Assembly (NCBI GenBank): GCA_949132985.1
Contig: CASCGD010000005.1
Coordinates: 1 to 64,000 of the forward strand
DNA: 64,000 nt
From: an uncultured Lachnospiraceae bacterium
GTDB taxonomy: Bacteria; Bacillota; Clostridia; Lachnospirales; Lachnospiraceae
Direction: 5' to 3'
The notes below the pieces were generated by a model, which did no database searches, had not been told where the DNA came from, and saw only the letters and a program-made list of their open reading frames with translations. The translations under genes and the position numbers were made by a program. Positions 1-64,000 of this stretch are shown piece after piece; the stretch's first letter is position 1, and each line of letters begins with the position of its first letter.

Positions 1-180
1 ATAATTTCTTTTTTGTAAGTTCCATCAGCTTTAATATGCTTAAGCTCCATTTCCGAATTATATTCAGATTCTGCGCTGACATTTCATCCGGTGTTGCGTT
101 TGCATCTTCTCGAAATATAGTTCCGGAATTGCTGTAATCTCATTACTCTTTTCATTCACTGCTTTCTGACCCAGGCAAAA
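1..180 (-). pseudogene. ISAs1-family transposase remnant (internally deleted)
   Basis: Minus-strand translation gives LGQKAVNEKSNEITAIPEL (about 118-176) and then, in another frame, ATPDEMSAQNLNIIRKWSLSILKLMELTKKKL (about 1-97). Both resemble conserved ISAs1 transposase segments, with the middle missing. Confidence 0.65.
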
Positions 181-184
181 ACAG

Positions 185-365
185 TCTTCGCGCCTCTCGC
201 AATCTCATCCTTGTATTTAGCCTCAAATATAGTAAACCAGAGTTTTGCCTAATCCTTTCTCCAGATACCACCTCACGATGGACACCTTGGCTTCGGCTGT
301 ATCCTTCCCACTGAAGGACGGATTGAGAACTTTCACCCGTTAGAACGTGTGCCCACCGGACAGAC
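185..365 (-). mobile_element. Group II intron 5' fragment (domain I-like remnant)
   Basis: Minus strand GTGGGCACACGTTCTAACGGGTGAAAGTTCTC...ACAGCCGAAGCCAAGGTGTCCATCGTGAGGTGG resembles the 5' part of Clostridia group II introns. No RT ORF is present. Confidence 0.5.
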
Positions 366-367
366 AT

Positions 368-400
368 AAAAAAGAGACTTCCAACTAAGGAAGTCTCTGC
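368..400 (-). terminator. Rho-independent terminator after tRNA-Glu
   Basis: Minus strand AGAGACTTCC-TTAGTT-GGAAGTCTCTTTTTT. Confidence 0.85.
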
Positions 401-401
401 A

Positions 402-473
402 CAGTCCGTACGGGAATCGAACCCGTGTTTCCGCCGTGAGAGGGCGGCGTCTTAACCTCTTGACCAACGAACC
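402..473 (-). tRNA. tRNA-Glu (CTC anticodon)
   Basis: Cloverleaf: GGTTCGT acceptor, CCGCC-CTCTCAC-GGCGG anticodon arm, ACGGG-TTCGATT-CCCGT T arm. Confidence 0.93.
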
Positions 474-564
474 GTTTATTATACTACCACATGATTCGTG
501 AAAATGCAAGCCTTTTTTTAATAATTTATAATTTTTCGAAAAAAACTTCTCAACCGCATACTCT

Positions 565-1581
565 TCAGTCGTCATATCCGTTCGGATTATTCTTCTGCCA
601 TCTCCAGGAATCCGCGCACATCTCCTTAATACCGTACTGCGCTTCCCAGCCAAGCTCCCGTTTTGCCTTCGACGGATCACAATAGCAGGTGGCAATGTCT
701 CCGGGACGACGCTCCTTGATCACATAAGGAATTTTAACATCATTTGCAGCCTCAAAATTTTTCACTATATCCAGCACGCTATATCCGTGTCCGGTTCCCA
801 GATTATAGATGCAAAGTCCAGCTTTCTCCTCGATCTTTTTCAGCGCCCTTACATGGCCCATCGCAAGATCTACCACATGAATGTAATCCCGCACGCCGGT
901 TCCGTCCGGTGTGTCATAATCGTCACCGAACACTCCCAGCTGCTTTAGCTTGCCGACAGCAACCTGTGTGATGTAGGGCATGAGGTTGTTTGGAATCCCG
1001 TTGGGGTTCTCTCCCATTGTCCCGCTCTGATGCGCACCGATGGGATTAAAATAGCGCAGCAAAATCACATTCCACTCGGGATCTGCCTTCTGCATGTCGG
1101 ATAAAATCTGCTCCAGCATCGATTTTGTCCATCCATAGGGGTTTGTGCACTGTCCCTTCGGACATTCCTCGGTAATCGGTATCTGAGCCGGATCACCATA
1201 AACAGTGGCGGAAGATGAAAAGATAATGTTTTTACACCCATTCTGACGCATGACGTCCACCAGTGTCAACGTGCCGGCGATATTGTTCTCATAATATTCC
1301 CAGGGCTTTGACACCGACTCGCCCACTGCCTTTAAGCCTGCAAAATGAATACAGCCGTCAATACTTTCCTGCTCGAAGAGCTTTTGAAGAAACACGCGAT
1401 CCAGAATATCACCCTTATAAAAAGTCGGCTTTTTTCCGGTCAGCTTTTCCACGCGTTCCATGGATTTTTCGCTGGAGTTTGAAAGGTTGTCCAGCACAAC
1501 TACCTCGTATCCCGCGTTCAAAAGCTCCACACATGTATGACTTCCGATATAGCCCGCTCCGCCTGTCACTAAAATTGCCAT
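565..1581 (-). CDS. galE: UDP-glucose 4-epimerase
   Basis: [22 protein letters not shown]-terminus; [22 protein letters not shown]. Start trimmed from the ORF track to the Met after an RBS. Confidence 0.95.
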
Positions 1582-1822
1582 AGTAGATCCCTCCTTTTTT
1601 AATGTATCATCGAAAGACATCTAAAAATGCTTCGCATTTTGCCTTCCTTCTCAATAAACATTTGATTCTTATATGAAACAGTGTACTCCTTTTTTTTGAA
1701 ATTACCAGAAAAAAATGTTTATGGAACATGGAAAAATGTTGCAAAGACGCGTATAATGGATTTAGAGCGATAAACCAAACATTTTCCCGGCAACGCCAAA
1801 TGCCATTGGGGCAGACTGTGAG

Positions 1823-2671
1823 GTGCCTGTCATGAATTATAAAAATTCCTATAAAGTTGAGAAAAAAGAACTGCTTTCCCTGTCCGTCTACAATGTCGGA
1901 TACCAGAAATGTGATGCACTCTATCAGTGGGGTCCGGGAATCCGGGATCACTTTCTGATTCACTATATCATTTCCGGCTGCGGCTATTACAGGCAAAAGG
2001 GAGCAACCTATGAGCTTCATGGGGGAGATGCCTTTCTGGTCTACCCCAATCAGGAAATCACCTATTACGCAGACAAATCCGATCCCTGGGAATACGCATG
2101 GGTAGGATTCAACGGCAGTGATGCTCTGGCGATTTTAAACGCCACTGATTTCACCAAAGAGTGCCCTTGTATCACCGCTACACCCTACGGCGAAAAAATC
2201 CGTCATCAGCTTTTATGCATTTACGAGGCGCGCGGAAACGAATTCGACCGGGCGGTGGAGATGGCGGGGAGACTGTACACGGCACTTGCACTGTTCATGC
2301 GCGGCGCAACAAAAAAAATACGCCAGACCTCCTACTGCGGCTATGTACAGAAAGCCATCGCATATATCTCCTCCAATTATTCCTACCCGATTACCGTTGC
2401 TGATATTGCAGATTACGTCGGTTTAAGCCGCAGCCATCTGTTTCGCTCCTTTGAAAAGGTAATGGAAAAATCACCGAAGGAATACCTGACGGATTTCCGC
2501 ATCCGGCAGGCCTGTAATCTGCTGGAAAAATCGGATCTGTCGGTAACCGCCATCGCAAATTCGGTGGGCTTTGAAAATAACCTGTATTTTTCAAAAGCAT
2601 TTCATAAGGAAAAGGGTGTTTCCCCCAAAAACTATCGAGCACATTTCGTAGGAAAAAAGGATGAGCCGTGA
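1823..2671 (+). CDS. AraC family transcriptional regulator
   Basis: C-terminal double HTH (VADIADYVGLSRSHLFRSFEKVMEKSPKEYL...AIANSVGFENNLYFSKAFHKEKGVSPKNYR) with N-terminal cupin-like AraC ligand domain. Confidence 0.93.
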   Translation: MPVMNYKNSYKVEKKELLSLSVYNVGYQKCDALYQWGPGIRDHFLIHYIISGCGYYRQKGATYELHGGDAFLVYPNQEITYYADKSDPWEYAWVGFNGSDALAILNATDFTKECPCITATPYGEKIRHQLLCIYEARGNEFDRAVEMAGRLYTALALFMRGATKKIRQTSYCGYVQKAIAYISSNYSYPITVADIADYVGLSRSHLFRSFEKVMEKSPKEYLTDFRIRQACNLLEKSDLSVTAIANSVGFENNLYFSKAFHKEKGVSPKNYRAHFVGKKDEP

Positions 2672-2850
2672 CTCTATACAGACGACATCAAATGTGGCTG
2701 TCGCACTAAGCAAAATATATATAAGGTATGGTACAGCTCCGTCAAGCCTGCAGCGCTGCTGAACAGCCAGGTATTTGACCCTCGCGGCATTCGTCAAATA
2801 TCCATGTAAACATGGCTATTTTCTCCATTGCTTGCAGAAATCAAACGTAC

Positions 2851-2897
2851 AAAAAAAGATGTATTCCCACTGCATTTTTCAGTGTGGAATACATCTT
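2851..2897 (-). terminator. Rho-independent terminator downstream of rplT
   Basis: Minus strand GAAGATGTATTCC-ACACTG-AAAAATG-CAGTG-GGAATACATCTTTTTTT. Confidence 0.85.
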
Positions 2898-2952
2898 CTG
2901 CCTGTCACATATTTGACCCTCAAAGAACAGATACACAAAAATCATGTGAATT

Positions 2953-3309
2953 TTATGCAAGCTTTGTCTTTGCAATCTCAGTCAGTGCGGCAAAGCCTTC
3001 TGCGTCATTGACTGCAAGATCTGCCAGCATCTTGCGGTTCATGTCCACGCCTGCCAGCTTTAATCCGTACATAAATTTGCTGTACGATAAGCCGTTCATG
3101 CGCGCCGCTGCGTTGATGCGGGCGATCCAAAGCTGACGGAACTGCCGTTTTCTCTGTTTACGTCCCGCATAGGAGCTTGCAAGCGCTCTCATCACGGACT
3201 GCTTTGCAATACGGTACTGCTTGGAACGCGCGCCCCTGTATCCCTTTGCCAGTTTTAAAACACGGTTATGTTTCTTTTTAGCGTTTAAGCCGCCTTTAAT
3301 TCTTGCCAT
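2953..3309 (-). CDS. rplT: 50S ribosomal protein L20
   Basis: [42 protein letters not shown]. Confidence 0.98.
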
Positions 3310-3339
3310 TTCTTATTTCCTCCTTCTATGCACTTTTAA

Positions 3340-3420
3340 GGTTTCGCCCGTTCGCTCTGCTCTCGGGCATGTCGTCGGTAGGCATTCAAAAAAATGCTTC
3401 GCATTTTGCCTGCCTCCTAC
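3340..3420. repeat. Nested palindromic repeat A, copy 2
   Basis: GCCCG..CGGGCATGTCGTCGGTAGGCATTCAAAAAAATGCTTCGCATTTTGCCTGCCTCCTA; same consensus as copies near 1615, 5400, 56565 and 56655. Confidence 0.8.
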
Positions 3421-3614
3421 AGATAAGGTAAGATTTTCTTCATTGTCTTTACATTGGTCGCATCGGTAATTGCAGACTTTCTGAGATTTCTCTTACGCTT
3501 TGTCGATTTCTTGGTTAAGATATGGCTCTTATAAGCTTTGTTTCTCTTTAACTTTCCGCTTCCGGTTTTTGAAAAGCGCTTTGCAGCGGCTCTTTTTGTT
3601 TTGATCTTAGGCAT
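3417..3614 (-). CDS. rpmI: 50S ribosomal protein L35
   Basis: [37 protein letters not shown]. Confidence 0.98.
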
Positions 3615-3640
3615 AATAAGTCCTCCTTTAAATGTTCTTC

Positions 3641-4138
3641 TTATTTTTTCTCTCCAAGCACCATTGCAAGGCTTCTTCCCTCCTGCTTCGGCGCTTTCTC
3701 TACAACTGCAATATCTGCCATCTGCTGTGCAATGTCGTCTAAAATATGACGGCTCTGCTGCATGTGTGCCATCTCTCTGCCTCTGAAGCGCAGGGTGATT
3801 TTCACCTTATTGCCCTTGCCGATAAATTTTCTGGCAGCGCTGATCTTTGTATTGAGATCATTGGAATCGATGTTCGGAGAAAGACGTACTTCCTTCAGCT
3901 CCACTGTCTTCTGCTTCTTGCGTGCGTCCTTTTCCTTACGCGCAAGCTCATAGCGGTACTTCCCGTAATCCACAATCTTACATACGGGAGGCTTCGCCGT
4001 AGGTGCAATTTTTACTAAATCCAATTCTGCCTCATCGGCCAGTCGCATTGCCTCTCTGATTGGCATCACTCCTAACTGATCTCCGTTTTCTCCAATCACA
4101 CGAACCTCTTTATCTCTGATCTGTCCGTTAATCATCAA
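3641..4138 (-). CDS. infC: Translation initiation factor IF-3
   Basis: [62 protein letters not shown]; possible non-ATG start slightly internal. Confidence 0.96.
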
Positions 4139-4209
4139 TTCACTAATGACACTACACCTCCATTTTTAATCTGATACTATGACTCATACTACAGCTCCAA
4201 CTACAGCAA

Positions 4210-4355
4210 CCCTCTTTTAATACCCGTAAGCCCCTGCGCAAAAAAAGTGGATGCGCATTGCATCCACTTACTTTATACATCCCAACTACAGTCCAACTGT
4301 GTAAAAAACCAAATTCATAACACACAAAACTGTCATTGAATACCTGTAAACCCGA
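4210..4355 (-). promoter_or_regulatory. L20-type ribosomal protein leader (attenuator) of infC-rpmI-rplT
   Basis: Two related motifs (GGGTTTACAGGTATTCAAT and GGGGCTTACGGGTATTAAAA) flank a terminator hairpin upstream of infC. Confidence 0.75.
4240..4270 (-). terminator. Leader terminator in infC 5' UTR
   Basis: Minus strand AAGTGGATGC-AATGC-GCATCCACTTTTTTT. Confidence 0.85.
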
Positions 4356-4413
4356 GTCACGCGATTGTGCTGAGGTGAGAGTGGATACTCTGCTTGCTGT
4401 TTTCAACTTATTC

Positions 4414-4442
4414 AATGTAACATATGCGGTGTGTTGCGTCAA
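4414..4442 (-). promoter_or_regulatory. SigA-type promoter for infC operon
   Basis: Minus strand TTGACG-N17-TACATT. Confidence 0.6.
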
Positions 4443-4501
4443 GACTTTTTTACAAATTATTGCCTGAATTATTTTAACTATTGCAACGGATCAGCAACCG
4501 T

Positions 4502-5353
4502 TCAACCCCACACATAAGCATAGTCGCTCCAGCCACCGTTTCCTTCAAGGTAACCTTCGCAAAAGCTTTTCTGCGGGTTTTTCATCCAGCCTTCTTTTCC
4601 CTCTGCCGTCTTAACGTACAGATAGGTGATACCTGTAAACAGCTGACCGGGCGTCTTAAATTTCAGCTTACAGACATAAAAAATATCGCCCTTTTTCACT
4701 GTAAACTTCTCAGATTTCGCACCGATGCTGTCGTAAGCCTTCAAAGGCATTGTCGCCCTGTATTTTTGCTTTCTCCACGAACTCGTCGTATTCAGCACAG
4801 ATTTCTTTTCTGCCTTGAGCTTTCCCGATGAGATCTTGTAAGCAGTCTTCACATAACCCTGCTGCAGCCAGGAATCGTAAAATTCCGAACTAAAGTAGAT
4901 CTTCCCGTCACCGGGCTGCTTTTCCATAACGGAGAGGCGGCCAGTACCCGCATCCTTACCGGAAAATGTAAACAGCTTTTTCAGTGCACCGCCTTTATAA
5001 CGGTAACCGCAGCCCTTCTCAAAACCATTACTCTCGCTCTGGAAGTGGATATAAAGCTCCTGGCTGGAATCACTCTTATTGATATCCAGCAACGAGATCT
5101 CCGCCGAAAGCGCATTATCATCCGACACGGATACAGCTTTTTTTCCGTTGACGTATATACTCACCGCATAGCCGTTGTACTCACCCATCTCCTTTCCAAC
5201 ACATTTGACTGTCTCTTTTGTACCGTTCCCATCCAGATCGATCTTGTAAGATTTGGACTCCTTCAGTGTCTTTGCCTGCGCCGTCTGCGGATTTAAGAGT
5301 ATCACCCCGCAAAAAACGCCAAGCGCAAGCATTCCTTTTTTAAACCATCTCAT
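4502..5353 (-). CDS. Secreted hypothetical protein (signal peptide, C-terminal SH3-like segment)
   Basis: MRWFKKGMLALGVFCGVILLNPQTAQAK signal peptide. Confidence 0.75.
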   Translation of the reverse strand: MRWFKKGMLALGVFCGVILLNPQTAQAKTLKESKSYKIDLDGNGTKETVKCVGKEMGEYNGYAVSIYVNGKKAVSVSDDNALSAEISLLDINKSDSSQELYIHFQSESNGFEKGCGYRYKGGALKKLFTFSGKDAGTGRLSVMEKQPGDGKIYFSSEFYDSWLQQGYVKTAYKISSGKLKAEKKSVLNTTSSWRKQKYRATMPLKAYDSIGAKSEKFTVKKGDIFYVCKLKFKTPGQLFTGITYLYVKTAEGKEGWMKNPQKSFCEGYLEGNGGWSDYAYVWG

Positions 5354-5384
5354 ATTTTTGTTCCTCCTTTCAATCGGTAACAAC

Positions 5385-5450
5385 ACGCGTTGCCTGCCAA
5401 AATCGTCGGAAGGCATTTAAAAAATGCTTCGCATTTTTCCTTCCTCCTTG
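5385..5450. repeat. Nested palindromic repeat A, copy 3
   Basis: TCGTCGGAAGGCATTTAAAAAATGCTTCGCATTTTTCCTTCCTCC. Confidence 0.7.
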
Positions 5451-5541
5451 ATAAGACTACAGTAGTTTATATCATACTACCATATTAGTATATAATTGTC
5501 AATATCTCGTTCCATATGAAACAAAGTCACGATTCAGACAG

Positions 5542-5631
5542 CAGTTTGGTCTTCGCGAAGCGGTCCTAAGCGCCAGTGGCACTTGTTTCGGACGAACCGG
5601 AGTGGAACGGAGACGTTTCATGTCCAAACTG
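5542..5631. repeat. ~90-bp intergenic inverted-repeat element (repeat B)
   Basis: CAGTTTGG...CCAAACTG ends with internal hairpins (AAGCGCCAGTGGCACTT). Confidence 0.5.
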
Positions 5632-5634
5632 CCC

Positions 5635-5661
5635 GTTACTGATCACGGAGTGAACCGTAAC
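5635..5661. repeat. Short palindromic repeat C, copy 1
   Basis: GTTACTGATCACGGAGTGAACCGTAAC; related to 27268-27294. Confidence 0.6.
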
Positions 5662-5759
5662 ACGATCATTTGAAGATTTCAAAAACAGTGAACAAACATA
5701 TTCGGCCTGCTGCGCTCCAAACAACGGCCTTTACCAAATATAAACATCCTCCTTTCGAT

Positions 5760-5794
5760 ACACAAAAAAAGGACTCCCATCAAGGGAGTCCCTG
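5760..5794 (-). terminator. Rho-independent terminator after second tRNA-Glu
   Basis: Minus strand GGGACTCCC-TTGAT-GGGAGTCCTTTTTTT. Confidence 0.85.
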
Positions 5795-5796
5795 CA

Positions 5797-5868
5797 CAGT
5801 CCGTACGGGAATCGAACCCGTGTTTCCGCCGTGAGAGGGCGGCGTCTTAACCGCTTGACCAACGAACC
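5797..5868 (-). tRNA. tRNA-Glu (CTC anticodon)
   Basis: Identical to tRNA at 402-473 except one D-loop base. Confidence 0.93.
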
Positions 5869-5941
5869 GTTTATTATACTACCATAAGCATCGACAAAAT
5901 GCAAGTAGTTTTTTAAATTTTTTTTATTTTTTTGATTATCT

Positions 5942-6559
5942 TTAGTCCCTGTCTTTTTCCGTAATGATAGACACAATCGTCTGGTAGTCTGCCCCCATTG
6001 GAATCATATAAGTGCCCGGCTGGATCAGGTTATCGTACCCACCCTTCGCAAGATATTTGTTGAAATTCTCCGCGTCATCGATCAGACCTGCCTTATAAAG
6101 CTTCTGAGATACAATATCCGAGTATTCGCCGCCTACAATTGACAGCTCCACCTCCTCGCTCACATCCACCGTCTGGCCCTTTTCGTCAGAGTCTTTCTCA
6201 TCCTTTTTTTCCTGTTCCTTTTTATCCTTGTCCTTTTTCCCGTCCTTCGTATCCGGCCTCTCCTCGTCACGCTGCTGCGCAGACACCGCTTGTGTATCCG
6301 AATCCTCTTGGCCGGAACCGCTGTCATTCCTCTCGCCTTGGGGCGTATTCATTGCCTCCGGTGACGCATCATCGTTGTTCACCAGTGTATCACGTCCTCC
6401 GGTCTCCTCCTGCATCACCATGCCAAGGGCTCTCGCCCGCTCACGGATCTCATCATCCGAGATCAAATCGTCTTTGTGCAGCATAAACGTGAGTGCCATC
6501 ACAACGGTTGTAATAATCAGTCCAATACCAATACCGCGCAGATAATACTTTAATTTCAC
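5942..6559 (-). CDS. Membrane-anchored protein with MltG/YceG-like C-terminal domain
   Basis: N-terminal TM (YYLRGIGIGLIITTVVMALTFML), charged linker, C-terminal YSDIVSQKLYKAGLIDDAENFNKYLAKGGYDNLIQPGTYMIPMG. Confidence 0.6.
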   Translation of the reverse strand: MKLKYYLRGIGIGLIITTVVMALTFMLHKDDLISDDEIRERARALGMVMQEETGGRDTLVNNDDASPEAMNTPQGERNDSGSGQEDSDTQAVSAQQRDEERPDTKDGKKDKDKKEQEKKDEKDSDEKGQTVDVSEEVELSIVGGEYSDIVSQKLYKAGLIDDAENFNKYLAKGGYDNLIQPGTYMIPMGADYQTIVSIITEKDRD

Positions 6560-7368
6560 AGACTCACTTCCCCTTTATACAACTCTACAATCAGTTTAAC
6601 CTCACCAAAACCAAGACCCATGGACCTGGCGATGTTCCGCAGATCCTCGCCTGCGGAAAAACGCTCCAGTACCTCGTCCCTGATGCTGTCTTTGCTCCGC
6701 TCCTGCCCCACTTCCTCCATTTTCCGGGCAGCCTGTCTTATCGTTGCCTCTGAGGCACTCTCTACCTGAATCGCCTTGTCAAATGCGGCCTCCAGATCCT
6801 GCTGCTCCTGCTGCGCATCCTGCTGCTTGGAACTCGTCACTGCAGTCGGCTCCTCCGGTCTAAACCGTGTCTCCTGTAAGGAAGGACGCGCATTTTGCAT
6901 CGTCTGATACTGGCGCTGCGCCAGCTTTGCCTCCGCCTGCTTTTGCAGTGCATCCTCCCTGAGCGCCTGACATTCCAGAAGCAGCCCGTTAAGCTGATTC
7001 ATGCACTCATTCAGCTCGTTATGCTTGTCTCCGAGCATACTGTAGAGAAACGTCACCTCGTTGTTTATTTTTTTCAGCTTTTCCATCACGGAATCCGAGT
7101 ACTCGCTGATCGCCATGATCTTTTCGTTGGAAACCTTTTCCATGGATCGCTGAACCTTGTCTACCGATAAATCCACCGTGTTGTCAACCATATCCGAGAT
7201 CTTTGCGCTGGCAACTCCCATCTCACGCTCCATGACGATGCGCAACTGGTCTTCACTCAGCTCCGCCACATGGGAAATCTCTGTAGGAGTCAGTCTTTCC
7301 GTGACAAAAAAACTGCCAAGTAAAAATACGACTCCAATCAATATCAATACAACCTCTACTGCTGTCAT
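6556..7368 (-). CDS. DUF6115-like flagellar-locus protein
   Basis: N-terminal TM, coiled coil, C-terminal ERFSAGEDLRNIARSMGLGFGEVKLIVELYK. Confidence 0.6.
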   Translation of the reverse strand: MTAVEVVLILIGVVFLLGSFFVTERLTPTEISHVAELSEDQLRIVMEREMGVASAKISDMVDNTVDLSVDKVQRSMEKVSNEKIMAISEYSDSVMEKLKKINNEVTFLYSMLGDKHNELNECMNQLNGLLLECQALREDALQKQAEAKLAQRQYQTMQNARPSLQETRFRPEEPTAVTSSKQQDAQQEQQDLEAAFDKAIQVESASEATIRQAARKMEEVGQERSKDSIRDEVLERFSAGEDLRNIARSMGLGFGEVKLIVELYKGEVSL

Positions 7369-7399
7369 TATTGTCCACCTGCTTACCTGTCAAGATTCA

Positions 7400-7561
7400 C
7401 TTAGGAACTGTTAAGAAATAACATTTAAATAGTGCGCAGGATTTTTCTTCGGAGTACAGCTCAAAAATCAGGAGCATAGCGGGCTATGTAACTGATTTTT
7501 GAGTGGTGCTATCGGAGAAAAAGACAAGCAATCTTAAAAGTTATTTTTGAACAGTTCCTTA
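7400..7561. mobile_element. MITE-like large palindrome
   Basis: ~80-bp imperfect inverted arms ending CTTAGGAACTGTT.../...AACAGTTCCTTAG, central CTCAAAAATCAG...CTGATTTTTGAG; no coding capacity. Confidence 0.7.
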
Positions 7562-7564
7562 GCC

Positions 7565-7930
7565 TCATACTGTTATGTCAAACCCTCTGGCTTCGCCTTT
7601 CACGCGGACCTGACCATCCCCCTTTTTCTCCTTCTCCTTTGCTTTCCGCTTCTTTTGGTCTCCCTGATACTTATTTTTTCCTTCCTCACGGGCATCAAAC
7701 CGATACTCCTCACGGTCAAGATTGTCCTTATGGATCACCTGCTTTGCCAAAGCCTGTTCCTGCTTTGTCACTGTCACAAGCGCCTGGTGCTGCTGGAGCA
7801 TCGGCTTTTGGTCCTCCGAATGTTTCACATTGGAAACATTCTGCTGGTTCTGCATCATTCCGTTAAAATCTACCGGACGAACTGACATAAAATCACCTCG
7901 ATTATATAAAACAATTACGATACGTTTCAT
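7565..7930 (-). CDS. Hypothetical protein of fla/che locus
   Basis: ORF in operon context; MSVRPVDFNGMMQNQQNVSNVKHSEDQKPMLQQHQ. Start may be at about 7888. Confidence 0.55.
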   Translation of the reverse strand: MKRIVIVLYNRGDFMSVRPVDFNGMMQNQQNVSNVKHSEDQKPMLQQHQALVTVTKQEQALAKQVIHKDNLDREEYRFDAREEGKNKYQGDQKKRKAKEKEKKGDGQVRVKGEARGFDITV

Positions 7931-7938
7931 CCGAACAG

Positions 7939-8706
7939 TTATACTTTATTTAATATGCCCATATAACTGCCCATTATCTTCTGCATTTTGGATAACGCTT
8001 TTGTATGCAGCTGCGACACACGCGACTCAGAGACAGACAGAACACGGCTGATCTCTTTTAAAGTCATCTCCTCGTAATAATAGAGCAAAATAACCCTGGA
8101 TTCCTTTTCCGTGAGCTGTTCCATCGCCTTCTCGAGCATTTCCTTTAACTCATTTTGCTCCACCAGCTCCTCTGGCTGTGCAAAATGGGAATTTCCCCGT
8201 GTCTCCATAACCGGTTCCGTTCCCTGCTCCACATACTCGTTCAGCGACACAACATTTGTAACCTTGAGCTGTGACTGCCAGGTGAGAAGCTCATCCTCGC
8301 TCAGTCCCAGCTCCGCCGCGATCTCATCATCGCCCGCCGTCTTTCCCGTACGCGTCTCGATGGCTTTGATAGCCTCGTCAATCTTTTTCTGCTTCTGGCG
8401 CACGGTGCGCGGAATCCAGTCCATCTTACGAATCTGATCCAAAATTGAACCGCGGATGCGCAAGGAGGCATACGTCTCAAACTTCACGTCCTTGGACATG
8501 TCAAACTTGTCAATGGCATCAATCAGACCGAAAATGCCGTAGCTCACCAAATCCTCATACTCTACATTATAACCCAGATACATATTGAGACGGCCCGCCA
8601 CAAGCTTTACAAGCGGAGCATATTCTATTATAATCTGTTCCCGCAGCTCCGGAGTCTGATGTCTTCGATAGTCCTCCCAGAGCCGGTCCTTTGATACCTC
8701 TTTCAT
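7939..8706 (-). CDS. fliA: Flagellar sigma factor FliA/SigD (sigma-28)
   Basis: KLVAGRLNMYLGYNVEYEDLVSYGIFGLIDAIDKFD...GSILDQIRKMDWIPRTVRQK...RVILLYYYEEMTLKEISRVLSVSESRVSQLHTKAL. Confidence 0.95.
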   Translation of the reverse strand: MKEVSKDRLWEDYRRHQTPELREQIIIEYAPLVKLVAGRLNMYLGYNVEYEDLVSYGIFGLIDAIDKFDMSKDVKFETYASLRIRGSILDQIRKMDWIPRTVRQKQKKIDEAIKAIETRTGKTAGDDEIAAELGLSEDELLTWQSQLKVTNVVSLNEYVEQGTEPVMETRGNSHFAQPEELVEQNELKEMLEKAMEQLTEKESRVILLYYYEEMTLKEISRVLSVSESRVSQLHTKALSKMQKIMGSYMGILNKV

Positions 8707-8717
8707 TTACCAGCACC

Positions 8718-8993
8718 TTATATATCCTGATAGTCTTCCTCGTCCAGCGGGAATTCATCAATCAGTCCCTGATCCATTTCCATACTCGCATACTCGGACA
8801 AAGGATCCTGCATGATTCGAAAACCCTTATCCAAAACAAGCTTCACAATACAGCCAAACAGATAAAATCCGATTAACACCAAAAGCAGTGTTTTTATAAA
8901 CATCCAAGAACTAAAATGCTGCTGAATCCCGACGACACACGTCACAAATCCCGCAGTAAGCATGATAATCGCAGGAATAGACCTTGTCTTCAT
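8718..8993 (-). CDS. Small membrane protein, hypothetical
   Basis: Two predicted TM helices; located between fliA and cheD. Confidence 0.6.
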   Translation of the reverse strand: MKTRSIPAIIMLTAGFVTCVVGIQQHFSSWMFIKTLLLVLIGFYLFGCIVKLVLDKGFRIMQDPLSEYASMEMDQGLIDEFPLDEEDYQDI

Positions 8994-9017
8994 AAAAGCC
9001 TCCTATGCATAGTCTCG

Positions 9018-9503
9018 CTAAATCTTTTTTATCGGCTTGCCGACAGCCTTAATTATATAATCCCCGTTATTACAGTCTAATTCCACAGTCCTGCCATAAT
9101 TTAGCCCGGTATCCTCCGCCGCAAGACGAATTCCAAGCTCTTTTAACTTGGCCTTCGATGCAATCGCATTATTCTGTCCGATATTTCCCACTGATGTTTT
9201 CCCTGAAACCTCAAACATGCGGGCGCCTCCTGCAATCTTTGCGACCATACGTCGCCTCGGCACACCGAGCTTTTCCATCTGATGAACCAGCTCTGCGATA
9301 CCTGTGTCCGCAAATTTGGCAATATTGGAATTATTTCTGATCTTGCTGCTGTCCGGCAACATGATATGCACCAAACCACCAATTTTTGTTTGTGAATCCC
9401 ATAGCGCGATCCCTATACAGGAGCCAAGCCCAAGTGTTGTAAGAATATCCGGGGCCTTACCTGTTTTCAGATCCGCCATACCTACCTTAATTACAGCTCC
9501 CAT
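9018..9503 (-). CDS. cheD: Chemoreceptor glutamine deamidase CheD
   Basis: LTTLGLGSCIGIALWDSQTKIGGLVHIMLPDS; KIAGGARMF. Confidence 0.95.
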   Translation of the reverse strand: MGAVIKVGMADLKTGKAPDILTTLGLGSCIGIALWDSQTKIGGLVHIMLPDSSKIRNNSNIAKFADTGIAELVHQMEKLGVPRRRMVAKIAGGARMFEVSGKTSVGNIGQNNAIASKAKLKELGIRLAAEDTGLNYGRTVELDCNNGDYIIKAVGKPIKKI

Positions 9504-9524
9504 CGTATCTTCCTAACTTCCTTA

Positions 9525-10157
9525 TTAGAGTGTTATTCCAAGTGATCCCAAAATCTTGTCATAAGAATCCTCGTCCGGTAACAAAATAAAATATCCGTCG
9601 ATCATTCTGTCCGCACCAAATTTTGTCTGAATCATTAGGGCGTTGTCCCCATACTGGCCAAACTGGATTGCTGGCACGCTCAGGATCGCCGCAGCCATAT
9701 CCACGGAGATATAAGGAATGGAGGGCAGAATCACCAGGTTTGTCATGGAAGAAAGCGCCGACAGGTAAGCACCAGCGATAATATTTCCAATCTCTTTTAA
9801 CGCTGAAAGCTCCATATCAGAAAAATCTGCTCCCTTGCTGCCTCCGACTCCGCCCATAACACCCATCAGGCGGTCTACGAGATAATGCGCCGGCTCCAGC
9901 TCCATCAAAAACATAATGCTGCCGCTGATATCCTGCTTCACCTCTAGGAAAATTCCGACGATCGTCTGTTCCTCGGGACCAATTGCACTGCCAAGATCCT
10001 CCACTGCTATCAGTTCTACCTTTGGAACCTTCATCTCCAGCGTCAGATTCAGCATCGTTGCCACTGCGGTCGTCGCGTTTCCCGCTCCGATATTTCCAAT
10101 CTCCTTAAGTATATCAAAATACATGCCGTTTATATTGTCAAATGAAAATTTCCCCAT
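9525..10157 (-). CDS. cheC: Chemotaxis phosphatase CheC
   Basis: DILKEIGNIGAGNATTAVATML...LSALKEIGNIIAGAYLSALSSMT. Confidence 0.95.
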   Translation of the reverse strand: MGKFSFDNINGMYFDILKEIGNIGAGNATTAVATMLNLTLEMKVPKVELIAVEDLGSAIGPEEQTIVGIFLEVKQDISGSIMFLMELEPAHYLVDRLMGVMGGVGGSKGADFSDMELSALKEIGNIIAGAYLSALSSMTNLVILPSIPYISVDMAAAILSVPAIQFGQYGDNALMIQTKFGADRMIDGYFILLPDEDSYDKILGSLGITL

Positions 10158-10220
10158 TTTTTTACCTCATTGCGAAGCAACAATAGATTGCCCCGTTCAG
10201 GCAATCTATTGCTATTTTTG

Positions 10221-10682
10221 TTAGTTTTCACCAGTCATTGCACCAATGTCGAAAAGTGAGATCAGCTCCTCGCCGTTTTTCCCGATTCCGTTGATGAAAG
10301 AATGCCGGTTGTCCATGGAATCATGGTTTGGCTTGTCAATCTTATCGACATCAAGGTTTACAACTTCCTTGACCTCGTCGACAATCACGCCGATCTTACC
10401 CTGATCCTCAATCTTTAAAATAATGATACGTGTGGCATTCGTAAAAACGTCCTCACCAAAACTCATTTTCAGGCGGATGCTCATCACCGGCACAATCTCG
10501 CCCCGGATATTGATGATGCCCTTAAAATAGCTCTGCGACTTGGGCACACGGGTGATCTTCTGCATACGGACAATATTATCCACGTAGCCGATATCAATGC
10601 CGTAAATCTCACTTCCGAGCTTTACAGCAATAAATTGCTTTTTTTCCTCTACCACTTCGGTTGTTCCAATATATGCTGCCAT
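10221..10682 (-). CDS. cheW: Chemotaxis coupling protein CheW
   Basis: FIAVKLGSEIYGIDIGYVDNIVRMQKITRVP...GIINIRGEIVPVMSIRLKM. Confidence 0.95.
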   Translation of the reverse strand: MAAYIGTTEVVEEKKQFIAVKLGSEIYGIDIGYVDNIVRMQKITRVPKSQSYFKGIINIRGEIVPVMSIRLKMSFGEDVFTNATRIIILKIEDQGKIGVIVDEVKEVVNLDVDKIDKPNHDSMDNRHSFINGIGKNGEELISLFDIGAMTGEN

Positions 10683-10697
10683 TTTTCGCGCTCCCCC

Positions 10698-12788
10698 TTA
10701 CATCAGTGTATTCACATCGAGAATCAGAGCGATCTCACCATCGCCGAGGATGGTAGCACCACTGATAATCTTGGTTGAATTATCAATAAAGCTGCCCAAT
10801 GACTTGATAACGATCTCCTGCTGTCCCATCAGATCGTCTACCACAAGACCCAGCTGCTTTTCTCCCTTAGAGACGATAACGATAGTCAGGCTCTCCTGTT
10901 CATCCTCCGGAGGCTCAATGTCAAGGAGCTGGTTCAGGCGGACAATCGGAATGACTGTACCGCGCATATTGATTACTTCCTTCGCCTCCACATACTTGAT
11001 ATCCCCCATCGGAATCTCCTCGATGCTCACAATGGAACTTAAGGAGATCGCGTATTTCTCATCTCCAATAATAACCATCAGCGCCTGAATAATCGCAAGC
11101 GTCAAAGGTAAGCGAACCGTAAAGGTTGAGCCTTCTCCATACACACTCTTGACGGTCACATCTCCGCCAAGCGCCTCAATGTTGGATTTTACAACGTCCA
11201 GCCCCACGCCGCGGCCGGAAATATCCGTGATCTTCTTTGCCATGGAAAAGCTGGGCATAAACAGAAAATCAATGATTTCCTTCTGTGAAAAATTCTCCGC
11301 CTGCTCCGGTGTGACAAGTCCTCGCTCAATTGCCTTTCTCTTTACCGACTCGGTGTCGATACCGTTACCATCATCGCTGACCTCGATGATAACGTTGTTT
11401 CCTTCCTGGAACGCCTTTAAGAGTATCGTTCCAACCTCCGGCTTTCCGCGCTCCTGACGAATCTCGGCGCTCTCAAGGCCGTGGTCCGCAGAGTTTCGGA
11501 GCAAATGCTGCAGGGGATCGCCGATCTGGTCAACTACGGTACGGTCAAGCTCTGTCTCCTCACCGGTCATGAACAGTTCCATCTTCTTGTTCAGATTTCT
11601 GGACAAGTCACGGATCATACGAGGGAATTTATTGACAACACTCTCAATCGGAACCATCCGGACCTTCATCACCGACTCATGCAGACTGGTTGTGATGCGC
11701 TCCAGATATTCGATCTGTTCCTGATAAGCCTGATTCTGTGTACCGGAGCCGCTGTTGACACTGAGGGAAACCAGCGAATTCTTTGCAATAATCAACTCGC
11801 TGACCTGATTCATCAGCTCATCCAGCTTCTCAATATCCACACGGACAGTACGGCTGGTGACCGGCTTCCCGGCCTGTTTTTTTGGTGCAGCCGCATTCGA
11901 CGCAGGCTGCTTGGACGCAGCCGCCTGTGTACCGGCCGCTGGTGCGGGCAGGGACGGGGCCGTCTCAGGCTCCGCAGCAGGCGCATGATCTATCTCCTCA
12001 ACGGGGATTCTTTCTGCAACGACATCTTCGATCTCCGATACGCCCTTTGCCGCATCCACAATCTTATCTAAAGCCTCCTCCGAACTGAAGAATATGCTGA
12101 AATCATTCTCAAATTTCTCATCCTCAATGTTCTGCTGGCTCGGCTTATATACTAAAATCTCCGCAAACTCTTCCACAGCCTTGAATACGAGAAAAGCACG
12201 GGCTGCCTTTAAAAGACAATCCTTCTGTACGTATGCGGTCATGCCATAAACATTTTTCCCGCTCTCGGCGGCCGCCTTCAGCTTACGCTTTTCATCCTCA
12301 TCCAAAGTTTCTTCCAGAAATTTTTTACTGACGGGCGTCTCGGAGCCTGCCTGACTCTCCCCGGCAGGTGCCTCGGCTGCCGGAGCCGATGCAGGAGCGT
12401 TTGCCGTACCATCCAGAAAGCTGTTGAGCTGCTGGATAATCGCCTCATTGTCATTCGTTCCCTCATCGGAAGTCTCCTTGATGATCTCAAGATAACCCTC
12501 TATCGCGTCCAGACACTCAAAGAGCAGGTCAATCATCTCGCTGTTGACCTCAATCGTATCGTTTCTGACCTCCTGAAATACGTTTTCCATATCATGGGTC
12601 ATGCGCTGCATGCGCTTAAAGCCCATGGTTCCGGCCATACCTTTTAAGGAGTGCGCCGCACGGAAAATCTCGTTTACCACATCCTTGTTATCCGGCTCGC
12701 TCTCCAGCGCCATAATATTGTCGCTCAGGCTCTGGATATGCTCGTTGGTCTCGTCGATAAAAATCTCAAGATATTGACTTACATCCAT
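10698..12788 (-). CDS. cheA: Chemotaxis histidine kinase CheA
   Basis: HPt AAHSLKGMAGTMGF; HLLRNSADHGLE; ITDISGRGVGLDVVKSNI. Confidence 0.97.
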   Translation of the reverse strand: MDVSQYLEIFIDETNEHIQSLSDNIMALESEPDNKDVVNEIFRAAHSLKGMAGTMGFKRMQRMTHDMENVFQEVRNDTIEVNSEMIDLLFECLDAIEGYLEIIKETSDEGTNDNEAIIQQLNSFLDGTANAPASAPAAEAPAGESQAGSETPVSKKFLEETLDEDEKRKLKAAAESGKNVYGMTAYVQKDCLLKAARAFLVFKAVEEFAEILVYKPSQQNIEDEKFENDFSIFFSSEEALDKIVDAAKGVSEIEDVVAERIPVEEIDHAPAAEPETAPSLPAPAAGTQAAASKQPASNAAAPKKQAGKPVTSRTVRVDIEKLDELMNQVSELIIAKNSLVSLSVNSGSGTQNQAYQEQIEYLERITTSLHESVMKVRMVPIESVVNKFPRMIRDLSRNLNKKMELFMTGEETELDRTVVDQIGDPLQHLLRNSADHGLESAEIRQERGKPEVGTILLKAFQEGNNVIIEVSDDGNGIDTESVKRKAIERGLVTPEQAENFSQKEIIDFLFMPSFSMAKKITDISGRGVGLDVVKSNIEALGGDVTVKSVYGEGSTFTVRLPLTLAIIQALMVIIGDEKYAISLSSIVSIEEIPMGDIKYVEAKEVINMRGTVIPIVRLNQLLDIEPPEDEQESLTIVIVSKGEKQLGLVVDDLMGQQEIVIKSLGSFIDNSTKIISGATILGDGEIALILDVNTLM

Positions 12789-12789
12789 T

Positions 12790-13881
12790 TTACTTTACCC
12801 CCACATTCTTTATGATCGTGTCTGCAACTTTTGTCAAGGGAACGACCTCGTCCACCAGACCCGCCTCGGCGATAGCCCGCGGCATGCCATAGACCACACA
12901 TGTCTGTGCATCCTGCGCAATGACATGAATCGGCTTACTGCCATCCAGCCGACGGATTCCGTCCGTACCGTCCGCGCCCATACCCGTCAGCACGACGCAG
13001 ACAATCTCATCATAACGACTCTTCTTCAACGATTCATACATGATATTGGCACAGGGCCTTAAGCCCCCGATGGCCGGAGCATCACTCAAATGCACCCGGT
13101 GCACGCCGTCCGCACCGCAGACGACCTCCAGATGCCTGCCGCCGGGCGCTATGTAAACAACGCCCTTCGTGAGCACATCGCCCTCCTCGGCCTCCTTAAC
13201 CTCCACCTTGCTGATTCCGTTCAGCCGCTCTGCCAGAGACTTCGTAAAACCCTTTGGCATATGCTGAACGAGCACAACCGGCGCATTCATCCTCCCGTCA
13301 AGAGCGGGAATCACCGAGTGAAGCGCCTTAGGACCTCCGGTGGAGCATGCCAGGGCAACGATCTTCTTTCCGCCTGCCCGTGCCGCCGTCACCCGCCTGC
13401 GCGGCGCGGCGGGCGCTTTCGGTATACTCGTAATCGATGTATGCGCTGTCTTTTTCTGCATCCACTGGCTTTGCTGATCTTTAGTATCAAGCACGGCCGC
13501 CAGCATATCCAGTAAGCGCCGCTTGAAATCGGCTCCCTTCGCCTCTATGATATTTTCCGGTTTTGTGACGAAATCTACTGCCCCTAACTCCAACGCCCGC
13601 AGCGTCACACTCGCACCGTCCGTGGTGAGCGTACTCGCCATCACGACGGTCACATGTATGTGTTCCCGCTGCAAACGCTCCAAAAGCTGCAAACCATCCA
13701 TCCGCGGCATGTTGACATCAAGGACTACCGCATCGTAGCGTTTTACCTTGAGCTTTTCGTATGCCTCCATACCGTCCCGACATATGTCAGTTGCCTGGAA
13801 TTTATCGTCTGAGTTAATTATATCACAGATGACACGTCTCATGAGTGCAGAATCATCTACAACTAAAATATTTTTTTTCAT
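12790..13881 (-). CDS. cheB: Chemotaxis methylesterase CheB
   Basis: Receiver domain (ILVVDDSALMRRVI) plus methylesterase (ALACSTGGPKALHSVIP; LTGMGADGTDGI). Confidence 0.96.
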   Translation of the reverse strand: MKKNILVVDDSALMRRVICDIINSDDKFQATDICRDGMEAYEKLKVKRYDAVVLDVNMPRMDGLQLLERLQREHIHVTVVMASTLTTDGASVTLRALELGAVDFVTKPENIIEAKGADFKRRLLDMLAAVLDTKDQQSQWMQKKTAHTSITSIPKAPAAPRRRVTAARAGGKKIVALACSTGGPKALHSVIPALDGRMNAPVVLVQHMPKGFTKSLAERLNGISKVEVKEAEEGDVLTKGVVYIAPGGRHLEVVCGADGVHRVHLSDAPAIGGLRPCANIMYESLKKSRYDEIVCVVLTGMGADGTDGIRRLDGSKPIHVIAQDAQTCVVYGMPRAIAEAGLVDEVVPLTKVADTIIKNVGVK

Positions 13882-13883
13882 CG

Positions 13884-14615
13884 CTAGATACCCATATCTT
13901 TCCTACGGATTTTGCGTTCCTCGTCAAAAATATATTTTATAATCATCTCCCGAAGCTCCGTATCCAGGTGCATAAACTCGCCCCGCGCCTCATAGCGCTC
14001 TATATACGGTGCCGCCTGCCTGCATGCTATGATCGAAATCGGCACCAAAATATCCAGATCAATATTCTCGTTGGCCAGTTTCAGCTGCACCGCCGCATAG
14101 TCGCCGTCCTCAAATTTTTTTTCACTGATAAAACGCAGGCCCCCGCCGCTGATATCTACAATGACTGCTTTCGCCATCGTCATAATCACATCCGGTTCGC
14201 GGATCAGTTTATCCAGCTGTTCCTGGGACAGATTCTTCGCTTCGTCTGACGTCAGATCATAGGTAATCATTTCAAGCGAGCACTCCAGCCGAAAATACTC
14301 CCTGCGCTGGAATTTGTGCAGCCCGTTTTTCAGCTCTACCTTCACCAGAAAATTGTTTTCTTCCTTGTAGCGGTCGACTACCTGACAGGTCCCCCGGTAA
14401 GGCCCCCTTTTCGTGTAAAAAACAAACTCATAGCGCGCACCAAGAGAGAGTAAAATAATCTTTCCCTGATGCATCGGCATCTCCACAATCAATTCACCGC
14501 TATCTTCAATATCCGCAATCCTGCTCATAAGAACCGGCCCCTGTTCTCCGGCCAGATTCTTTTTCAAGGAAGAAATCTGAATCCTGTCACCAGCTTTCAA
14601 TATGTTTTTCATCAT
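13884..14615 (-). CDS. Flagellar brake-like PilZ protein (YcgR family)
   Basis: REYFRLECSLEM (PilZ RxxxR-like) and DISGGGLRFISE. Confidence 0.88.
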   Translation of the reverse strand: MMKNILKAGDRIQISSLKKNLAGEQGPVLMSRIADIEDSGELIVEMPMHQGKIILLSLGARYEFVFYTKRGPYRGTCQVVDRYKEENNFLVKVELKNGLHKFQRREYFRLECSLEMITYDLTSDEAKNLSQEQLDKLIREPDVIMTMAKAVIVDISGGGLRFISEKKFEDGDYAAVQLKLANENIDLDILVPISIIACRQAAPYIERYEARGEFMHLDTELREMIIKYIFDEERKIRRKDMGI

Positions 14616-14664
14616 AAAAATACATATCTCCTCTTCTAAATTATGTTTTTACAGGCTTTTCGGA

Positions 14665-15540
14665 CTATCTCCTGTTTAGAAAATGATAGATCAACCGTGA
14701 AAATCCTCCCCGCATCTCGTAATAGAGATTTTCCCCGGCCAACAGGCTCTCCGCAATTTTCTCAAACGCCTGGGAGGACATCGCCTGAGGATCAATCACG
14801 GAAACCACATGCTGCTGACGCACCGCCTTCTCAAGTATCGGATCTTTGGGAATCAGGCCAAGATAATTGATGTTCCAGTTCAAGAATTTGGACACCACGG
14901 AATTCAGCTTATCAAACACCGCCTGCCCGTCGGCAGCCGAATTGACCTGATTCGCAACGACATTAATCATTGTACTCTGATAATTAAACCCCGGATTGCG
15001 CTGCAGTGTCTTGATCAAAGAGTAGGAATCCGTGAGAGAGCTGGGTTCCGGTGTAATGATCAGCAGCACCTCAGGGCTTGCAATGACAAACTCCATAACG
15101 TTGTCGGAGATCCCCGCCCCCGTATCCACCAGAATAAAATCGGCCAGAGTGTCCAGCTCGTAAAGCTTATCGACAATGGAACGGATCTGCTCCTTCGAAA
15201 GGTTATTCATCTCCACCAGACCGGACCCTCCGGAAATAAATCCGATATTCATCGGACCCTCCGTAATGACATCCTGAACCTTCTTGCCCTGATAGATCAC
15301 ATCGCTCAAAGTATATTTGGGGCTGGTGCCGAACATGACTTCCACGTTGGCCAGCCCGATATCCGCATCAAAGATCAGTACTTTTTTGCCGCACTTCGAA
15401 AGCTGTACTGCCAGATTCACGGCAGTATTCGACTTACCCACGCCGCCTTTTCCACTTGTAATCGTAATTACGCGTGCCTGAGATGGCTGGCCGGCATTCT
15501 GCATTTTGATCACATTGCGAAGCACGGTTGCCTGATCCAT
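14665..15540 (-). CDS. flhG: MinD/ParA-type flagellar number regulator FlhG (YlxH)
   Basis: VITITSGKGGVGKSNTAVNLAVQL; downstream of flhF. Confidence 0.93.
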   Translation of the reverse strand: MDQATVLRNVIKMQNAGQPSQARVITITSGKGGVGKSNTAVNLAVQLSKCGKKVLIFDADIGLANVEVMFGTSPKYTLSDVIYQGKKVQDVITEGPMNIGFISGGSGLVEMNNLSKEQIRSIVDKLYELDTLADFILVDTGAGISDNVMEFVIASPEVLLIITPEPSSLTDSYSLIKTLQRNPGFNYQSTMINVVANQVNSAADGQAVFDKLNSVVSKFLNWNINYLGLIPKDPILEKAVRQQHVVSVIDPQAMSSQAFEKIAESLLAGENLYYEMRGGFSRLIYHFLNRR

Positions 15541-15541
15541 A

Positions 15542-16885
15542 TCAGTCTCCTCCTAAAAGTTTCTTGACTATCTCCTGTGACTGGAATACTTCGATATCGT
15601 CCGGGACGTTTTGGCCGTTTGTCATATAAGAAATATCCGCACCGGAATAAAGCTTTATGTTTAGTAAGTTTCCGTAAGCACTCGTCTCATCCAGCTTTGT
15701 AAAGATCAGGGAATAATCCGAAATACTCTTGTACATATCACAAATTTCTTTTAGATCACGGTATTTGGTCGTTGCCGACAAAACCAGGTAAACGATCTTC
15801 TGGTGCTCCTCGCCGAACACAGAAATGAGATTTTTCGTATCCTCCCGCTGCGCCTCGTTCTTGTGGGAAAAGCCTGCGGTATCCACAAAGATCAGATCGT
15901 AATCCGAGAGTTTATCCACAGCCTGCGCCAGCTCCTCCGGCGCGTATACCACGGTCAGGGGCGCGTCCAGAATGTTTGCATAGGTTTTCAGCTGCTCCGT
16001 TGCGGAAATCCGGTATGTGTCTGCGGTTAAAAACGCAACCCTTTTTCCGTACTCAACCTTAAATTTCGATGCAATCTTCGCGATCGTTGTCGTTTTCCCC
16101 ACCCCGGTGGGCCCGACAAAAAACACGATCCGCTGCTCCGTCTCATTCTTATGGACAACTTTAGGATTGCCAAATTTCAATATCATTTTCTGATAGACAT
16201 GTGAGAGAATAAAATCCATGCTCGAACCCTTACGCGCGACTTTCATCACATCGTCCAAGAGCTGATTGACATAAATCTCATCCACCTCATTATCCAGCAG
16301 CGTCTGATACAGCATCCGAAAGATGCGTACACTGTCCTCGTTATCGTCATCATTCGGTATGATCTGTTCCATCTCTTTTTTCGCAGCCGGAGGCGCAATG
16401 TCATTTGTAAGCTTTTTCTCCAGAAACTGCTGAAGACTCTCCAGCCGCTCCTCAATCAGGTCCGTGTCGGACATGGTACTCTTCTTCTCGGCACCCTCGC
16501 CGCCCCGCATGGGAACAAGATCATTTTCCGACACGGTATGTGCGTTTAATATATCTCCCACCGCCTTTGCTGCTTCCGAAAACGGCTCCGGCGATGGCGT
16601 TTTTGATAACGTCTCACGCTCTGTGGCACCGGGTCTTGGAAGACTGATCTGCTCGTCCGCAGCCAGATTAATGGTTCCGTGCTCATATGCGGGCTTTGCC
16701 TCTTCCGGCTCCTCCCGTTCCTCCATGGCAGCGGTCACTTCATAGTAGGGCGTCTTCATAAAGCCAAAAAGCCCTTTTGGCTTCACCACCTTCACATTCA
16801 TGATAACGACACCCTGGCCCATCTCGCTTTTTGCTTTTTCCAGTGCTTCCTCTTCCGTCTTCCCCTGAAATTTATTTATCGTCAT
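15542..16885 (-). CDS. flhF: Flagellar SRP-type GTPase FlhF
   Basis: VFFVGPTGVGKTTTIAKIASKF; LTADTYRISATEQLKTYA. Confidence 0.95.
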   Translation of the reverse strand: MTINKFQGKTEEEALEKAKSEMGQGVVIMNVKVVKPKGLFGFMKTPYYEVTAAMEEREEPEEAKPAYEHGTINLAADEQISLPRPGATERETLSKTPSPEPFSEAAKAVGDILNAHTVSENDLVPMRGGEGAEKKSTMSDTDLIEERLESLQQFLEKKLTNDIAPPAAKKEMEQIIPNDDDNEDSVRIFRMLYQTLLDNEVDEIYVNQLLDDVMKVARKGSSMDFILSHVYQKMILKFGNPKVVHKNETEQRIVFFVGPTGVGKTTTIAKIASKFKVEYGKRVAFLTADTYRISATEQLKTYANILDAPLTVVYAPEELAQAVDKLSDYDLIFVDTAGFSHKNEAQREDTKNLISVFGEEHQKIVYLVLSATTKYRDLKEICDMYKSISDYSLIFTKLDETSAYGNLLNIKLYSGADISYMTNGQNVPDDIEVFQSQEIVKKLLGGD

Positions 16886-18924
16886 TACGCCGTCACCATC
16901 CCAACAGATTGCAATTCAACATTCGATTCAATTTCATTATAAGACACAACGATCAAATCCTTCAAGTACTCTTCCGTTAATTTTTTATAATACATGCGCA
17001 CAATCGGTGAAGTGACAATAATCGCACTCTTTCCGAGATTTTCCAGCTTGGAAACCTCGGTCTCCGTCGCCTCGATGATCGCCCGTGTGCGCTCCGGATC
17101 GAGCGTCAGATATGCGCCCTGCTCCGTCTGCTTCACCGCGGACATGATCTCCTGCTCAATTTTCGGATCCAGAGTCACCACACTTGTGGACTCATTCGCC
17201 GGAAAATATTTGTTTGAGATTGCCCGTTTTAAGCTCTGGCGCACATACTCCGTAAGTACATCCGTGTCCCGGGAGGTCGTGCCATAGTCCGCCAGCGTCT
17301 CAAAAATTGAGAGCAGGTCGCGGATAGAAATGCCCTCTGCCAGAAGATTCTGCAAAACCTTCTGAATCTCCCCGATGCCAAGAAGCTTCGGCACAAGCTC
17401 CTCCACCAGAACCGGATTGGACTCCTTGACATTGTCGATGAGGTTTTGTACGTCCTGTCTCGTGAGCAGCTCCGCAATATGCGAGCGGATCACCTCGGTC
17501 AGATGCGTTGCGATGATCGACGGAGGATCAACCACCGTATAGCCCAGACTCTCCGCGCGCTCACGCTGGCTCTCGGTAATCCAGATGGCCGGCAGATGGA
17601 ACGACGGCTCAAAGGTGGGAATACCCGTGATCTCCTCCTCCACAAAACCGGGGTTCATCGCCATGTAGTGATCGAAGAGAATTTCTCCCTCTGTGATCTG
17701 TATGCCTTTAATCTTAATAATATACTGATTCGGGTTGAGCTGAATATTATCCCGCAGACGAATAATCGGCACAACCGTACCCAGCTCAAGCGCAATCTGA
17801 CGCCGGATCATGACAACACGATCCAGAAGGTCGCCGCCCTGGTTCACATCGGCCAGCGGAATGATACCATAGCCAAACTCCAGCTCGATGGGGTCCACCG
17901 ACAAAAGCGCCACCACGTTTTCGGGCTTTCGTATCTCCTCCGCTTCCGTCTCCACGGCACCTACTTCATCCTCGATCTGCTCCACACTCATGCTCTTGCC
18001 CATATTTATGCCCGTCACGATGAACAATGCACCAAGTCCGATGCACAGATACCATTTCAGCGGTGTCACGATTCCAAGGAAACAGAGGGTGCCTCCTACC
18101 ATGACAAGCACCTTCGGAATACCAAACAACTGGCTGATGAGCACCTGGCCGAAATCCGCCTCCTTAGATGCCTTCGTCACGAGGATACCGGTTGCCATCG
18201 AAATCGCAAGGGACGGAATCTGAGAACTCAATCCGTCACCGATCGTGAGAACGCCGTACTCCAGAAGCGCACCCTGAAAATTCAGGCCGCCTCTCCACAT
18301 ACCCATGATCGTCCCGCCGATTACATTGACAAACGTGATGATCAGACCTGCCGCCGCATCTCCCTTTACATACTTCGTAGCACCGTCCATGGCGCCGAAG
18401 AAGCTGCTCTCCATCTGAATCTTTTCGCGGCGTTTTTTTGCTTCCGCATCATCGATTGCCCCCGTATTTAAATCCGCGTCGATTGCCATCTGCTTACCGG
18501 GCATCGCGTCCAGTGTAAAACGAGCCGTTACCTCAGATACACGCTCAGAACCTTTATTAATAACTACGAACTGAACAATGATCAAAATAATAAAAATGAT
18601 CGTACCGATAACCATATCGCCGCCGCCCACGAAATCTCCAAACGTGCGGACAACGTTTCCGGGATCGCCGGTATTTAAGATCAGACGCGTCGATGACACG
18701 TTTAAGGAAATACGAAAGATCGTCGTAAACAGCAAAAGTGTCGGGAAAAACGACATATCCAGCACTTCCTGCACAAACAGACAGTTGAACAGGATGACCA
18801 GTGCGATGGAAATATTAAAAATAAGCAGTATATCGAGCAAAAAAGAAGGAATCGGCACGATAAAGAATACGATCGCCGCCAACAGATACAAGGCGACGCC
18901 AACGTCTGCTCCACGCTTCGCCAT
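16885..18924 (-). CDS. flhA: Flagellar export protein FlhA
   Basis: Multi-TM N-terminus; RVSEVTARFTLDAMPGKQMAIDADLNTG. Confidence 0.97.
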   Translation of the reverse strand: MAKRGADVGVALYLLAAIVFFIVPIPSFLLDILLIFNISIALVILFNCLFVQEVLDMSFFPTLLLFTTIFRISLNVSSTRLILNTGDPGNVVRTFGDFVGGGDMVIGTIIFIILIIVQFVVINKGSERVSEVTARFTLDAMPGKQMAIDADLNTGAIDDAEAKKRREKIQMESSFFGAMDGATKYVKGDAAAGLIITFVNVIGGTIMGMWRGGLNFQGALLEYGVLTIGDGLSSQIPSLAISMATGILVTKASKEADFGQVLISQLFGIPKVLVMVGGTLCFLGIVTPLKWYLCIGLGALFIVTGINMGKSMSVEQIEDEVGAVETEAEEIRKPENVVALLSVDPIELEFGYGIIPLADVNQGGDLLDRVVMIRRQIALELGTVVPIIRLRDNIQLNPNQYIIKIKGIQITEGEILFDHYMAMNPGFVEEEITGIPTFEPSFHLPAIWITESQRERAESLGYTVVDPPSIIATHLTEVIRSHIAELLTRQDVQNLIDNVKESNPVLVEELVPKLLGIGEIQKVLQNLLAEGISIRDLLSIFETLADYGTTSRDTDVLTEYVRQSLKRAISNKYFPANESTSVVTLDPKIEQEIMSAVKQTEQGAYLTLDPERTRAIIEATETEVSKLENLGKSAIIVTSPIVRMYYKKLTEEYLKDLIVVSYNEIESNVELQSVGMVTA

Positions 18925-18967
18925 AACACTTCCTCCTTTCTGAAAAATCTAAAAATAATAACACAAA

Positions 18968-20095
18968 CTACGCACGTCCCTGTGCACGGTATACCGCGGC
19001 AAGAATCTCCGCCACCGCCTGATAAAGCTCCGGCGGAATCTCCCGTCCGACCTCCACATTCATGTAAATCATACGGGCCAGCGGTTTGTTCTCCACAATC
19101 TCAATGCGGTTTTCCTTTGCGATATCCTTAATCTTCTGCGCCACAAAATCCGCGCCCTTTGCCACCAGGACCGGCGCCGTGCCCGTTCCGGCATCGTATT
19201 TGAGCGCAACCGCATAGTGGGTCGGGTTTGTGATGACAACATCGGCCTGCGGCACCGCCTGCATCATACGCCTCTGGGACGCCTCACGCATCCGCGCACG
19301 CTGCTGGCCCTTGACCTGCGGATCTCCCTCCGAGTTCTTCATCTCGTCCTTGACCTCCTGCTTGGTCATCTTCATGTCCTCACTGAATTTATGCTTCTGA
19401 TAAAGATAATCCACTGCACCGATAATACAATAAACAACGGAAATGCGCAACCCCACATCGAGAATCAGCGTTCCCATTTCGGCAATCGCCTGATACAGAG
19501 GAACATTCAAAAACAAAAAAATGTCCTCGAGGTGTGATCTTAAAGTAGTATACGCAATCGTAACGATCACTGCAAGCTTTACGATCGATTTTAACAGCTC
19601 AAAAAGCGAATCCTTTGAAAAGATACGCTTAAAACCGTTGACCGGATTAAATTTACTGAACTTCGGTCGCAGCGGCTTTGTGCTCACCTTCCACTTTACC
19701 TGAATCAGGTTGACGATAAACGCCACCGCAAAGCCGACCAGAAAAAAGGGGGCCGCAATTTTTAACATGGCGAGTGTCGCATACTGCAGATAACCCATGA
19801 CGGCTTTCGAATTGAAATCCCGCATCGTCACCGTCTCCGGGATTTTGTCATAGACATCATAAAATACCTGTAAAAAATTACTGCCAATAAAGCCAAGAAC
19901 CACGCGCAGCATCAGAAACAGTGCAACCATGGAAAGCGCCATCTCCAGCTCCTTGCTCTTACACACCTGTCCTTCACTTCTGGCATCATTCAGCTTTTTA
20001 GAGGTTGCAGGCTCGGTTTTTTCACCGCCCGGCCCGTCTTTCGCAAAAAACTGCAGATCATATATAAATAAATCATGCCGGTCAGCCATTCGCAT
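18968..20095 (-). CDS. flhB: Flagellar export protein FlhB
   Basis: GEKTEPATSKKLNDARSEGQV; autocleavage motif ADVVITNPTHYAVALKYD. Confidence 0.97.
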   Translation of the reverse strand: MRMADRHDLFIYDLQFFAKDGPGGEKTEPATSKKLNDARSEGQVCKSKELEMALSMVALFLMLRVVLGFIGSNFLQVFYDVYDKIPETVTMRDFNSKAVMGYLQYATLAMLKIAAPFFLVGFAVAFIVNLIQVKWKVSTKPLRPKFSKFNPVNGFKRIFSKDSLFELLKSIVKLAVIVTIAYTTLRSHLEDIFLFLNVPLYQAIAEMGTLILDVGLRISVVYCIIGAVDYLYQKHKFSEDMKMTKQEVKDEMKNSEGDPQVKGQQRARMREASQRRMMQAVPQADVVITNPTHYAVALKYDAGTGTAPVLVAKGADFVAQKIKDIAKENRIEIVENKPLARMIYMNVEVGREIPPELYQAVAEILAAVYRAQGRA

Positions 20096-20867
20096 ACAAC
20101 CCCCTTATGACGAGCCGCAGCAGCAGCTTAATCTCCTCCGAGATCATCGACGCCGCCCTCGGCAGTAAAATGACCGTCACTACCAATATTGCATAGCCAA
20201 AAAATATTTTAACCTGAATACCCACCGCAAACATGTTCATCTGCGGCGCAACCTTTGCCATAATACCGAGCACACAGTTGAGTATCATGGTACACACAAA
20301 CACCGGAAGCATAATGCGGAAGCCGATAAAAATCATGTCCGAGATAAACGTTACCATATTTCCTGCCAGATATTCCCAGTCAAAAACCTGCGTATTCACC
20401 GGAACGAGCGTAAACGTATCTGCAATCGCCCGCACGATATAGTGATACATATCCGTGATCAAAAGCAGCAGCATGATCGTATAATAATAAAGATTACCCG
20501 TGATACTCTCCTGTGTGCGGGTCATCGGATTATATTCCTGCGCCATTGCCAGGCCGACCTCCATGTCGATCATACGTCCGGCAAAGCCGATAATATAAGT
20601 GCTGATATTCGCCATCAGGCCAATCATCAAACCGGTAATGGCCTCCCGCACTACGATCACGCTGTACGCAACCATCCCCCCGTAAGAAACCTCCGCCGGC
20701 GATACCTGCGCGATCACAATCGCCAGCGTGGCGGCAAACCCCGCCTTCACACGGGTCGGTACGGTATTTAGTCCAAAAAAAGGCGCCACCGCAACAAAGC
20801 TGGCGATGCGCACCAGTACCAGAATATAATATTCAAATGTGATCAGCGAAAAAGTATAATCTATCAT
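20082..20867 (-). CDS. fliR: Flagellar export protein FliR
   Basis: Multi-TM; GLNTVPTRVKAGFAATLA; order between flhB and fliQ. Confidence 0.94.
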   Translation of the reverse strand: MIDYTFSLITFEYYILVLVRIASFVAVAPFFGLNTVPTRVKAGFAATLAIVIAQVSPAEVSYGGMVAYSVIVVREAITGLMIGLMANISTYIIGFAGRMIDMEVGLAMAQEYNPMTRTQESITGNLYYYTIMLLLLITDMYHYIVRAIADTFTLVPVNTQVFDWEYLAGNMVTFISDMIFIGFRIMLPVFVCTMILNCVLGIMAKVAPQMNMFAVGIQVKIFFGYAILVVTVILLPRAASMISEEIKLLLRLVIRGLYANG

Positions 20868-21136
20868 TGGATATACAGGTTCAGGTTATTCCACAGTTCG
20901 ATCATAAAATCCGTCATCTGATTCAGCATCCAGTCACCCAGAAGCATCAGCGTCAGAAAAACCGCCAGGATTTTCGGCACAAAGGTCAGCGTCTGCTCCT
21001 GAATGGATGTAACCGTCTGAAAAATACTGATGATCAGACCAATAATCAGCGACACCAGAAGCGGCGGCGCCGCAGTGACAATAATTGTCATAAACGCATT
21101 CCGCGACACATCCAAAATCACACCTTCTGAAAGCAT
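20864..21136 (-). CDS. fliQ: Flagellar export protein FliQ
   Basis: PPLLVSLIIGLIISIFQTVTSIQEQTLTFVPKI. Confidence 0.96.
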   Translation of the reverse strand: MLSEGVILDVSRNAFMTIIVTAAPPLLVSLIIGLIISIFQTVTSIQEQTLTFVPKILAVFLTLMLLGDWMLNQMTDFMIELWNNLNLYIQ

Positions 21137-21169
21137 ATCCTATCACCCTCCATTCATAATGCCCGACTC

Positions 21170-22024
21170 CTAGAAGAAATCTTTCACAACATTACCGATC
21201 ACAAGATTCCAGCCGTCTGCCAGCACAAAGAGCAGGATCTTAAAGGGCATGGAAATCGTTGTAGGCGGAAGCATCATCATACCCATGGACATGAGGATAG
21301 ATGCCACGACCATATCGATCACAATAAACGGTATATAGATGAAAAATCCCATGATAAACGAAGCTCTCAGCTCACTTAAAATAAAGCTGGGGATCAGCAC
21401 GCTTGTGGGAATATCTTCATTCTCCTCATAGGTCACACCGGCGAGATCACAGAGCAGATCCACATCATTGCGCTTCGCATGCTCATACATAAACTCACGC
21501 ATCGGCGTAATCGCGGCTTCAACGGCCTGCTCCTGGGTAATTTCTCCCGCATCCAGCGGCTTTAACGCCTCCTCGTTGATGCGCGAAAAGGTCGGAGACA
21601 TAATAAATAACGTCAAAAACAGCGCCAGCCCGACAAGCACCTGATTCGGAGGCGTTGTCTGTGTGCCCAGCGCCGCGCGGACAAAGTGCAGTACAACAAC
21701 GATCCGCGTAAACGACGTCATCATAATCAGAATCGAAGGGGCCAGCGACAAGATCGTCATCATAAGGACAATCCGGACGTTGGCGGACATGGACCCGTTC
21801 TCATTGTTGATAATAAAAGAAAATCCCGTGCCCTCATCCTGCAGGCCTACCATGCTGCCGTTACTCTGCCCGTCCCCCGTAAGGCCGGTTGTATCGTTCT
21901 CCTGGCCGGTTGCCGACGCGTAGACGATTTCTCCCCGCCCCGCAAGGGTCAGCGTCAGCACAAGCACTGCCACTGCAAATATAAATGAAAAACAACAATA
22001 AATTTTCTTTCCCTTATTCCGCAT
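21170..22024 (-). CDS. fliP: Flagellar export protein FliP
   Basis: APSILIMMTSFTRIVVVLHFVRAALGTQTTPPNQVLVGLALFLTLFIM. Confidence 0.97.
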   Translation of the reverse strand: MRNKGKKIYCCFSFIFAVAVLVLTLTLAGRGEIVYASATGQENDTTGLTGDGQSNGSMVGLQDEGTGFSFIINNENGSMSANVRIVLMMTILSLAPSILIMMTSFTRIVVVLHFVRAALGTQTTPPNQVLVGLALFLTLFIMSPTFSRINEEALKPLDAGEITQEQAVEAAITPMREFMYEHAKRNDVDLLCDLAGVTYEENEDIPTSVLIPSFILSELRASFIMGFFIYIPFIVIDMVVASILMSMGMMMLPPTTISMPFKILLFVLADGWNLVIGNVVKDFF

Positions 22025-22054
22025 TTACAAAACCTCAAGCCTGTTCTCGGAACA

Positions 22055-22435
22055 CTACCTTTTCGGAAGCTTTTTTTTCACCGCCTCCAGCAGATCCGAA
22101 AAACTTTCCCCCGACTTTGCGGCAAAACTGCCGGCCTCCGGCAGCTCCCGAAGCTCCTCCTCGGAGAGCGTCGCAAGCAGCGTAATCCGCTCCCTGCCGA
22201 CACCAACCACAAGATACCGGTCCGTTCCGGCACGCAAAATCTGTATATACTGATTATTTGCGACCCTGATCACCTCGATGACAGAGAGATTCCCCTGCGC
22301 CGTCTTCGTCCGCTGATAACCTGCAATCCATCGAGTCACGAAGTATGTGAGTGCCAGCACAAAGACAAAGATCAACAGCACTGAAATCAGTTCAAGCATA
22401 CTGCTCAAATAATTCCCGGAAGCTAATAAAATCAT
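22055..22435 (-). CDS. fliO: Flagellar protein FliO/FliZ
   Basis: Single TM then LSVIEVIRVANNQYIQILRAGTDRYLVVGVGRERITLLATL. Confidence 0.88.
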   Translation of the reverse strand: MILLASGNYLSSMLELISVLLIFVFVLALTYFVTRWIAGYQRTKTAQGNLSVIEVIRVANNQYIQILRAGTDRYLVVGVGRERITLLATLSEEELRELPEAGSFAAKSGESFSDLLEAVKKKLPKR

Positions 22436-22464
22436 GTTCCCTTCTTAACTTTCCCAATAAATGA

Positions 22465-23628
22465 CTATTTTACAATCTCGGTAATACGTACACCGAAGCT
22501 CTCTTCGATGACAACTACCTCACCCTTTGCAACAAATTTGCCGTTCACCAACACATCAATGGGTTCACCGGCAATGCGATCCAGCTCAATAATCGTACCG
22601 GGAGCAAAATCCAGAATTTCCGAAATAGACTTCGACACTCTGCCAAGCTCCACCGTCACCTCCAAAGGCACATCCATGATCAGATCTATATTTTCCTTTG
22701 CAAACTGCGCCGCAAACTGACCGGCAAAAGGTGAAAACTGCGCCGGCTGTACATTGACCGGCTGTTGCTGGAACATCATTTGATTCATCATCTGCGGATT
22801 CATCATCTGCGGATTCATCATTTGTGGATTCATCATCTGCTGATTCATCATACCCTCCATATCCATCTCCGGCATAGCCTGCTGCTGAGATGCATCCTGA
22901 CCGGACGACTCCGCCCCCTCGGACTGCACATCATCGCTGGCTGATACCTCCTCCGTATCTACTTCCATCGTCTTCGCATAGGAATCACACATTTCTCGTG
23001 CGAATGAAAACGGATATAACTGCATAATCTGGCTGTCCACCAAATCACCAATCTTCATTTTAAAAGAAATACGGACAAATTTACCGGTCAGAAACTTATC
23101 AATCTCACCTTCATCTACACTCTCGTTAAGATCAACCAGATCTGCCATCGGAGGCGAAATATCTATCGTCTTACTCAACATGGAGGAAAGCGAGGTCGCA
23201 GAGCTTCCCATCATTTGGTTCATCGCTTCACTGATCGCGCTTAAGTGCAGCTCGCCAAGCTCGCCGTCCGTATTTGTGCCATCACCACCCATCATCAGAT
23301 CTGTGATAACCTTCACGTCATGTTCTTTCAAAATCAGGATATTGCTGCCGTCCAGCCCAACCGTATAGCTCATTCTGATAAAGACACATGGGCGCTCATA
23401 TTCCGACACGATGTCATCCCAAGTCGATGCAGTTACAACCGGAGTTGAAATCTCAACCTTGAGGTTTACAAGGGAGAACAACGTTGTCGCCGCGGTTCCC
23501 ATACTGATATTGGCAACCTCGCCGATGGAATCCTTATCTTTTTCTGTCAAAATCTCACTGTCCAATGCATCCGGATTGTCCAAAAGCGCATTGATTTCTT
23601 CCTGTGATAATACTCCGCTATCCATCAT
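22465..23628 (-). CDS. fliY: Flagellar motor switch phosphatase FliY
   Basis: CheC-like module plus C-terminal SpoA (DVPLEVTVELGRVSKSISEILDFAPGTIIELDRIAGEPIDVLVNGKFVAKGEVVVIEESFGVRI). Confidence 0.95.
   Translation of the reverse strand: MMDSGVLSQEEINALLDNPDALDSEILTEKDKDSIGEVANISMGTAATTLFSLVNLKVEISTPVVTASTWDDIVSEYERPCVFIRMSYTVGLDGSNILILKEHDVKVITDLMMGGDGTNTDGELGELHLSAISEAMNQMMGSSATSLSSMLSKTIDISPPMADLVDLNESVDEGEIDKFLTGKFVRISFKMKIGDLVDSQIMQLYPFSFAREMCDSYAKTMEVDTEEVSASDDVQSEGAESSGQDASQQQAMPEMDMEGMMNQQMMNPQMMNPQMMNPQMMNQMMFQQQPVNVQPAQFSPFAGQFAAQFAKENIDLIMDVPLEVTVELGRVSKSISEILDFAPGTIIELDRIAGEPIDVLVNGKFVAKGEVVVIEESFGVRITEIVK
22775..22855 (-). repeat. 15-bp tandem repeats encoding Met/Gln/Asn/Pro linker in FliY
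   Basis: Repeated catcatctgcggatt units; protein MNQQMMNPQMMNPQMMNPQMMNQMM. Confidence 0.85.
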
Positions 23629-23632
23629 CTGC

Positions 23633-24613
23633 TTACTCTTCCTCTCTGATTACTGATGTCACACGCACCGCATAATTATTCCCGGAAGAGCCCGGCAGCG
23701 CGGTAAACTTTTTTATACTTCCAACATATACGTCCAATTCCTGATCCACCTTCGTGTTCACCCTTATAATATCCCCCGGGGTTAATCCGGCAAAATCAGC
23801 AACCGAAATCATGCTATTGCCGAGCACAGCCCTGACTGATATAGGAGCATGATCGATCAGGTCTTCTATCACATCCTGATAGGTTTCCTCATTTCTCACC
23901 TGCATATTGGAATACCAGAACTTCGTGTTCAGCTTATCCATAACAGATTCCAGCGTAATAAAAGGCAGGCAGACATTCATCAGCCCCTCCGCATCACCGA
24001 TCTTCATATTGATCGTGACAACTGCAATCATCTCACCCGGTGAAATAATCTGCGCAAACTGTGAATTTGTTTCTATTCGCTGCAGTCTCGGGTGCAGATC
24101 CGTAACATTCGACCAGGGCTCGCGCAGCAGATCCACACATATATTCATGATCCGCTCAATAACCAAAAGCTCGATCTCCGAAAAATCCCGGGCCTTCTCC
24201 ATCGGAACTCCCATACCGCCCAACATACGGTCTACAATGGCATAGCCAAGCGGAGCGGCAAGATCCATCAAAATATCTCCCCGCAGGGGCGCAAAATCAA
24301 CCACCCCGAGTAAAACCGGATTGGAGAGGGCGTTTGAAAACTCCAGATAAGTAACCGCCTCGGAGTTCATGACCTCCACCTGAATATTTTTTCTCAGATA
24401 AACAGGCAGGTTTGTCGATAAAAGTCTGCCGTAATGCTCGAAGATGATCTCCAGTGTGCGAAGATGCTCCTTGGAAAATTTGGACGGACGGGCAAAGTCA
24501 TAGTTCTTGACCTGTTTATCGGCACTGTCCCTGACCTCTTCCACGTCAATCTCGCCGCTGCTGATTTGTCGCAAGAGCAAGTCTATTTCGCCCTGTGATA
24601 AAGCATCACTCAT
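23633..24613 (-). CDS. fliM: Flagellar motor switch protein FliM
   Basis: LSQGEIDLLLRQI...YDFARPSKFSKEHLRTLEIIFEHYGRLLS. Confidence 0.97.
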   Translation of the reverse strand: MSDALSQGEIDLLLRQISSGEIDVEEVRDSADKQVKNYDFARPSKFSKEHLRTLEIIFEHYGRLLSTNLPVYLRKNIQVEVMNSEAVTYLEFSNALSNPVLLGVVDFAPLRGDILMDLAAPLGYAIVDRMLGGMGVPMEKARDFSEIELLVIERIMNICVDLLREPWSNVTDLHPRLQRIETNSQFAQIISPGEMIAVVTINMKIGDAEGLMNVCLPFITLESVMDKLNTKFWYSNMQVRNEETYQDVIEDLIDHAPISVRAVLGNSMISVADFAGLTPGDIIRVNTKVDQELDVYVGSIKKFTALPGSSGNNYAVRVTSVIREEE

Positions 24614-24689
24614 TCATCCCCACCACCTTTTGTCTCTAATTTTGTCTTTAAATATATTTCCACACTTAAATTTGCATCCGATATTTTCA

Positions 24690-25211
24690 CTATTCGCAGG
24701 TATGGCTTGAGAAGCCCATATCAACAATCATGTTTGTGTCAAAAAAGCCCTGAAGTTCTGCTAAAATCTCCTTTTCCGCATCCTCCGGATGGTTTTTGAA
24801 CTGTTCATACGTATATTTTGTCACGATATGATTGACGATCTGATTGATATTTGTGTCATATTCGCCCGTAAGGATTCCCTCCTCACCGATCTTCTTGTAA
24901 TCCTCATGTTCCATATCCATGGAAATACCAAAGGAGACAACCGCATAATGCTCCGACCCGTCCTCGCTGTCTGTCAGGTTGACCGTCAAAGGATCGGACA
25001 GCGCATAGTTTTTGAGCTGATTGATGGGTATATTCAGGGAGTTTGCATTCCTGCCGCTGGCAAGCTCCAGATCAAGCGCAGTGCAAATTTCTGAAATCAG
25101 CTCATTCGTCTGCTTTGCAGCAGGAGCAAGGCTGATCATCGTAATCGCTGTCAACACCAGATTTACTACAAGCAGTGCCAGAATCAGCACTGACATCAAA
25201 TTTTTCTTCAT
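24690..25211 (-). CDS. fliL: Flagellar basal body-associated FliL
   Basis: N-terminal TM; position between motB and fliM; FliL-like C-terminus. Confidence 0.85.
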   Translation of the reverse strand: MKKNLMSVLILALLVVNLVLTAITMISLAPAAKQTNELISEICTALDLELASGRNANSLNIPINQLKNYALSDPLTVNLTDSEDGSEHYAVVSFGISMDMEHEDYKKIGEEGILTGEYDTNINQIVNHIVTKYTYEQFKNHPEDAEKEILAELQGFFDTNMIVDMGFSSHTCE

Positions 25212-25263
25212 GGTTTTCGATTCCTTTCTTTAACATAAAATATTTAACTCCCTTTAAAAACCA

Positions 25264-26205
25264 CTAGTCTCTGGAATTGTAGGAATTATAAATCTTGATT
25301 ACAACCCTTCGGTTCAATGCACGCCCCTCCGGCGTCGTATTGTCCGCAATCGGTATGTAATCGCCGCGGCCGGACGATTTGATACGCGAATCTGCGAGGC
25401 TTGTTTTCTCCCTCAGATAATCCGCAACGGAAAGCGCACGGTACATCGAGAGCACGTTGTTATTTTCAAAACGGCCGTTACTGATGGGCACGTTGTCTGT
25501 ATGCCCTTCTACCTCGATAATATTTTTCTTATAGTGGTTTAAGATCTTTCCAACCTTTTCCACCAGAGGCAGCGCATCGTCCCGGATCGTCTCCTGCCCG
25601 GAGTCGAAAAGTACCGCGCCGCTCAGTGTAATCATCACATACTGCGCATTAAACTGCACCTCAACCTGATCCTGAATCCCGTGCTTTTTCGACATCTCCT
25701 CCACATCCTCAGCCATCTCTTCGGATTCGGCAAGACTCTTTTCCTCGTATTGCTCCTGCAGCTCTTCTTCCGTAAGCTGCTGATTTCCCTTATTTACGTC
25801 TGCTTCGTTCTCGTTATCCACCTGACCGGGCTGATCACCGCTTGGCTCCTCCGGGTCGCCGCGCTCAATCACACTGTTGTCCTCCCGGCTGCTCTCGCCG
25901 TCATTTTCAAATTCACCGCTTCCGGATGTGTTGGCATCCGGATTATAAAAGGTATCATAATACTGCAGCTGATTGATGCCGGCACCAACCATCTCACCGT
26001 CACCAATAGACGAAGCTCCGCCCTGAAGCACACTAAATCTGGACTGCAGCGACGCAATTACCACCTGAAACTTCTCCGCATCTACCGTAGACATCGAGAA
26101 CAGGAGCACGAAAAAGCAGAGCAGCAAATTCATCAAATCCGAGAATGTCGCCATCCACGCAGGAGAACCAGCGGGCGCATCTTCCTGTTTTTTCTTTCTC
26201 GCCAC
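25264..26205 (-). CDS. motB: Flagellar motor protein MotB
   Basis: PAWMATFSDLMNLLLCFFVLLFSMS; OmpA-like EVEGHTDNVPISNGRFENNNVLSMYRA. Confidence 0.96.
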   Translation of the reverse strand: MARKKKQEDAPAGSPAWMATFSDLMNLLLCFFVLLFSMSTVDAEKFQVVIASLQSRFSVLQGGASSIGDGEMVGAGINQLQYYDTFYNPDANTSGSGEFENDGESSREDNSVIERGDPEEPSGDQPGQVDNENEADVNKGNQQLTEEELQEQYEEKSLAESEEMAEDVEEMSKKHGIQDQVEVQFNAQYVMITLSGAVLFDSGQETIRDDALPLVEKVGKILNHYKKNIIEVEGHTDNVPISNGRFENNNVLSMYRALSVADYLREKTSLADSRIKSSGRGDYIPIADNTTPEGRALNRRVVIKIYNSYNSRD

Positions 26206-27053
26206 TACTCTTCACCTCCAGCCGCCTCAGCGCTAAGGCCCTCGCGCTCTTTGGGCGTGATAAAGATTTTCAGCTTTTCTTCTATAATATGTGGATTCTC
26301 TCCGGCCTGAATGGAGAGCAGGCCTTCCACGATAATCTGCTTGATTGTCATCTCGTTTGCGCTGTTAAGCTTCAGCTTTGTCGACGTCGGATTACACAAC
26401 CAGTTCGCAATCAGGGAACCGTAGAGCGTTGTCAGCAAGGCAACCGCCATGTTCGGTCCGATCGTAGCCGCATCCTCCAGATTTTTCAGCATGTTAACGA
26501 GTCCGATCAGCGTACCGATCATTCCCCATGCAGGGCCTAACTCCGCCCACTTCTCCCAAAATGCCGCCACACTCTTGTGGCGCTCCTCCGTACAGGATAA
26601 ATCCGTCTCCAAAATGCCGCGCACAAGTTCAGGGTCCGTTCCATCTACAATGAGCATTATTCCCCTTTTCAGGAAAGTATCCTCAATATCCGCTCCGGCC
26701 TCCTCCAGCGCAAGCAGACCTTCTTTTCTCGCCACGTTGGAGAGATTAATAATACTTGTGATCATCTCCGACGGATTATAACCCGGCTCTTTCATACACA
26801 GTGCGATTCCCTTGAAACCACTTCCCAGAAACGAGAGCTTATGACATGCGATAACACCCGCGAGTGATCCTCCGATTGTAATAAGAATTGATGGCGGGTC
26901 GACAAAGTTCGGCAGCAGGGTGAAACCACCGTCACCCGTAACAATACCGAAGATAACCATTACAAAACCTAAAATCAGACCAACCAAAGACGCTAAATCC
27001 AAAATCCTCTCACCTACCCCTAATCTTCTTTTTGTTTGTTTTCCGTAGTCCAT
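26205..27053 (-). CDS. motA: Flagellar motor protein MotA
   Basis: GDGGFTLLPNFVDPPSILITIGGSLAG...WGMIGTLIGLVNML...ALLTTLYGSLIANWLCNP. Confidence 0.96.
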   Translation of the reverse strand: MDYGKQTKRRLGVGERILDLASLVGLILGFVMVIFGIVTGDGGFTLLPNFVDPPSILITIGGSLAGVIACHKLSFLGSGFKGIALCMKEPGYNPSEMITSIINLSNVARKEGLLALEEAGADIEDTFLKRGIMLIVDGTDPELVRGILETDLSCTEERHKSVAAFWEKWAELGPAWGMIGTLIGLVNMLKNLEDAATIGPNMAVALLTTLYGSLIANWLCNPTSTKLKLNSANEMTIKQIIVEGLLSIQAGENPHIIEEKLKIFITPKEREGLSAEAAGGEE

Positions 27054-27158
27054 TCCTGCTTAGAAATGCAGAAAGCCAAAGTTAAATATCCCTAATATCC
27101 AGTGTACTTTATTTGTCATAATTTGTCCACTTTTTTATTTGATATCAACAAGGAAAAA

Positions 27159-27200
27159 ATCGGTAATGACTAAGTCGGAAAACCACTTAATCGTACCGAT
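27159..27200 (-). terminator. Candidate terminator between flgE and motA
   Basis: Minus strand ATCGGTACGATTAAGTGGTTTTCCGACTTAGTCATTACCGATTTTTT. Confidence 0.6.
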
Positions 27201-27228
27201 TATACCACATCTTGGGGATGGATGTAAA
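27199..27228 (-). promoter_or_regulatory. Candidate SigA promoter in flgE-motA intergenic
   Basis: Minus strand TTTACA-N18-TATAAT. Confidence 0.5.
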
Positions 27229-27267
27229 CCCATTCCCCAAGATTTATTAATTTTTCAGTAACAGCTC

Positions 27268-27294
27268 GTTACTGGTCACAGAGTGAACAGTAAC
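27268..27294. repeat. Short palindromic repeat C, copy 2
   Basis: GTTACTGGTCACAGAGTGAACAGTAAC. Confidence 0.65.
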
Positions 27295-27462
27295 AACAGC
27301 TCTGCCGCCGACTGTAAGACGGCGAATCATACCGACATGAATGAGCAACATCCCAGCCGATGAAAAGAGCGTCCGATTATGAGCAAGTCAGCCGCATTTG
27401 CAGCGGAAAAGCGCCGCAGACACCTCTTCAAATGGCGCGGGTCGAAAACTGTCACTTAATCA

Positions 27463-29757
27463 CTATCGCTTCAGATTAATTAACTCCTCAAGCAGTGTAT
27501 CCGATACCGTAATGATACGCGAATTTGCCTGGAAACCACGCTGTGTCGTAATCATGGACGTAAACTCTCCGGAGAGGTCTACGTTTGACATCTCAAGCTC
27601 TCCGGATGTGATGGAACTGCCGTCCGCATCGATCTCTACGCCGATGCCGTCAAATTCGCCGGAGTTTAAGGTCGCACGGTAGCAGTTATCGCCGGTAGCC
27701 TCCAGGCCGGATGCGTTGGCAAACTGAGCCACGGCGATCTGCCCCAGCAGCTCCGTATTGCCGTTGCTGTAGGAGGCGAAAATCTTTCCCGACTGGTCTA
27801 CCGAGAGTCCGGTCAGCGAGCCGAGCTTCTTGCCCTTGCCGGCCCCGCCCGCATCGCCGCCCTTCATGGACGCTGTGTTTGTGCCGCCGTTGTTACAATT
27901 CAGCAGCGTGGAGAAGTCGATCTTCACATCCTGGAAGGCATTGAAACCTGCTGCGGTCAACGCGGAAAGGTTTAACGTCTGCGTCATGTTATCTCCGCCG
28001 CCAATGCTTTTCAGCGTACCCTCTACCGTGTCGAACTGCAGCGTAAAACCATCCTTTAAAGGCGTATTGATCGTATAGCTGCCGGTGAAAAGATTATACC
28101 GAAGCTCCATATCACTCGGAAGCTCCTCGGTAAAGATCTGACCGGTTTCCTTCGTCGCGCTCGCCAGATCGCCGCCTGTGATCGTCGTATAGGAGTAATC
28201 CTTGAGTATCTCTTCGGGACCGGCGTATTTTCTGGGAATCGATTTAACTACCGGCGGATTATCCTCACTAAATACCTTGGCTGTATCAGAATTACTTGTA
28301 AAGCTCAAGGGAGTGCCGGATGCAGTCGTCAATTGAACGGTCTGTCCGTTCACCAGAGTCGGCCAGTAGTAAATCTCCGCATCATCATCGGGAAATTCCG
28401 TTTGGTCCAGATCCAGAAGACTCCGGATATCCCCAACCTTAAATTTATAGCCGGTGGTACCGTCATCCGCCGTGACAACCGTCCCGTTTGACGTGTAATC
28501 ATCCAGCGTCAATATCTTTGTCAGTCCGTTGTCGCCGAAAGTAAATTTATTATTTGTATCTGCCTGGAAATTACCGCTCGCATCTACGGTTCCGCTTTGA
28601 AACGTCCACTTAACGCCCTTATCAGAATATCCATTCACAGCTGGTATGTTCGTCGTAGCAGAACCCTGGCCTACCACCTTGCCAGTGGCGTCCAGTACAT
28701 TTACTTTCCCGCCTTTTTTCAGTTCATCCATGACGTCGCTATAGACCATCTTCTCGGACGTATAGCTGAGACGATAGCCATCCGGCAGGGCAAGCTCCCC
28801 TGTAAGGCCGAGCTGCGCATTGATGTCCGCCGCATCGAAATAATACGTATACTTCGGCGTACCGTTCGCTCCTGCATTAATCGCCGCCGCATTTTGAACC
28901 GCGATCTGAATATTCGTCTTGCTCTTCCCGGCCGCAAATTTATAGTTCTCCGTAACATCGGTACAGGTTCCCTGTCCGTCTCCCGCCGTAGGGCCAAAGA
29001 GCGCATTGAGCGACACATTCGACGTCAAAATCGAATTTCCCTTTTCGTCAATGATATCCGTCAGATTAACCGCGTACTTGCCGCCCTTCACATCCTGTGC
29101 CTGAATGGAAAACCGTGCGGTGTACGGATAGCCCAGATTATCGTAAATGGTCAGGTTCATAACCGTTCCGGTGGGGGAGGTTACCTGTGTATTGTTGTTG
29201 TCGACAACGCCTGTACAGCGCGCCTGGGTCGTCGCCTCCGGCTCCGACGTCTGGTTTTCCGCGGACATGATTTTGAGCGGACCTACCGTATCCTTGCGGA
29301 TGGTCCCTGTCGCCGGGTCAAGCCCCCAGCCCATCACGGTGTAGCCCGTGGATTTCATACAGAGGTTTCCGGCACCGTCCACATAGAAGGAACCGGCCTT
29401 TGTAAATACATTCTCCGCACCGTTGTTTACGATGAAAAAGCTGCTGGTGCTCTTGTCGGTGATCTTTAAGTCAAAGGGCAGTCCGGTCGTCTCCGACGCA
29501 CCCGGCCCTGTAATATTGACCGCAGTAGAACCGGTCGTAACACCGAGACCAATCTGCTTTGCATTGACACCGCCCGTGCCCGCCTCCGTATTTGCCCCGG
29601 ATGCGCTGGAAAGTGTCTGGTACATGATAGAACTGAATGTTACACTGGAAGCTTTGAACGCTACGGTGTTTACGTTTGAAATATTGTTACCGATAACGTC
29701 CATTTTTGTCTGATGTGTCTTAAGACCTGACACACCAGAGTAAAGTGATCTCATCAT
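27463..29757 (-). CDS. flgE: Flagellar hook protein FlgE (large variant)
   Basis: MMRSLYSGVSGLKTHQTKMDVIGNNISNVNTVAFKAS; C-terminal SGELEMSNVDLSGEFTSMITTQRGFQANSRIITVSDTLLEELINLKR. Confidence 0.96.
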   Translation of the reverse strand: MMRSLYSGVSGLKTHQTKMDVIGNNISNVNTVAFKASSVTFSSIMYQTLSSASGANTEAGTGGVNAKQIGLGVTTGSTAVNITGPGASETTGLPFDLKITDKSTSSFFIVNNGAENVFTKAGSFYVDGAGNLCMKSTGYTVMGWGLDPATGTIRKDTVGPLKIMSAENQTSEPEATTQARCTGVVDNNNTQVTSPTGTVMNLTIYDNLGYPYTARFSIQAQDVKGGKYAVNLTDIIDEKGNSILTSNVSLNALFGPTAGDGQGTCTDVTENYKFAAGKSKTNIQIAVQNAAAINAGANGTPKYTYYFDAADINAQLGLTGELALPDGYRLSYTSEKMVYSDVMDELKKGGKVNVLDATGKVVGQGSATTNIPAVNGYSDKGVKWTFQSGTVDASGNFQADTNNKFTFGDNGLTKILTLDDYTSNGTVVTADDGTTGYKFKVGDIRSLLDLDQTEFPDDDAEIYYWPTLVNGQTVQLTTASGTPLSFTSNSDTAKVFSEDNPPVVKSIPRKYAGPEEILKDYSYTTITGGDLASATKETGQIFTEELPSDMELRYNLFTGSYTINTPLKDGFTLQFDTVEGTLKSIGGGDNMTQTLNLSALTAAGFNAFQDVKIDFSTLLNCNNGGTNTASMKGGDAGGAGKGKKLGSLTGLSVDQSGKIFASYSNGNTELLGQIAVAQFANASGLEATGDNCYRATLNSGEFDGIGVEIDADGSSITSGELEMSNVDLSGEFTSMITTQRGFQANSRIITVSDTLLEELINLKR

Positions 29758-29848
29758 AATGAAATGACCTCCGTTTTTTGATTTTTTGGCGCTTCGTTTC
29801 GTCTCCTCTGTCAGTCAGAGACGTTCGCTTCCTGAAAAGGTCCGGCGA

Positions 29849-30247
29849 TTAAACGATGACTGCGCCGTCAATATTGGTAAAAATGTTGTCGCCCGTGTCC
29901 GCCTGATCCATCGCGGTCACGACCGTCTTGTTCGGCACGTTCACGATAAATGCGAGCGAATCCACAAGCACCAGTGATTCGTTAATTCCCTTTTCACCGG
30001 CTTTAGATACGCCGTCCGCGAGCCGTTTGCTCTGGTCTGCGGAAAGACTGATGTTCCGATCGTTTAACCGGCTTGCGGCGTGCTTGGAAAACCGCAGGGG
30101 GTTCATCGCATCCTGCTTTGCCCGCAGCACTTCGTCAAAGGAAACTTCCGTGCTCTCCCCTGACTCTCTGACATTCTTTTTTAAAAAGGTGTCCGCCACC
30201 TGTTCGATCGAATGAAAACCGTTACGAATCGAATCCATTTGATTCAT
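29849..30247 (-). CDS. TIGR02530-type flagellar operon protein
   Basis: SFDEVLRAKQDAMNPLRFSKHAASRLNDRNISLSADQSKRLADGVSKAGEKGINESLVLVDSLAFIVNVPNKTVVTAMD between flgD and flgE. Confidence 0.88.
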   Translation of the reverse strand: MNQMDSIRNGFHSIEQVADTFLKKNVRESGESTEVSFDEVLRAKQDAMNPLRFSKHAASRLNDRNISLSADQSKRLADGVSKAGEKGINESLVLVDSLAFIVNVPNKTVVTAMDQADTGDNIFTNIDGAVIV

Positions 30248-30273
30248 AATCTCACTCCTGTCTGTAAAGGCTG

Positions 30274-31059
30274 TTATTCAGTAGGCTTTATCGCCTCCCC
30301 ATTGTCGCCCTTGTCTGCTCCGTCGCCGTCGCCCTTGTCACCCTCGCCGTCGCCTTTGTCACCCTCGCCGGATGTAGCGTCATCCTTGTCTCCGCCCGCG
30401 ATCTCATCTCTGATAGCAATCAACACATTCAGCGCCGTCTCCGCTGCGACAAACTTATCCCACGCCTCCTTGCAGTTGTTCTGGATAAACTCCTTCTGGT
30501 AATCCGTCAGCTTGTCAAACTGCTCGCGGATCATCTTGAACGTCTGCTCATCCTTTAAGGATACATTGTCCGCATTGGGAAGCTGCGCAACCGTCTTTTC
30601 GAAATCATCTGCCAGGAAGGTCGCCTCCATATACTCGGTATCCGCCACTGTGTAGAGATCGTCAAGGTTGTAAAGCGCACCGCCCACGGAAAGGTAAATG
30701 TTGCTGCCCTCCTTCTGGACAAAATCAACGGTTCCGGTCACATAGGTAGTCTCTCCGGTTACCGGATTCGTCGGGCGAATAATAACGGTTTTTCCAACAA
30801 GCGCGTTTGCCTGCAGGCTCTCAGCCGTATGCGCCATGTTCTCGGTCGCCTCCACCTGGGTAAAGGTCGCAAGCTGCGCCACATACTCAGTATTGGACTG
30901 AGGCTCTAAGGGATCCTGATACTTCATCTGTGCAACAAGCAGCTTTAAAAAATCCTCCTTGTCAAGCTTGCCCGGCTCTCTTTTCTTTGACGCCGATGTA
31001 CCTTCCGCCGAAGTGTCAACCAACTGGCCGTTTTCCACTTTTTGCCATAACATAGGCAA
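30274..31059 (-). CDS. flgD: Flagellar hook capping protein FlgD
   Basis: LDKEDFLKLLVAQMKYQDPLEPQSNTEYVAQLATFTQVEATENM. Confidence 0.95.
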   Translation of the reverse strand: MPMLWQKVENGQLVDTSAEGTSASKKREPGKLDKEDFLKLLVAQMKYQDPLEPQSNTEYVAQLATFTQVEATENMAHTAESLQANALVGKTVIIRPTNPVTGETTYVTGTVDFVQKEGSNIYLSVGGALYNLDDLYTVADTEYMEATFLADDFEKTVAQLPNADNVSLKDEQTFKMIREQFDKLTDYQKEFIQNNCKEAWDKFVAAETALNVLIAIRDEIAGGDKDDATSGEGDKGDGEGDKGDGDGADKGDNGEAIKPTE

Positions 31060-31099
31060 TTCTCCTTTCTTTCTGAAATTTTCTTTTAAGTATTACTTT

Positions 31100-32656
31100 T
31101 TATGCGATATAATCAACGGTTCCACCGTTGTCACGCATCATTTGTGCGACTAACGCCTCCTCCTCGCTCATCAGTCCGGAAAGCTCGTCAAGGCTGTTCC
31201 GGTCCAGATTTCTCCGTCCGGAGGCTCCGCCTGATGCCTGACGCTCAGCCTGCTCCTGCTGAAGCTGCCCGTTCGCGGATGTATTTCCGTCCAGATTCTG
31301 CTCAAACTCATGGGTCGCAACCGTCACCTCCACGGCCTCCACCTTTAAGCCCTGTGCCTGCAAGGTGGCACGAAGCTCTACCATCTGCGTCTGCAGCGCT
31401 TCCTTCACCTGCTCGTTGGACGCTGCGATCTGTGCGGTCACCGCTCCCTGTTTCTCGGTCACAGTCAAAAACAGTCTTCCAAGACTCTCGGGATTCAGCT
31501 GCATCTCAAGCGTTGTTCCCTCTGCGGATGCAAACGCCCGCGCAAGGCCCTCCATCTGATTCATGAGCTGCTCTACCTCCAGATAGCTGAACGCAGCCTG
31601 GGGTACTTGCGCCTGAGGTGCAGTCTGCACGTTCAAAGGTACCTGTGCCTCCCTAAAAACCGGGGCATGATCCGTCGCGTTTCCAGCCTGATCATCCGTC
31701 TGGGATGTAAACATTTTTTCCTGTTTTCCACCATTGGCATCGGAAAGCATACCGTCCGCGTCATCACCGGCCTGCGCATCCTCCTGCACTTCACCGTTCA
31801 GAGATACCGCCGCCTGTTCCTCCGGGTTTTCCCCGCTTACGACCTGCTGCTCGCCCTCCGCATCTGCAGTATTCTGCATCTGCGCTAAAAGCGCCTGTTC
31901 CTCAGATGTCGCGGGCACTTCCACAGTCTCCTCGCCGGAGTTTCCAACTCCGAAAGCCTCTTCTAAAAATCGGTCAAACTGCTCTTCGAGCTGCTCGGGA
32001 GACGCCTCACCGGTCTGCAATATCTCCGCCACAACCTCCTTCAGCTCGTCGATCTGTGCGGACAGCTGTGCCAGAAGATCCCCAAATGCACCTGCATCCA
32101 GTCCATTCTCTTGCTGAAAGCTTAAAATCAGTCCATTTACCTCCTGGAGCGTCATCTGGAAATTTGCATCCACAAGCAGTGCGCTCACATCGCCGTTTCC
32201 GAAAATGCCCTGTACAACCTGAATCAGATTTTGCGGGTTTAACAGATCCAGCGGAGAGAACCCGAGAGATTCCATCACCTGCGCAAACTCCTCATCCGAA
32301 ACCTGCATCGTCTCCTGAACCGCTTCCTCAACCTTTTTAGCCAGATCAGCTATCTTCTGACCAAAATCGGCCGGATTTACGGTATCCTGCTTTGCCTCGG
32401 AAATGGAACGCATGCCCTGGGAAAACTTTGCATAGCTCTTCTGCACATCTGAGGTATTGCCCAGCGAGAAGATACTGCCCGACACATCCTCATTCTGTTT
32501 CGCAAAGCTTAAATCCTTACCGAAAAGATTTCCGGAACTTTTGCTCATGATGCTCGCGAACTGCTCCAGCACAAGATTTGACTGGTCAACCTTCAAAAAT
32601 GACGCGCCGTCCGTTGCCGGGCTAATTCCTGCGACCAGTTTATCCACCTGTGTCAT
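31100..32656 (-). CDS. fliK: Flagellar hook-length control protein FliK
   Basis: C-terminal EMQLNPESLGRLFLTVTEKQGAVTAQIAASNEQVKEALQTQMVELRATLQAQGLKVEAVEV. Confidence 0.93.
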   Translation of the reverse strand: MTQVDKLVAGISPATDGASFLKVDQSNLVLEQFASIMSKSSGNLFGKDLSFAKQNEDVSGSIFSLGNTSDVQKSYAKFSQGMRSISEAKQDTVNPADFGQKIADLAKKVEEAVQETMQVSDEEFAQVMESLGFSPLDLLNPQNLIQVVQGIFGNGDVSALLVDANFQMTLQEVNGLILSFQQENGLDAGAFGDLLAQLSAQIDELKEVVAEILQTGEASPEQLEEQFDRFLEEAFGVGNSGEETVEVPATSEEQALLAQMQNTADAEGEQQVVSGENPEEQAAVSLNGEVQEDAQAGDDADGMLSDANGGKQEKMFTSQTDDQAGNATDHAPVFREAQVPLNVQTAPQAQVPQAAFSYLEVEQLMNQMEGLARAFASAEGTTLEMQLNPESLGRLFLTVTEKQGAVTAQIAASNEQVKEALQTQMVELRATLQAQGLKVEAVEVTVATHEFEQNLDGNTSANGQLQQEQAERQASGGASGRRNLDRNSLDELSGLMSEEEALVAQMMRDNGGTVDYIA

Positions 32657-32742
32657 CTCATTCCTCCTTTCTTAATAAATATATTTTTTGTCCCTCCGCG
32701 GCGAAAAAGAACCATGTCGCCAAAGCGACCTGCCGCAGACGG

Positions 32743-32764
32743 GGAATCCTGCCTGCAGGATTCC
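32743..32764. repeat. Perfect intergenic palindrome
   Basis: GGAATCCTGC-CT-GCAGGATTCC. Confidence 0.7.
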
Positions 32765-32782
32765 TTTTATATATCAAAGAGC

Positions 32783-33655
32783 CTACGGCTCTAAGATAGC
32801 GGTAATTTTTGCGGCGTTCTCTGCGCTCATCGCAGCCATGATGTCCGCCCTCGCCTGTGCATCCAGTGCCTCCAGAATATCCGCCACAAGCTGAGAATCA
32901 TCGCCCATCATCGTGTCAAAAATCGCCGCAGCACTCTTTGGCTTCATATTCGAATAAGTGGCTATGTATTCCTCCAGCTGTTCGTCCTTTTTCTGCTGTT
33001 CTAACACCTGCCGGTAAATAACCTCTGCATTGACGGGATCAATGGACTCATAGAACTCCTTGTAATTATTTATATCGGGCGCATTTTCGGAAAAAACAAC
33101 CTCTTCATCGAATTTTTGCTTCAATTCCTCAAAGGCCGCCTCGTTCGCCTCATACACCGAGAGCTTCTCCAGCTTTGCCTTCAGCTCCTTAATGCGTTCG
33201 TTCTTATCTCCCAGCTTTTTCTGCGCATCGGAAAGCTCCTTCTCCAGCTGCTTGACATATGCTGTGGCATCAGCAACCGTCTGGTATGGATATTCCTGTT
33301 CCTCGATCGGCGTCTCCACCTCTGGAAGTATCTTGTTCAGATAGGGAACATCCTTTAAAATCGGATGCATGACGGTGGAGCCGAAACCTCCCACGTCCCA
33401 TTTAATGATCAGCACGAGTATTCCAAGCCAAATCGCGATAATAATAATCGTCGCCAAAACGATCGCAATCTTCCCACCTATGCCTCCCTCGTCCTCAAAA
33501 TCCGGATCATCCGGATTATAGCCCTTTTTGAGAAGCTTTTCCCGACGCTTTGCCTCCTTTGCCGCAGCCTTCTCCGCTTTTTTTACAGCTTTCTCCTGAA
33601 TCTGCTCCGCTTTGGATTTTTTGATTTCATTTTCTTCTGCCACAAAAAACACCAC
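32783..33655 (-). CDS. MgtE N-terminal-domain-like flagellar-locus protein (YlxF/FlbB-like)
   Basis: TM + coiled coil + C-terminal YSNMKPKSAAAIFDTMMGDDSQLVADILEALDAQARADIMAAMSAENAAKITAIL. Confidence 0.85.
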   Translation of the reverse strand: MVFFVAEENEIKKSKAEQIQEKAVKKAEKAAAKEAKRREKLLKKGYNPDDPDFEDEGGIGGKIAIVLATIIIIAIWLGILVLIIKWDVGGFGSTVMHPILKDVPYLNKILPEVETPIEEQEYPYQTVADATAYVKQLEKELSDAQKKLGDKNERIKELKAKLEKLSVYEANEAAFEELKQKFDEEVVFSENAPDINNYKEFYESIDPVNAEVIYRQVLEQQKKDEQLEEYIATYSNMKPKSAAAIFDTMMGDDSQLVADILEALDAQARADIMAAMSAENAAKITAILEP

Positions 33656-33663
33656 CTTTACTC

Positions 33664-34110
33664 TTACTCTGTGCGATCATGCCAGGTAAAGCTCACAAGC
33701 TGGTCGATCTCCTTTGCCTCCGCAGCGGCAAGCTCCACCTTAAACTGTTCAAATGCCTTTTCCCGCAGCTTTTCATGCGATTTTCGCTCAATCATAACCG
33801 CATTCAGCCGCTTTCTGGCCAGCTCCAGATTTTTCTCCGCGGCGTGCACCTGCATGATCTGTTCACGGATGAGGGATTTCATCGTGTCAATCGCCCGCTT
33901 GTTTTCCCGGATCTTTAACACATTGATGATCCCGACAGCGAGTTCTTCCGCTTTTTTTTCATATCCGATACGCCGTGCCATGAGCTGTTTCAGCTTCTCA
34001 TTTTCCTGTGCCAAGCGCTGGCTCGCAATGCTGTAGGCAATTTTTTCCTGCTCCTCCAGCTTATATTTTATATCCAGGATACTCTGCATCCGGTATACAA
34101 ATTTTGCCAT
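33664..34110 (-). CDS. fliJ: Flagellar export chaperone FliJ
   Basis: Coiled-coil 148 aa, FYRMQSILDIKYKLEEQEK-like N-terminus, downstream of fliI. Confidence 0.9.
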   Translation of the reverse strand: MAKFVYRMQSILDIKYKLEEQEKIAYSIASQRLAQENEKLKQLMARRIGYEKKAEELAVGIINVLKIRENKRAIDTMKSLIREQIMQVHAAEKNLELARKRLNAVMIERKSHEKLREKAFEQFKVELAAAEAKEIDQLVSFTWHDRTE

Positions 34111-34134
34111 ATTCCTTACCCCAAACTACCATCG

Positions 34135-35451
34135 TTATGCAAAGATTGTCTTTAAAAGCTCCAGCTCCTGCTCAAAATCAAACTTCTCGTCCGTCCTCTG
34201 TAAAAGATACTCGTTCACCGCATGATTCTTCGCAATCGCAAAATCAATCTCGGGGTTGCTGCCATTTTTATAAGCGCCGATATTGATCAAATCCTCCGCC
34301 TCGGAATAGGTCGCCAGAACATGTTTCAGCTTTCCGGAAACCTCCTTTTGTTCATCGGAAACAATGGATGTCATGACACGGGAAATGCTGGCCAGCACAT
34401 CGATGGCCGGATAATGGTTCTTTTGCGCCAGCTTTCGGTTCAGCACGATATGCCCGTCTAAAATACCGCGGGCAGTATCCGTAATCGGCTCATTAAAATC
34501 GTCGCCATCCACAAGTACCGTATACAGACCCGTGATGGAGCCTGCCTGGGATGTACCCGCACGCTCTAAAAGCTTTGGCAGCTCCGCATATACGCTGGGC
34601 GGATATCCGCGGGTTACCGGCGGTTCACCCGATGCCAGACCGATCTCACGCTGCGCCATGGAAAAACGGGTCAGGGAATCCATCATAAGCAGAACATCCC
34701 TGCCCTGGTCCCTGAAATACTCTGCAATCGCCGTAGCCGTCATGGCGGCCTTTTTTCGAATCAGCGCCGGCTTGTCGGAGGTAGCAACCACCACTACAGA
34801 CCGGGCCATGCCCTCAGGGCCCAAATCCCGCTCTATAAACTCCCGTACCTCCCTGCCACGCTCTCCGATCAGAGCGATCACATTGATATCCGCCTTTGTA
34901 TTGCGGGCAATCATACCCATCAGTGTACTTTTTCCGACACCGGAACCGGCAAAAATGCCGATACGCTGGCCCCGCCCCACAGTGAGCAGTCCGTCCACAG
35001 CTTTCACCCCCAAAGGGAGCACCTCTTTGATAATCCTGCGCTTCATCGGGTCCGGCGGAAGACATTCCACCGGATACTGCGTCGGGAGAATCATCTCCCC
35101 GTCAAAGTCGGTCGGCCGCCCCAGGCCGTCTAAGGTGTGGCCCAGCAATTCTGCACCCACACTGACGCTTAAAGGCCGCCCGGTGTTTTCCACAATACAT
35201 CCGACGCCAATGCCGTCCATGTTCTCATAGGGCATGAGCAGCAGCCGGTTTTCATGGAATCCCACCACCTCTGCCATCACAGAGGTTCCCGCCTCCTGAT
35301 CAACAATAATACGGCAAAGATCGTTCAGCTTCGCCTCCGGCCCTATTGATTCCACCGTCAAGCCAACAACCTTTGCCACTTTTCCAAAACAATTATAAAA
35401 TATATGATCCAAAACCTGTAAGTATTTGCTTACATCAACCTGTAAATCCAT
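34135..35451 (-). CDS. fliI: Flagellar export ATPase FliI
   Basis: GIFAGSGVGKSTLMGMIARNTKADINVIALIGERGREVREFIE. Confidence 0.97.
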   Translation of the reverse strand: MDLQVDVSKYLQVLDHIFYNCFGKVAKVVGLTVESIGPEAKLNDLCRIIVDQEAGTSVMAEVVGFHENRLLLMPYENMDGIGVGCIVENTGRPLSVSVGAELLGHTLDGLGRPTDFDGEMILPTQYPVECLPPDPMKRRIIKEVLPLGVKAVDGLLTVGRGQRIGIFAGSGVGKSTLMGMIARNTKADINVIALIGERGREVREFIERDLGPEGMARSVVVVATSDKPALIRKKAAMTATAIAEYFRDQGRDVLLMMDSLTRFSMAQREIGLASGEPPVTRGYPPSVYAELPKLLERAGTSQAGSITGLYTVLVDGDDFNEPITDTARGILDGHIVLNRKLAQKNHYPAIDVLASISRVMTSIVSDEQKEVSGKLKHVLATYSEAEDLINIGAYKNGSNPEIDFAIAKNHAVNEYLLQRTDEKFDFEQELELLKTIFA

Positions 35452-35485
35452 TTCAAGTGATCTCCCTGCCCCCGCAGCTCTTTCC

Positions 35486-36349
35486 TCAGGGCCTCACGCA
35501 AAGGCTTTTCAAATCCCGCACCAGATTATCCAGCTCCACATCCAGACTGCAGTCATAAACACCCGAATCCGCATCAATGACACACTGGCTTTTTGACAGA
35601 TCAGGGTCCATCACAATCTCAATAGACACATCCTCGCCGACCTTTTCCTGCAGCACGCCCTTTTTCTCCCTGAGATACGCCACTTCATCCTCGCAGACGT
35701 GAATCTTATAATGCTTTGTCTCGCGAATACCGCGCATGGCATTCATGACAAGCTGCAGAAGCATCTCCCGCCTGCCGCCAAACTGTATCCGAAACACCTC
35801 GTCAAAAACGGCAAGTATCGTGTCCAGCAGCTTCGGCTCCAGCCCTGCAAGAGCCGCATCGTGCTCTTCCCGCAAACGCTTCTCCAGCTCGGAAAGTCTC
35901 GCTTTCTCCTGATCAAGCTCTGTCTGCGCTTTCTGCTGTGCCTGCTCATAACCCGCCGCATACCCTTCTCTCTGCGCCGTTTCCCGCAAATTTCCTGCTT
36001 CCAAAACCGCCTGCTCGTGTATCGCTTCCGCCTGCTCGGACGCCTCGGCCAAAATCCGCTCTGCTTCCTCCTTTGCCTGCGCCACACGATCCACTTCCGG
36101 CTCCAAAGTTTCTTCTTCCGGTTCCAGATCGAGCCTCTCTGCAAACAGCCCTTCCGTAAACTCAGGCTCGCCGTCCTCCCCGGCGGCTTCCATCGCCTCC
36201 TTGCGCTGCCGCAGCAATTCCTCATGTCTCGCCTGGCGCTGTGCCCGCTCGATAGCCTGCATCTTCTCGGCGATCATTTCATTCGTGTCGATCACACGCT
36301 TCACCTGATCGCCGCTCACCACATAATTATTCCGGTAAAAATTAGACAA
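35486..36349 (-). CDS. fliH: Flagellar assembly protein FliH
   Basis: Charged coiled coil; C-terminal IVMDPDLSKSQCVIDADSGVYDCSLDVELDNLVRDL; between fliG and fliI. Confidence 0.9.
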   Translation of the reverse strand: MSNFYRNNYVVSGDQVKRVIDTNEMIAEKMQAIERAQRQARHEELLRQRKEAMEAAGEDGEPEFTEGLFAERLDLEPEEETLEPEVDRVAQAKEEAERILAEASEQAEAIHEQAVLEAGNLRETAQREGYAAGYEQAQQKAQTELDQEKARLSELEKRLREEHDAALAGLEPKLLDTILAVFDEVFRIQFGGRREMLLQLVMNAMRGIRETKHYKIHVCEDEVAYLREKKGVLQEKVGEDVSIEIVMDPDLSKSQCVIDADSGVYDCSLDVELDNLVRDLKSLCVRP

Positions 36350-37349
36350 TTACCTCGTCACCTCCGCCTCTTGAAATGACAATCTCAGCGGAGTCCTCAA
36401 GCTTGCGGATAACAGCAACAATCTTCTGCTGCGCTTCCTCCACGTCCTTCATACGAACCGGTCCCATAAATTCGATATCCTCCTCGATCATAGACGCAAG
36501 TCGTTTGGAAAGATTCTTCAGGACCACAGCTTTGACCTCTTCATTTGAACCCTTGAGCGCAACCTCCAGGTCGTTGTTGTCCACATCACGCAGCACACGC
36601 TGAATCGCACGGTCGTCCAGCAGCAGAATGTCCTCGAAAACGAACATCTTTTTTCGGATCTCGTCTGCCAGCTCCGGCTCGTCGATCTCCAGAGACTCCA
36701 TAATATGCTTCTCTGTCCCGCGGTCTACGGTATTTAAAATGTTTACGATGGCATCGACACCGCCGACAATCGTATAATCCTGATTTGCAAGTGATGCCAG
36801 CTTGCGCTCCAGCACGCTCTCCACCTCCTTGATCACATCCGGAGAGGTGCGATCCATCAGAGCGATTCGCTTTGCTACATCCGCCTGTTTCTCCGGTGCC
36901 AGCGCTCCCAAAATCACGGATGCCTGGCTGGGTGACAGGTAGGACAAAATCATAGCAATCGTCTGTGGATGTTCGTCCTGAATAAAGTTCAGCACCTGTG
37001 AAGGATCGGTCTTTCGCACAAACTCGAAGGGGCGCACCTGCAAAGATGCCGTAAGCTTTGTGATAACCGACTGTGCCTGTTCTTCTCCCAGCGCTTTGTC
37101 CAAAAGCTCCTTTGCATAGCCGATACCACCCTCCGCGATATACTGCTGAGCCAGACACACCTGATAAAACTCCTCCAAAACCTCTTCCTTGGTCTGCGGC
37201 GACACACTCTTTGTATTCGCGATCTCCAAAGTGAGTTCCTCAATTTCATCCTCTTTCAGATGTTTAAATATATTCGCTGATTTTTCCGGGCCAAGCGCAA
37301 TCAGAAGGATCGCCGCCTTCTGAATGCCGGAATACTCTTCATTCGCCAT
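36342..37349 (-). CDS. fliG: Flagellar motor switch protein FliG
   Basis: YSGIQKAAILLIALGPEKSANIFKHLKEDEIEELTLEIA; ALKGSNEEVKAVVLKNLSKRLASMIEEDIEFMGPVRMKDVEEAQQKI. Confidence 0.97.
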   Translation of the reverse strand: MANEEYSGIQKAAILLIALGPEKSANIFKHLKEDEIEELTLEIANTKSVSPQTKEEVLEEFYQVCLAQQYIAEGGIGYAKELLDKALGEEQAQSVITKLTASLQVRPFEFVRKTDPSQVLNFIQDEHPQTIAMILSYLSPSQASVILGALAPEKQADVAKRIALMDRTSPDVIKEVESVLERKLASLANQDYTIVGGVDAIVNILNTVDRGTEKHIMESLEIDEPELADEIRKKMFVFEDILLLDDRAIQRVLRDVDNNDLEVALKGSNEEVKAVVLKNLSKRLASMIEEDIEFMGPVRMKDVEEAQQKIVAVIRKLEDSAEIVISRGGGDEVIV

Positions 37350-37420
37350 GAACCAAAATCTCCCAACAACTTTTTTATCTTACTAAAACTTTTTTATCCC
37401 AGTCTTTTAATCCTAGTCTT

Positions 37421-39022
37421 TTAATCCCAGTCTTCGTTCAGCCAATTGCGCAGCAGCGACGCCACCGCCTCCGGCTTTTCGTCAACAAAACGCTCGATGA
37501 GCACCCGCGCCTCGGACTTTTCCGAATAGGCGATGTCCTCCATATCGTTCTCCTGCTCTCTCGTGGATGCAAGCAGAGACTCCACGGAAAGCTCCGGCTC
37601 CAGCTCCTGCACCTGCTCCTTTCTGGTGCTGCGGAACACAACATAACCCAGCAATGCAAAAATAAGTACTGCGAGCAGAATCTGGAAATAGTCCGCCGCC
37701 GTCCGTCCGCTTCCGGAGGAATACTGGAACACAGGAACCTCATAAGTAATAATCGAAATGTTTTCCACAGGAAATCCGGTGGCATTTGCCACCAGCTGAT
37801 AAAAGTCCTCGTCTACCTCCGTCTTCACACGAGCGGAATTATCCGCCTTGAACTCCTCGAAGGTGGTGTCCTCCAGCTGTCCTAATTCCCGCATCGTATC
37901 CTCGTTGTAGGTGCGATAGGTCGTGGCAACAAGGGAGATCGATGAGGTGTCGTAATTGACTTCCCCCGAACCGCCGGTGATCTTGCGCAGACGCTCGTTA
38001 AACAGGTACTGTCTCTGGGCATCTGTCGTGGATGATTCGGTGATGTTTCCGTCCTGCGTGACGTAGGAATCCGCATCGTTGGAATCCGTGCCCGGGATCG
38101 CCGCCTGGCCGCCCTGTGCCGTAGATTCGTACTCGCGGGAACTCTGGAGAAATCCTTCCGTTTGTCCCTCCGGATAAGAAAACTCCCGGTTTGTCTCCTC
38201 GACATTGGAAAAATCGATATCGAGATTTAAACCGACTTCTACATTATTAAAAAGCTCGGTGCCGATCATGACACCCTTCACCTCGTTTTTGACCGCCTGC
38301 TCATATTTCTGGCGCAGTGTGAGCTGAGAGCTCGCGATCCCGGCAGAGGACTGCTCGTCTCCGCCTGCAAACAGCGTATTGTTCTCGCTGTCCATAATCG
38401 TGATATGTTCGGTACTGCCGTTGCCCAGCGCAGTGCTGACAAGACGGGCCAGGCCGGCCGCCTGCTCCTCATCCATCTCTCCGTCAAGCTCTAAGGTGAC
38501 AGACGCATAAGCCGGCTCCTTTTTGGCGATGAGCGTCCCGTCATCCTTCGGCAGATTCATCATAATCTCCGCTTCCTTTACATTCGAGAGACTCTCGATG
38601 ATGGTGGAGAGCTTATCCTCCATATACACCTGATAACGACGGTCCTTATCCTGCTCCGTCGTCGTAAACGTACCGTTTAAGGCATCGTCAATCGTAAACC
38701 CGCTCTGGGGAATACTGTTGGAGCCAAGCAGGATACGCGCATCGGCCTCATCCTTTTTGTTAATCGTGAACGAAAGCCCGTCGTCACTGATCTCATAAAC
38801 GATGTCATTATCCGTCAGAAGCTGCTTGACTTCCCCCGCCTGCTTCGTATCCTCGCAGGTTGTCAGCTCAACCATCCTCGGCCTCGACATCGTAAATGCC
38901 AGAAGCCCGATGGCAATCACCACAACCGCAGCGATGCTGACAATAAAAATCTGCTGTTTGCGGTTGAATTTTTTCCACCAGTCCAGAATCCGCTCCCAGA
39001 GCTGTTGTAACCGTTGCTGCAT
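37421..39022 (-). CDS. fliF: Flagellar MS-ring protein FliF
   Basis: TM; VYEISDDGLSFTINKKDEADARILLGSNSIPQSGF; YQVYMEDKLSTIIESLSNVKEAEIMMNLP. Confidence 0.95.
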   Translation of the reverse strand: MQQRLQQLWERILDWWKKFNRKQQIFIVSIAAVVVIAIGLLAFTMSRPRMVELTTCEDTKQAGEVKQLLTDNDIVYEISDDGLSFTINKKDEADARILLGSNSIPQSGFTIDDALNGTFTTTEQDKDRRYQVYMEDKLSTIIESLSNVKEAEIMMNLPKDDGTLIAKKEPAYASVTLELDGEMDEEQAAGLARLVSTALGNGSTEHITIMDSENNTLFAGGDEQSSAGIASSQLTLRQKYEQAVKNEVKGVMIGTELFNNVEVGLNLDIDFSNVEETNREFSYPEGQTEGFLQSSREYESTAQGGQAAIPGTDSNDADSYVTQDGNITESSTTDAQRQYLFNERLRKITGGSGEVNYDTSSISLVATTYRTYNEDTMRELGQLEDTTFEEFKADNSARVKTEVDEDFYQLVANATGFPVENISIITYEVPVFQYSSGSGRTAADYFQILLAVLIFALLGYVVFRSTRKEQVQELEPELSVESLLASTREQENDMEDIAYSEKSEARVLIERFVDEKPEAVASLLRNWLNEDWD

Positions 39023-39048
39023 GACTTATCAATCTCCCTTATGTATCA

Positions 39049-39357
39049 TTACATCTGCATATTCATGATGCTGTTATAAGCTTCCAAAATCTTATCGCGC
39101 ACTGCCACGGTATAGGAAAGCGCCATATTCGCCTTCTGCTGTGCAATCTGAAGATCATGCGCATTATCCGCCTGCCCGAGGGCAAACTGAATTTCCATCT
39201 CCTCCGCCTTATTCTGCAGATCGTTTGTCTCCTCAAGCATATTCAACGCCGTTTTGAAAATCGAGTCGAAACCACCTGTTTTTTCAATTTCTTCCTGCTC
39301 CTGCCAGGACGGGACATAATTCGCCTGCTGTATGTTCTGTATCGCTGATATATCCAC
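39049..39357 (-). CDS. fliE: Flagellar hook-basal body protein FliE
   Basis: DNAHDLQIAQQKANMALSYTVAVRDKILEAYNSIMNMQM. Confidence 0.95.
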   Translation of the reverse strand: MDISAIQNIQQANYVPSWQEQEEIEKTGGFDSIFKTALNMLEETNDLQNKAEEMEIQFALGQADNAHDLQIAQQKANMALSYTVAVRDKILEAYNSIMNMQM

Positions 39358-39370
39358 TGTCTATGCCTCC

Positions 39371-39814
39371 TTAACCCTGTCCGATGCCGATGCCCGCCTG
39401 CACAATGGCCTTGCTGGCCTCGAATGCGGTTGCATTTGCCTCATAGCCGCGGCTCGCATCAATCAGGTTTGTCATCTCTGTCACAATGTTTACGTTCGGG
39501 TAAGACACATAACCGTTCTCATCCGCATCCGGATGGGATGGGTCGTACTCCATAATATAGTCGCTCTCCGTGTCCTCCCGCACCTCGGTCACCTTCACGC
39601 CGGCACCTTTGTAACGGTAGCGCTGGCGGTTGAGTATCTCGTCAAAGGTGTCAAATCGTTTTTCTTGGAAAGCCACCACCTTGCGGCGGTAGGGCGTCCC
39701 GTCTTCCGTTCGGGTTGTCGTTATGTTTGCAATATTCTGTGCGATGACATCCGTCCGAAACCGCTCTGCGGTCATACCCGTGGCGCTGATGTCAAATGAC
39801 TGAAACAATCCCAT
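39371..39814 (-). CDS. flgC: Flagellar rod protein FlgC
   Basis: FDISATGMTAERFRTDVIAQNIANITTTRTEDGTPYRRK. Confidence 0.96.
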   Translation of the reverse strand: MGLFQSFDISATGMTAERFRTDVIAQNIANITTTRTEDGTPYRRKVVAFQEKRFDTFDEILNRQRYRYKGAGVKVTEVREDTESDYIMEYDPSHPDADENGYVSYPNVNIVTEMTNLIDASRGYEANATAFEASKAIVQAGIGIGQG

Positions 39815-39848
39815 CTATATTACCTCCTAATCAAAAATGCCGCTCCGC

Positions 39849-40253
39849 TTATCGTCCGGAGCCAATCGCAGTCTTTAATCTGGAAAATTCCTGCGTCACA
39901 CTGTCCGCAAGAAGCTGATAGCGAAGCTGCTCGGAAGCCAGCTCCACATTCTCAGTATCCACATCCACGTTGTTGCCGTCCAGCCGATAATTATAGCTGT
40001 AAGCCGCCATGTCAAAATGCACCCCTGCGTCAAGATGGTCCAGATGAATATTTTTCACCTTCTCGTCCAGGGAAATCCACTTTGTCTGTTCCAGCTCCTG
40101 CTTTAACAGACTCTCAAAATCCACCTCTCTGCGCTTATAGCCGGGGGTGTTGATATTCGCCAGGTTGTTCGTGATCACGGTTTTTCTCAGATCACTCGCG
40201 TCCAATGCCTTATCCAGCACGTTAATATAGTCATAAGCATTGCTTTGAATCAT
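39849..40253 (-). CDS. flgB: Flagellar rod protein FlgB
   Basis: LDKALDASDLRKTVITNNLANINTPGYKRREVDFESLL. Confidence 0.96.
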   Translation of the reverse strand: MIQSNAYDYINVLDKALDASDLRKTVITNNLANINTPGYKRREVDFESLLKQELEQTKWISLDEKVKNIHLDHLDAGVHFDMAAYSYNYRLDGNNVDVDTENVELASEQLRYQLLADSVTQEFSRLKTAIGSGR

Positions 40254-40273
40254 CTTGTTTGCTCCCTTCTTTC

Positions 40274-40291
40274 ACTTTTGCACGCAAAAGT
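40274..40291 (-). promoter_or_regulatory. Palindrome in flgB 5' UTR next to the Shine-Dalgarno
   Basis: ACTTTTGC-AC-GCAAAAGT, perfect 8-bp arms. Confidence 0.5.
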
Positions 40292-40489
40292 ACACAACTT
40301 TCCTATCTTTAATTACCAGTATAAATTATTTCGCGAAAAACACAAGTCCTTTTTTTGTTTTTTACACAATATTGTACTTTTTTGTCGTATCAGACACAAG
40401 ATGTACACACATTTTCCAGAGTCGAAGCTTTCGTCAACGCCTGTCTCTTTCACTTTTATACGTTGAAGTATAAAATCACCTCGGGCATG

Positions 40490-40545
40490 AAAAAAGGATT
40501 TCCAAAATCAATTTATCGTCTGGTAAATCCTTTTACATCTCGCGC
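40490..40545 (-). terminator. Candidate codY terminator
   Basis: Minus strand AAAAGGATTTACC...GGAAATCCTTTTTTC. Confidence 0.65.
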
Positions 40546-40600
40546 AATTCCCTTTGCACGAACAGCGCTTCTCTTCATCCGCTGCAATACGTACTCATGT

Positions 40601-41389
40601 TCAGTTTCCGTTTTTTTTCTGTTCCTCCCTGATCCGGGAAAGCTCATCAAACACCACGTCATTGAGTACCTTGATATAGGTTCCCCTCATACCGGAGGAA
40701 CGGGACTCAATGACCCCCGCACTCTCAAATTTGCGCAGAGCGTTCACGATCACAGAGCGTGTAATCCCCACGCGGTCCGCGATCTTGCTGGCCACAAGAA
40801 TCCCTTCCCTGCCGCCCAGCTCGTCAAATATATGTATGATCGCCTCCAGCTCCGAGAAGGACAGGGTGGAAATGGCGGATTTTACAATCTGTATCTTTCG
40901 GCTTTCCTCGGCACTCTCCTCGTTGACCGAGCGCAGCATCTCAAGCCCGACTACCGTCGTCCCGTACTCGGTGAGAATGATATCGTCAATATCATAGCTT
41001 TTCTCCATACGATACACAAACAGCGTGCCAAGCCGCTCCCCTGCAATATCGATGGGGGCGATGATCGCAGCATAGTTTTTGATATCTGTTACAAAACCAA
41101 GCGTCTCCAGATTCACATTCTCCTTCGTCGAAAGAATCCCCAGCAGTCGCTCGTTGAGCATCGAATCCACAAAGCTTCCGACTTCATCCGCAACCAGCTC
41201 GCCAAGCTCTAACGTGCAGGCAGACTGGCTCATGCCCAGCACCTTTCCCTTCCTGCTGATCACAAGGATGTTCGATTCAAGGATATCCGTCAGCACCTCG
41301 CAGATATCGTTGAAGACAACCTTCGACGAATTGTTGTTGTGAAGCAGCTTGTTAATCTTTCTCGTCTTGTCCAGAAGCTGTACGCTCAT
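40601..41389 (-). CDS. codY: Global transcriptional repressor CodY
   Basis: MSVQLLDKTRKINKLLHNNNSSKVVFNDICEVLTDILESNILVISRKGKVLG; HTH ASKIADRVGITRSVIVNALRKFESAGVIESRSSGMRGTYIKVLN. ORF start trimmed to the real Met. Confidence 0.96.
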   Translation of the reverse strand: MSVQLLDKTRKINKLLHNNNSSKVVFNDICEVLTDILESNILVISRKGKVLGMSQSACTLELGELVADEVGSFVDSMLNERLLGILSTKENVNLETLGFVTDIKNYAAIIAPIDIAGERLGTLFVYRMEKSYDIDDIILTEYGTTVVGLEMLRSVNEESAEESRKIQIVKSAISTLSFSELEAIIHIFDELGGREGILVASKIADRVGITRSVIVNALRKFESAGVIESRSSGMRGTYIKVLNDVVFDELSRIREEQKKNGN

Positions 41390-41508
41390 AGCCGGTAAGT
41401 TCCTTTCCTGTTGGTTGCTTGCTGTCCACCCCGTCGCCCGGTTCAGGCGCACTGTGTACGAAGGCTCCTGCGGATGATAAAAAATGGACATATGTAAATC
41501 ATACACCC

Positions 41509-41523
41509 ATTTTTCTGAAAATT
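41509..41523. promoter_or_regulatory. CodY-box-like operator upstream of codY
   Basis: ATTTTTCTGAAAATT, one mismatch to AATTTTCWGAAAATT. Confidence 0.7.
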
Positions 41524-41537
41524 CAACGGTAAATTGT

Positions 41538-43634
41538 TCATGCGCGTGCTTTTTCCTGCTCCGATTCCTTCTGCTTTGCCTCCACGTAACCGCACTGAGC
41601 GTCGGCGCAGACGAGCTTGCTTCCTTTCTCCACCATATATCCGCCGCAGGAGGGACATTTCTTCTCCACCGGTTTTGCCCATGACATAAAATCGCACTCC
41701 GGGTTGTTCTCACAGCCGTAATAGCGTCTTCCCTTCTTCGTCTTGCGCAGCACGATCTCCCTGCCGCAGGAGGGGCAGGGCACGCCGATCTTTTCCAGAT
41801 AGGGCTTTGTATTCCGGCACTCAGGAAATCCGGGGCAGGCGAGAAATTTCCCGTGGGGTCCGTATTTGATGACCATGTTGCGGCCGCACTCCTCGCAGAT
41901 GACGTCCGTCACCTCGTCTGCGATCTCAATTTTTTCAAGCTTCTTTTCCGCCTCGGCCACCGCCTCCTCCAGATCGGGATAGAAGTTGCTGATGATCGTC
42001 TTCCACTGCACCTTTCCCTCCTCCACCATATCAAGCAGGGACTCCATATTTGCGGTAAAGTGCTCATCCACGATCGTCTCGAAGGCTTCCATCATGATAG
42101 AGTTCACCGCCTCGCCAAGCTCTGTCATGTAAAGGTTTTTCTGCTCCTTCGTGATGTAGCGGCGGGCCAGCAATGTTGTGATCGTTGGCGCATAGGTGCT
42201 TGGCCGCCCGATGCCGTGCTCCTCCAGCGCCCTGACGAGAGACGCCTCTGTAAAATGCGGCAGAGGCTGAGTAAAATGCTGTTTGCTCTCAATCTCCTGA
42301 AGGGAAAGCGCCGTCTCCTTTGTGATGGCGTGAAGCAGGACATTATTCTCCTCCTTTTCCTCGTCATCCGCACTGTAGACAGACAAAAATCCCTCGAACT
42401 CAAGCTTTGACGCCGAAACGTGCAGATGGTAATCCCCCGCCGCAATTTTCACGGACACGGTCTCATAGCGCGCCGGGTTCATGCGGCTCGCCGCGAACCG
42501 GTTCCATATGAGCTGGTAAAGCCGGAACTGGTCTCTGGATAGAGATTCCTTGATGAGCACCGGCATCCGGGCAATATCCGTGGGCCGGATCGCCTCGTGG
42601 GCATCCTGTATCCGCCCCTTTGACCCGGTCTTTTCACCGGCAGGCGCCGCGTATTTTGGCCCGTATTTTTCGGAGATCCAGGCCCGTGCAGACGCATCCG
42701 CCTCGGCTGCAATGCGGACAGAATCGGTACGCAGATACGTGATAATACCCACAGTCCCCTGCCCTTTGATATCCACGCCCTCGTAGAGCTGCTGCGCCAG
42801 ACGCATGGTCTTTTGCGTGGAAAAATTCAGCCGCTTGGAGGCTTCCTGCTGCAAAGTACTTGTGGTAAAGGGAAGCGGCGGCTTCTTTGTGCGCTCACCC
42901 TTTTTTACCTCCGTCACAAAAAAGTCTGCGCCCTTTAACTCCTGCTCGATGGCCTCCACCTGTTCCCTGTTCGCTAAACTTAACTTTTTCTGACCCTTGC
43001 TGTCGAGCTTCGCGTGAAGGGTCTTTTTCTCCCCCTCCACATGAAGCGCCGCCTCTAGCGTCCAGTACTCCTGCGGTATAAACTCGTTGATCTCATTTTC
43101 CCGGTCGCTGATGAGCCGCAGCGCCACCGACTGCACGCGTCCTGCGGATAGCCCCCGCTTGACCTTGCTCCAGAGCACCGGGCTGATGCGGTAGCCCACC
43201 ATGCGGTCGAGCATTCTGCGCGCCTGCTGGGCATTCACCAGATCCATATCGATTTCCCGGGGATTTTTCAGAGATGCTTTCACTGCCGACTGCGTGATCT
43301 CGTTGAAGGTGATGCGGTACACCTTTTTGTCCTGAAGCTTTAACGCGTGATACAGATGCCATGAGATCGCCTCTCCCTCGCGGTCCGGGTCGGTTGCGAG
43401 ATAGACTTTATCCGCCTTTTTCACTTCCTTGCGCAGATTTGCCAAAATTTCCCCTTTTCCGCGAATCGTAATATATTTCGGCTCAAAATTGTTTTCAGCG
43501 TTGAAGCCCAGCTGGCTTTTGGGAAGATCCCTCACATGCCCGTTGGACGCCGCCACCTCATAATTTTTTCCCAGAAATTTCTTGATCGTTTTCACCTTCG
43601 CAGGCGATTCCACAATAACCAAATACTTTGCCAT
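41538..43634 (-). CDS. topA: DNA topoisomerase I
   Basis: MAKYLVIVESPAKVKTIKKFLGKNYEVAASNGHVRDLPKS; C-terminal zinc-finger CPSCGG motifs. Confidence 0.97.
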   Translation of the reverse strand: MAKYLVIVESPAKVKTIKKFLGKNYEVAASNGHVRDLPKSQLGFNAENNFEPKYITIRGKGEILANLRKEVKKADKVYLATDPDREGEAISWHLYHALKLQDKKVYRITFNEITQSAVKASLKNPREIDMDLVNAQQARRMLDRMVGYRISPVLWSKVKRGLSAGRVQSVALRLISDRENEINEFIPQEYWTLEAALHVEGEKKTLHAKLDSKGQKKLSLANREQVEAIEQELKGADFFVTEVKKGERTKKPPLPFTTSTLQQEASKRLNFSTQKTMRLAQQLYEGVDIKGQGTVGIITYLRTDSVRIAAEADASARAWISEKYGPKYAAPAGEKTGSKGRIQDAHEAIRPTDIARMPVLIKESLSRDQFRLYQLIWNRFAASRMNPARYETVSVKIAAGDYHLHVSASKLEFEGFLSVYSADDEEKEENNVLLHAITKETALSLQEIESKQHFTQPLPHFTEASLVRALEEHGIGRPSTYAPTITTLLARRYITKEQKNLYMTELGEAVNSIMMEAFETIVDEHFTANMESLLDMVEEGKVQWKTIISNFYPDLEEAVAEAEKKLEKIEIADEVTDVICEECGRNMVIKYGPHGKFLACPGFPECRNTKPYLEKIGVPCPSCGREIVLRKTKKGRRYYGCENNPECDFMSWAKPVEKKCPSCGGYMVEKGSKLVCADAQCGYVEAKQKESEQEKARA

Positions 43635-43649
43635 TGTCAAATGTCTCCT

Positions 43650-44717
43650 CTAGCTTACAGAAATATAATGATTCCGCCAGACCTCCTCCACCAGACCTTT
43701 CTGCTGCATCTTTTGCAGAAGCTGCGTAAGCGTTACGAAGTCCATTGCGGTTTCCTGGCTGATCTTCTCTATTGATTTTGGATGCAAACCAAGGCAACTA
43801 TACACCAAGTGTTCTGACTTTTCAAGTGGCAATTTATTTTTCTCAGAGAAAAGATGCAGCTCCGCGGCCAGCTCCCGGGGCGACAAAAAAATGCCCGCAC
43901 CCTGCCGGATCAGGCGGTTACAGCCAACGCTTAAGGGATCGTTTACACGTCCGGGGACCGCATAAATATCCTTTCCCTGCTCCAGGGCCAGATCCGCCGT
44001 GATCAGCGAGCCGCTTTTCTCCCGGGCCTCTATTAAAAGCAGCGTATCGCTGAGTCCGGCGATGATGCGGTTGCGCGCCGGAAAAAAGCCGGGAAGAGGC
44101 TGCATGCCCGGCGGATACTCGGAGATGACACCGCCGCTTCCTGCGATTTTTTTGTAAAGTGCATCGTGCTCCGGCGGATAGACCACATCGATACCGCTGC
44201 CCAGCACCCCATAAGTCTTGCCGCCGCCTGCAAGGGCACCTTGATGCCCGCAGCCATCAATTCCCCGCGCCATACCACTGATGACGGCCACACCGTTTGC
44301 GGCCAGGTATTTCCCGGTTTCCAGCGCCACATTTTTGCCGTAAGAGCTGCAGGAGCGCGCGCCTACGATGCCGACGGTTTTGGTGTGCTCCTTTGGAAGC
44401 GCGCCGATATAGTACAGCGCGTAAGGCGGGTCATAGATTTCCCGCAAACGCTTCGGATAATCGTCCTGCTCCATAGATACAAAGGAGATGCCGTGCTCTA
44501 TCAGCCTCTCCCACACACGCGTCGGTTCCAGATGCTTCCGGCTCTCGCAGATACGCGCCACCATCCCCTCACCGATACCGTAAATTTTCAAAAGCTCCTT
44601 TCCCGACATCCCGTAAACCTCCCGCGCGCTGCCGCAGTATTTGAGCAGCTGGCGGATGGTGTGATTGCCGACGCCGGGAATATTTGCAAGCCAGCAGGCA
44701 TAGCATCGTTCTTCCAT
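43650..44717 (-). CDS. dprA: DNA processing protein DprA/Smf
   Basis: VGIVGARSCSSYGKNVALETGKYLAANGVAVISGMARGIDGCGHQGAL. Confidence 0.96.
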   Translation of the reverse strand: MEERCYACWLANIPGVGNHTIRQLLKYCGSAREVYGMSGKELLKIYGIGEGMVARICESRKHLEPTRVWERLIEHGISFVSMEQDDYPKRLREIYDPPYALYYIGALPKEHTKTVGIVGARSCSSYGKNVALETGKYLAANGVAVISGMARGIDGCGHQGALAGGGKTYGVLGSGIDVVYPPEHDALYKKIAGSGGVISEYPPGMQPLPGFFPARNRIIAGLSDTLLLIEAREKSGSLITADLALEQGKDIYAVPGRVNDPLSVGCNRLIRQGAGIFLSPRELAAELHLFSEKNKLPLEKSEHLVYSCLGLHPKSIEKISQETAMDFVTLTQLLQKMQQKGLVEEVWRNHYISVS

Positions 44718-44719
44718 AC

Positions 44720-46243
44720 TCACACCTCCCAGTATTTCCGATCGGGGCTGCGATAGCACACCGCCTCCGTCAAATGCCGGACCCCGATGTGTTCGCTGCC
44801 CTCCAGATCCGCCACGGTACGAGCTACCTTTAATATCTTGTGATAGGCGCGGGCGGAAAGCTGCAGACGCTCATACATCTGCTCCATATAGGCGCTCTCT
44901 TTGGCCCCTAGCCTGCAGTATTCCCGCAGTCTCGCCGACGGAATCTGGCTGTTGAAATACCAGCTCTCGCCCGAAAAGCGCTCTTTTTGGATTTTCTGCA
45001 CCCGCAGCACCCGCGCGCGTATCTCTGCCGAGCTTTCGCCTTTTGTCTGCCCTGCGATGTCCTCGTAGGTGATCAGCTCCGCCTCGACACACACGTCGAT
45101 GCGGTCCAAAAGCGGCTGGCTGATACCGGAGAGATAGCGGCGCACGGACGTCTGGGAACAGCGGCATTTTGTCCGGTCCGGGTAATACCCGCACCGGCAC
45201 GGATTCATGGCGCAAACCAGCAGAAAATTTGCAGGGAACGCCAGACTGCCGCTGGCGCGGGATATGGTGATCTGTTTATCCTCCATGGGCTGGCGCAAAA
45301 TCTCCAGCGTATTTTTCTGAAACTCCGCAAGCTCATCCAAAAAGAGCACACCCCGGTGCGCTAACGACACCTCCCCTGGCTTCGGGTACTGGCCGCCGCC
45401 CGCAAGGCCCTTGGGCGTAATGGAATGATGCGGCTCGCGAAAAGGCCGCTGCTCCATCAGACCTCTGTTTTTGCGCATCAGCCCGCACACGCTGTAAATC
45501 TTTGACACCTCCATACACTCCCCGGCCTCCATCGGCGGCAATATACCCGGAATCCGTTTCGCCACCATCGTCTTCCCGGCACCGGGCGGGCCGATCATAA
45601 GCAGGTTGTGCATCCCGCCCACCGATACCTCACAGGCGCGGCGCAGCATTTTCTGTCCGCCCACGTCCGCAAAATCAGGAAGCCTTCTTGCTTCCGGCAC
45701 AGTCTGTCCCCCGCACTCCTCATCCATTATATATGCGCCGGAAAAATAATCCATGACAGATTTTATGCTCTTTGCCCCAACGACGTTTATCCCCTCTACC
45801 AGCGCCGCTTCCCGCCGGTTTTCCTTTGGAATGATACAGGTTTTGATCCCAAGCTCCTTTGCACGGCAGACGATGGGCAGAATGCCGTCAACCGCCAGCA
45901 CCGCGCCGTTTAAACCGACCTCCCCGATAATGAGCGTATCCTTCAATGCCTGCTCCTCCACAACGCCAAGTGCCGCCAGAATCGCAACGGTGATCGGAAG
46001 ATCAAAGCCGTTTCCGCATTTTCGCACGTTGGACGGGGACAGATTGACCGTGATGCGTTTTGCCGGAAGCATATGGCCGCAGTTGCGCAGAGCCGTGCGC
46101 ACACGCTCTCTGGCTTCCCGCACCTCCGCGGCAAGAAAGCCCACCATCTCAAACACCGGAAGGCCATTGCTCACATCTGCCTCCACCTGCACGGGAAGAG
46201 CCTCTATCCCCTGCAAAATCGCAGTTACAACGATACTGTACAA
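44720..46243 (-). CDS. YifB family Mg chelatase-like AAA ATPase (ComM-like)
   Basis: YSIVVTAILQGIEALPVQVEADVSNGLPVFEMVGFLAAEVREARERVRTAL; MIGPPGAGKTMVAKRIPGILPP; likely TTG start at 46243 after AGGAGAAAGA. Confidence 0.94.
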   Translation of the reverse strand: MYSIVVTAILQGIEALPVQVEADVSNGLPVFEMVGFLAAEVREARERVRTALRNCGHMLPAKRITVNLSPSNVRKCGNGFDLPITVAILAALGVVEEQALKDTLIIGEVGLNGAVLAVDGILPIVCRAKELGIKTCIIPKENRREAALVEGINVVGAKSIKSVMDYFSGAYIMDEECGGQTVPEARRLPDFADVGGQKMLRRACEVSVGGMHNLLMIGPPGAGKTMVAKRIPGILPPMEAGECMEVSKIYSVCGLMRKNRGLMEQRPFREPHHSITPKGLAGGGQYPKPGEVSLAHRGVLFLDELAEFQKNTLEILRQPMEDKQITISRASGSLAFPANFLLVCAMNPCRCGYYPDRTKCRCSQTSVRRYLSGISQPLLDRIDVCVEAELITYEDIAGQTKGESSAEIRARVLRVQKIQKERFSGESWYFNSQIPSARLREYCRLGAKESAYMEQMYERLQLSARAYHKILKVARTVADLEGSEHIGVRHLTEAVCYRSPDRKYWEV

Positions 46244-46300
46244 TCTTTCTCCTCTCTGCGCTGCCCGGGAAAAATGACTGAAATAGTCTGAATGATATAC

Positions 46301-46345
46301 GAAAAAAAGATGAAACCATTTTAGCATGGATTTCATCTTTTTGAA
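46301..46345 (-). terminator. Rho-independent terminator downstream of sigK
   Basis: AAAGATGAAATCCAT-GCTAAA-ATGGTTTCATCTTTTTTT. Confidence 0.75.
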
Positions 46346-46394
46346 AGACCGAAAATGAATACACCGGAACTTTTTATGATCTGCAGGCCTCGGA

Positions 46395-47036
46395 CTACAC
46401 GTTTTGATTCCCGGCCCACTCCAGTCCCTCCCTGAGCCGTGTCAGAGCTTTTTTCTCAATGCGGCTCACGTAGGAACGAGAAATACCGATACTCCCGGCA
46501 ATCTCCCGCTGGGTCAGAGGTTTTTTCCCATTCAGGCCATAGCGCAGGGTGATAATCTGCAGCTCCCGCCCGTGAAGAAGCCGCGGCAGCATTTCCCTCA
46601 GCGTATCCACCCGCCATTTTAAGTCCATCTCCTCCACCACGTCCGGGTCCTCGCTCTCGCAGATATCGAGCAGCCGGATCTGATTCCCCTCCTTATCCGT
46701 ACCCACCGGCTCATAGAGCGATACCTCCCGTGACGTCTTTCGTTTCGAGCGCAGGTACATCAAAAGCTCGTTGTCAATGCAGCGTGCGGCGTAGGTTGCA
46801 AGACGGCTCCCTCTTGCATCGTTGTATGTGTCCACCGCCTTGATCAGCCCAATGGTTCCGATGGAGATCAGCTCCTCCGTCTCCTCCTCCACGTTCTGAT
46901 ATTTTTTGACGATGTGCGCCACCAGACGCATGTTGCGCTCCACCAGCGTATGCTTTGCTTTCAGACTTCCGTCCTTCATGCGTGCCACGCATTCTCTTTC
47001 CTCCTGCTTCGTCAGAGGCGTCAAAAATGTTTTCAA
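46395..47036 (-). CDS. sigK: Sporulation sigma factor SigK
   Basis: FLTPLTKQEERECVARMKDGSLKAKHTLVERNMRLVAHIVKKYQN...REIAGSIGISRSYVSRIEKKAL. Confidence 0.9.
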   Translation of the reverse strand: MKTFLTPLTKQEERECVARMKDGSLKAKHTLVERNMRLVAHIVKKYQNVEEETEELISIGTIGLIKAVDTYNDARGSRLATYAARCIDNELLMYLRSKRKTSREVSLYEPVGTDKEGNQIRLLDICESEDPDVVEEMDLKWRVDTLREMLPRLLHGRELQIITLRYGLNGKKPLTQREIAGSIGISRSYVSRIEKKALTRLREGLEWAGNQNV

Positions 47037-47140
47037 TCGCTTTTCTCCGATCTATCAAAGCGAACTTAATACATTTTATGTCGCGGACAGTGACTGCGTG
47101 CCTTTCCCACTCATCGGGGGTCTGGACTTTTTTTAACCGT

Positions 47141-47761
47141 TCAGTGTCCAAGCGTATCAACCGCCGGCTCCTTTCTTCTCTTTTTCGTCACCAGAAACAC
47201 CGACGACCTTAAACGCCTCCGCTTCTTTTTCAGAACCACATTCCTGATATAGCGGAAGGTGTAATCTTCACCTTTTCTGGAGAGCATTACAAGCAGCTTT
47301 TCCAAGAGCGCCCGGGTTTCAGGGTGCAGAAGATGATAGCTGCGCTTCCCCATATAGTATTCAAGCGGCGAGGAATCCGTATACTTTTCCTTTTTATAGA
47401 TTTTGGAAGCCGCCACCCGGTCCGCCACCATCTCCGCCACATACTTTTCCGGCATCCGCATACCCGCAACATGGCGGTCCCCATAAAAATCATAGTCCAT
47501 CCAGTATTCGAGATGATGTTTGTTGCGCCCCTTGTGGTGCAGCCATGCGGTGGAATAGCCATACTCGCGCCGCTCACCGTTATGCGGGCTTTGGTCATCC
47601 ATAAAATATTTTGCCCCGATGCGGAATTCCGCCCAGGAAAATTTGGACAGATCGTGGATCATCCCCTGCCAGTACAGACCCATGCGGAAACAGTTTTTCC
47701 GCACCTCATGCCTGTGCCGGCATACCGTTTTCAAATGTTTCAATGCCTTTCTAACTGACAT
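47141..47761 (-). CDS. DUF5662-like protein
   Basis: HRHEVRKNCFRMGLYWQGMIHDLSKFSWAEFRIGAKYFMDDQSPHNGERREYGYSTAWLHHKGRNKHHLEYWMDY. Confidence 0.75.
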   Translation of the reverse strand: MSVRKALKHLKTVCRHRHEVRKNCFRMGLYWQGMIHDLSKFSWAEFRIGAKYFMDDQSPHNGERREYGYSTAWLHHKGRNKHHLEYWMDYDFYGDRHVAGMRMPEKYVAEMVADRVAASKIYKKEKYTDSSPLEYYMGKRSYHLLHPETRALLEKLLVMLSRKGEDYTFRYIRNVVLKKKRRRLRSSVFLVTKKRRKEPAVDTLGH

Positions 47762-48425
47762 AGCTTAAATACCTCCCGATAAGATACAGTAACAGCAAAT
47801 GCAGCGGATAAACCAGATAGAAAAAATACTTTGCCGAAGGCCCCTTCCTTCCGCTGTAAAGCTGAATCGGAACAAAAGCCAGCACTGCGGCGCACTGAAC
47901 GCCCCCGAAAAGCAGGATGTTGACGGCGCTCACGGAGAGAAAACGTCCCAGAATCTTTGTGCGGAACACATAAAAGGCAAAGATCATGATTACCCCTGCC
48001 ACGCCGTAATCCGACCGGACGACAAAGTGCATGAAAAACCCTGTGGCAGTGAGTATGACTGCTCTCAACCAGAGCGCACGGTAATGGTCAAACCCGTAAA
48101 TGCAAAGCAGCCCAAGCATAAGCGTAAAAAACACATTCTGATGCCACACGTAAAAAGCTTTGCCATACCAGAGCAGATCAAACGGAACCTCCGACAGCAG
48201 CGCCACGACAAAAAGCCGTCCCATATATTTTTTCACATCCCGGGTATGGATATACCCTTCTGCGATGAGAAAGCAGTAAATCGGAAATGACAGGCGCCCC
48301 ACATAGCGCATCCACAGATGCGCCGGAAAAAAATTTGCCCCAACATGGTCGATAAGCATTGCGGCAACTGCGATACATTTCAGATCAAAGGCGGAAAGCC
48401 CGCGTTTTTCATTTTCTCCCGGCAC
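47751..48425 (-). CDS. TraX family membrane protein
   Basis: LSAFDLKCIAVAAMLIDHVGANFFPAHLWMRYVGRLSFPIYCFLIAEGYIHTRDVKKYMGRL; multi-TM. Confidence 0.88.
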   Translation of the reverse strand: MPGENEKRGLSAFDLKCIAVAAMLIDHVGANFFPAHLWMRYVGRLSFPIYCFLIAEGYIHTRDVKKYMGRLFVVALLSEVPFDLLWYGKAFYVWHQNVFFTLMLGLLCIYGFDHYRALWLRAVILTATGFFMHFVVRSDYGVAGVIMIFAFYVFRTKILGRFLSVSAVNILLFGGVQCAAVLAFVPIQLYSGRKGPSAKYFFYLVYPLHLLLLYLIGRYLSYVS

Positions 48426-50448
48426 GGCTATTTCCCTTTACCCTTATCTGTTTTGCTCCTGCTTGCCTTTTCTGACTCGCATTCTTCCATGAAAGCGCGT
48501 CTTTCGCTTGTTCTTCCGCCTCTGGTTTTTCCTTCCCGCCAGTTTCTTCCGACAGCCGATCTGCCTCCCTGTTCACCGGAAGCCCTGTGATAAACACCGC
48601 GACACCCGCTTCAGGCAGAACAACCCGTTCCCCTCCCTCACTGAGGGTTCCGCTTCCAAAAATCCTCCTCCATACCTTCCCCTTTGGCATCTTCGGCAAT
48701 GCCAGCGTGGATTCACCCTGGGCAAAATTCCATCCGATATAGAGATCCTCAGTCTCACCGCCGTAGGCGCCTGCATATACGATGCCCACCGCCTGCATCG
48801 ACGGATACACCTCGCCGCTCCACGCGCGTGTGCCATGGTAGGACAAATCCGGCATGCCGCACCCTTCATAATCCATCATGCGCATAGGCACCCTTTTGCT
48901 GAGCACCGGATGACTTTTTCGAAGCGCCAGAAGCTCCTTCACATAGCCGAAAAACTCCCTGTGATGCTCGAGCTGCCTCCAGTTGACCCAGCCCACCTTA
49001 TTGTCCTGGCAGTAAGCATTGTTATTGCCGCCCTGGGAATTGCCAAACTCATCGCCCGCAAGGATCAGCGGCACGCCCTGTGCAAGAAGCACCGACGCCA
49101 CCGCCTGGCGCATCAGCGCAGCACGCATCTCTCTGATCTTTTTCTTGCGCGATCTGCCCTCCTCACCGCAGTTGACGCTGTAATTCCAGTCGCTGCCATC
49201 CGCGTTCCCCTCGCCGTTTTCCTCGTTATGCTTTTCGCGATAGCAAAAAGCATCCGCCAGCGTAAATCCGTTATGATTCGCAAAGTAATTGACAAAACCG
49301 ATATTCGGATGCTGCTTTTTCTGCTGGTTCAGGTACTCTCCCAGATTCCCGTCCAGATGATTGACCATCCGGCGGGACGTGTAAAGAAACTCGTCATTGT
49401 ACACGTACAGATGAGGATAAGAGGCTGCCTGCTCCCACGCCTGGGACGGAAAGCTCGGGGCAAAAATCTTCGTGCGCCGCAGCATTACATCCGAAATGAC
49501 GCTCGCCACCGCAAACTGCGAACAGATCAGATGAAAACCGTCCACATGGTATTCCCTCACCCAGAAGCGCAACACATCCACAATAAAATTCGGGTTTGTC
49601 TTCCCGTCAAAATTCATCTCCATCACGCACTCCAGTCCTGCCTTGTGCAGTGCGTGAACCATCTCCTTAAACTCCGTGGAGGGCGATTTTCCCGAAGCAT
49701 AGCCCGCCTTCGGAGCAAAATAACTGCCATTGCCGTATCCCCAGTAATTGATCGTGGGCGGCTCCTTCTCCTTTTCCTCGTACTCTTTCTGCTGCATCAG
49801 CTGATAGCCTGCCACCGCCTGAGGCGCCCAGCCCTCAAAATTCATCGCACGTTTTTCGTGCTTCGGCGGCACCAGTTCCTCAAACTCATAGGCCGGCATC
49901 AGCTCCACCGTCGTGACGCCAAGTTCCAGAAAATAGGGGATCTTTTCCGCAACGGCCGAAAAGCTTCCCCGTGTCCTTCTGCCTGCGCCCCCGTCCCTTG
50001 TAAAACCTCTGACATGCAGTTTATAGAGTACCATTTTGCTGCCGGGGATCTCCGGTGAACGGTCCCCCTGCCAGTCATATCCCGAAAAATCAAAACCGCT
50101 GCGCAGCTCGTAGCTGTTCTCCCGCCGGCTGTAATCCGCCCATTTTTCCCGGCCCACAATACGCTGCGCGTAAGGGTCCACGATCACCTGCCCATCGATC
50201 ACATAATTATAATCGCAGAAACGCTCGTCTACTCTGGTAATGCAGACGGAGCGCACCGCCCCGATGCAGAAATCATCGGGAACTGAAAAATCCTCGTAAC
50301 CGGCTTCCGTGCTGTTTTTTGCTCTCCTGTCATAAATACGAACCGCACAGTCACATTCTTTTGCACCCTCAAACGTAAAACAGATTCCGTCCGCCATTTT
50401 GCCTGCACCGAATCTGCTGTAGTTTCCTTCTTTCATCCTCTTTGCCAT
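48409..50448 (-). CDS. GH13 glycogen-debranching/isoamylase-like protein, probably catalytically inactive
   Basis: GlgX-like landmarks (TTVELMPAYEF, INYWGYGNGSYFAPKAGYASG, GDEFGNSQGGNNNAYCQDNKVGWVNW), but catalytic motifs altered (see finding). Confidence 0.85.
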   Translation of the reverse strand: MAKRMKEGNYSRFGAGKMADGICFTFEGAKECDCAVRIYDRRAKNSTEAGYEDFSVPDDFCIGAVRSVCITRVDERFCDYNYVIDGQVIVDPYAQRIVGREKWADYSRRENSYELRSGFDFSGYDWQGDRSPEIPGSKMVLYKLHVRGFTRDGGAGRRTRGSFSAVAEKIPYFLELGVTTVELMPAYEFEELVPPKHEKRAMNFEGWAPQAVAGYQLMQQKEYEEKEKEPPTINYWGYGNGSYFAPKAGYASGKSPSTEFKEMVHALHKAGLECVMEMNFDGKTNPNFIVDVLRFWVREYHVDGFHLICSQFAVASVISDVMLRRTKIFAPSFPSQAWEQAASYPHLYVYNDEFLYTSRRMVNHLDGNLGEYLNQQKKQHPNIGFVNYFANHNGFTLADAFCYREKHNEENGEGNADGSDWNYSVNCGEEGRSRKKKIREMRAALMRQAVASVLLAQGVPLILAGDEFGNSQGGNNNAYCQDNKVGWVNWRQLEHHREFFGYVKELLALRKSHPVLSKRVPMRMMDYEGCGMPDLSYHGTRAWSGEVYPSMQAVGIVYAGAYGGETEDLYIGWNFAQGESTLALPKMPKGKVWRRIFGSGTLSEGGERVVLPEAGVAVFITGLPVNREADRLSEETGGKEKPEAEEQAKDALSWKNASQKRQAGAKQIRVKGNSRAGRK

Positions 50449-50595
50449 AAACATTCCGCCTTTTTTCTCTGTAAACATATGGTAAATTATGAACGTACAC
50501 ATTTATTATAACAGCTTCTTGAAAGTTTGCCTATCATTTTTTTCACCTTTTTACCGAATCGTTACAATGACAAAACGATTGCATAAATCAGCATC

Positions 50596-50624
50596 TTGAC
50601 AGTCCGGTTACCGTTAACTATAAT
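50596..50624 (+). promoter_or_regulatory. Consensus SigA promoter for DUF1292 gene
   Basis: TTGACA-N17-TATAAT, exact consensus. Confidence 0.85.
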
Positions 50625-50650
50625 GAAGCAAAAGCACAGGAGGCAAAAAT

Positions 50651-50974
50651 ATGAGCGAAAATGACATCATGGCAAATGAACTGGAGGACGATCCGAACGA
50701 TTACCGCGTGACCCTTGAGCTGGAAGACGACACTACGATTGAGTGTGCCATCATGACTATTTTAGAAGTGGACGGCCAGGACTACATCGTGCTCGTTCCC
50801 GTAGACGAAGACGACGAGCCGATGGAGGGAGGCGACGTATTTATCTACCGCTACTGCGAGGATGCGGATGGTACACCCTCCCTTGGCAACATTGAGGATG
50901 ACGAGGAATTTGAAAAGGTTTCCGATCGCTTTGACGAATTTTTGGACGAGCAGACATTCGATTCGATGCCATAA
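50651..50974 (+). CDS. DUF1292 domain-containing protein
   Basis: VTLELEDDTTIECAIMTILEVDGQDYIVLVPVDEDDEPMEGGDVFIYRYCEDADG; AGGAGG RBS. Confidence 0.9.
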   Translation: MSENDIMANELEDDPNDYRVTLELEDDTTIECAIMTILEVDGQDYIVLVPVDEDDEPMEGGDVFIYRYCEDADGTPSLGNIEDDEEFEKVSDRFDEFLDEQTFDSMP

Positions 50975-51015
50975 GCGTGTAACGACGCATGTCACATGCA
51001 AAAACCTGCACTGTT

Positions 51016-52887
51016 TCACATCACGTCCGGCAACTGCTCTCCCGCCGCCGCAACAGGATTTTGAAGCTCCGCCAGAAATCTTGACGCGGCGGCATCTTTA
51101 TTGTAGAGCGTTTTACTCGCGGAGATAAACAGGCGTTCCTTCGCGCGGGTCATCCCCACATAAAAAAGCCTGCGTTCCTCCTCGATATCCGCGTCCAGCA
51201 CCGCCTTTTTGTAGGGCAGCAGCCCTTCCAGAAGCTGCGGAAGAAACACCGTGTCAAATTCCAGTCCCTTTGCGCCGTGCAGCGTCAGAATCTGTACGCC
51301 CTCTCCTGATGTCCCGCGTTTTCGTTGCTCTTCTTTCATGCGCTGACGGTACTCTTTTACATGCGCCTGCCACTGCTCCAACGTAGAAAAACCCACCGCC
51401 GACTGTTGAAGCTCATCCAGCACCTCCATCAGCTCCTGCTCCTTCTGCCCGTGAGTGCGGGCATAGTCCGTCACATACGCCTCATAGCCAATACCCTTTC
51501 GCACATAATTCATCGCCGCGAAGGGTCCCATGTGCGACATCACCTGCAAATCCTCCGCAAGCTGGGCAATCCGGCGCGCGATCCATGGCTGTTCTTCATA
51601 GGCAGCTTCCCAGCAGTCCAGATCCACCCGCGGCTCATCCAGCACGTCACGGCTCAAATATCGCAGAGGGCGGTTCATGATCTGCAAAATATCACTGCGG
51701 TTTCGCCCGCCCGCTCCAAGCCGCAGATAACTGAGCATATCCTTTGCAATCCAGTGGTCGTACACAAGCGGCACAGATTCCCTCGCAAAAAACGGAATGC
51801 CCCCGGCCAGAAGCTGCTCCGTCAGATAGCCGGACTGCCGGTTGGTGCGGTAGAGCACCGCCACCTCCCGAAATGCCAGACCTTCCCCGTGAAGCTCACG
51901 GATCTTTTTTATGATCGCCTGATTTTCCTGAAAAACGGACGGATATTCCCGCACCGAGACGCATCCCTCCTGCCGGCGCGCCGCCGTTATACGCTTGTTA
52001 AACCGATTTTTATTGTGGGCAATCAGCGCAAGGGATGCCCTGACAATCCGGCTTCCGCACCGGTAATTTTCCTCCAGACACAATTGGTTTGCACTTGCAT
52101 AATCCCTGGTAAAATGTCTCATCAGTTCCGGCCGTGCACCGCGGAACTGGTAGATGGACTGGTCATCGTCGCCCACAAAAAACAGCTCGTTCTGCGGCGC
52201 TGCCAAAAGGCGCAAAATCTCGTACTGCAGCGCATTCATATCCTGCACCTCATCCACCAATATGTACCGAAACTTCTCCTGCCAGACCTGCAGGTGATCG
52301 GCGCGCTGCAAAAGCAGCTCCCGGGTCATCGTGAGCATATCGTCAAAATCGATGAGTCCATTTGCGCGCAGCTTCCCGTCATAGGCCGTATAAATATCGC
52401 GAAACTGCGAGGTTCCACAGCACTTTGCATAATAGTGCTCCAGCGCCAGCTGGTTGTTTTTGACCGCACTGATTTCCTCCAGAAGCAATCCCGTCAGCTC
52501 CTGGCGTTCATCCTCTGGCAGGCGGTAGCTGCCCAGTATTTCCCGCATAAATGCATATTTCATCTCCTGCGTAATGATCTGGTCGCTTCGATAACGCCAG
52601 GCATGCTTTAAAATGGAAAAAAAGACTGCATGAAAGGTGCCGAACTGCACCGGAAGGCGCTTCCCTTCCATCATGGACTGGAAGCGCAGACGCATTTCCT
52701 GAGCCGCTGCCCGCGTGAATGTAATGACTAAAATATGCTCCGGCGGAATGTGACGCGTCTCCACAAGAAATCGAATACGGGCGGTAATCACTGCCGTCTT
52801 CCCGGAACCAGGCCCTGCCAATACAAGGGTTGCCCCATCAGACGCCGAAATCGCCCGCCGCTGAGATTCACTAAAATGATATAACAT
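51016..52887 (-). CDS. UvrD/PcrA-like ATP-dependent helicase
   Basis: LVLAGPGSGKTAVITARI; LVDEVQDMNALQYEIL; LTLHGAKGLEFDTVFLPQLLEGLLP. Confidence 0.94.
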   Translation of the reverse strand: MLYHFSESQRRAISASDGATLVLAGPGSGKTAVITARIRFLVETRHIPPEHILVITFTRAAAQEMRLRFQSMMEGKRLPVQFGTFHAVFFSILKHAWRYRSDQIITQEMKYAFMREILGSYRLPEDERQELTGLLLEEISAVKNNQLALEHYYAKCCGTSQFRDIYTAYDGKLRANGLIDFDDMLTMTRELLLQRADHLQVWQEKFRYILVDEVQDMNALQYEILRLLAAPQNELFFVGDDDQSIYQFRGARPELMRHFTRDYASANQLCLEENYRCGSRIVRASLALIAHNKNRFNKRITAARRQEGCVSVREYPSVFQENQAIIKKIRELHGEGLAFREVAVLYRTNRQSGYLTEQLLAGGIPFFARESVPLVYDHWIAKDMLSYLRLGAGGRNRSDILQIMNRPLRYLSRDVLDEPRVDLDCWEAAYEEQPWIARRIAQLAEDLQVMSHMGPFAAMNYVRKGIGYEAYVTDYARTHGQKEQELMEVLDELQQSAVGFSTLEQWQAHVKEYRQRMKEEQRKRGTSGEGVQILTLHGAKGLEFDTVFLPQLLEGLLPYKKAVLDADIEEERRLFYVGMTRAKERLFISASKTLYNKDAAASRFLAELQNPVAAAGEQLPDVM

Positions 52888-52913
52888 GAAAACAAAAAAT
52901 ACCTCTCTTAATT

Positions 52914-53195
52914 TTACAAAAACTGATCGATCGCCTTGTTTAAATCAGCAATGGCCTTTTCGTCGCCAGTCTCCACCGCATCTACGATACAGTGAGATAT
53001 GTGCTGCTTTAAGATCAGTTTCCCGGTGTTGTTAATGGCAGCCTTCACTGCCGCAAGCTGAATTAATACCTCCGCACAATCCTTCCCATCCTCAACCATG
53101 CGCTTCACGCTGTCAAGATGCCCTGTCGCCTTCGCCAGACGATTGACAATCGCCTTGATCTCTTTCGGATCGTGGGTGTGACCGTGTTCGCTCAT
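52914..53195 (-). CDS. CsoR/RcnR-type metal-sensing repressor
   Basis: IVNRLAKATGHLDSVKRMVEDGKDCAEVLIQLAAVKAAINNTGKLILKQHISHCI. Confidence 0.9.
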   Translation of the reverse strand: MSEHGHTHDPKEIKAIVNRLAKATGHLDSVKRMVEDGKDCAEVLIQLAAVKAAINNTGKLILKQHISHCIVDAVETGDEKAIADLNKAIDQFL

Positions 53196-53207
53196 TTTGC
53201 CTTCCTC

Positions 53208-54389
53208 CTACAATTCCCCGATGGACAGCCGGTCCACCGACTTGATAATGCCGCGTATTTCCTCTTCATACTCCGGCTGCATCGCCATCAGCTCGTCGAC
53301 TTTGGAGCGCTGCTCCTCCACAATGTTCGCATTGTACTGGATACGTGCCCGCAGCTTCTGTCTGCGCACCAGCAGATTATGCTTCACCTCAGACATCTCG
53401 CCGGCGCTTATGAGGGCATGAGGCTGCTCCGTCCACACCCTCGCATCATAGAGTCTGTACTTCTCCAGCAGGCTGATTAGCTTGTGGTTGTAATAGTCCA
53501 GATCGTCGTTGGTCCGCAGCAGACGTTCTTTCTCGCGCGCTGCTTCCAGATATTCCTCCCACTGATACTCCAGATCCCGCGCATTCTTGACGTGGTATTT
53601 TTCACATGCATAATCCACTGCGTTCGTAATGTTCACATACTTGATCTTTGTCTTGTTGAGCAGGGAAATGGCATGGTTGGCATTCATCTCCGCGCGCCGG
53701 ATATTCGTCACGGCATTCTGATAGCGCACAAAAATAAACAGCCCGCCCGCAGCCGCCAACGCAGTCACAATCATCCAGCCCCAGGTCACATCGACGGAAA
53801 ATCCGGCCTGCAATACCGTCAGCAGAATCATCAGCAGAAAGAACACCGAAAAGAGAATGCTCGAGGCCATACGCAGCACATGCTTTTCGTGCATCATCTC
53901 GCTGCGCAAAAGCGTCCACTGCATCTTCTCACCCTCCAGATAGGACATATCCCGCTTAATCGTTGACTGATAGGCCTCATTTGTCTGCATCCGGCGAATC
54001 GCATCGGGAATCTCCTGGTCCTTTTGCTCAAACATCACATACTGTGTATCCGATATCTTTTTTGATGTATTCAGATAGGAATCGCGCGACTGATTCAGCT
54101 TTTGGATGTATTCCGCCACCTCCCGGATCGGCTCTTGCTCCTCTTCAGGCAGAGCGCTGATCGTCTCGATATCCTCCAGATATCTGGTAACAATATCGTA
54201 CTCTTTTTTTCCCTCTCCGACCTCTTTGGCCGCCTCGATGATCTGCTCGCAATAGTCCAGCACATAGTGGCCAATCCTTCGCTGATTCGGCTCCTGTTGC
54301 TCCGGAAAAAGCTCCTTTGTCATCTCCTGAAAATCCTGCTCCTGATTTTTTTCTTTTCTACGAGAAAAAATTCGTCTCAAAAATCCCAT
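53208..54389 (-). CDS. Hypothetical coiled-coil membrane protein
   Basis: Long coiled coils flanking two TM segments (SILFSVFFLLMILLTVLQAGF, WGWMIVTALAAAGGLFIFV). Confidence 0.7.
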   Translation of the reverse strand: MGFLRRIFSRRKEKNQEQDFQEMTKELFPEQQEPNQRRIGHYVLDYCEQIIEAAKEVGEGKKEYDIVTRYLEDIETISALPEEEQEPIREVAEYIQKLNQSRDSYLNTSKKISDTQYVMFEQKDQEIPDAIRRMQTNEAYQSTIKRDMSYLEGEKMQWTLLRSEMMHEKHVLRMASSILFSVFFLLMILLTVLQAGFSVDVTWGWMIVTALAAAGGLFIFVRYQNAVTNIRRAEMNANHAISLLNKTKIKYVNITNAVDYACEKYHVKNARDLEYQWEEYLEAAREKERLLRTNDDLDYYNHKLISLLEKYRLYDARVWTEQPHALISAGEMSEVKHNLLVRRQKLRARIQYNANIVEEQRSKVDELMAMQPEYEEEIRGIIKSVDRLSIGEL

Positions 54390-54450
54390 CTGCCATTACT
54401 CCTCTATGCGTTCCCCGGCCTGGCCGGCCACGTACGCCAATCAATCTCTT

Positions 54451-55230
54451 TCAGTCCTCGCACTGACTCCGATAGTTCTCAATCCACTTCAGCAGCTGGC
54501 CGCCCGGAAGGGATGATTGCTCCGAAGCCGCCATCGTCTGTGACAAAAGCTGCTCCATGCGCACCCGCTCCTGTGTAATCTGCCCTGCGTTTACCGCAAA
54601 CCGCGTCACCAGCCGCTCCAAAAGATCCTCATCCCCGGAAAGACATGCCGCCGCCACCGCTTCCTGCAAAGTTTCAATTCGGTGATTCAGCATGTACCCT
54701 CTGGAGAAGCAGTCCACCGCTTCCCCAAAATCCTGCAGCCTGGCATAGGCGCATCCGAGATTACTCCAGATATCCCCCGTTACATGTCCCTGTTTTTCAA
54801 TTACAGCGGGATCGTTTAAGAGCCTTCGGTAAGCATAAATTGCCTGTACATACTTTTCCTGATGCATATAGGAATCCGCGTGCAGCTTCTTTGCCTCCAG
54901 GCCGGTCATGTGGTCATATTTCTGGAGCTGAACGTTCAGCCACTGCAGCTCCACCGTCGTCAGGTAACCGTTTGCCGCCTCGATGGGCAAAAAGAAATCC
55001 AAAAGCTTTCCTTTCAGTTTCCCGCGCAGAAGCACCGCCAGCTCTTCCATACACAGCTCCCGCCCCACCCAGGCTACAAACTCCGTCTTCATAAAATCAT
55101 CTCTGTCAACAAAACGGGCTGACTGCACATAGTACATCAGCTCCTCCAGGGAGTAGATATTCACTTTTCCGCTCTCAATGTAAAAGGGGGTTTTCGCCCT
55201 TGGGCTTTTACATAAAATCAACTGTCCCAT
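54451..55230 (-). CDS. Hypothetical protein with TPR-like repeats
   Basis: YVQAIYAYRRLLNDPAVIEKQGHVTGDIWSNLGCAYARLQDFGEAVDCFSRGYMLN. Confidence 0.75.
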   Translation of the reverse strand: MGQLILCKSPRAKTPFYIESGKVNIYSLEELMYYVQSARFVDRDDFMKTEFVAWVGRELCMEELAVLLRGKLKGKLLDFFLPIEAANGYLTTVELQWLNVQLQKYDHMTGLEAKKLHADSYMHQEKYVQAIYAYRRLLNDPAVIEKQGHVTGDIWSNLGCAYARLQDFGEAVDCFSRGYMLNHRIETLQEAVAAACLSGDEDLLERLVTRFAVNAGQITQERVRMEQLLSQTMAASEQSSLPGGQLLKWIENYRSQCED

Positions 55231-55275
55231 AGACTTCCTTTTCTAAAAATAGATCGATTGATTCCTGTCACGTAT

Positions 55276-56514
55276 CTACAAAAGAAGCTCATACTCCCAC
55301 TTTTTCCCGGAACCGGGCACCAATTCCCCCAGACCCACGTCTGTCAGCGTCAGTTTCACCTCGTGATCCGAGCAGGGTTTCACATCGATGGCGATACGGC
55401 TCGTGCGCTTTTCCCGCTTCGGAAGCGCGGCCAGCTCCACCGCCTCAATACGCGCTTCCCGGCTGTCCGGCCGCTGAATCCAAAAATCAATCGTCGTCAG
55501 GTCATCCAGAATCACCTCGCACCCCTTATGGGGTTCAAACCACGGCACGCCGGCAGTAACCAGTGTATAAAAGGAGAGATTCCCCCGCTCATACACCTTC
55601 AGGCTCACATTACTCTTCATCTCATGCTCGCCGATGTAGACATACTCCGGCGTTTTTTTGCTGTCATAGCACTTTGCCGCATAGCAGGCTCCCTTGGAAA
55701 ACAGATTTTTCCCGAGGAATACCCTTCGTCCCTGGCACAAAAGCTTCAGTGACTCCTTCATCCAGCCGCTCTCAAAACCATCCCCCACCAGATAGATCAT
55801 AGTGACGATCTGTTTGCCGAGGGCCTGCGGAATGATTTGCGCAAAAAGCTCATCCGCCTGCTGCGCCTCAAAACCGTAGCGCTCCTCCCGTATGGAAAGC
55901 AGCTGTGGACGCGAGCGCTTCCCGCTCTCCAGACACCAAAACTGCAGCTTCCTTGCATGGTACTCAAACAGGCCCATATCGTGAAACGCCCCATTTTTAG
56001 CCTGCGCGCTCCCATAATAAAAGAAACTTTGCTTGTAATCGATGAAATGCACCTGCGCCCCGGTAAGCTGCATCGCGCCGGCAACCTCCCGCAGCATTTC
56101 GATCACTCCCGCATCCAGCGTGCGCGTCGTGATAACCAGCTGAGAAAGAGAGATCTTCGGTCCAAGACGCCCCGCCAGCGTCACCATCTTTTTCAAAAAC
56201 ATGGCAAGCAAATCCGACAGCGCGTAAAGCTTTGTGCCCATCTGCACCTGCTCGCCCCGGCATGCCCGCTCAAACAGGCGCTCCTCACAGTGTCCCAGCC
56301 CTGCTTTCGCAATGCGGCGCGCCTCTTCGCCGTAAGCCCACCCTCCCTCATCGCGCTTTAAACAGACTGCCATCGGAATGGAAAAAATCTCACTGCCGGT
56401 AAAAGGGCTTACCGTCTCCGGCTCACCGTTCTCGTAGGAAAAGCTGACCATCGCCACATCGCCGTCCAGATCAATGCCCACATATATCTTTTTCCCCGAA
56501 TCTCCTGTCTCCAT
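55276..56514 (-). CDS. Hsp70/actin-fold ATPase-like protein (DUF5716 family by recall)
   Basis: KIYVGIDLDGDVAMVSFSYENGEPETVSPFTGSEIFSIPMAVCLKRDEGGWAYGEEARRIA (phosphate-1-like loop); YLVGDGFESGWMKESLKLLCQGRRVFLGKNLFSKGACYAA. Start trimmed out of repeat A. Confidence 0.75.
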   Translation of the reverse strand: METGDSGKKIYVGIDLDGDVAMVSFSYENGEPETVSPFTGSEIFSIPMAVCLKRDEGGWAYGEEARRIAKAGLGHCEERLFERACRGEQVQMGTKLYALSDLLAMFLKKMVTLAGRLGPKISLSQLVITTRTLDAGVIEMLREVAGAMQLTGAQVHFIDYKQSFFYYGSAQAKNGAFHDMGLFEYHARKLQFWCLESGKRSRPQLLSIREERYGFEAQQADELFAQIIPQALGKQIVTMIYLVGDGFESGWMKESLKLLCQGRRVFLGKNLFSKGACYAAKCYDSKKTPEYVYIGEHEMKSNVSLKVYERGNLSFYTLVTAGVPWFEPHKGCEVILDDLTTIDFWIQRPDSREARIEAVELAALPKREKRTSRIAIDVKPCSDHEVKLTLTDVGLGELVPGSGKKWEYELLL

Positions 56515-56519
56515 ACCCA

Positions 56520-56613
56520 ATCTCCTATCCATTAGGAAGCGCCCGTTCGCATCACTCTCGGGCATTTCGTCGCAAGGCATTCCCAAAAATGCTGCGCATT
56601 TTGCCTTGCTCCT
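56520..56613. repeat. Nested palindromic repeat A, copy 4
   Basis: GCGCCCGTTCGCATCACTCTCGGGCATTTCGTCGCAAGGCATTCCCAAAAATGCTGCGCATTTTGCCTTGCTCCTA. Confidence 0.85.
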
Positions 56614-56619
56614 ATCATA

Positions 56620-56700
56620 AGGCAGCGCCCGTTCGCATCGCTCTCGGGCATTTCGTCGCAAGACATTCCCAAAAATGCTGCGCATTTTGCCTTGCTCCTA
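56620..56700. repeat. Nested palindromic repeat A, copy 5 (tandem with copy 4)
   Basis: GCGCCCGTTCGCATCGCTCTCGGGCATTTCGTCGCAAGACATTCCCAAAAATGCTGCGCATTTTGCCTTGCTCCTA. Confidence 0.85.
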
Positions 56701-59700
56701 CAACACGCGGAACAGCCGCGCGGTCAGGCCGTCGTACGCCTGATAACGCCCCATTTGCATCTGAAGCTGCCTCGCATCACCGGAACGCGCACAGTCAATC
56801 ATCTCATTCAAACATGTGTAGCGATTGCGCATCTTCTGCGAGCCGGCCGACAGCTTGACCAGATGGCTTTCCGTGATGGTTTCCATGCGCTCGCTTTTCT
56901 CGGAAATATAATACTCCAACTGCTCATCCCCTGCAAGACGCATACTCCACAGATAAATACCCGCAAGCGCCGGCTTCAGCTGTACCCGCTTAAAATCTCC
57001 GCCCGGCGCGCTGATGCGGTAATTCAGCCAAACCTCCGATCCCTGCACGCTACTGCGGTACTCCACCACACACAGATCATAGAGGTGGTAACGCACCTGC
57101 TGCTTTCCTGGAAGGTTCAAAAAGCAGGAAAAATACTGCCCTTTTCCGATGTACTCATTGAGCATATCATCCACAAAGCAGTTCTGTTCCACCGTGAGCA
57201 CATCAAGATTTGTATAATGCTCGAAGAGTGCAAACCGCAGATACTGGTTTGCTCTGCGGTTCCCCAGGGTGGCCTGCTCCAGATATGGATAAAGCTCCCG
57301 CTCCACTTCAAGGCGGTTGACAAAGATCTCATAGGAAAAATACGTCAGATACGCCATGCGCACCTGCTCCCTGCCCTGATGCGCACAGTAGTCCGCAAAC
57401 ACCTTCTGCACATCCGGTGTGAATGCCGAAGAAAATACCATCTGAATGAGCAGCCGCTCCTCCAGCTCCACCGCGGGCACCTGCTGTTTGATCGCTTCCC
57501 TCCAGATTTCCACCATGCGCACCGCAGGTCCCTGATAATAGCTGCAAAGATATTCCAGTATCGGACGCTTTACGCTTTCCATCAAAAAGCACTGCCCGCA
57601 AAAATAGAGCAAATGCTCGTCCTCCTGCATTTGCTGCGCCTGAAGCTGTGCCAGCACAACCTGCTGTAAGCACTCACCGGAGAGCTTGCCCACACCGTAT
57701 TGAACGAGGAAGGTCCATGCCTCCTGGTACATCTGAAGCTGAACCAGAGATTCCAGATAGCGGTCTTTCGCCCTCTGCGGCAGCCGTCCGAAATCAATCT
57801 TTAAAATATAGTCCCTGGTATCCCCCGTAAATCCCTCGCCCCGGCAATACTCCAGAAAACCCGGGCTGATTTTGCTCTTAAAGTCATCCGAAACCGCCTC
57901 CGAGCGCACCAAAGTCCGCGCGAAGCCTGCCATACGGACATCCATGTGCAAAAGACGCGTCTTTCCATTCATATGGTGCAGGACATAGGGCAGCTCTTCG
58001 GGCGCAAGCTCCAGACATTTCCGAATATATTTGCCGGGATTCATCAGCCGCTCCATCTGCGTCTCGGAGGAAAGTGCGAAACGTCTCCCGTGGGCGTCCT
58101 GCAAGAGAATCACGTAATCCCCCGCGTAGACCGGAAAATACGCCTGATGCTCCGTCAGAGGATAGACGCGGGGCTGTTTTAAATTTTCCTGCTGGATGAT
58201 CACATGGGTCACCGTCTCCTCCAGACAGGTAAATTTGTTCACGTATAAAATGCGTGAAAGGGCATGCGCCAGCTCCTCGTTGAGCGGCATACGCTCCAGA
58301 ACGTGCGCATAGACCACCGCCAGATTATCGTCCATGTGCCCCTCCAGCATCTGAGCCTGTGCGAAGTCCTGCATAATCTGGCGGTAGCGCTCATACACCG
58401 CGGGCTGCGCCTCACGATTCGAGATAATGTTGACGTAGAGCACCGCCTTCTGGCGCCAGGTCAGCCGGTTGCTGTACTGAAAATAAAGCTGCACGGACTT
58501 CGGAAGCTGACGAACCTCCCGCGCGTCAAGGGAGGCCATGAACGCCTCGTAGAGTCCCGTAATCTGCAGATCATGCTCAATGGCCAGCTCATAGTAAGCG
58601 TGGGCATCCTTTCCGAAGCGTTCTCCCTTGATGCGGTAGGCGCAAAGCCCTGCCAGCATCTCCGTCTCAGGATACGTATTGTAGCAAGTCACCAAAATTT
58701 CGTCCAGCATCCAGGTATAGCTTTTCACACTGATGGCCCGGCGGACGATCTGCTCCGTCAGATCCCTTGTGAGCCGACCATGCCTGCAGATCCATTTTAA
58801 AACATGCAGCTCAAACTTCCCAATGGAGAGCAAAAGATATGGTTCCTTCTCATAAATGTCCGCTGCCCTCGCATAGAGAAACGGACTGGCCATGCCCTGC
58901 ATGAACCATTGCTCCATGAGCTTTAGCTGCCGGGGAGACACTTCCGGCGAACGATCTGCAATCTGCATAATAAGAAAGCGCATCCACACATCCTCATGAT
59001 TTGCGCGGTAAATCTCCCGGAGCTTCTGATAAAGCTTGTCCAGAAGCTTCGGCTCACTTTCCGTAAGGGAGCACAGATACAGAAAAAACGCCCATTCCCT
59101 GCTGTCATCGGCACTGCGGCTGTGGCGGTACTCATCCAGAATCCACGCCGCCTCCTGCTTCTGCCGGTTCTGCAGCCAGGCATAGGCACACCAGAGCGCA
59201 TCCATATCGGAATTTTCATTCTGCTCCCGCCTTGCACGCAGAAGCTCGGTCGTCTGCTTCGCCCATTCGCCGAGCACCAGCTCCCCCGCCAGAAACTTCT
59301 CATAGCTGCGCAGAAGCTTTAAGTCGTCCATGGATTTTCTTCGCCGGTCATCCCGCTCCAAATCCAGAACCGTGCTCAGGGATGCCGTGATCTCATAGGT
59401 CTCCTGCTGCAGATGGTTGGAAAAGGTAATGCTGGCAAAATTTTTCCCCGCATGCATACGCTCCGGGTAAAGCTGATAGCGGAACTGAAAATGATCACCG
59501 TTAAAATCATCACCCGTAATCTGGTCTTTCTCCAGTGAAACAAAGCCTGCGTCGCAGGAAACGTCCATCTCTACATAACCCCAATCACTCAGGGAAATCG
59601 TGAGGCTCTCCTCCACCGGCTCCGAGAGCTGTAAATATTCCGCATGAGAAGCCGACAGCGAAAAGAATACCCGGGGTTTGCGCTTGCATCCAACCAGAAA

Positions 59701-60234
59701 TTCCTCGATATTTGCCCGCAGCACCGGTTTCGTGGACATCAGCTTATAAAAGAGCTGCTCGCCCGACGTTTTGAGAAGCTTTTTAAACGCAGGCGCGCCA
59801 AATACATGAATGCTCTCCCGCCAGCTCACGCGGTAGAGTCTGATAAAATCCTCCAGCTTTGTGATACGTCCGATGGAGGTCTCCGCATAAAGCCGTTTGA
59901 CGGCCACCGACCAGGACAGATTATACTCGCCTCCGCTGCTGATAACCAGAAAATCCCCGGTGGCCACGTCACCCTCCTGCATGTAATCCCCATGGAATTC
60001 ATAGTGAATCTGCGGATTTTCACCCTGAAACTGGGGGTTTTTAATCTCCATGCGCAAATCTGTGGAGTAGACAACGCCCCTGACCGAAAGATTGTTCATA
60101 CTTTCGATTGTAAAACTTCCGCTGCTCTTGATTCCCTCCACCTGCTCAATCATCACCTGTTCCGGTGTAAAGGAAATCAGCGGTATGGCCGTATGCACTT
60201 TTCCCTCTGCCAGTTCCTCGATTCTTCTGTACAC
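56698..60234 (-). CDS. Giant (1178 aa) helical-repeat protein (DUF5717 family by recall)
   Basis: Single long ORF; N-terminal beta-rich segments, then extended TPR/solenoid-like helical repeats. Confidence 0.75.
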   Translation of the reverse strand: MYRRIEELAEGKVHTAIPLISFTPEQVMIEQVEGIKSSGSFTIESMNNLSVRGVVYSTDLRMEIKNPQFQGENPQIHYEFHGDYMQEGDVATGDFLVISSGGEYNLSWSVAVKRLYAETSIGRITKLEDFIRLYRVSWRESIHVFGAPAFKKLLKTSGEQLFYKLMSTKPVLRANIEEFLVGCKRKPRVFFSLSASHAEYLQLSEPVEESLTISLSDWGYVEMDVSCDAGFVSLEKDQITGDDFNGDHFQFRYQLYPERMHAGKNFASITFSNHLQQETYEITASLSTVLDLERDDRRRKSMDDLKLLRSYEKFLAGELVLGEWAKQTTELLRARREQNENSDMDALWCAYAWLQNRQKQEAAWILDEYRHSRSADDSREWAFFLYLCSLTESEPKLLDKLYQKLREIYRANHEDVWMRFLIMQIADRSPEVSPRQLKLMEQWFMQGMASPFLYARAADIYEKEPYLLLSIGKFELHVLKWICRHGRLTRDLTEQIVRRAISVKSYTWMLDEILVTCYNTYPETEMLAGLCAYRIKGERFGKDAHAYYELAIEHDLQITGLYEAFMASLDAREVRQLPKSVQLYFQYSNRLTWRQKAVLYVNIISNREAQPAVYERYRQIMQDFAQAQMLEGHMDDNLAVVYAHVLERMPLNEELAHALSRILYVNKFTCLEETVTHVIIQQENLKQPRVYPLTEHQAYFPVYAGDYVILLQDAHGRRFALSSETQMERLMNPGKYIRKCLELAPEELPYVLHHMNGKTRLLHMDVRMAGFARTLVRSEAVSDDFKSKISPGFLEYCRGEGFTGDTRDYILKIDFGRLPQRAKDRYLESLVQLQMYQEAWTFLVQYGVGKLSGECLQQVVLAQLQAQQMQEDEHLLYFCGQCFLMESVKRPILEYLCSYYQGPAVRMVEIWREAIKQQVPAVELEERLLIQMVFSSAFTPDVQKVFADYCAHQGREQVRMAYLTYFSYEIFVNRLEVERELYPYLEQATLGNRRANQYLRFALFEHYTNLDVLTVEQNCFVDDMLNEYIGKGQYFSCFLNLPGKQQVRYHLYDLCVVEYRSSVQGSEVWLNYRISAPGGDFKRVQLKPALAGIYLWSMRLAGDEQLEYYISEKSERMETITESHLVKLSAGSQKMRNRYTCLNEMIDCARSGDARQLQMQMGRYQAYDGLTARLFRVL

Positions 60235-60341
60235 GCTAATACCTGCTTTTATTAGTTGAATTTATTCGTATTTATGGTATACTAACGATTAACATTATAC
60301 TATATTTAGTGTGCGATAGCAAATGTTTTGTAGGAGGCACC

Positions 60342-61430
60342 ATGATAAAACAAAAAGAACATTTTCACGGAAGTGATTTGGAAAAAATTGAGAAACTATA
60401 CGGCATACGTCGGGAGGATATCACCAGCTTTTCCGCAAATGTCAATCCGCTTGGCATTTCACCGAAGCTGCGGGAGACGCTCTCCGCCCATGTGGATGCC
60501 ATCACCACCTACCCTGATCGCGAGTATTCCTCCCTGCGAAGCTGCATCGGCGGCTACGTAGGTGCGGACATGAAAAATATTCTCGTGGGCAACGGCTCCA
60601 CGGAGCTTATCTCCCTCATCATCCAGATCGAGCATCCGAAAAAGGCTATGATTGTCGGACCGACCTACTCCGAATACGAGCGCGAGGTAAAGTTGGGCGG
60701 CGGTACGACCATCTATTACCCCCTGCGGGAAACCGACGGTTTTCAAATGCGGACAGAAGATTTCATCAGAAAATTGAACGAATCCATCGATATGCTCGTT
60801 ATCTGCAACCCGAATAATCCCACGAGTACCTGCATCACAAACCGGCAGATGCGCCACATCCTCGATGCCTGCAAGGAACACGGCATCTTTGTCATGGTGG
60901 ACGAAACTTACGTGGAATTTTCCTCAGACATTGAAAAGGTGACTGCGGTACCCCTCACAAAATACTATGATAATCTGATTATTCTGCGGGGCACAAGCAA
61001 ATTTTTTGCCGCCCCGGGACTGCGGCTCGGCTATGCCATCACCGGCAACCGCGACCTGCTGAAACAGCTGGTCACCCGCCAGAATCCCTGGAGCATCAGC
61101 TCCCTTGCCGCCATTGCAGGAGAGATCATGTTCACCGACCAGGACTATATCGAACAGACGCGCACCCTCATCTGTGCCGAGCGGACACGCATCTACGATA
61201 TGCTCCACGCCCATCCCGATTATAAAGTGTACGAGCCGTCGGCAAACTTCCTGCTCGTAAAACTTATGCGGGAAGACCAGACCAGCGAGGCGCTTTTTGA
61301 TAAAGCCATCAGACGACGTATGATGATCCGCGATTGCTCTACCTTCCCGTTCCTCGACGACCGCTACATTCGGTTCTGCATTATGAGTCCGGAGATGAAC
61401 GACCGGCTGATGGCGTGCATTCTGGAATGA
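60342..61430 (+). CDS. PLP-dependent class I/II aminotransferase (HisC/CobD-like)
   Basis: FSANVNPLGISPKLRETL; VGNGSTELI; ICNPNNPTSTCI; FVMVDETYVEF; ILRGTSKFFAAPGLRLGYA. Confidence 0.9.
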   Translation: MIKQKEHFHGSDLEKIEKLYGIRREDITSFSANVNPLGISPKLRETLSAHVDAITTYPDREYSSLRSCIGGYVGADMKNILVGNGSTELISLIIQIEHPKKAMIVGPTYSEYEREVKLGGGTTIYYPLRETDGFQMRTEDFIRKLNESIDMLVICNPNNPTSTCITNRQMRHILDACKEHGIFVMVDETYVEFSSDIEKVTAVPLTKYYDNLIILRGTSKFFAAPGLRLGYAITGNRDLLKQLVTRQNPWSISSLAAIAGEIMFTDQDYIEQTRTLICAERTRIYDMLHAHPDYKVYEPSANFLLVKLMREDQTSEALFDKAIRRRMMIRDCSTFPFLDDRYIRFCIMSPEMNDRLMACILE

Positions 61431-61511
61431 CCGCCGATCCTGCCGGCAGTACTAAGCAGCGCTGCATCTGAATACATAAAAAATTAGCAATATCAATCAG
61501 GAGTACAAACG

Positions 61512-61739
61512 ATGAAAAACAGAGAATGGACAGCGGAGGAAGCCGCAAGACGGCAAAGCGGCCACCCCGGCAGCTTTTATAATAAGGAAGATAAAAATTT
61601 GTTCGTGAAAGAGCGCACAGGCACGGCATTCACGCTGAACCTGGAGAATCCCCTTTCATGAGTGCTGATCGCAGGTCTCAACGTACTTGTGACGCTGTTG
61701 TTTATTATGCAGCAATTTTCCGCCAGACCCGGCGGTTAA
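61512..61739 (+). pseudogene. DUF5808-like small membrane protein interrupted by in-frame TGA
   Basis: MKNREWTAEEAARRQSGHPGSFYNKEDKNLFVKERTGTAFTLNLENPLS*VLIAGLNVLVTLLFIMQQFSARPGG*; AGGAG RBS. Confidence 0.65.
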
Positions 61740-61818
61740 CTATCGCAGCAGACTGCACAGAATCAAACGGAGCTGCCGCATTGAGAAAAACGATAGTGCG
61801 GCAGCCCCATCAAATATC

Positions 61819-62466
61819 TTATGCATGCCAGCAAATGCGCTTCACATGCCCGTGATGCTCGCCCGTGATCCAATCCACATCGTCTGTAATCCAGCTCATG
61901 ATTTCAAGCATCCTCGTCTCCCAGGCGATATCCGCATCGTCATCCTCCTTCGTGCGCTCACGCTCCATCGTCGTATCAATCTCATTGTAACCGAAAATAT
62001 AGCCTCCCGCATTCCAGATGGAAAAATTGGAGTCCGGTCCCTGGGTGATCTTCCCGTTTCTGGCCTTCACCAGTGCATCATGTCTGGCCTTGTACTCTTC
62101 CTCCGAACCGGGGACAAGCTTTGTCATAAATACGCGGTGGCGGATCAGCTCCTTGCTCTCCCTGACAACGCCGAAATCCTCATACATGAGACGCATAGGC
62201 TTTCCCATCTCGGAAATCCAGTCATAGACCGCGGAAAACTTTTCGTCCAGACCCTTAAAATACACCGACTGCGCCTCGGTTAAGACACAGTCGTCGGCAC
62301 ACTCGCAGTAACCGAACAGCAGATCCTGTGCATTCCAGATGGAAAAGTTGGAAAAACCTGCGGCGTCAAGCTGCGCGGTCAACTCCTTCCAGTTTTCACG
62401 GAGCAGCGCGCCGTACAAAGCGCGCTGTCCTTTCTTTAATTTCATTGCAAATGCATTTCTTTTCAT
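61819..62466 (-). CDS. Tandem-domain L-rhamnose mutarotase-like protein
   Basis: Two homologous halves: MKRNAFAMKLKKGQ...SNFSIWNAQDLLFGYCE and HRVFMTKLVPGSEEEYKARHDAL...SNFSIWNAGGYIFGYNE. Confidence 0.8.
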   Translation of the reverse strand: MKRNAFAMKLKKGQRALYGALLRENWKELTAQLDAAGFSNFSIWNAQDLLFGYCECADDCVLTEAQSVYFKGLDEKFSAVYDWISEMGKPMRLMYEDFGVVRESKELIRHRVFMTKLVPGSEEEYKARHDALVKARNGKITQGPDSNFSIWNAGGYIFGYNEIDTTMERERTKEDDDADIAWETRMLEIMSWITDDVDWITGEHHGHVKRICWHA

Positions 62467-62491
62467 TGTTATATGCTCCCTGCACCATGCA

Positions 62492-63877
62492 TTACGATTT
62501 TGAGAGGTATGCATCAATACCCTTTGCCGCAGCCTTTCCTGCACCCATAGCAAGAATAACGGTTGCCGCGCCGGTTACCGCGTCTCCTCCGGCAAAGACA
62601 CCTGCCTTCGAGGTAGCGCCGTCCTCCTCGGTTGCCACGATACATTTCCAGCGGTTCGTTTCAAGTCCTTTTGTGGTAGAGGAAATGAGCGGATTCGGGG
62701 ATGTCCCCAAGGACATGATCACCGTGTCCGCCTCGATCTCATACTCGGAACCGGGAATCTCCACCGGTCTTCTTCTACCGGACTCATCCGGCTCGCCAAG
62801 CTCCATTTTGATGACGCGGATGCCCTTCACCCAGCCGTTCTCATCCACAAGAATTTCAGTGGGATTCTGCAAAAGGTCAAAAATGATGCCCTCCTCCTTC
62901 GCGTGGTGAACCTCCTCCACACGGGCAGGAAGCTCTGCCTCGCTGCGCCGATAAACGACATGAACCTCAGCACCCAGACGCAATGCGGTTCTCGCAGCAT
63001 CCATTGCCACATTTCCGCCGCCCACAACAACGACCTTTTTGCCCCGGGAAATGGGGGTATCATATTCTTCCATAAATGCTTTCATCAAATTATTTCTCGT
63101 CAAAAACTCGTTGGCAGAGAATACGCCGTTGGCCTGCTCGCCGGGAATCCCCATAAATTTGGGAAGTCCTGCCCCGGAGCCGATGAATACCGCCTCGAAG
63201 CCCTCTTCTTCAATCAGCTGGTCTATGGTGGTGGATTTTCCAATGACAACATTTGTCTCTATCTTGACACCTAGAGATTTTACATTCTCCACCTCCGCCG
63301 CAACAACAGCGTTCTTCGGCAGACGGAACTCCGGAATGCCGTAACTGAGCACGCCGCCCGCATCATGAAGCGCCTCAAAAATCGTTACCTCGTAGCCCAT
63401 CTTCGCCAGATCGCCGGCGCAGGTTAAGCCCGCAGGGCCGGAACCGATGACAGCCACCCTGTGACCGTTCATCTTTTCAGCTTTCTTCGGCTTAATGCCA
63501 TTCTCCCTCGCCCAGTCAGCCACAAAGCGCTCCAGCTTTCCAATGGAAACCGGCTCTCCCTTGATGCCGCGGATACATTTTCCCTCGCACTGGCTCTCCT
63601 GAGGGCACACGCGCCCGCACACTGCCGGAAGCGCTGACGCCTCGCTGATAATCTGGTAAGCCTCCTCAAACGCCCGCTCCTTTACCTTCCCGATAAAGGC
63701 AGGAATGTCAATCGCTACCGGACAGCCATTCACACACAGCGGATTTTTGCAGTTTAAGCAGCGCTTTGCCTCCTCAACCGCCTCTTCTTCGTTATATCCC
63801 AAACATACTTCCTCAAAATTCGTGGCGCGCACCTTCGCGTCCTGCTCACGAACCGGTACTTTTGTCATTCCTTCCAT
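62492..63877 (-). CDS. gltA: NADPH-dependent glutamate synthase small subunit
   Basis: RCLNCKNPLCVNGCPVAIDIPAFI; VAVIGSGPAGLTCAGDLAKMGYEVTIFEA; VVVVGGGNVAMDAARTALRLGAEVHVVYRRSE. Confidence 0.94.
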   Translation of the reverse strand: MEGMTKVPVREQDAKVRATNFEEVCLGYNEEEAVEEAKRCLNCKNPLCVNGCPVAIDIPAFIGKVKERAFEEAYQIISEASALPAVCGRVCPQESQCEGKCIRGIKGEPVSIGKLERFVADWARENGIKPKKAEKMNGHRVAVIGSGPAGLTCAGDLAKMGYEVTIFEALHDAGGVLSYGIPEFRLPKNAVVAAEVENVKSLGVKIETNVVIGKSTTIDQLIEEEGFEAVFIGSGAGLPKFMGIPGEQANGVFSANEFLTRNNLMKAFMEEYDTPISRGKKVVVVGGGNVAMDAARTALRLGAEVHVVYRRSEAELPARVEEVHHAKEEGIIFDLLQNPTEILVDENGWVKGIRVIKMELGEPDESGRRRPVEIPGSEYEIEADTVIMSLGTSPNPLISSTTKGLETNRWKCIVATEEDGATSKAGVFAGGDAVTGAATVILAMGAGKAAAKGIDAYLSKS

Positions 63878-64000
63878 TATTTGTCACCTCCACAATGTCC
63901 GCAGCCGCCATGGTGGGTGTCACCCTCCTCAAGAGCCAGCATTGCCCGGCCCTCCTCGGTCTTATACTGCTGCATTCTTCGCATCGCCTGCTCAAAATCA
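63877..64000 (-). CDS. Ferredoxin-NADP+ reductase/sulfide dehydrogenase-type subunit, C-terminus (truncated by window)
   Basis: DFEQAMRRMQQYKTEEGRAMLALEEGDTHHGGCGHCGGDK*; stop overlaps gltA start (TAATG). Confidence 0.7.
   Translation of the reverse strand, partial: DFEQAMRRMQQYKTEEGRAMLALEEGDTHHGGCGHCGGDK

Follow-up and report, generated by a model that had tools for sequence, protein, structure and literature searches.

What kind of system is built by four consecutive genes of an uncultured Lachnospiraceae bacterium (GCA_949132985.1), one of which recalls the chaperone Hsp70 and another of which encodes a giant protein of helical repeats? The initial annotation of this locus proposed a chaperone or scaffold machine at the envelope, in which an Hsp70-fold ATPase works on the giant solenoid or together with it, and considered it a candidate for an undescribed system. 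We will examine these proposals in the window, meaning the whole stretch of 64,000 nucleotides that was analysed (contig CASCGD010000005.1, positions 1 to 64,000), and in related loci of other genomes. The four open reading frames (ORFs) do lie one after the other at 53208-60234, all on the minus strand, and the names DUF5716 and DUF5717, which the annotation had already given, agree with the Pfam matches (DUF5717_N, DUF5717 and DUF5716_C). The cassette and its immediate surroundings consist of the following features.

60309 to 61430, plus strand: divergent PLP-dependent aminotransferase-like gene, a conserved neighbour that serves as synteny anchor.
56698 to 60234, minus strand: DUF5717 protein, 1178 aa, GTG start.
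56525 to 56697, no strand assigned: an 86-bp repeat dispersed through the genome, in two tandem copies that separate the DUF5717 and DUF5716 genes.
55276 to 56514, minus strand: DUF5716 protein, 412 aa plus stop, ATG at 56514.
54451 to 55230, minus strand: TPR protein, 259 aa, with a TPR_2 match.
53208 to 54389, minus strand: two-TM hairpin coiled-coil membrane protein, 393 aa, no Pfam family.

From the DUF5717 gene to the TM gene, the intergenic gaps measure 183 bp (with the repeat block inside), 45 bp and 61 bp. The motif AGGAGA stands just 5' of the DUF5716 ATG at 56514, and the alternative ORF of 469 aa differs from the annotated one only by extra translated repeat. The genome contains no fewer than 63 copies of this 86-bp repeat, often in tandem and with 78-100% identity, and the repeat is also found in the window at 3337-3411, while the DUF5717-DUF5716 gap is 8 bp in a relative (locus L010). 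The repeat is not part of the system and is unrelated to the cassette; the aminotransferase-like gene is also outside the system. On the other side of the cassette, 12 bp past the TM gene, lies a gene for a CsoR/FrmR/RcnR-type metal-sensitive repressor (PF02583, 52914-53195), and a gene of the same family follows the cassette in several close relatives (a cluster of 8 loci). Beyond it lies a UvrD/PcrA-like helicase of 623 aa (51016-52887), which scores well below the PcrA/UvrD equivalog cut-offs and is repeatedly encountered downstream of the cassette in related loci (a cluster of 18).

The proposal of a four-gene unit had been staked on the co-occurrence of its members. A scan of genome contigs gave 80 loci, mostly from Lachnospiraceae or its genera, which makes 81 with the window, 7 of them being cut by contig ends. 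All four genes are found in identical order and strand in 71 of the 74 uncut loci, so their grouping is not due to chance, and the median gaps across loci are 15, 12 and 4 bp. In the other three uncut loci, the TM gene alone is missing. Loci L065, L075 and L084, which include those of Shuttleworthella satelles and Eisenbergiella tayi, carry the DUF5717, DUF5716 and TPR genes without the TM gene; thus, the membrane anchor is not always present. DUF5716 was found in 244 and DUF5717 in 245 of 250 Lachnospiraceae genomes (249 genera), usually in one copy, and the cassette thus belongs to the single-copy core of this family. Both proteins were found in the same four genomes of a phylum sample, all Lachnospiraceae, and in 0 of its 345 others, and a class sample limited DUF5717 to Lachnospiraceae plus one sub-threshold match, these negative distribution results resting on samples of a few hundred genomes. 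The cassette proteins evolve fast: their median identity is 33-43%, against 69% for the neighbouring aminotransferase in the same genome pairs.

What, then, is DUF5716? It matches DUF5716_C (PF18980) with an E-value of 8e-95 and 317.6 bits, for a gathering cut-off of 34.7, and its AlphaFold2 model (pLDDT 90.3) consists of a nucleotide domain and an Hsp70 substrate-binding beta domain (SBD-beta). In Foldseek, this model matches DnaK (E 2e-18, probability 1.00), and also BiP and Hsc70, over both domains; the TM-score to the query is only about 0.5, which is expected given an absent subdomain and a variable domain orientation. A PDB sequence profile search gave weak matches (E 0.006) to DnaK at the two ends of the protein. 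A sequence bridge from DUF5716 to Hsp70 is provided by proteins of sister families, termed here Hsp70-B, since 15 of 16 match PF18980 (DUF5716_C) and 13 of 16 match PF00012 (HSP70, best E 3e-22). DUF5716 is an Hsp70-family protein by fold and homology. It shares with DnaK and canonical Hsp70 (PF00012) the nucleotide-domain fold, the 8-strand SBD-beta and collinear phosphate-1, adenosine and SBD-beta regions; the Hsp70 layout read from the sequence was right on this point, and the beta-rich tail is the substrate-binding domain to which it had been likened. An actin-like cytoskeletal system, with an MreB/FtsA-type polymer and a membrane anchor, would have the superfamily fold in common with DUF5716 and could account for the fast evolution of the partners at the membrane. 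However, the best 50 Foldseek matches listed are all Hsp70-family chains or complexes containing one, the Hsp70 beta substrate domain is present, and the nucleotide site that polymer dynamics would need is missing. An MreB/FtsA-like filament was rejected on the Foldseek ranking and on the presence of SBD-beta, and we hold this reading to be extremely improbable.

The word ATPase, for its part, finds no support in the sequence. Compared with DnaK, DUF5716 is devoid of the helical lid (SBD-alpha), the protein stopping at the SBD-beta strands in the AlphaFold2 model, and also of the catalytic Lys, Glu and Thr, of subdomain IIB and of the canonical hydrophobic interdomain linker, and its phosphate-2 motif is degenerate. 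The residues were checked in an alignment that includes the DnaK of the window's genome, 15 DUF5716 proteins from Lachnospiraceae and three further Hsp70 paralogues of the sister families, Hsp70-A (n=18), Hsp70-C (n=13) and Hsp70-D (n=13). In DUF5716, K70, E171 and D201 are each found in 0/15 and the phosphate-2 T199 in 1/15; Hsp70-A, -C and -D retain all four in 18/18, 13/13 and 13/13 cases, respectively. The interval from the phosphate-2 to the adenosine motif, which holds subdomain IIB, has a median of 44 residues in Lachnospiraceae DUF5716, versus 127 in a DnaK, and counts 43-58 residues in the alignment, where DnaK has 126; it spans 117-136 residues in Hsp70-B and 117-166 across the sister-family paralogues. 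Subdomain IIB, which provides adenine and GrpE contacts, is therefore deleted in Lachnospiraceae DUF5716. Because the catalytic Lys, the Glu and the phosphate-2 Thr/Asp are lost in nearly all members examined and IIB is deleted, DUF5716 is, as judged from its sequence, far likelier to be a pseudo-Hsp70 than an ATPase. In its substrate groove, positions 401, 426, 438 and 472 are hydrophobic in 15/15 proteins and the fifth, 436, is a gap; peptide binding by this beta domain is uncertain.

These losses bear on the reading of the cassette as an active, ATP-cycling envelope chaperone, in which DUF5716 would hydrolyse ATP and remodel the DUF5717 solenoid or the clients bound to it. The Hsp70 fold of DUF5716 would suit such a role, as would the active-looking Hsp70s and the GrpE-domain protein of the sister-family operon described below, but the catalytic residues and IIB are lost throughout the DUF5716 family, the cassette comprises neither GrpE nor any other Hsp70, and the HSP70-profile matches in the genome of the window are only DnaK and two short MreB-like proteins. 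We consider this quite unlikely. An Hsp70 relative of little activity is not without precedent: Ssz1, in the yeast RAC, is an atypical Hsp70 without SBD-alpha and with little or no hydrolysis, which is locked in a stable complex (PMC8476630). DUF5716 is also a lidless atypical Hsp70, and Ssz1 is the closest parallel documented, as a likeness in kind for which no orthology is claimed; and by analogy it may bind nucleotide without hydrolysing it. Ssz1 retains ATP binding and acts at the ribosome with a J-domain partner, whereas the DUF5716 cassette has a membrane protein and a giant TPR scaffold instead. One could then see the cassette as a co-chaperone module for the general DnaK, in which the pseudo-Hsp70 and the TPR/solenoid proteins would supply DnaK with membrane clients, in the way that RAC (Ssz1-Zuo1) serves Ssb. 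Indeed, the lidless and barely hydrolysing Ssz1 has a canonical Hsp70 at its side (PMC8476630), Foldseek lists RAC among the matches of DUF5716, and DnaK is present in the same genome. Yet neither the window proteins nor the scanned sister-family proteins showed a J-domain, and the cassette is without linkage to dnaK, which makes this reading unlikely.

The DUF5717 protein matches PF18984 (DUF5717_N, E 7e-233, 775.6 bits) and PF18983 (DUF5717, E 2.5e-74, 250.6 bits), for a cut-off of 25 bits. The beta-rich N-terminus and the long helical repeats first noticed in this giant protein are both visible in its AlphaFold2 model (pLDDT 85.4, pTM 0.59), which displays two N-terminal Ig/ASH (PapD-like) beta sandwiches at residues ~20-285, a TPR-type helical superhelix at 290-1048 interrupted by a beta insert at 665-729, and a C-terminal beta domain at 1054-1127. 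With Foldseek, the beta part retrieves ciliary central-pair, CEP192 SPD-2 and HYDIN chains and the helical part retrieves Ski complex subunits, Naa15 and OGT, all of them as fold resemblances only; a profile search of the PDB brought up nothing significant for DUF5717. TPR profiles also match the C part of a sister-family DUF5717. One Lachnospiraceae member (genome G545, locus L145) has a DUF5717 without the N-terminal beta domains and a cassette without the TM gene. The third protein is TPR-like, as had been thought (TPR_2, E 6.7e-9), and its conserved N-terminal domain is common, by alignment, to the longer TPR proteins (~387 aa) of the sister families, which the Lachnospiraceae TPR profile matches at E 1e-20 to 1e-32. 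Neither this protein nor DUF5717 has a predicted TM segment in nearly all members. The fourth protein finds no family among those of Pfam. Its TM segments occupy residues 175-193 and 203-221, with a loop of ~9 residues, and two TM segments are seen by hydropathy in 62 of 73 homologues, in keeping with the two-TM coiled-coil protein first described. The count of K+R per homologue is high in the N-flank (4.4) and C-flank (3.0) and low in the loop (0.7), so both coiled-coil halves should be cytoplasmic, as predicted from this charge distribution. Sister-family homologues of this protein were recovered with E-values of 7e-58, 2e-41 and 2e-34. Another membrane coiled-coil protein, of ~400-480 aa and with 2-4 predicted TM segments, is encoded upstream of DUF5717-N in sister-family loci L103, L104, L105, L108, L110, L115 and L116; the idea that it belongs to one family with the window TM protein was discarded after profile comparison (hhalign probability 2%).

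The explanation of the cassette comes from outside the window, in an operon of the sister families. A DUF5717 search over the whole order, followed by a gene-by-gene reading of the loci, retrieved this protein in other families, mostly as two adjoining genes; a single-ORF DUF5717 also exists in some sister-family genomes (L113, L114), and the fusion is thus not unique to Lachnospiraceae. Up to nine components are found there.

DUF5717-N, the first part of DUF5717.
DUF5717-C, its second part.
Hsp70-A, ~558 aa, intact-looking and lidless.
GrpE-domain coiled-coil protein, 279-644 aa, GrpE recognised in 14 of 15.
Hsp70-B, the DUF5716 orthologue, already catalytically dead.
Hsp70-C, ~545 aa, intact-looking and lidless.
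Hsp70-D, ~692 aa, intact-looking and lidless, with a C-terminal VWA domain in 13 of 13.
TPR protein, ~387 aa.
TM protein, found in loci L119, L124 and L131.

All nine are found in genome G598 (L098 plus L119), where Hsp70-D and the TPR protein each consist of two ORFs, which we attribute to a frameshift or an assembly error. A divergent aminotransferase-like gene lies next to DUF5717 in 32 Lachnospiraceae loci (same cluster), and a similar divergent gene, recognised by its N-terminal sequence, stands beside DUF5717 in several sister-family loci; this common neighbour supports the view that the Lachnospiraceae and sister-family loci are one locus. In a maximum-likelihood tree, Hsp70-B and DUF5716 are set apart from Hsp70-A, -C, -D and DnaK (UFBoot 100), and DUF5716 is nested in Hsp70-B, as sister to the G598 protein (UFBoot 100), the deep B branches having poor values of 23-33. 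As DUF5716 is nested in the catalytically dead Hsp70-B, catalysis was lost before Lachnospiraceae. The Lachnospiraceae line itself is marked by the disappearance of the GrpE protein, of the Hsp70s A, C and D and of IIB, and no GrpE or further Hsp70 is found inside the Lachnospiraceae cassette. The GrpE contact surface of DnaK includes subdomain IIB, so the joint loss of IIB and of the GrpE protein is coherent, the causal reading being our own. The window cassette thus appears to be a stripped-down remnant of a multi-Hsp70 operon.

A relocation of the intact Hsp70s to other places in Lachnospiraceae genomes was considered and rejected within what was covered: Hsp70-D with its VWA domain was not found in 60 genomes of the family, and DnaK is the only intact Hsp70 of the window's genome. 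In a class sample of 196 genomes, searched for spread beyond the order, Hsp70-D-VWA gave DnaK-like matches only, ending near residue 500, and the sister-family DUF5717 N profile gave a single marginal match (E 1e-3). Hsp70-D (L120, L122, L124 and others) is the most conserved of the aligned operon proteins, with a mean column identity of 77%, which suggests that it is central to the active machine. CRISPR-like Cas clusters are apparently located downstream of the operon in L126, L127 and L128, as judged by eye from ORF sequences.

Are such operons already known? In the GTPase-centred GAP1-N2 systems (theme 2) of Kaur et al. 2020, a protein of FNIII repeats with a fused TPR or DnaJ part occurs together with HSP70 and GrpE (PMC7159879), and this theme shares HSP70, GrpE, a beta-sandwich-TPR protein, VWA and TM components with the sister-family operon (PMC7159879). 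The latter, however, has four Hsp70 paralogues where that theme has one or two, as core and not accessory members, and the Lachnospiraceae cassette is without intact Hsp70 or GrpE. The similar parts list (PMC7159879) would speak for a biological-conflict (defence) system of this type, but no GTPase was noticed in the loci, the flanking genes of some of them having been scanned without a GAP1-N2 profile. Furthermore, a single-copy core gene set in ~98% of the family genomes, with a stable order, is unlike the patchy defence systems, and the four window proteins are without PADLOC match; for three sister-family proteins, PADLOC gave weak matches only. We rejected a defence system on this PADLOC result and on the core distribution, and regard it as very unlikely. 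In the literature on multi-Hsp70/GrpE/VWA systems, the study of Kaur et al. 2020 was the only closely relevant result, and searches of the open-licence literature with Pfam accessions and names found no description of the cassette. To call the system undescribed is fair, no published description of it having been found in that literature, although two of the proteins have Pfam names: they are members of DUF5716 (PF18980) and DUF5717 (PF18984/PF18983), for which Pfam gives no function. The link of these families to Hsp70 and to a multi-Hsp70 operon is added here.

Taken together, we think it probable that the cassette encodes a scaffold assembly at the membrane, with a dedicated multi-Hsp70 chaperone machine as its ancestor. 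From the comparison of the loci, the Lachnospiraceae line has shed IIB, the GrpE protein and the three intact Hsp70s of an operon of up to nine genes, and its DUF5717 has become one gene. DUF5716 would then be a constitutive, nucleotide-independent subunit, to be compared with Ssz1 in RAC, and its beta domain may bind a stretch of peptide in a partner or client. DUF5717 would provide the scaffold, through its ASH-like domains and TPR superhelix, the TPR protein would be an adaptor, and the TM hairpin with its two cytoplasmic coiled coils would tether the assembly to the inner membrane face. That the four proteins form one assembly is our inference, gene adjacency being the sole link among them; given their strict gene linkage, it is plausible that DUF5716 acts on or with the giant DUF5717 solenoid. 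Our guess is that it serves to organise the envelope or to handle membrane proteins. More tentatively, and as a possibility that we would not bet on, the order may carry a so far undescribed quadruple-Hsp70 machine, in which three intact-looking lidless Hsp70s (including the VWA fusion) and one pseudo-Hsp70 are joined by an ASH-TPR scaffold, a membrane anchor and a GrpE-domain protein of their own, and which Lachnospiraceae, among the largest families of the order, would have turned into an ATP-independent, membrane-tethered core scaffold for an envelope or membrane-protein process.

Lachnospiraceae count among the most abundant bacteria of the human gut, and this single-copy cassette is kept, despite its fast evolution, by nearly all that were sampled. 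A clade-defining core feature without known role is a good target for study. The sister-family operon would be, to our knowledge, the richest dedicated Hsp70 operon described. The two mark the ends of a natural series, with an intact-looking multi-Hsp70 machine at one and a pseudo-Hsp70 scaffold at the other, in which the role of an Hsp70 without ATP would be testable in bacteria.
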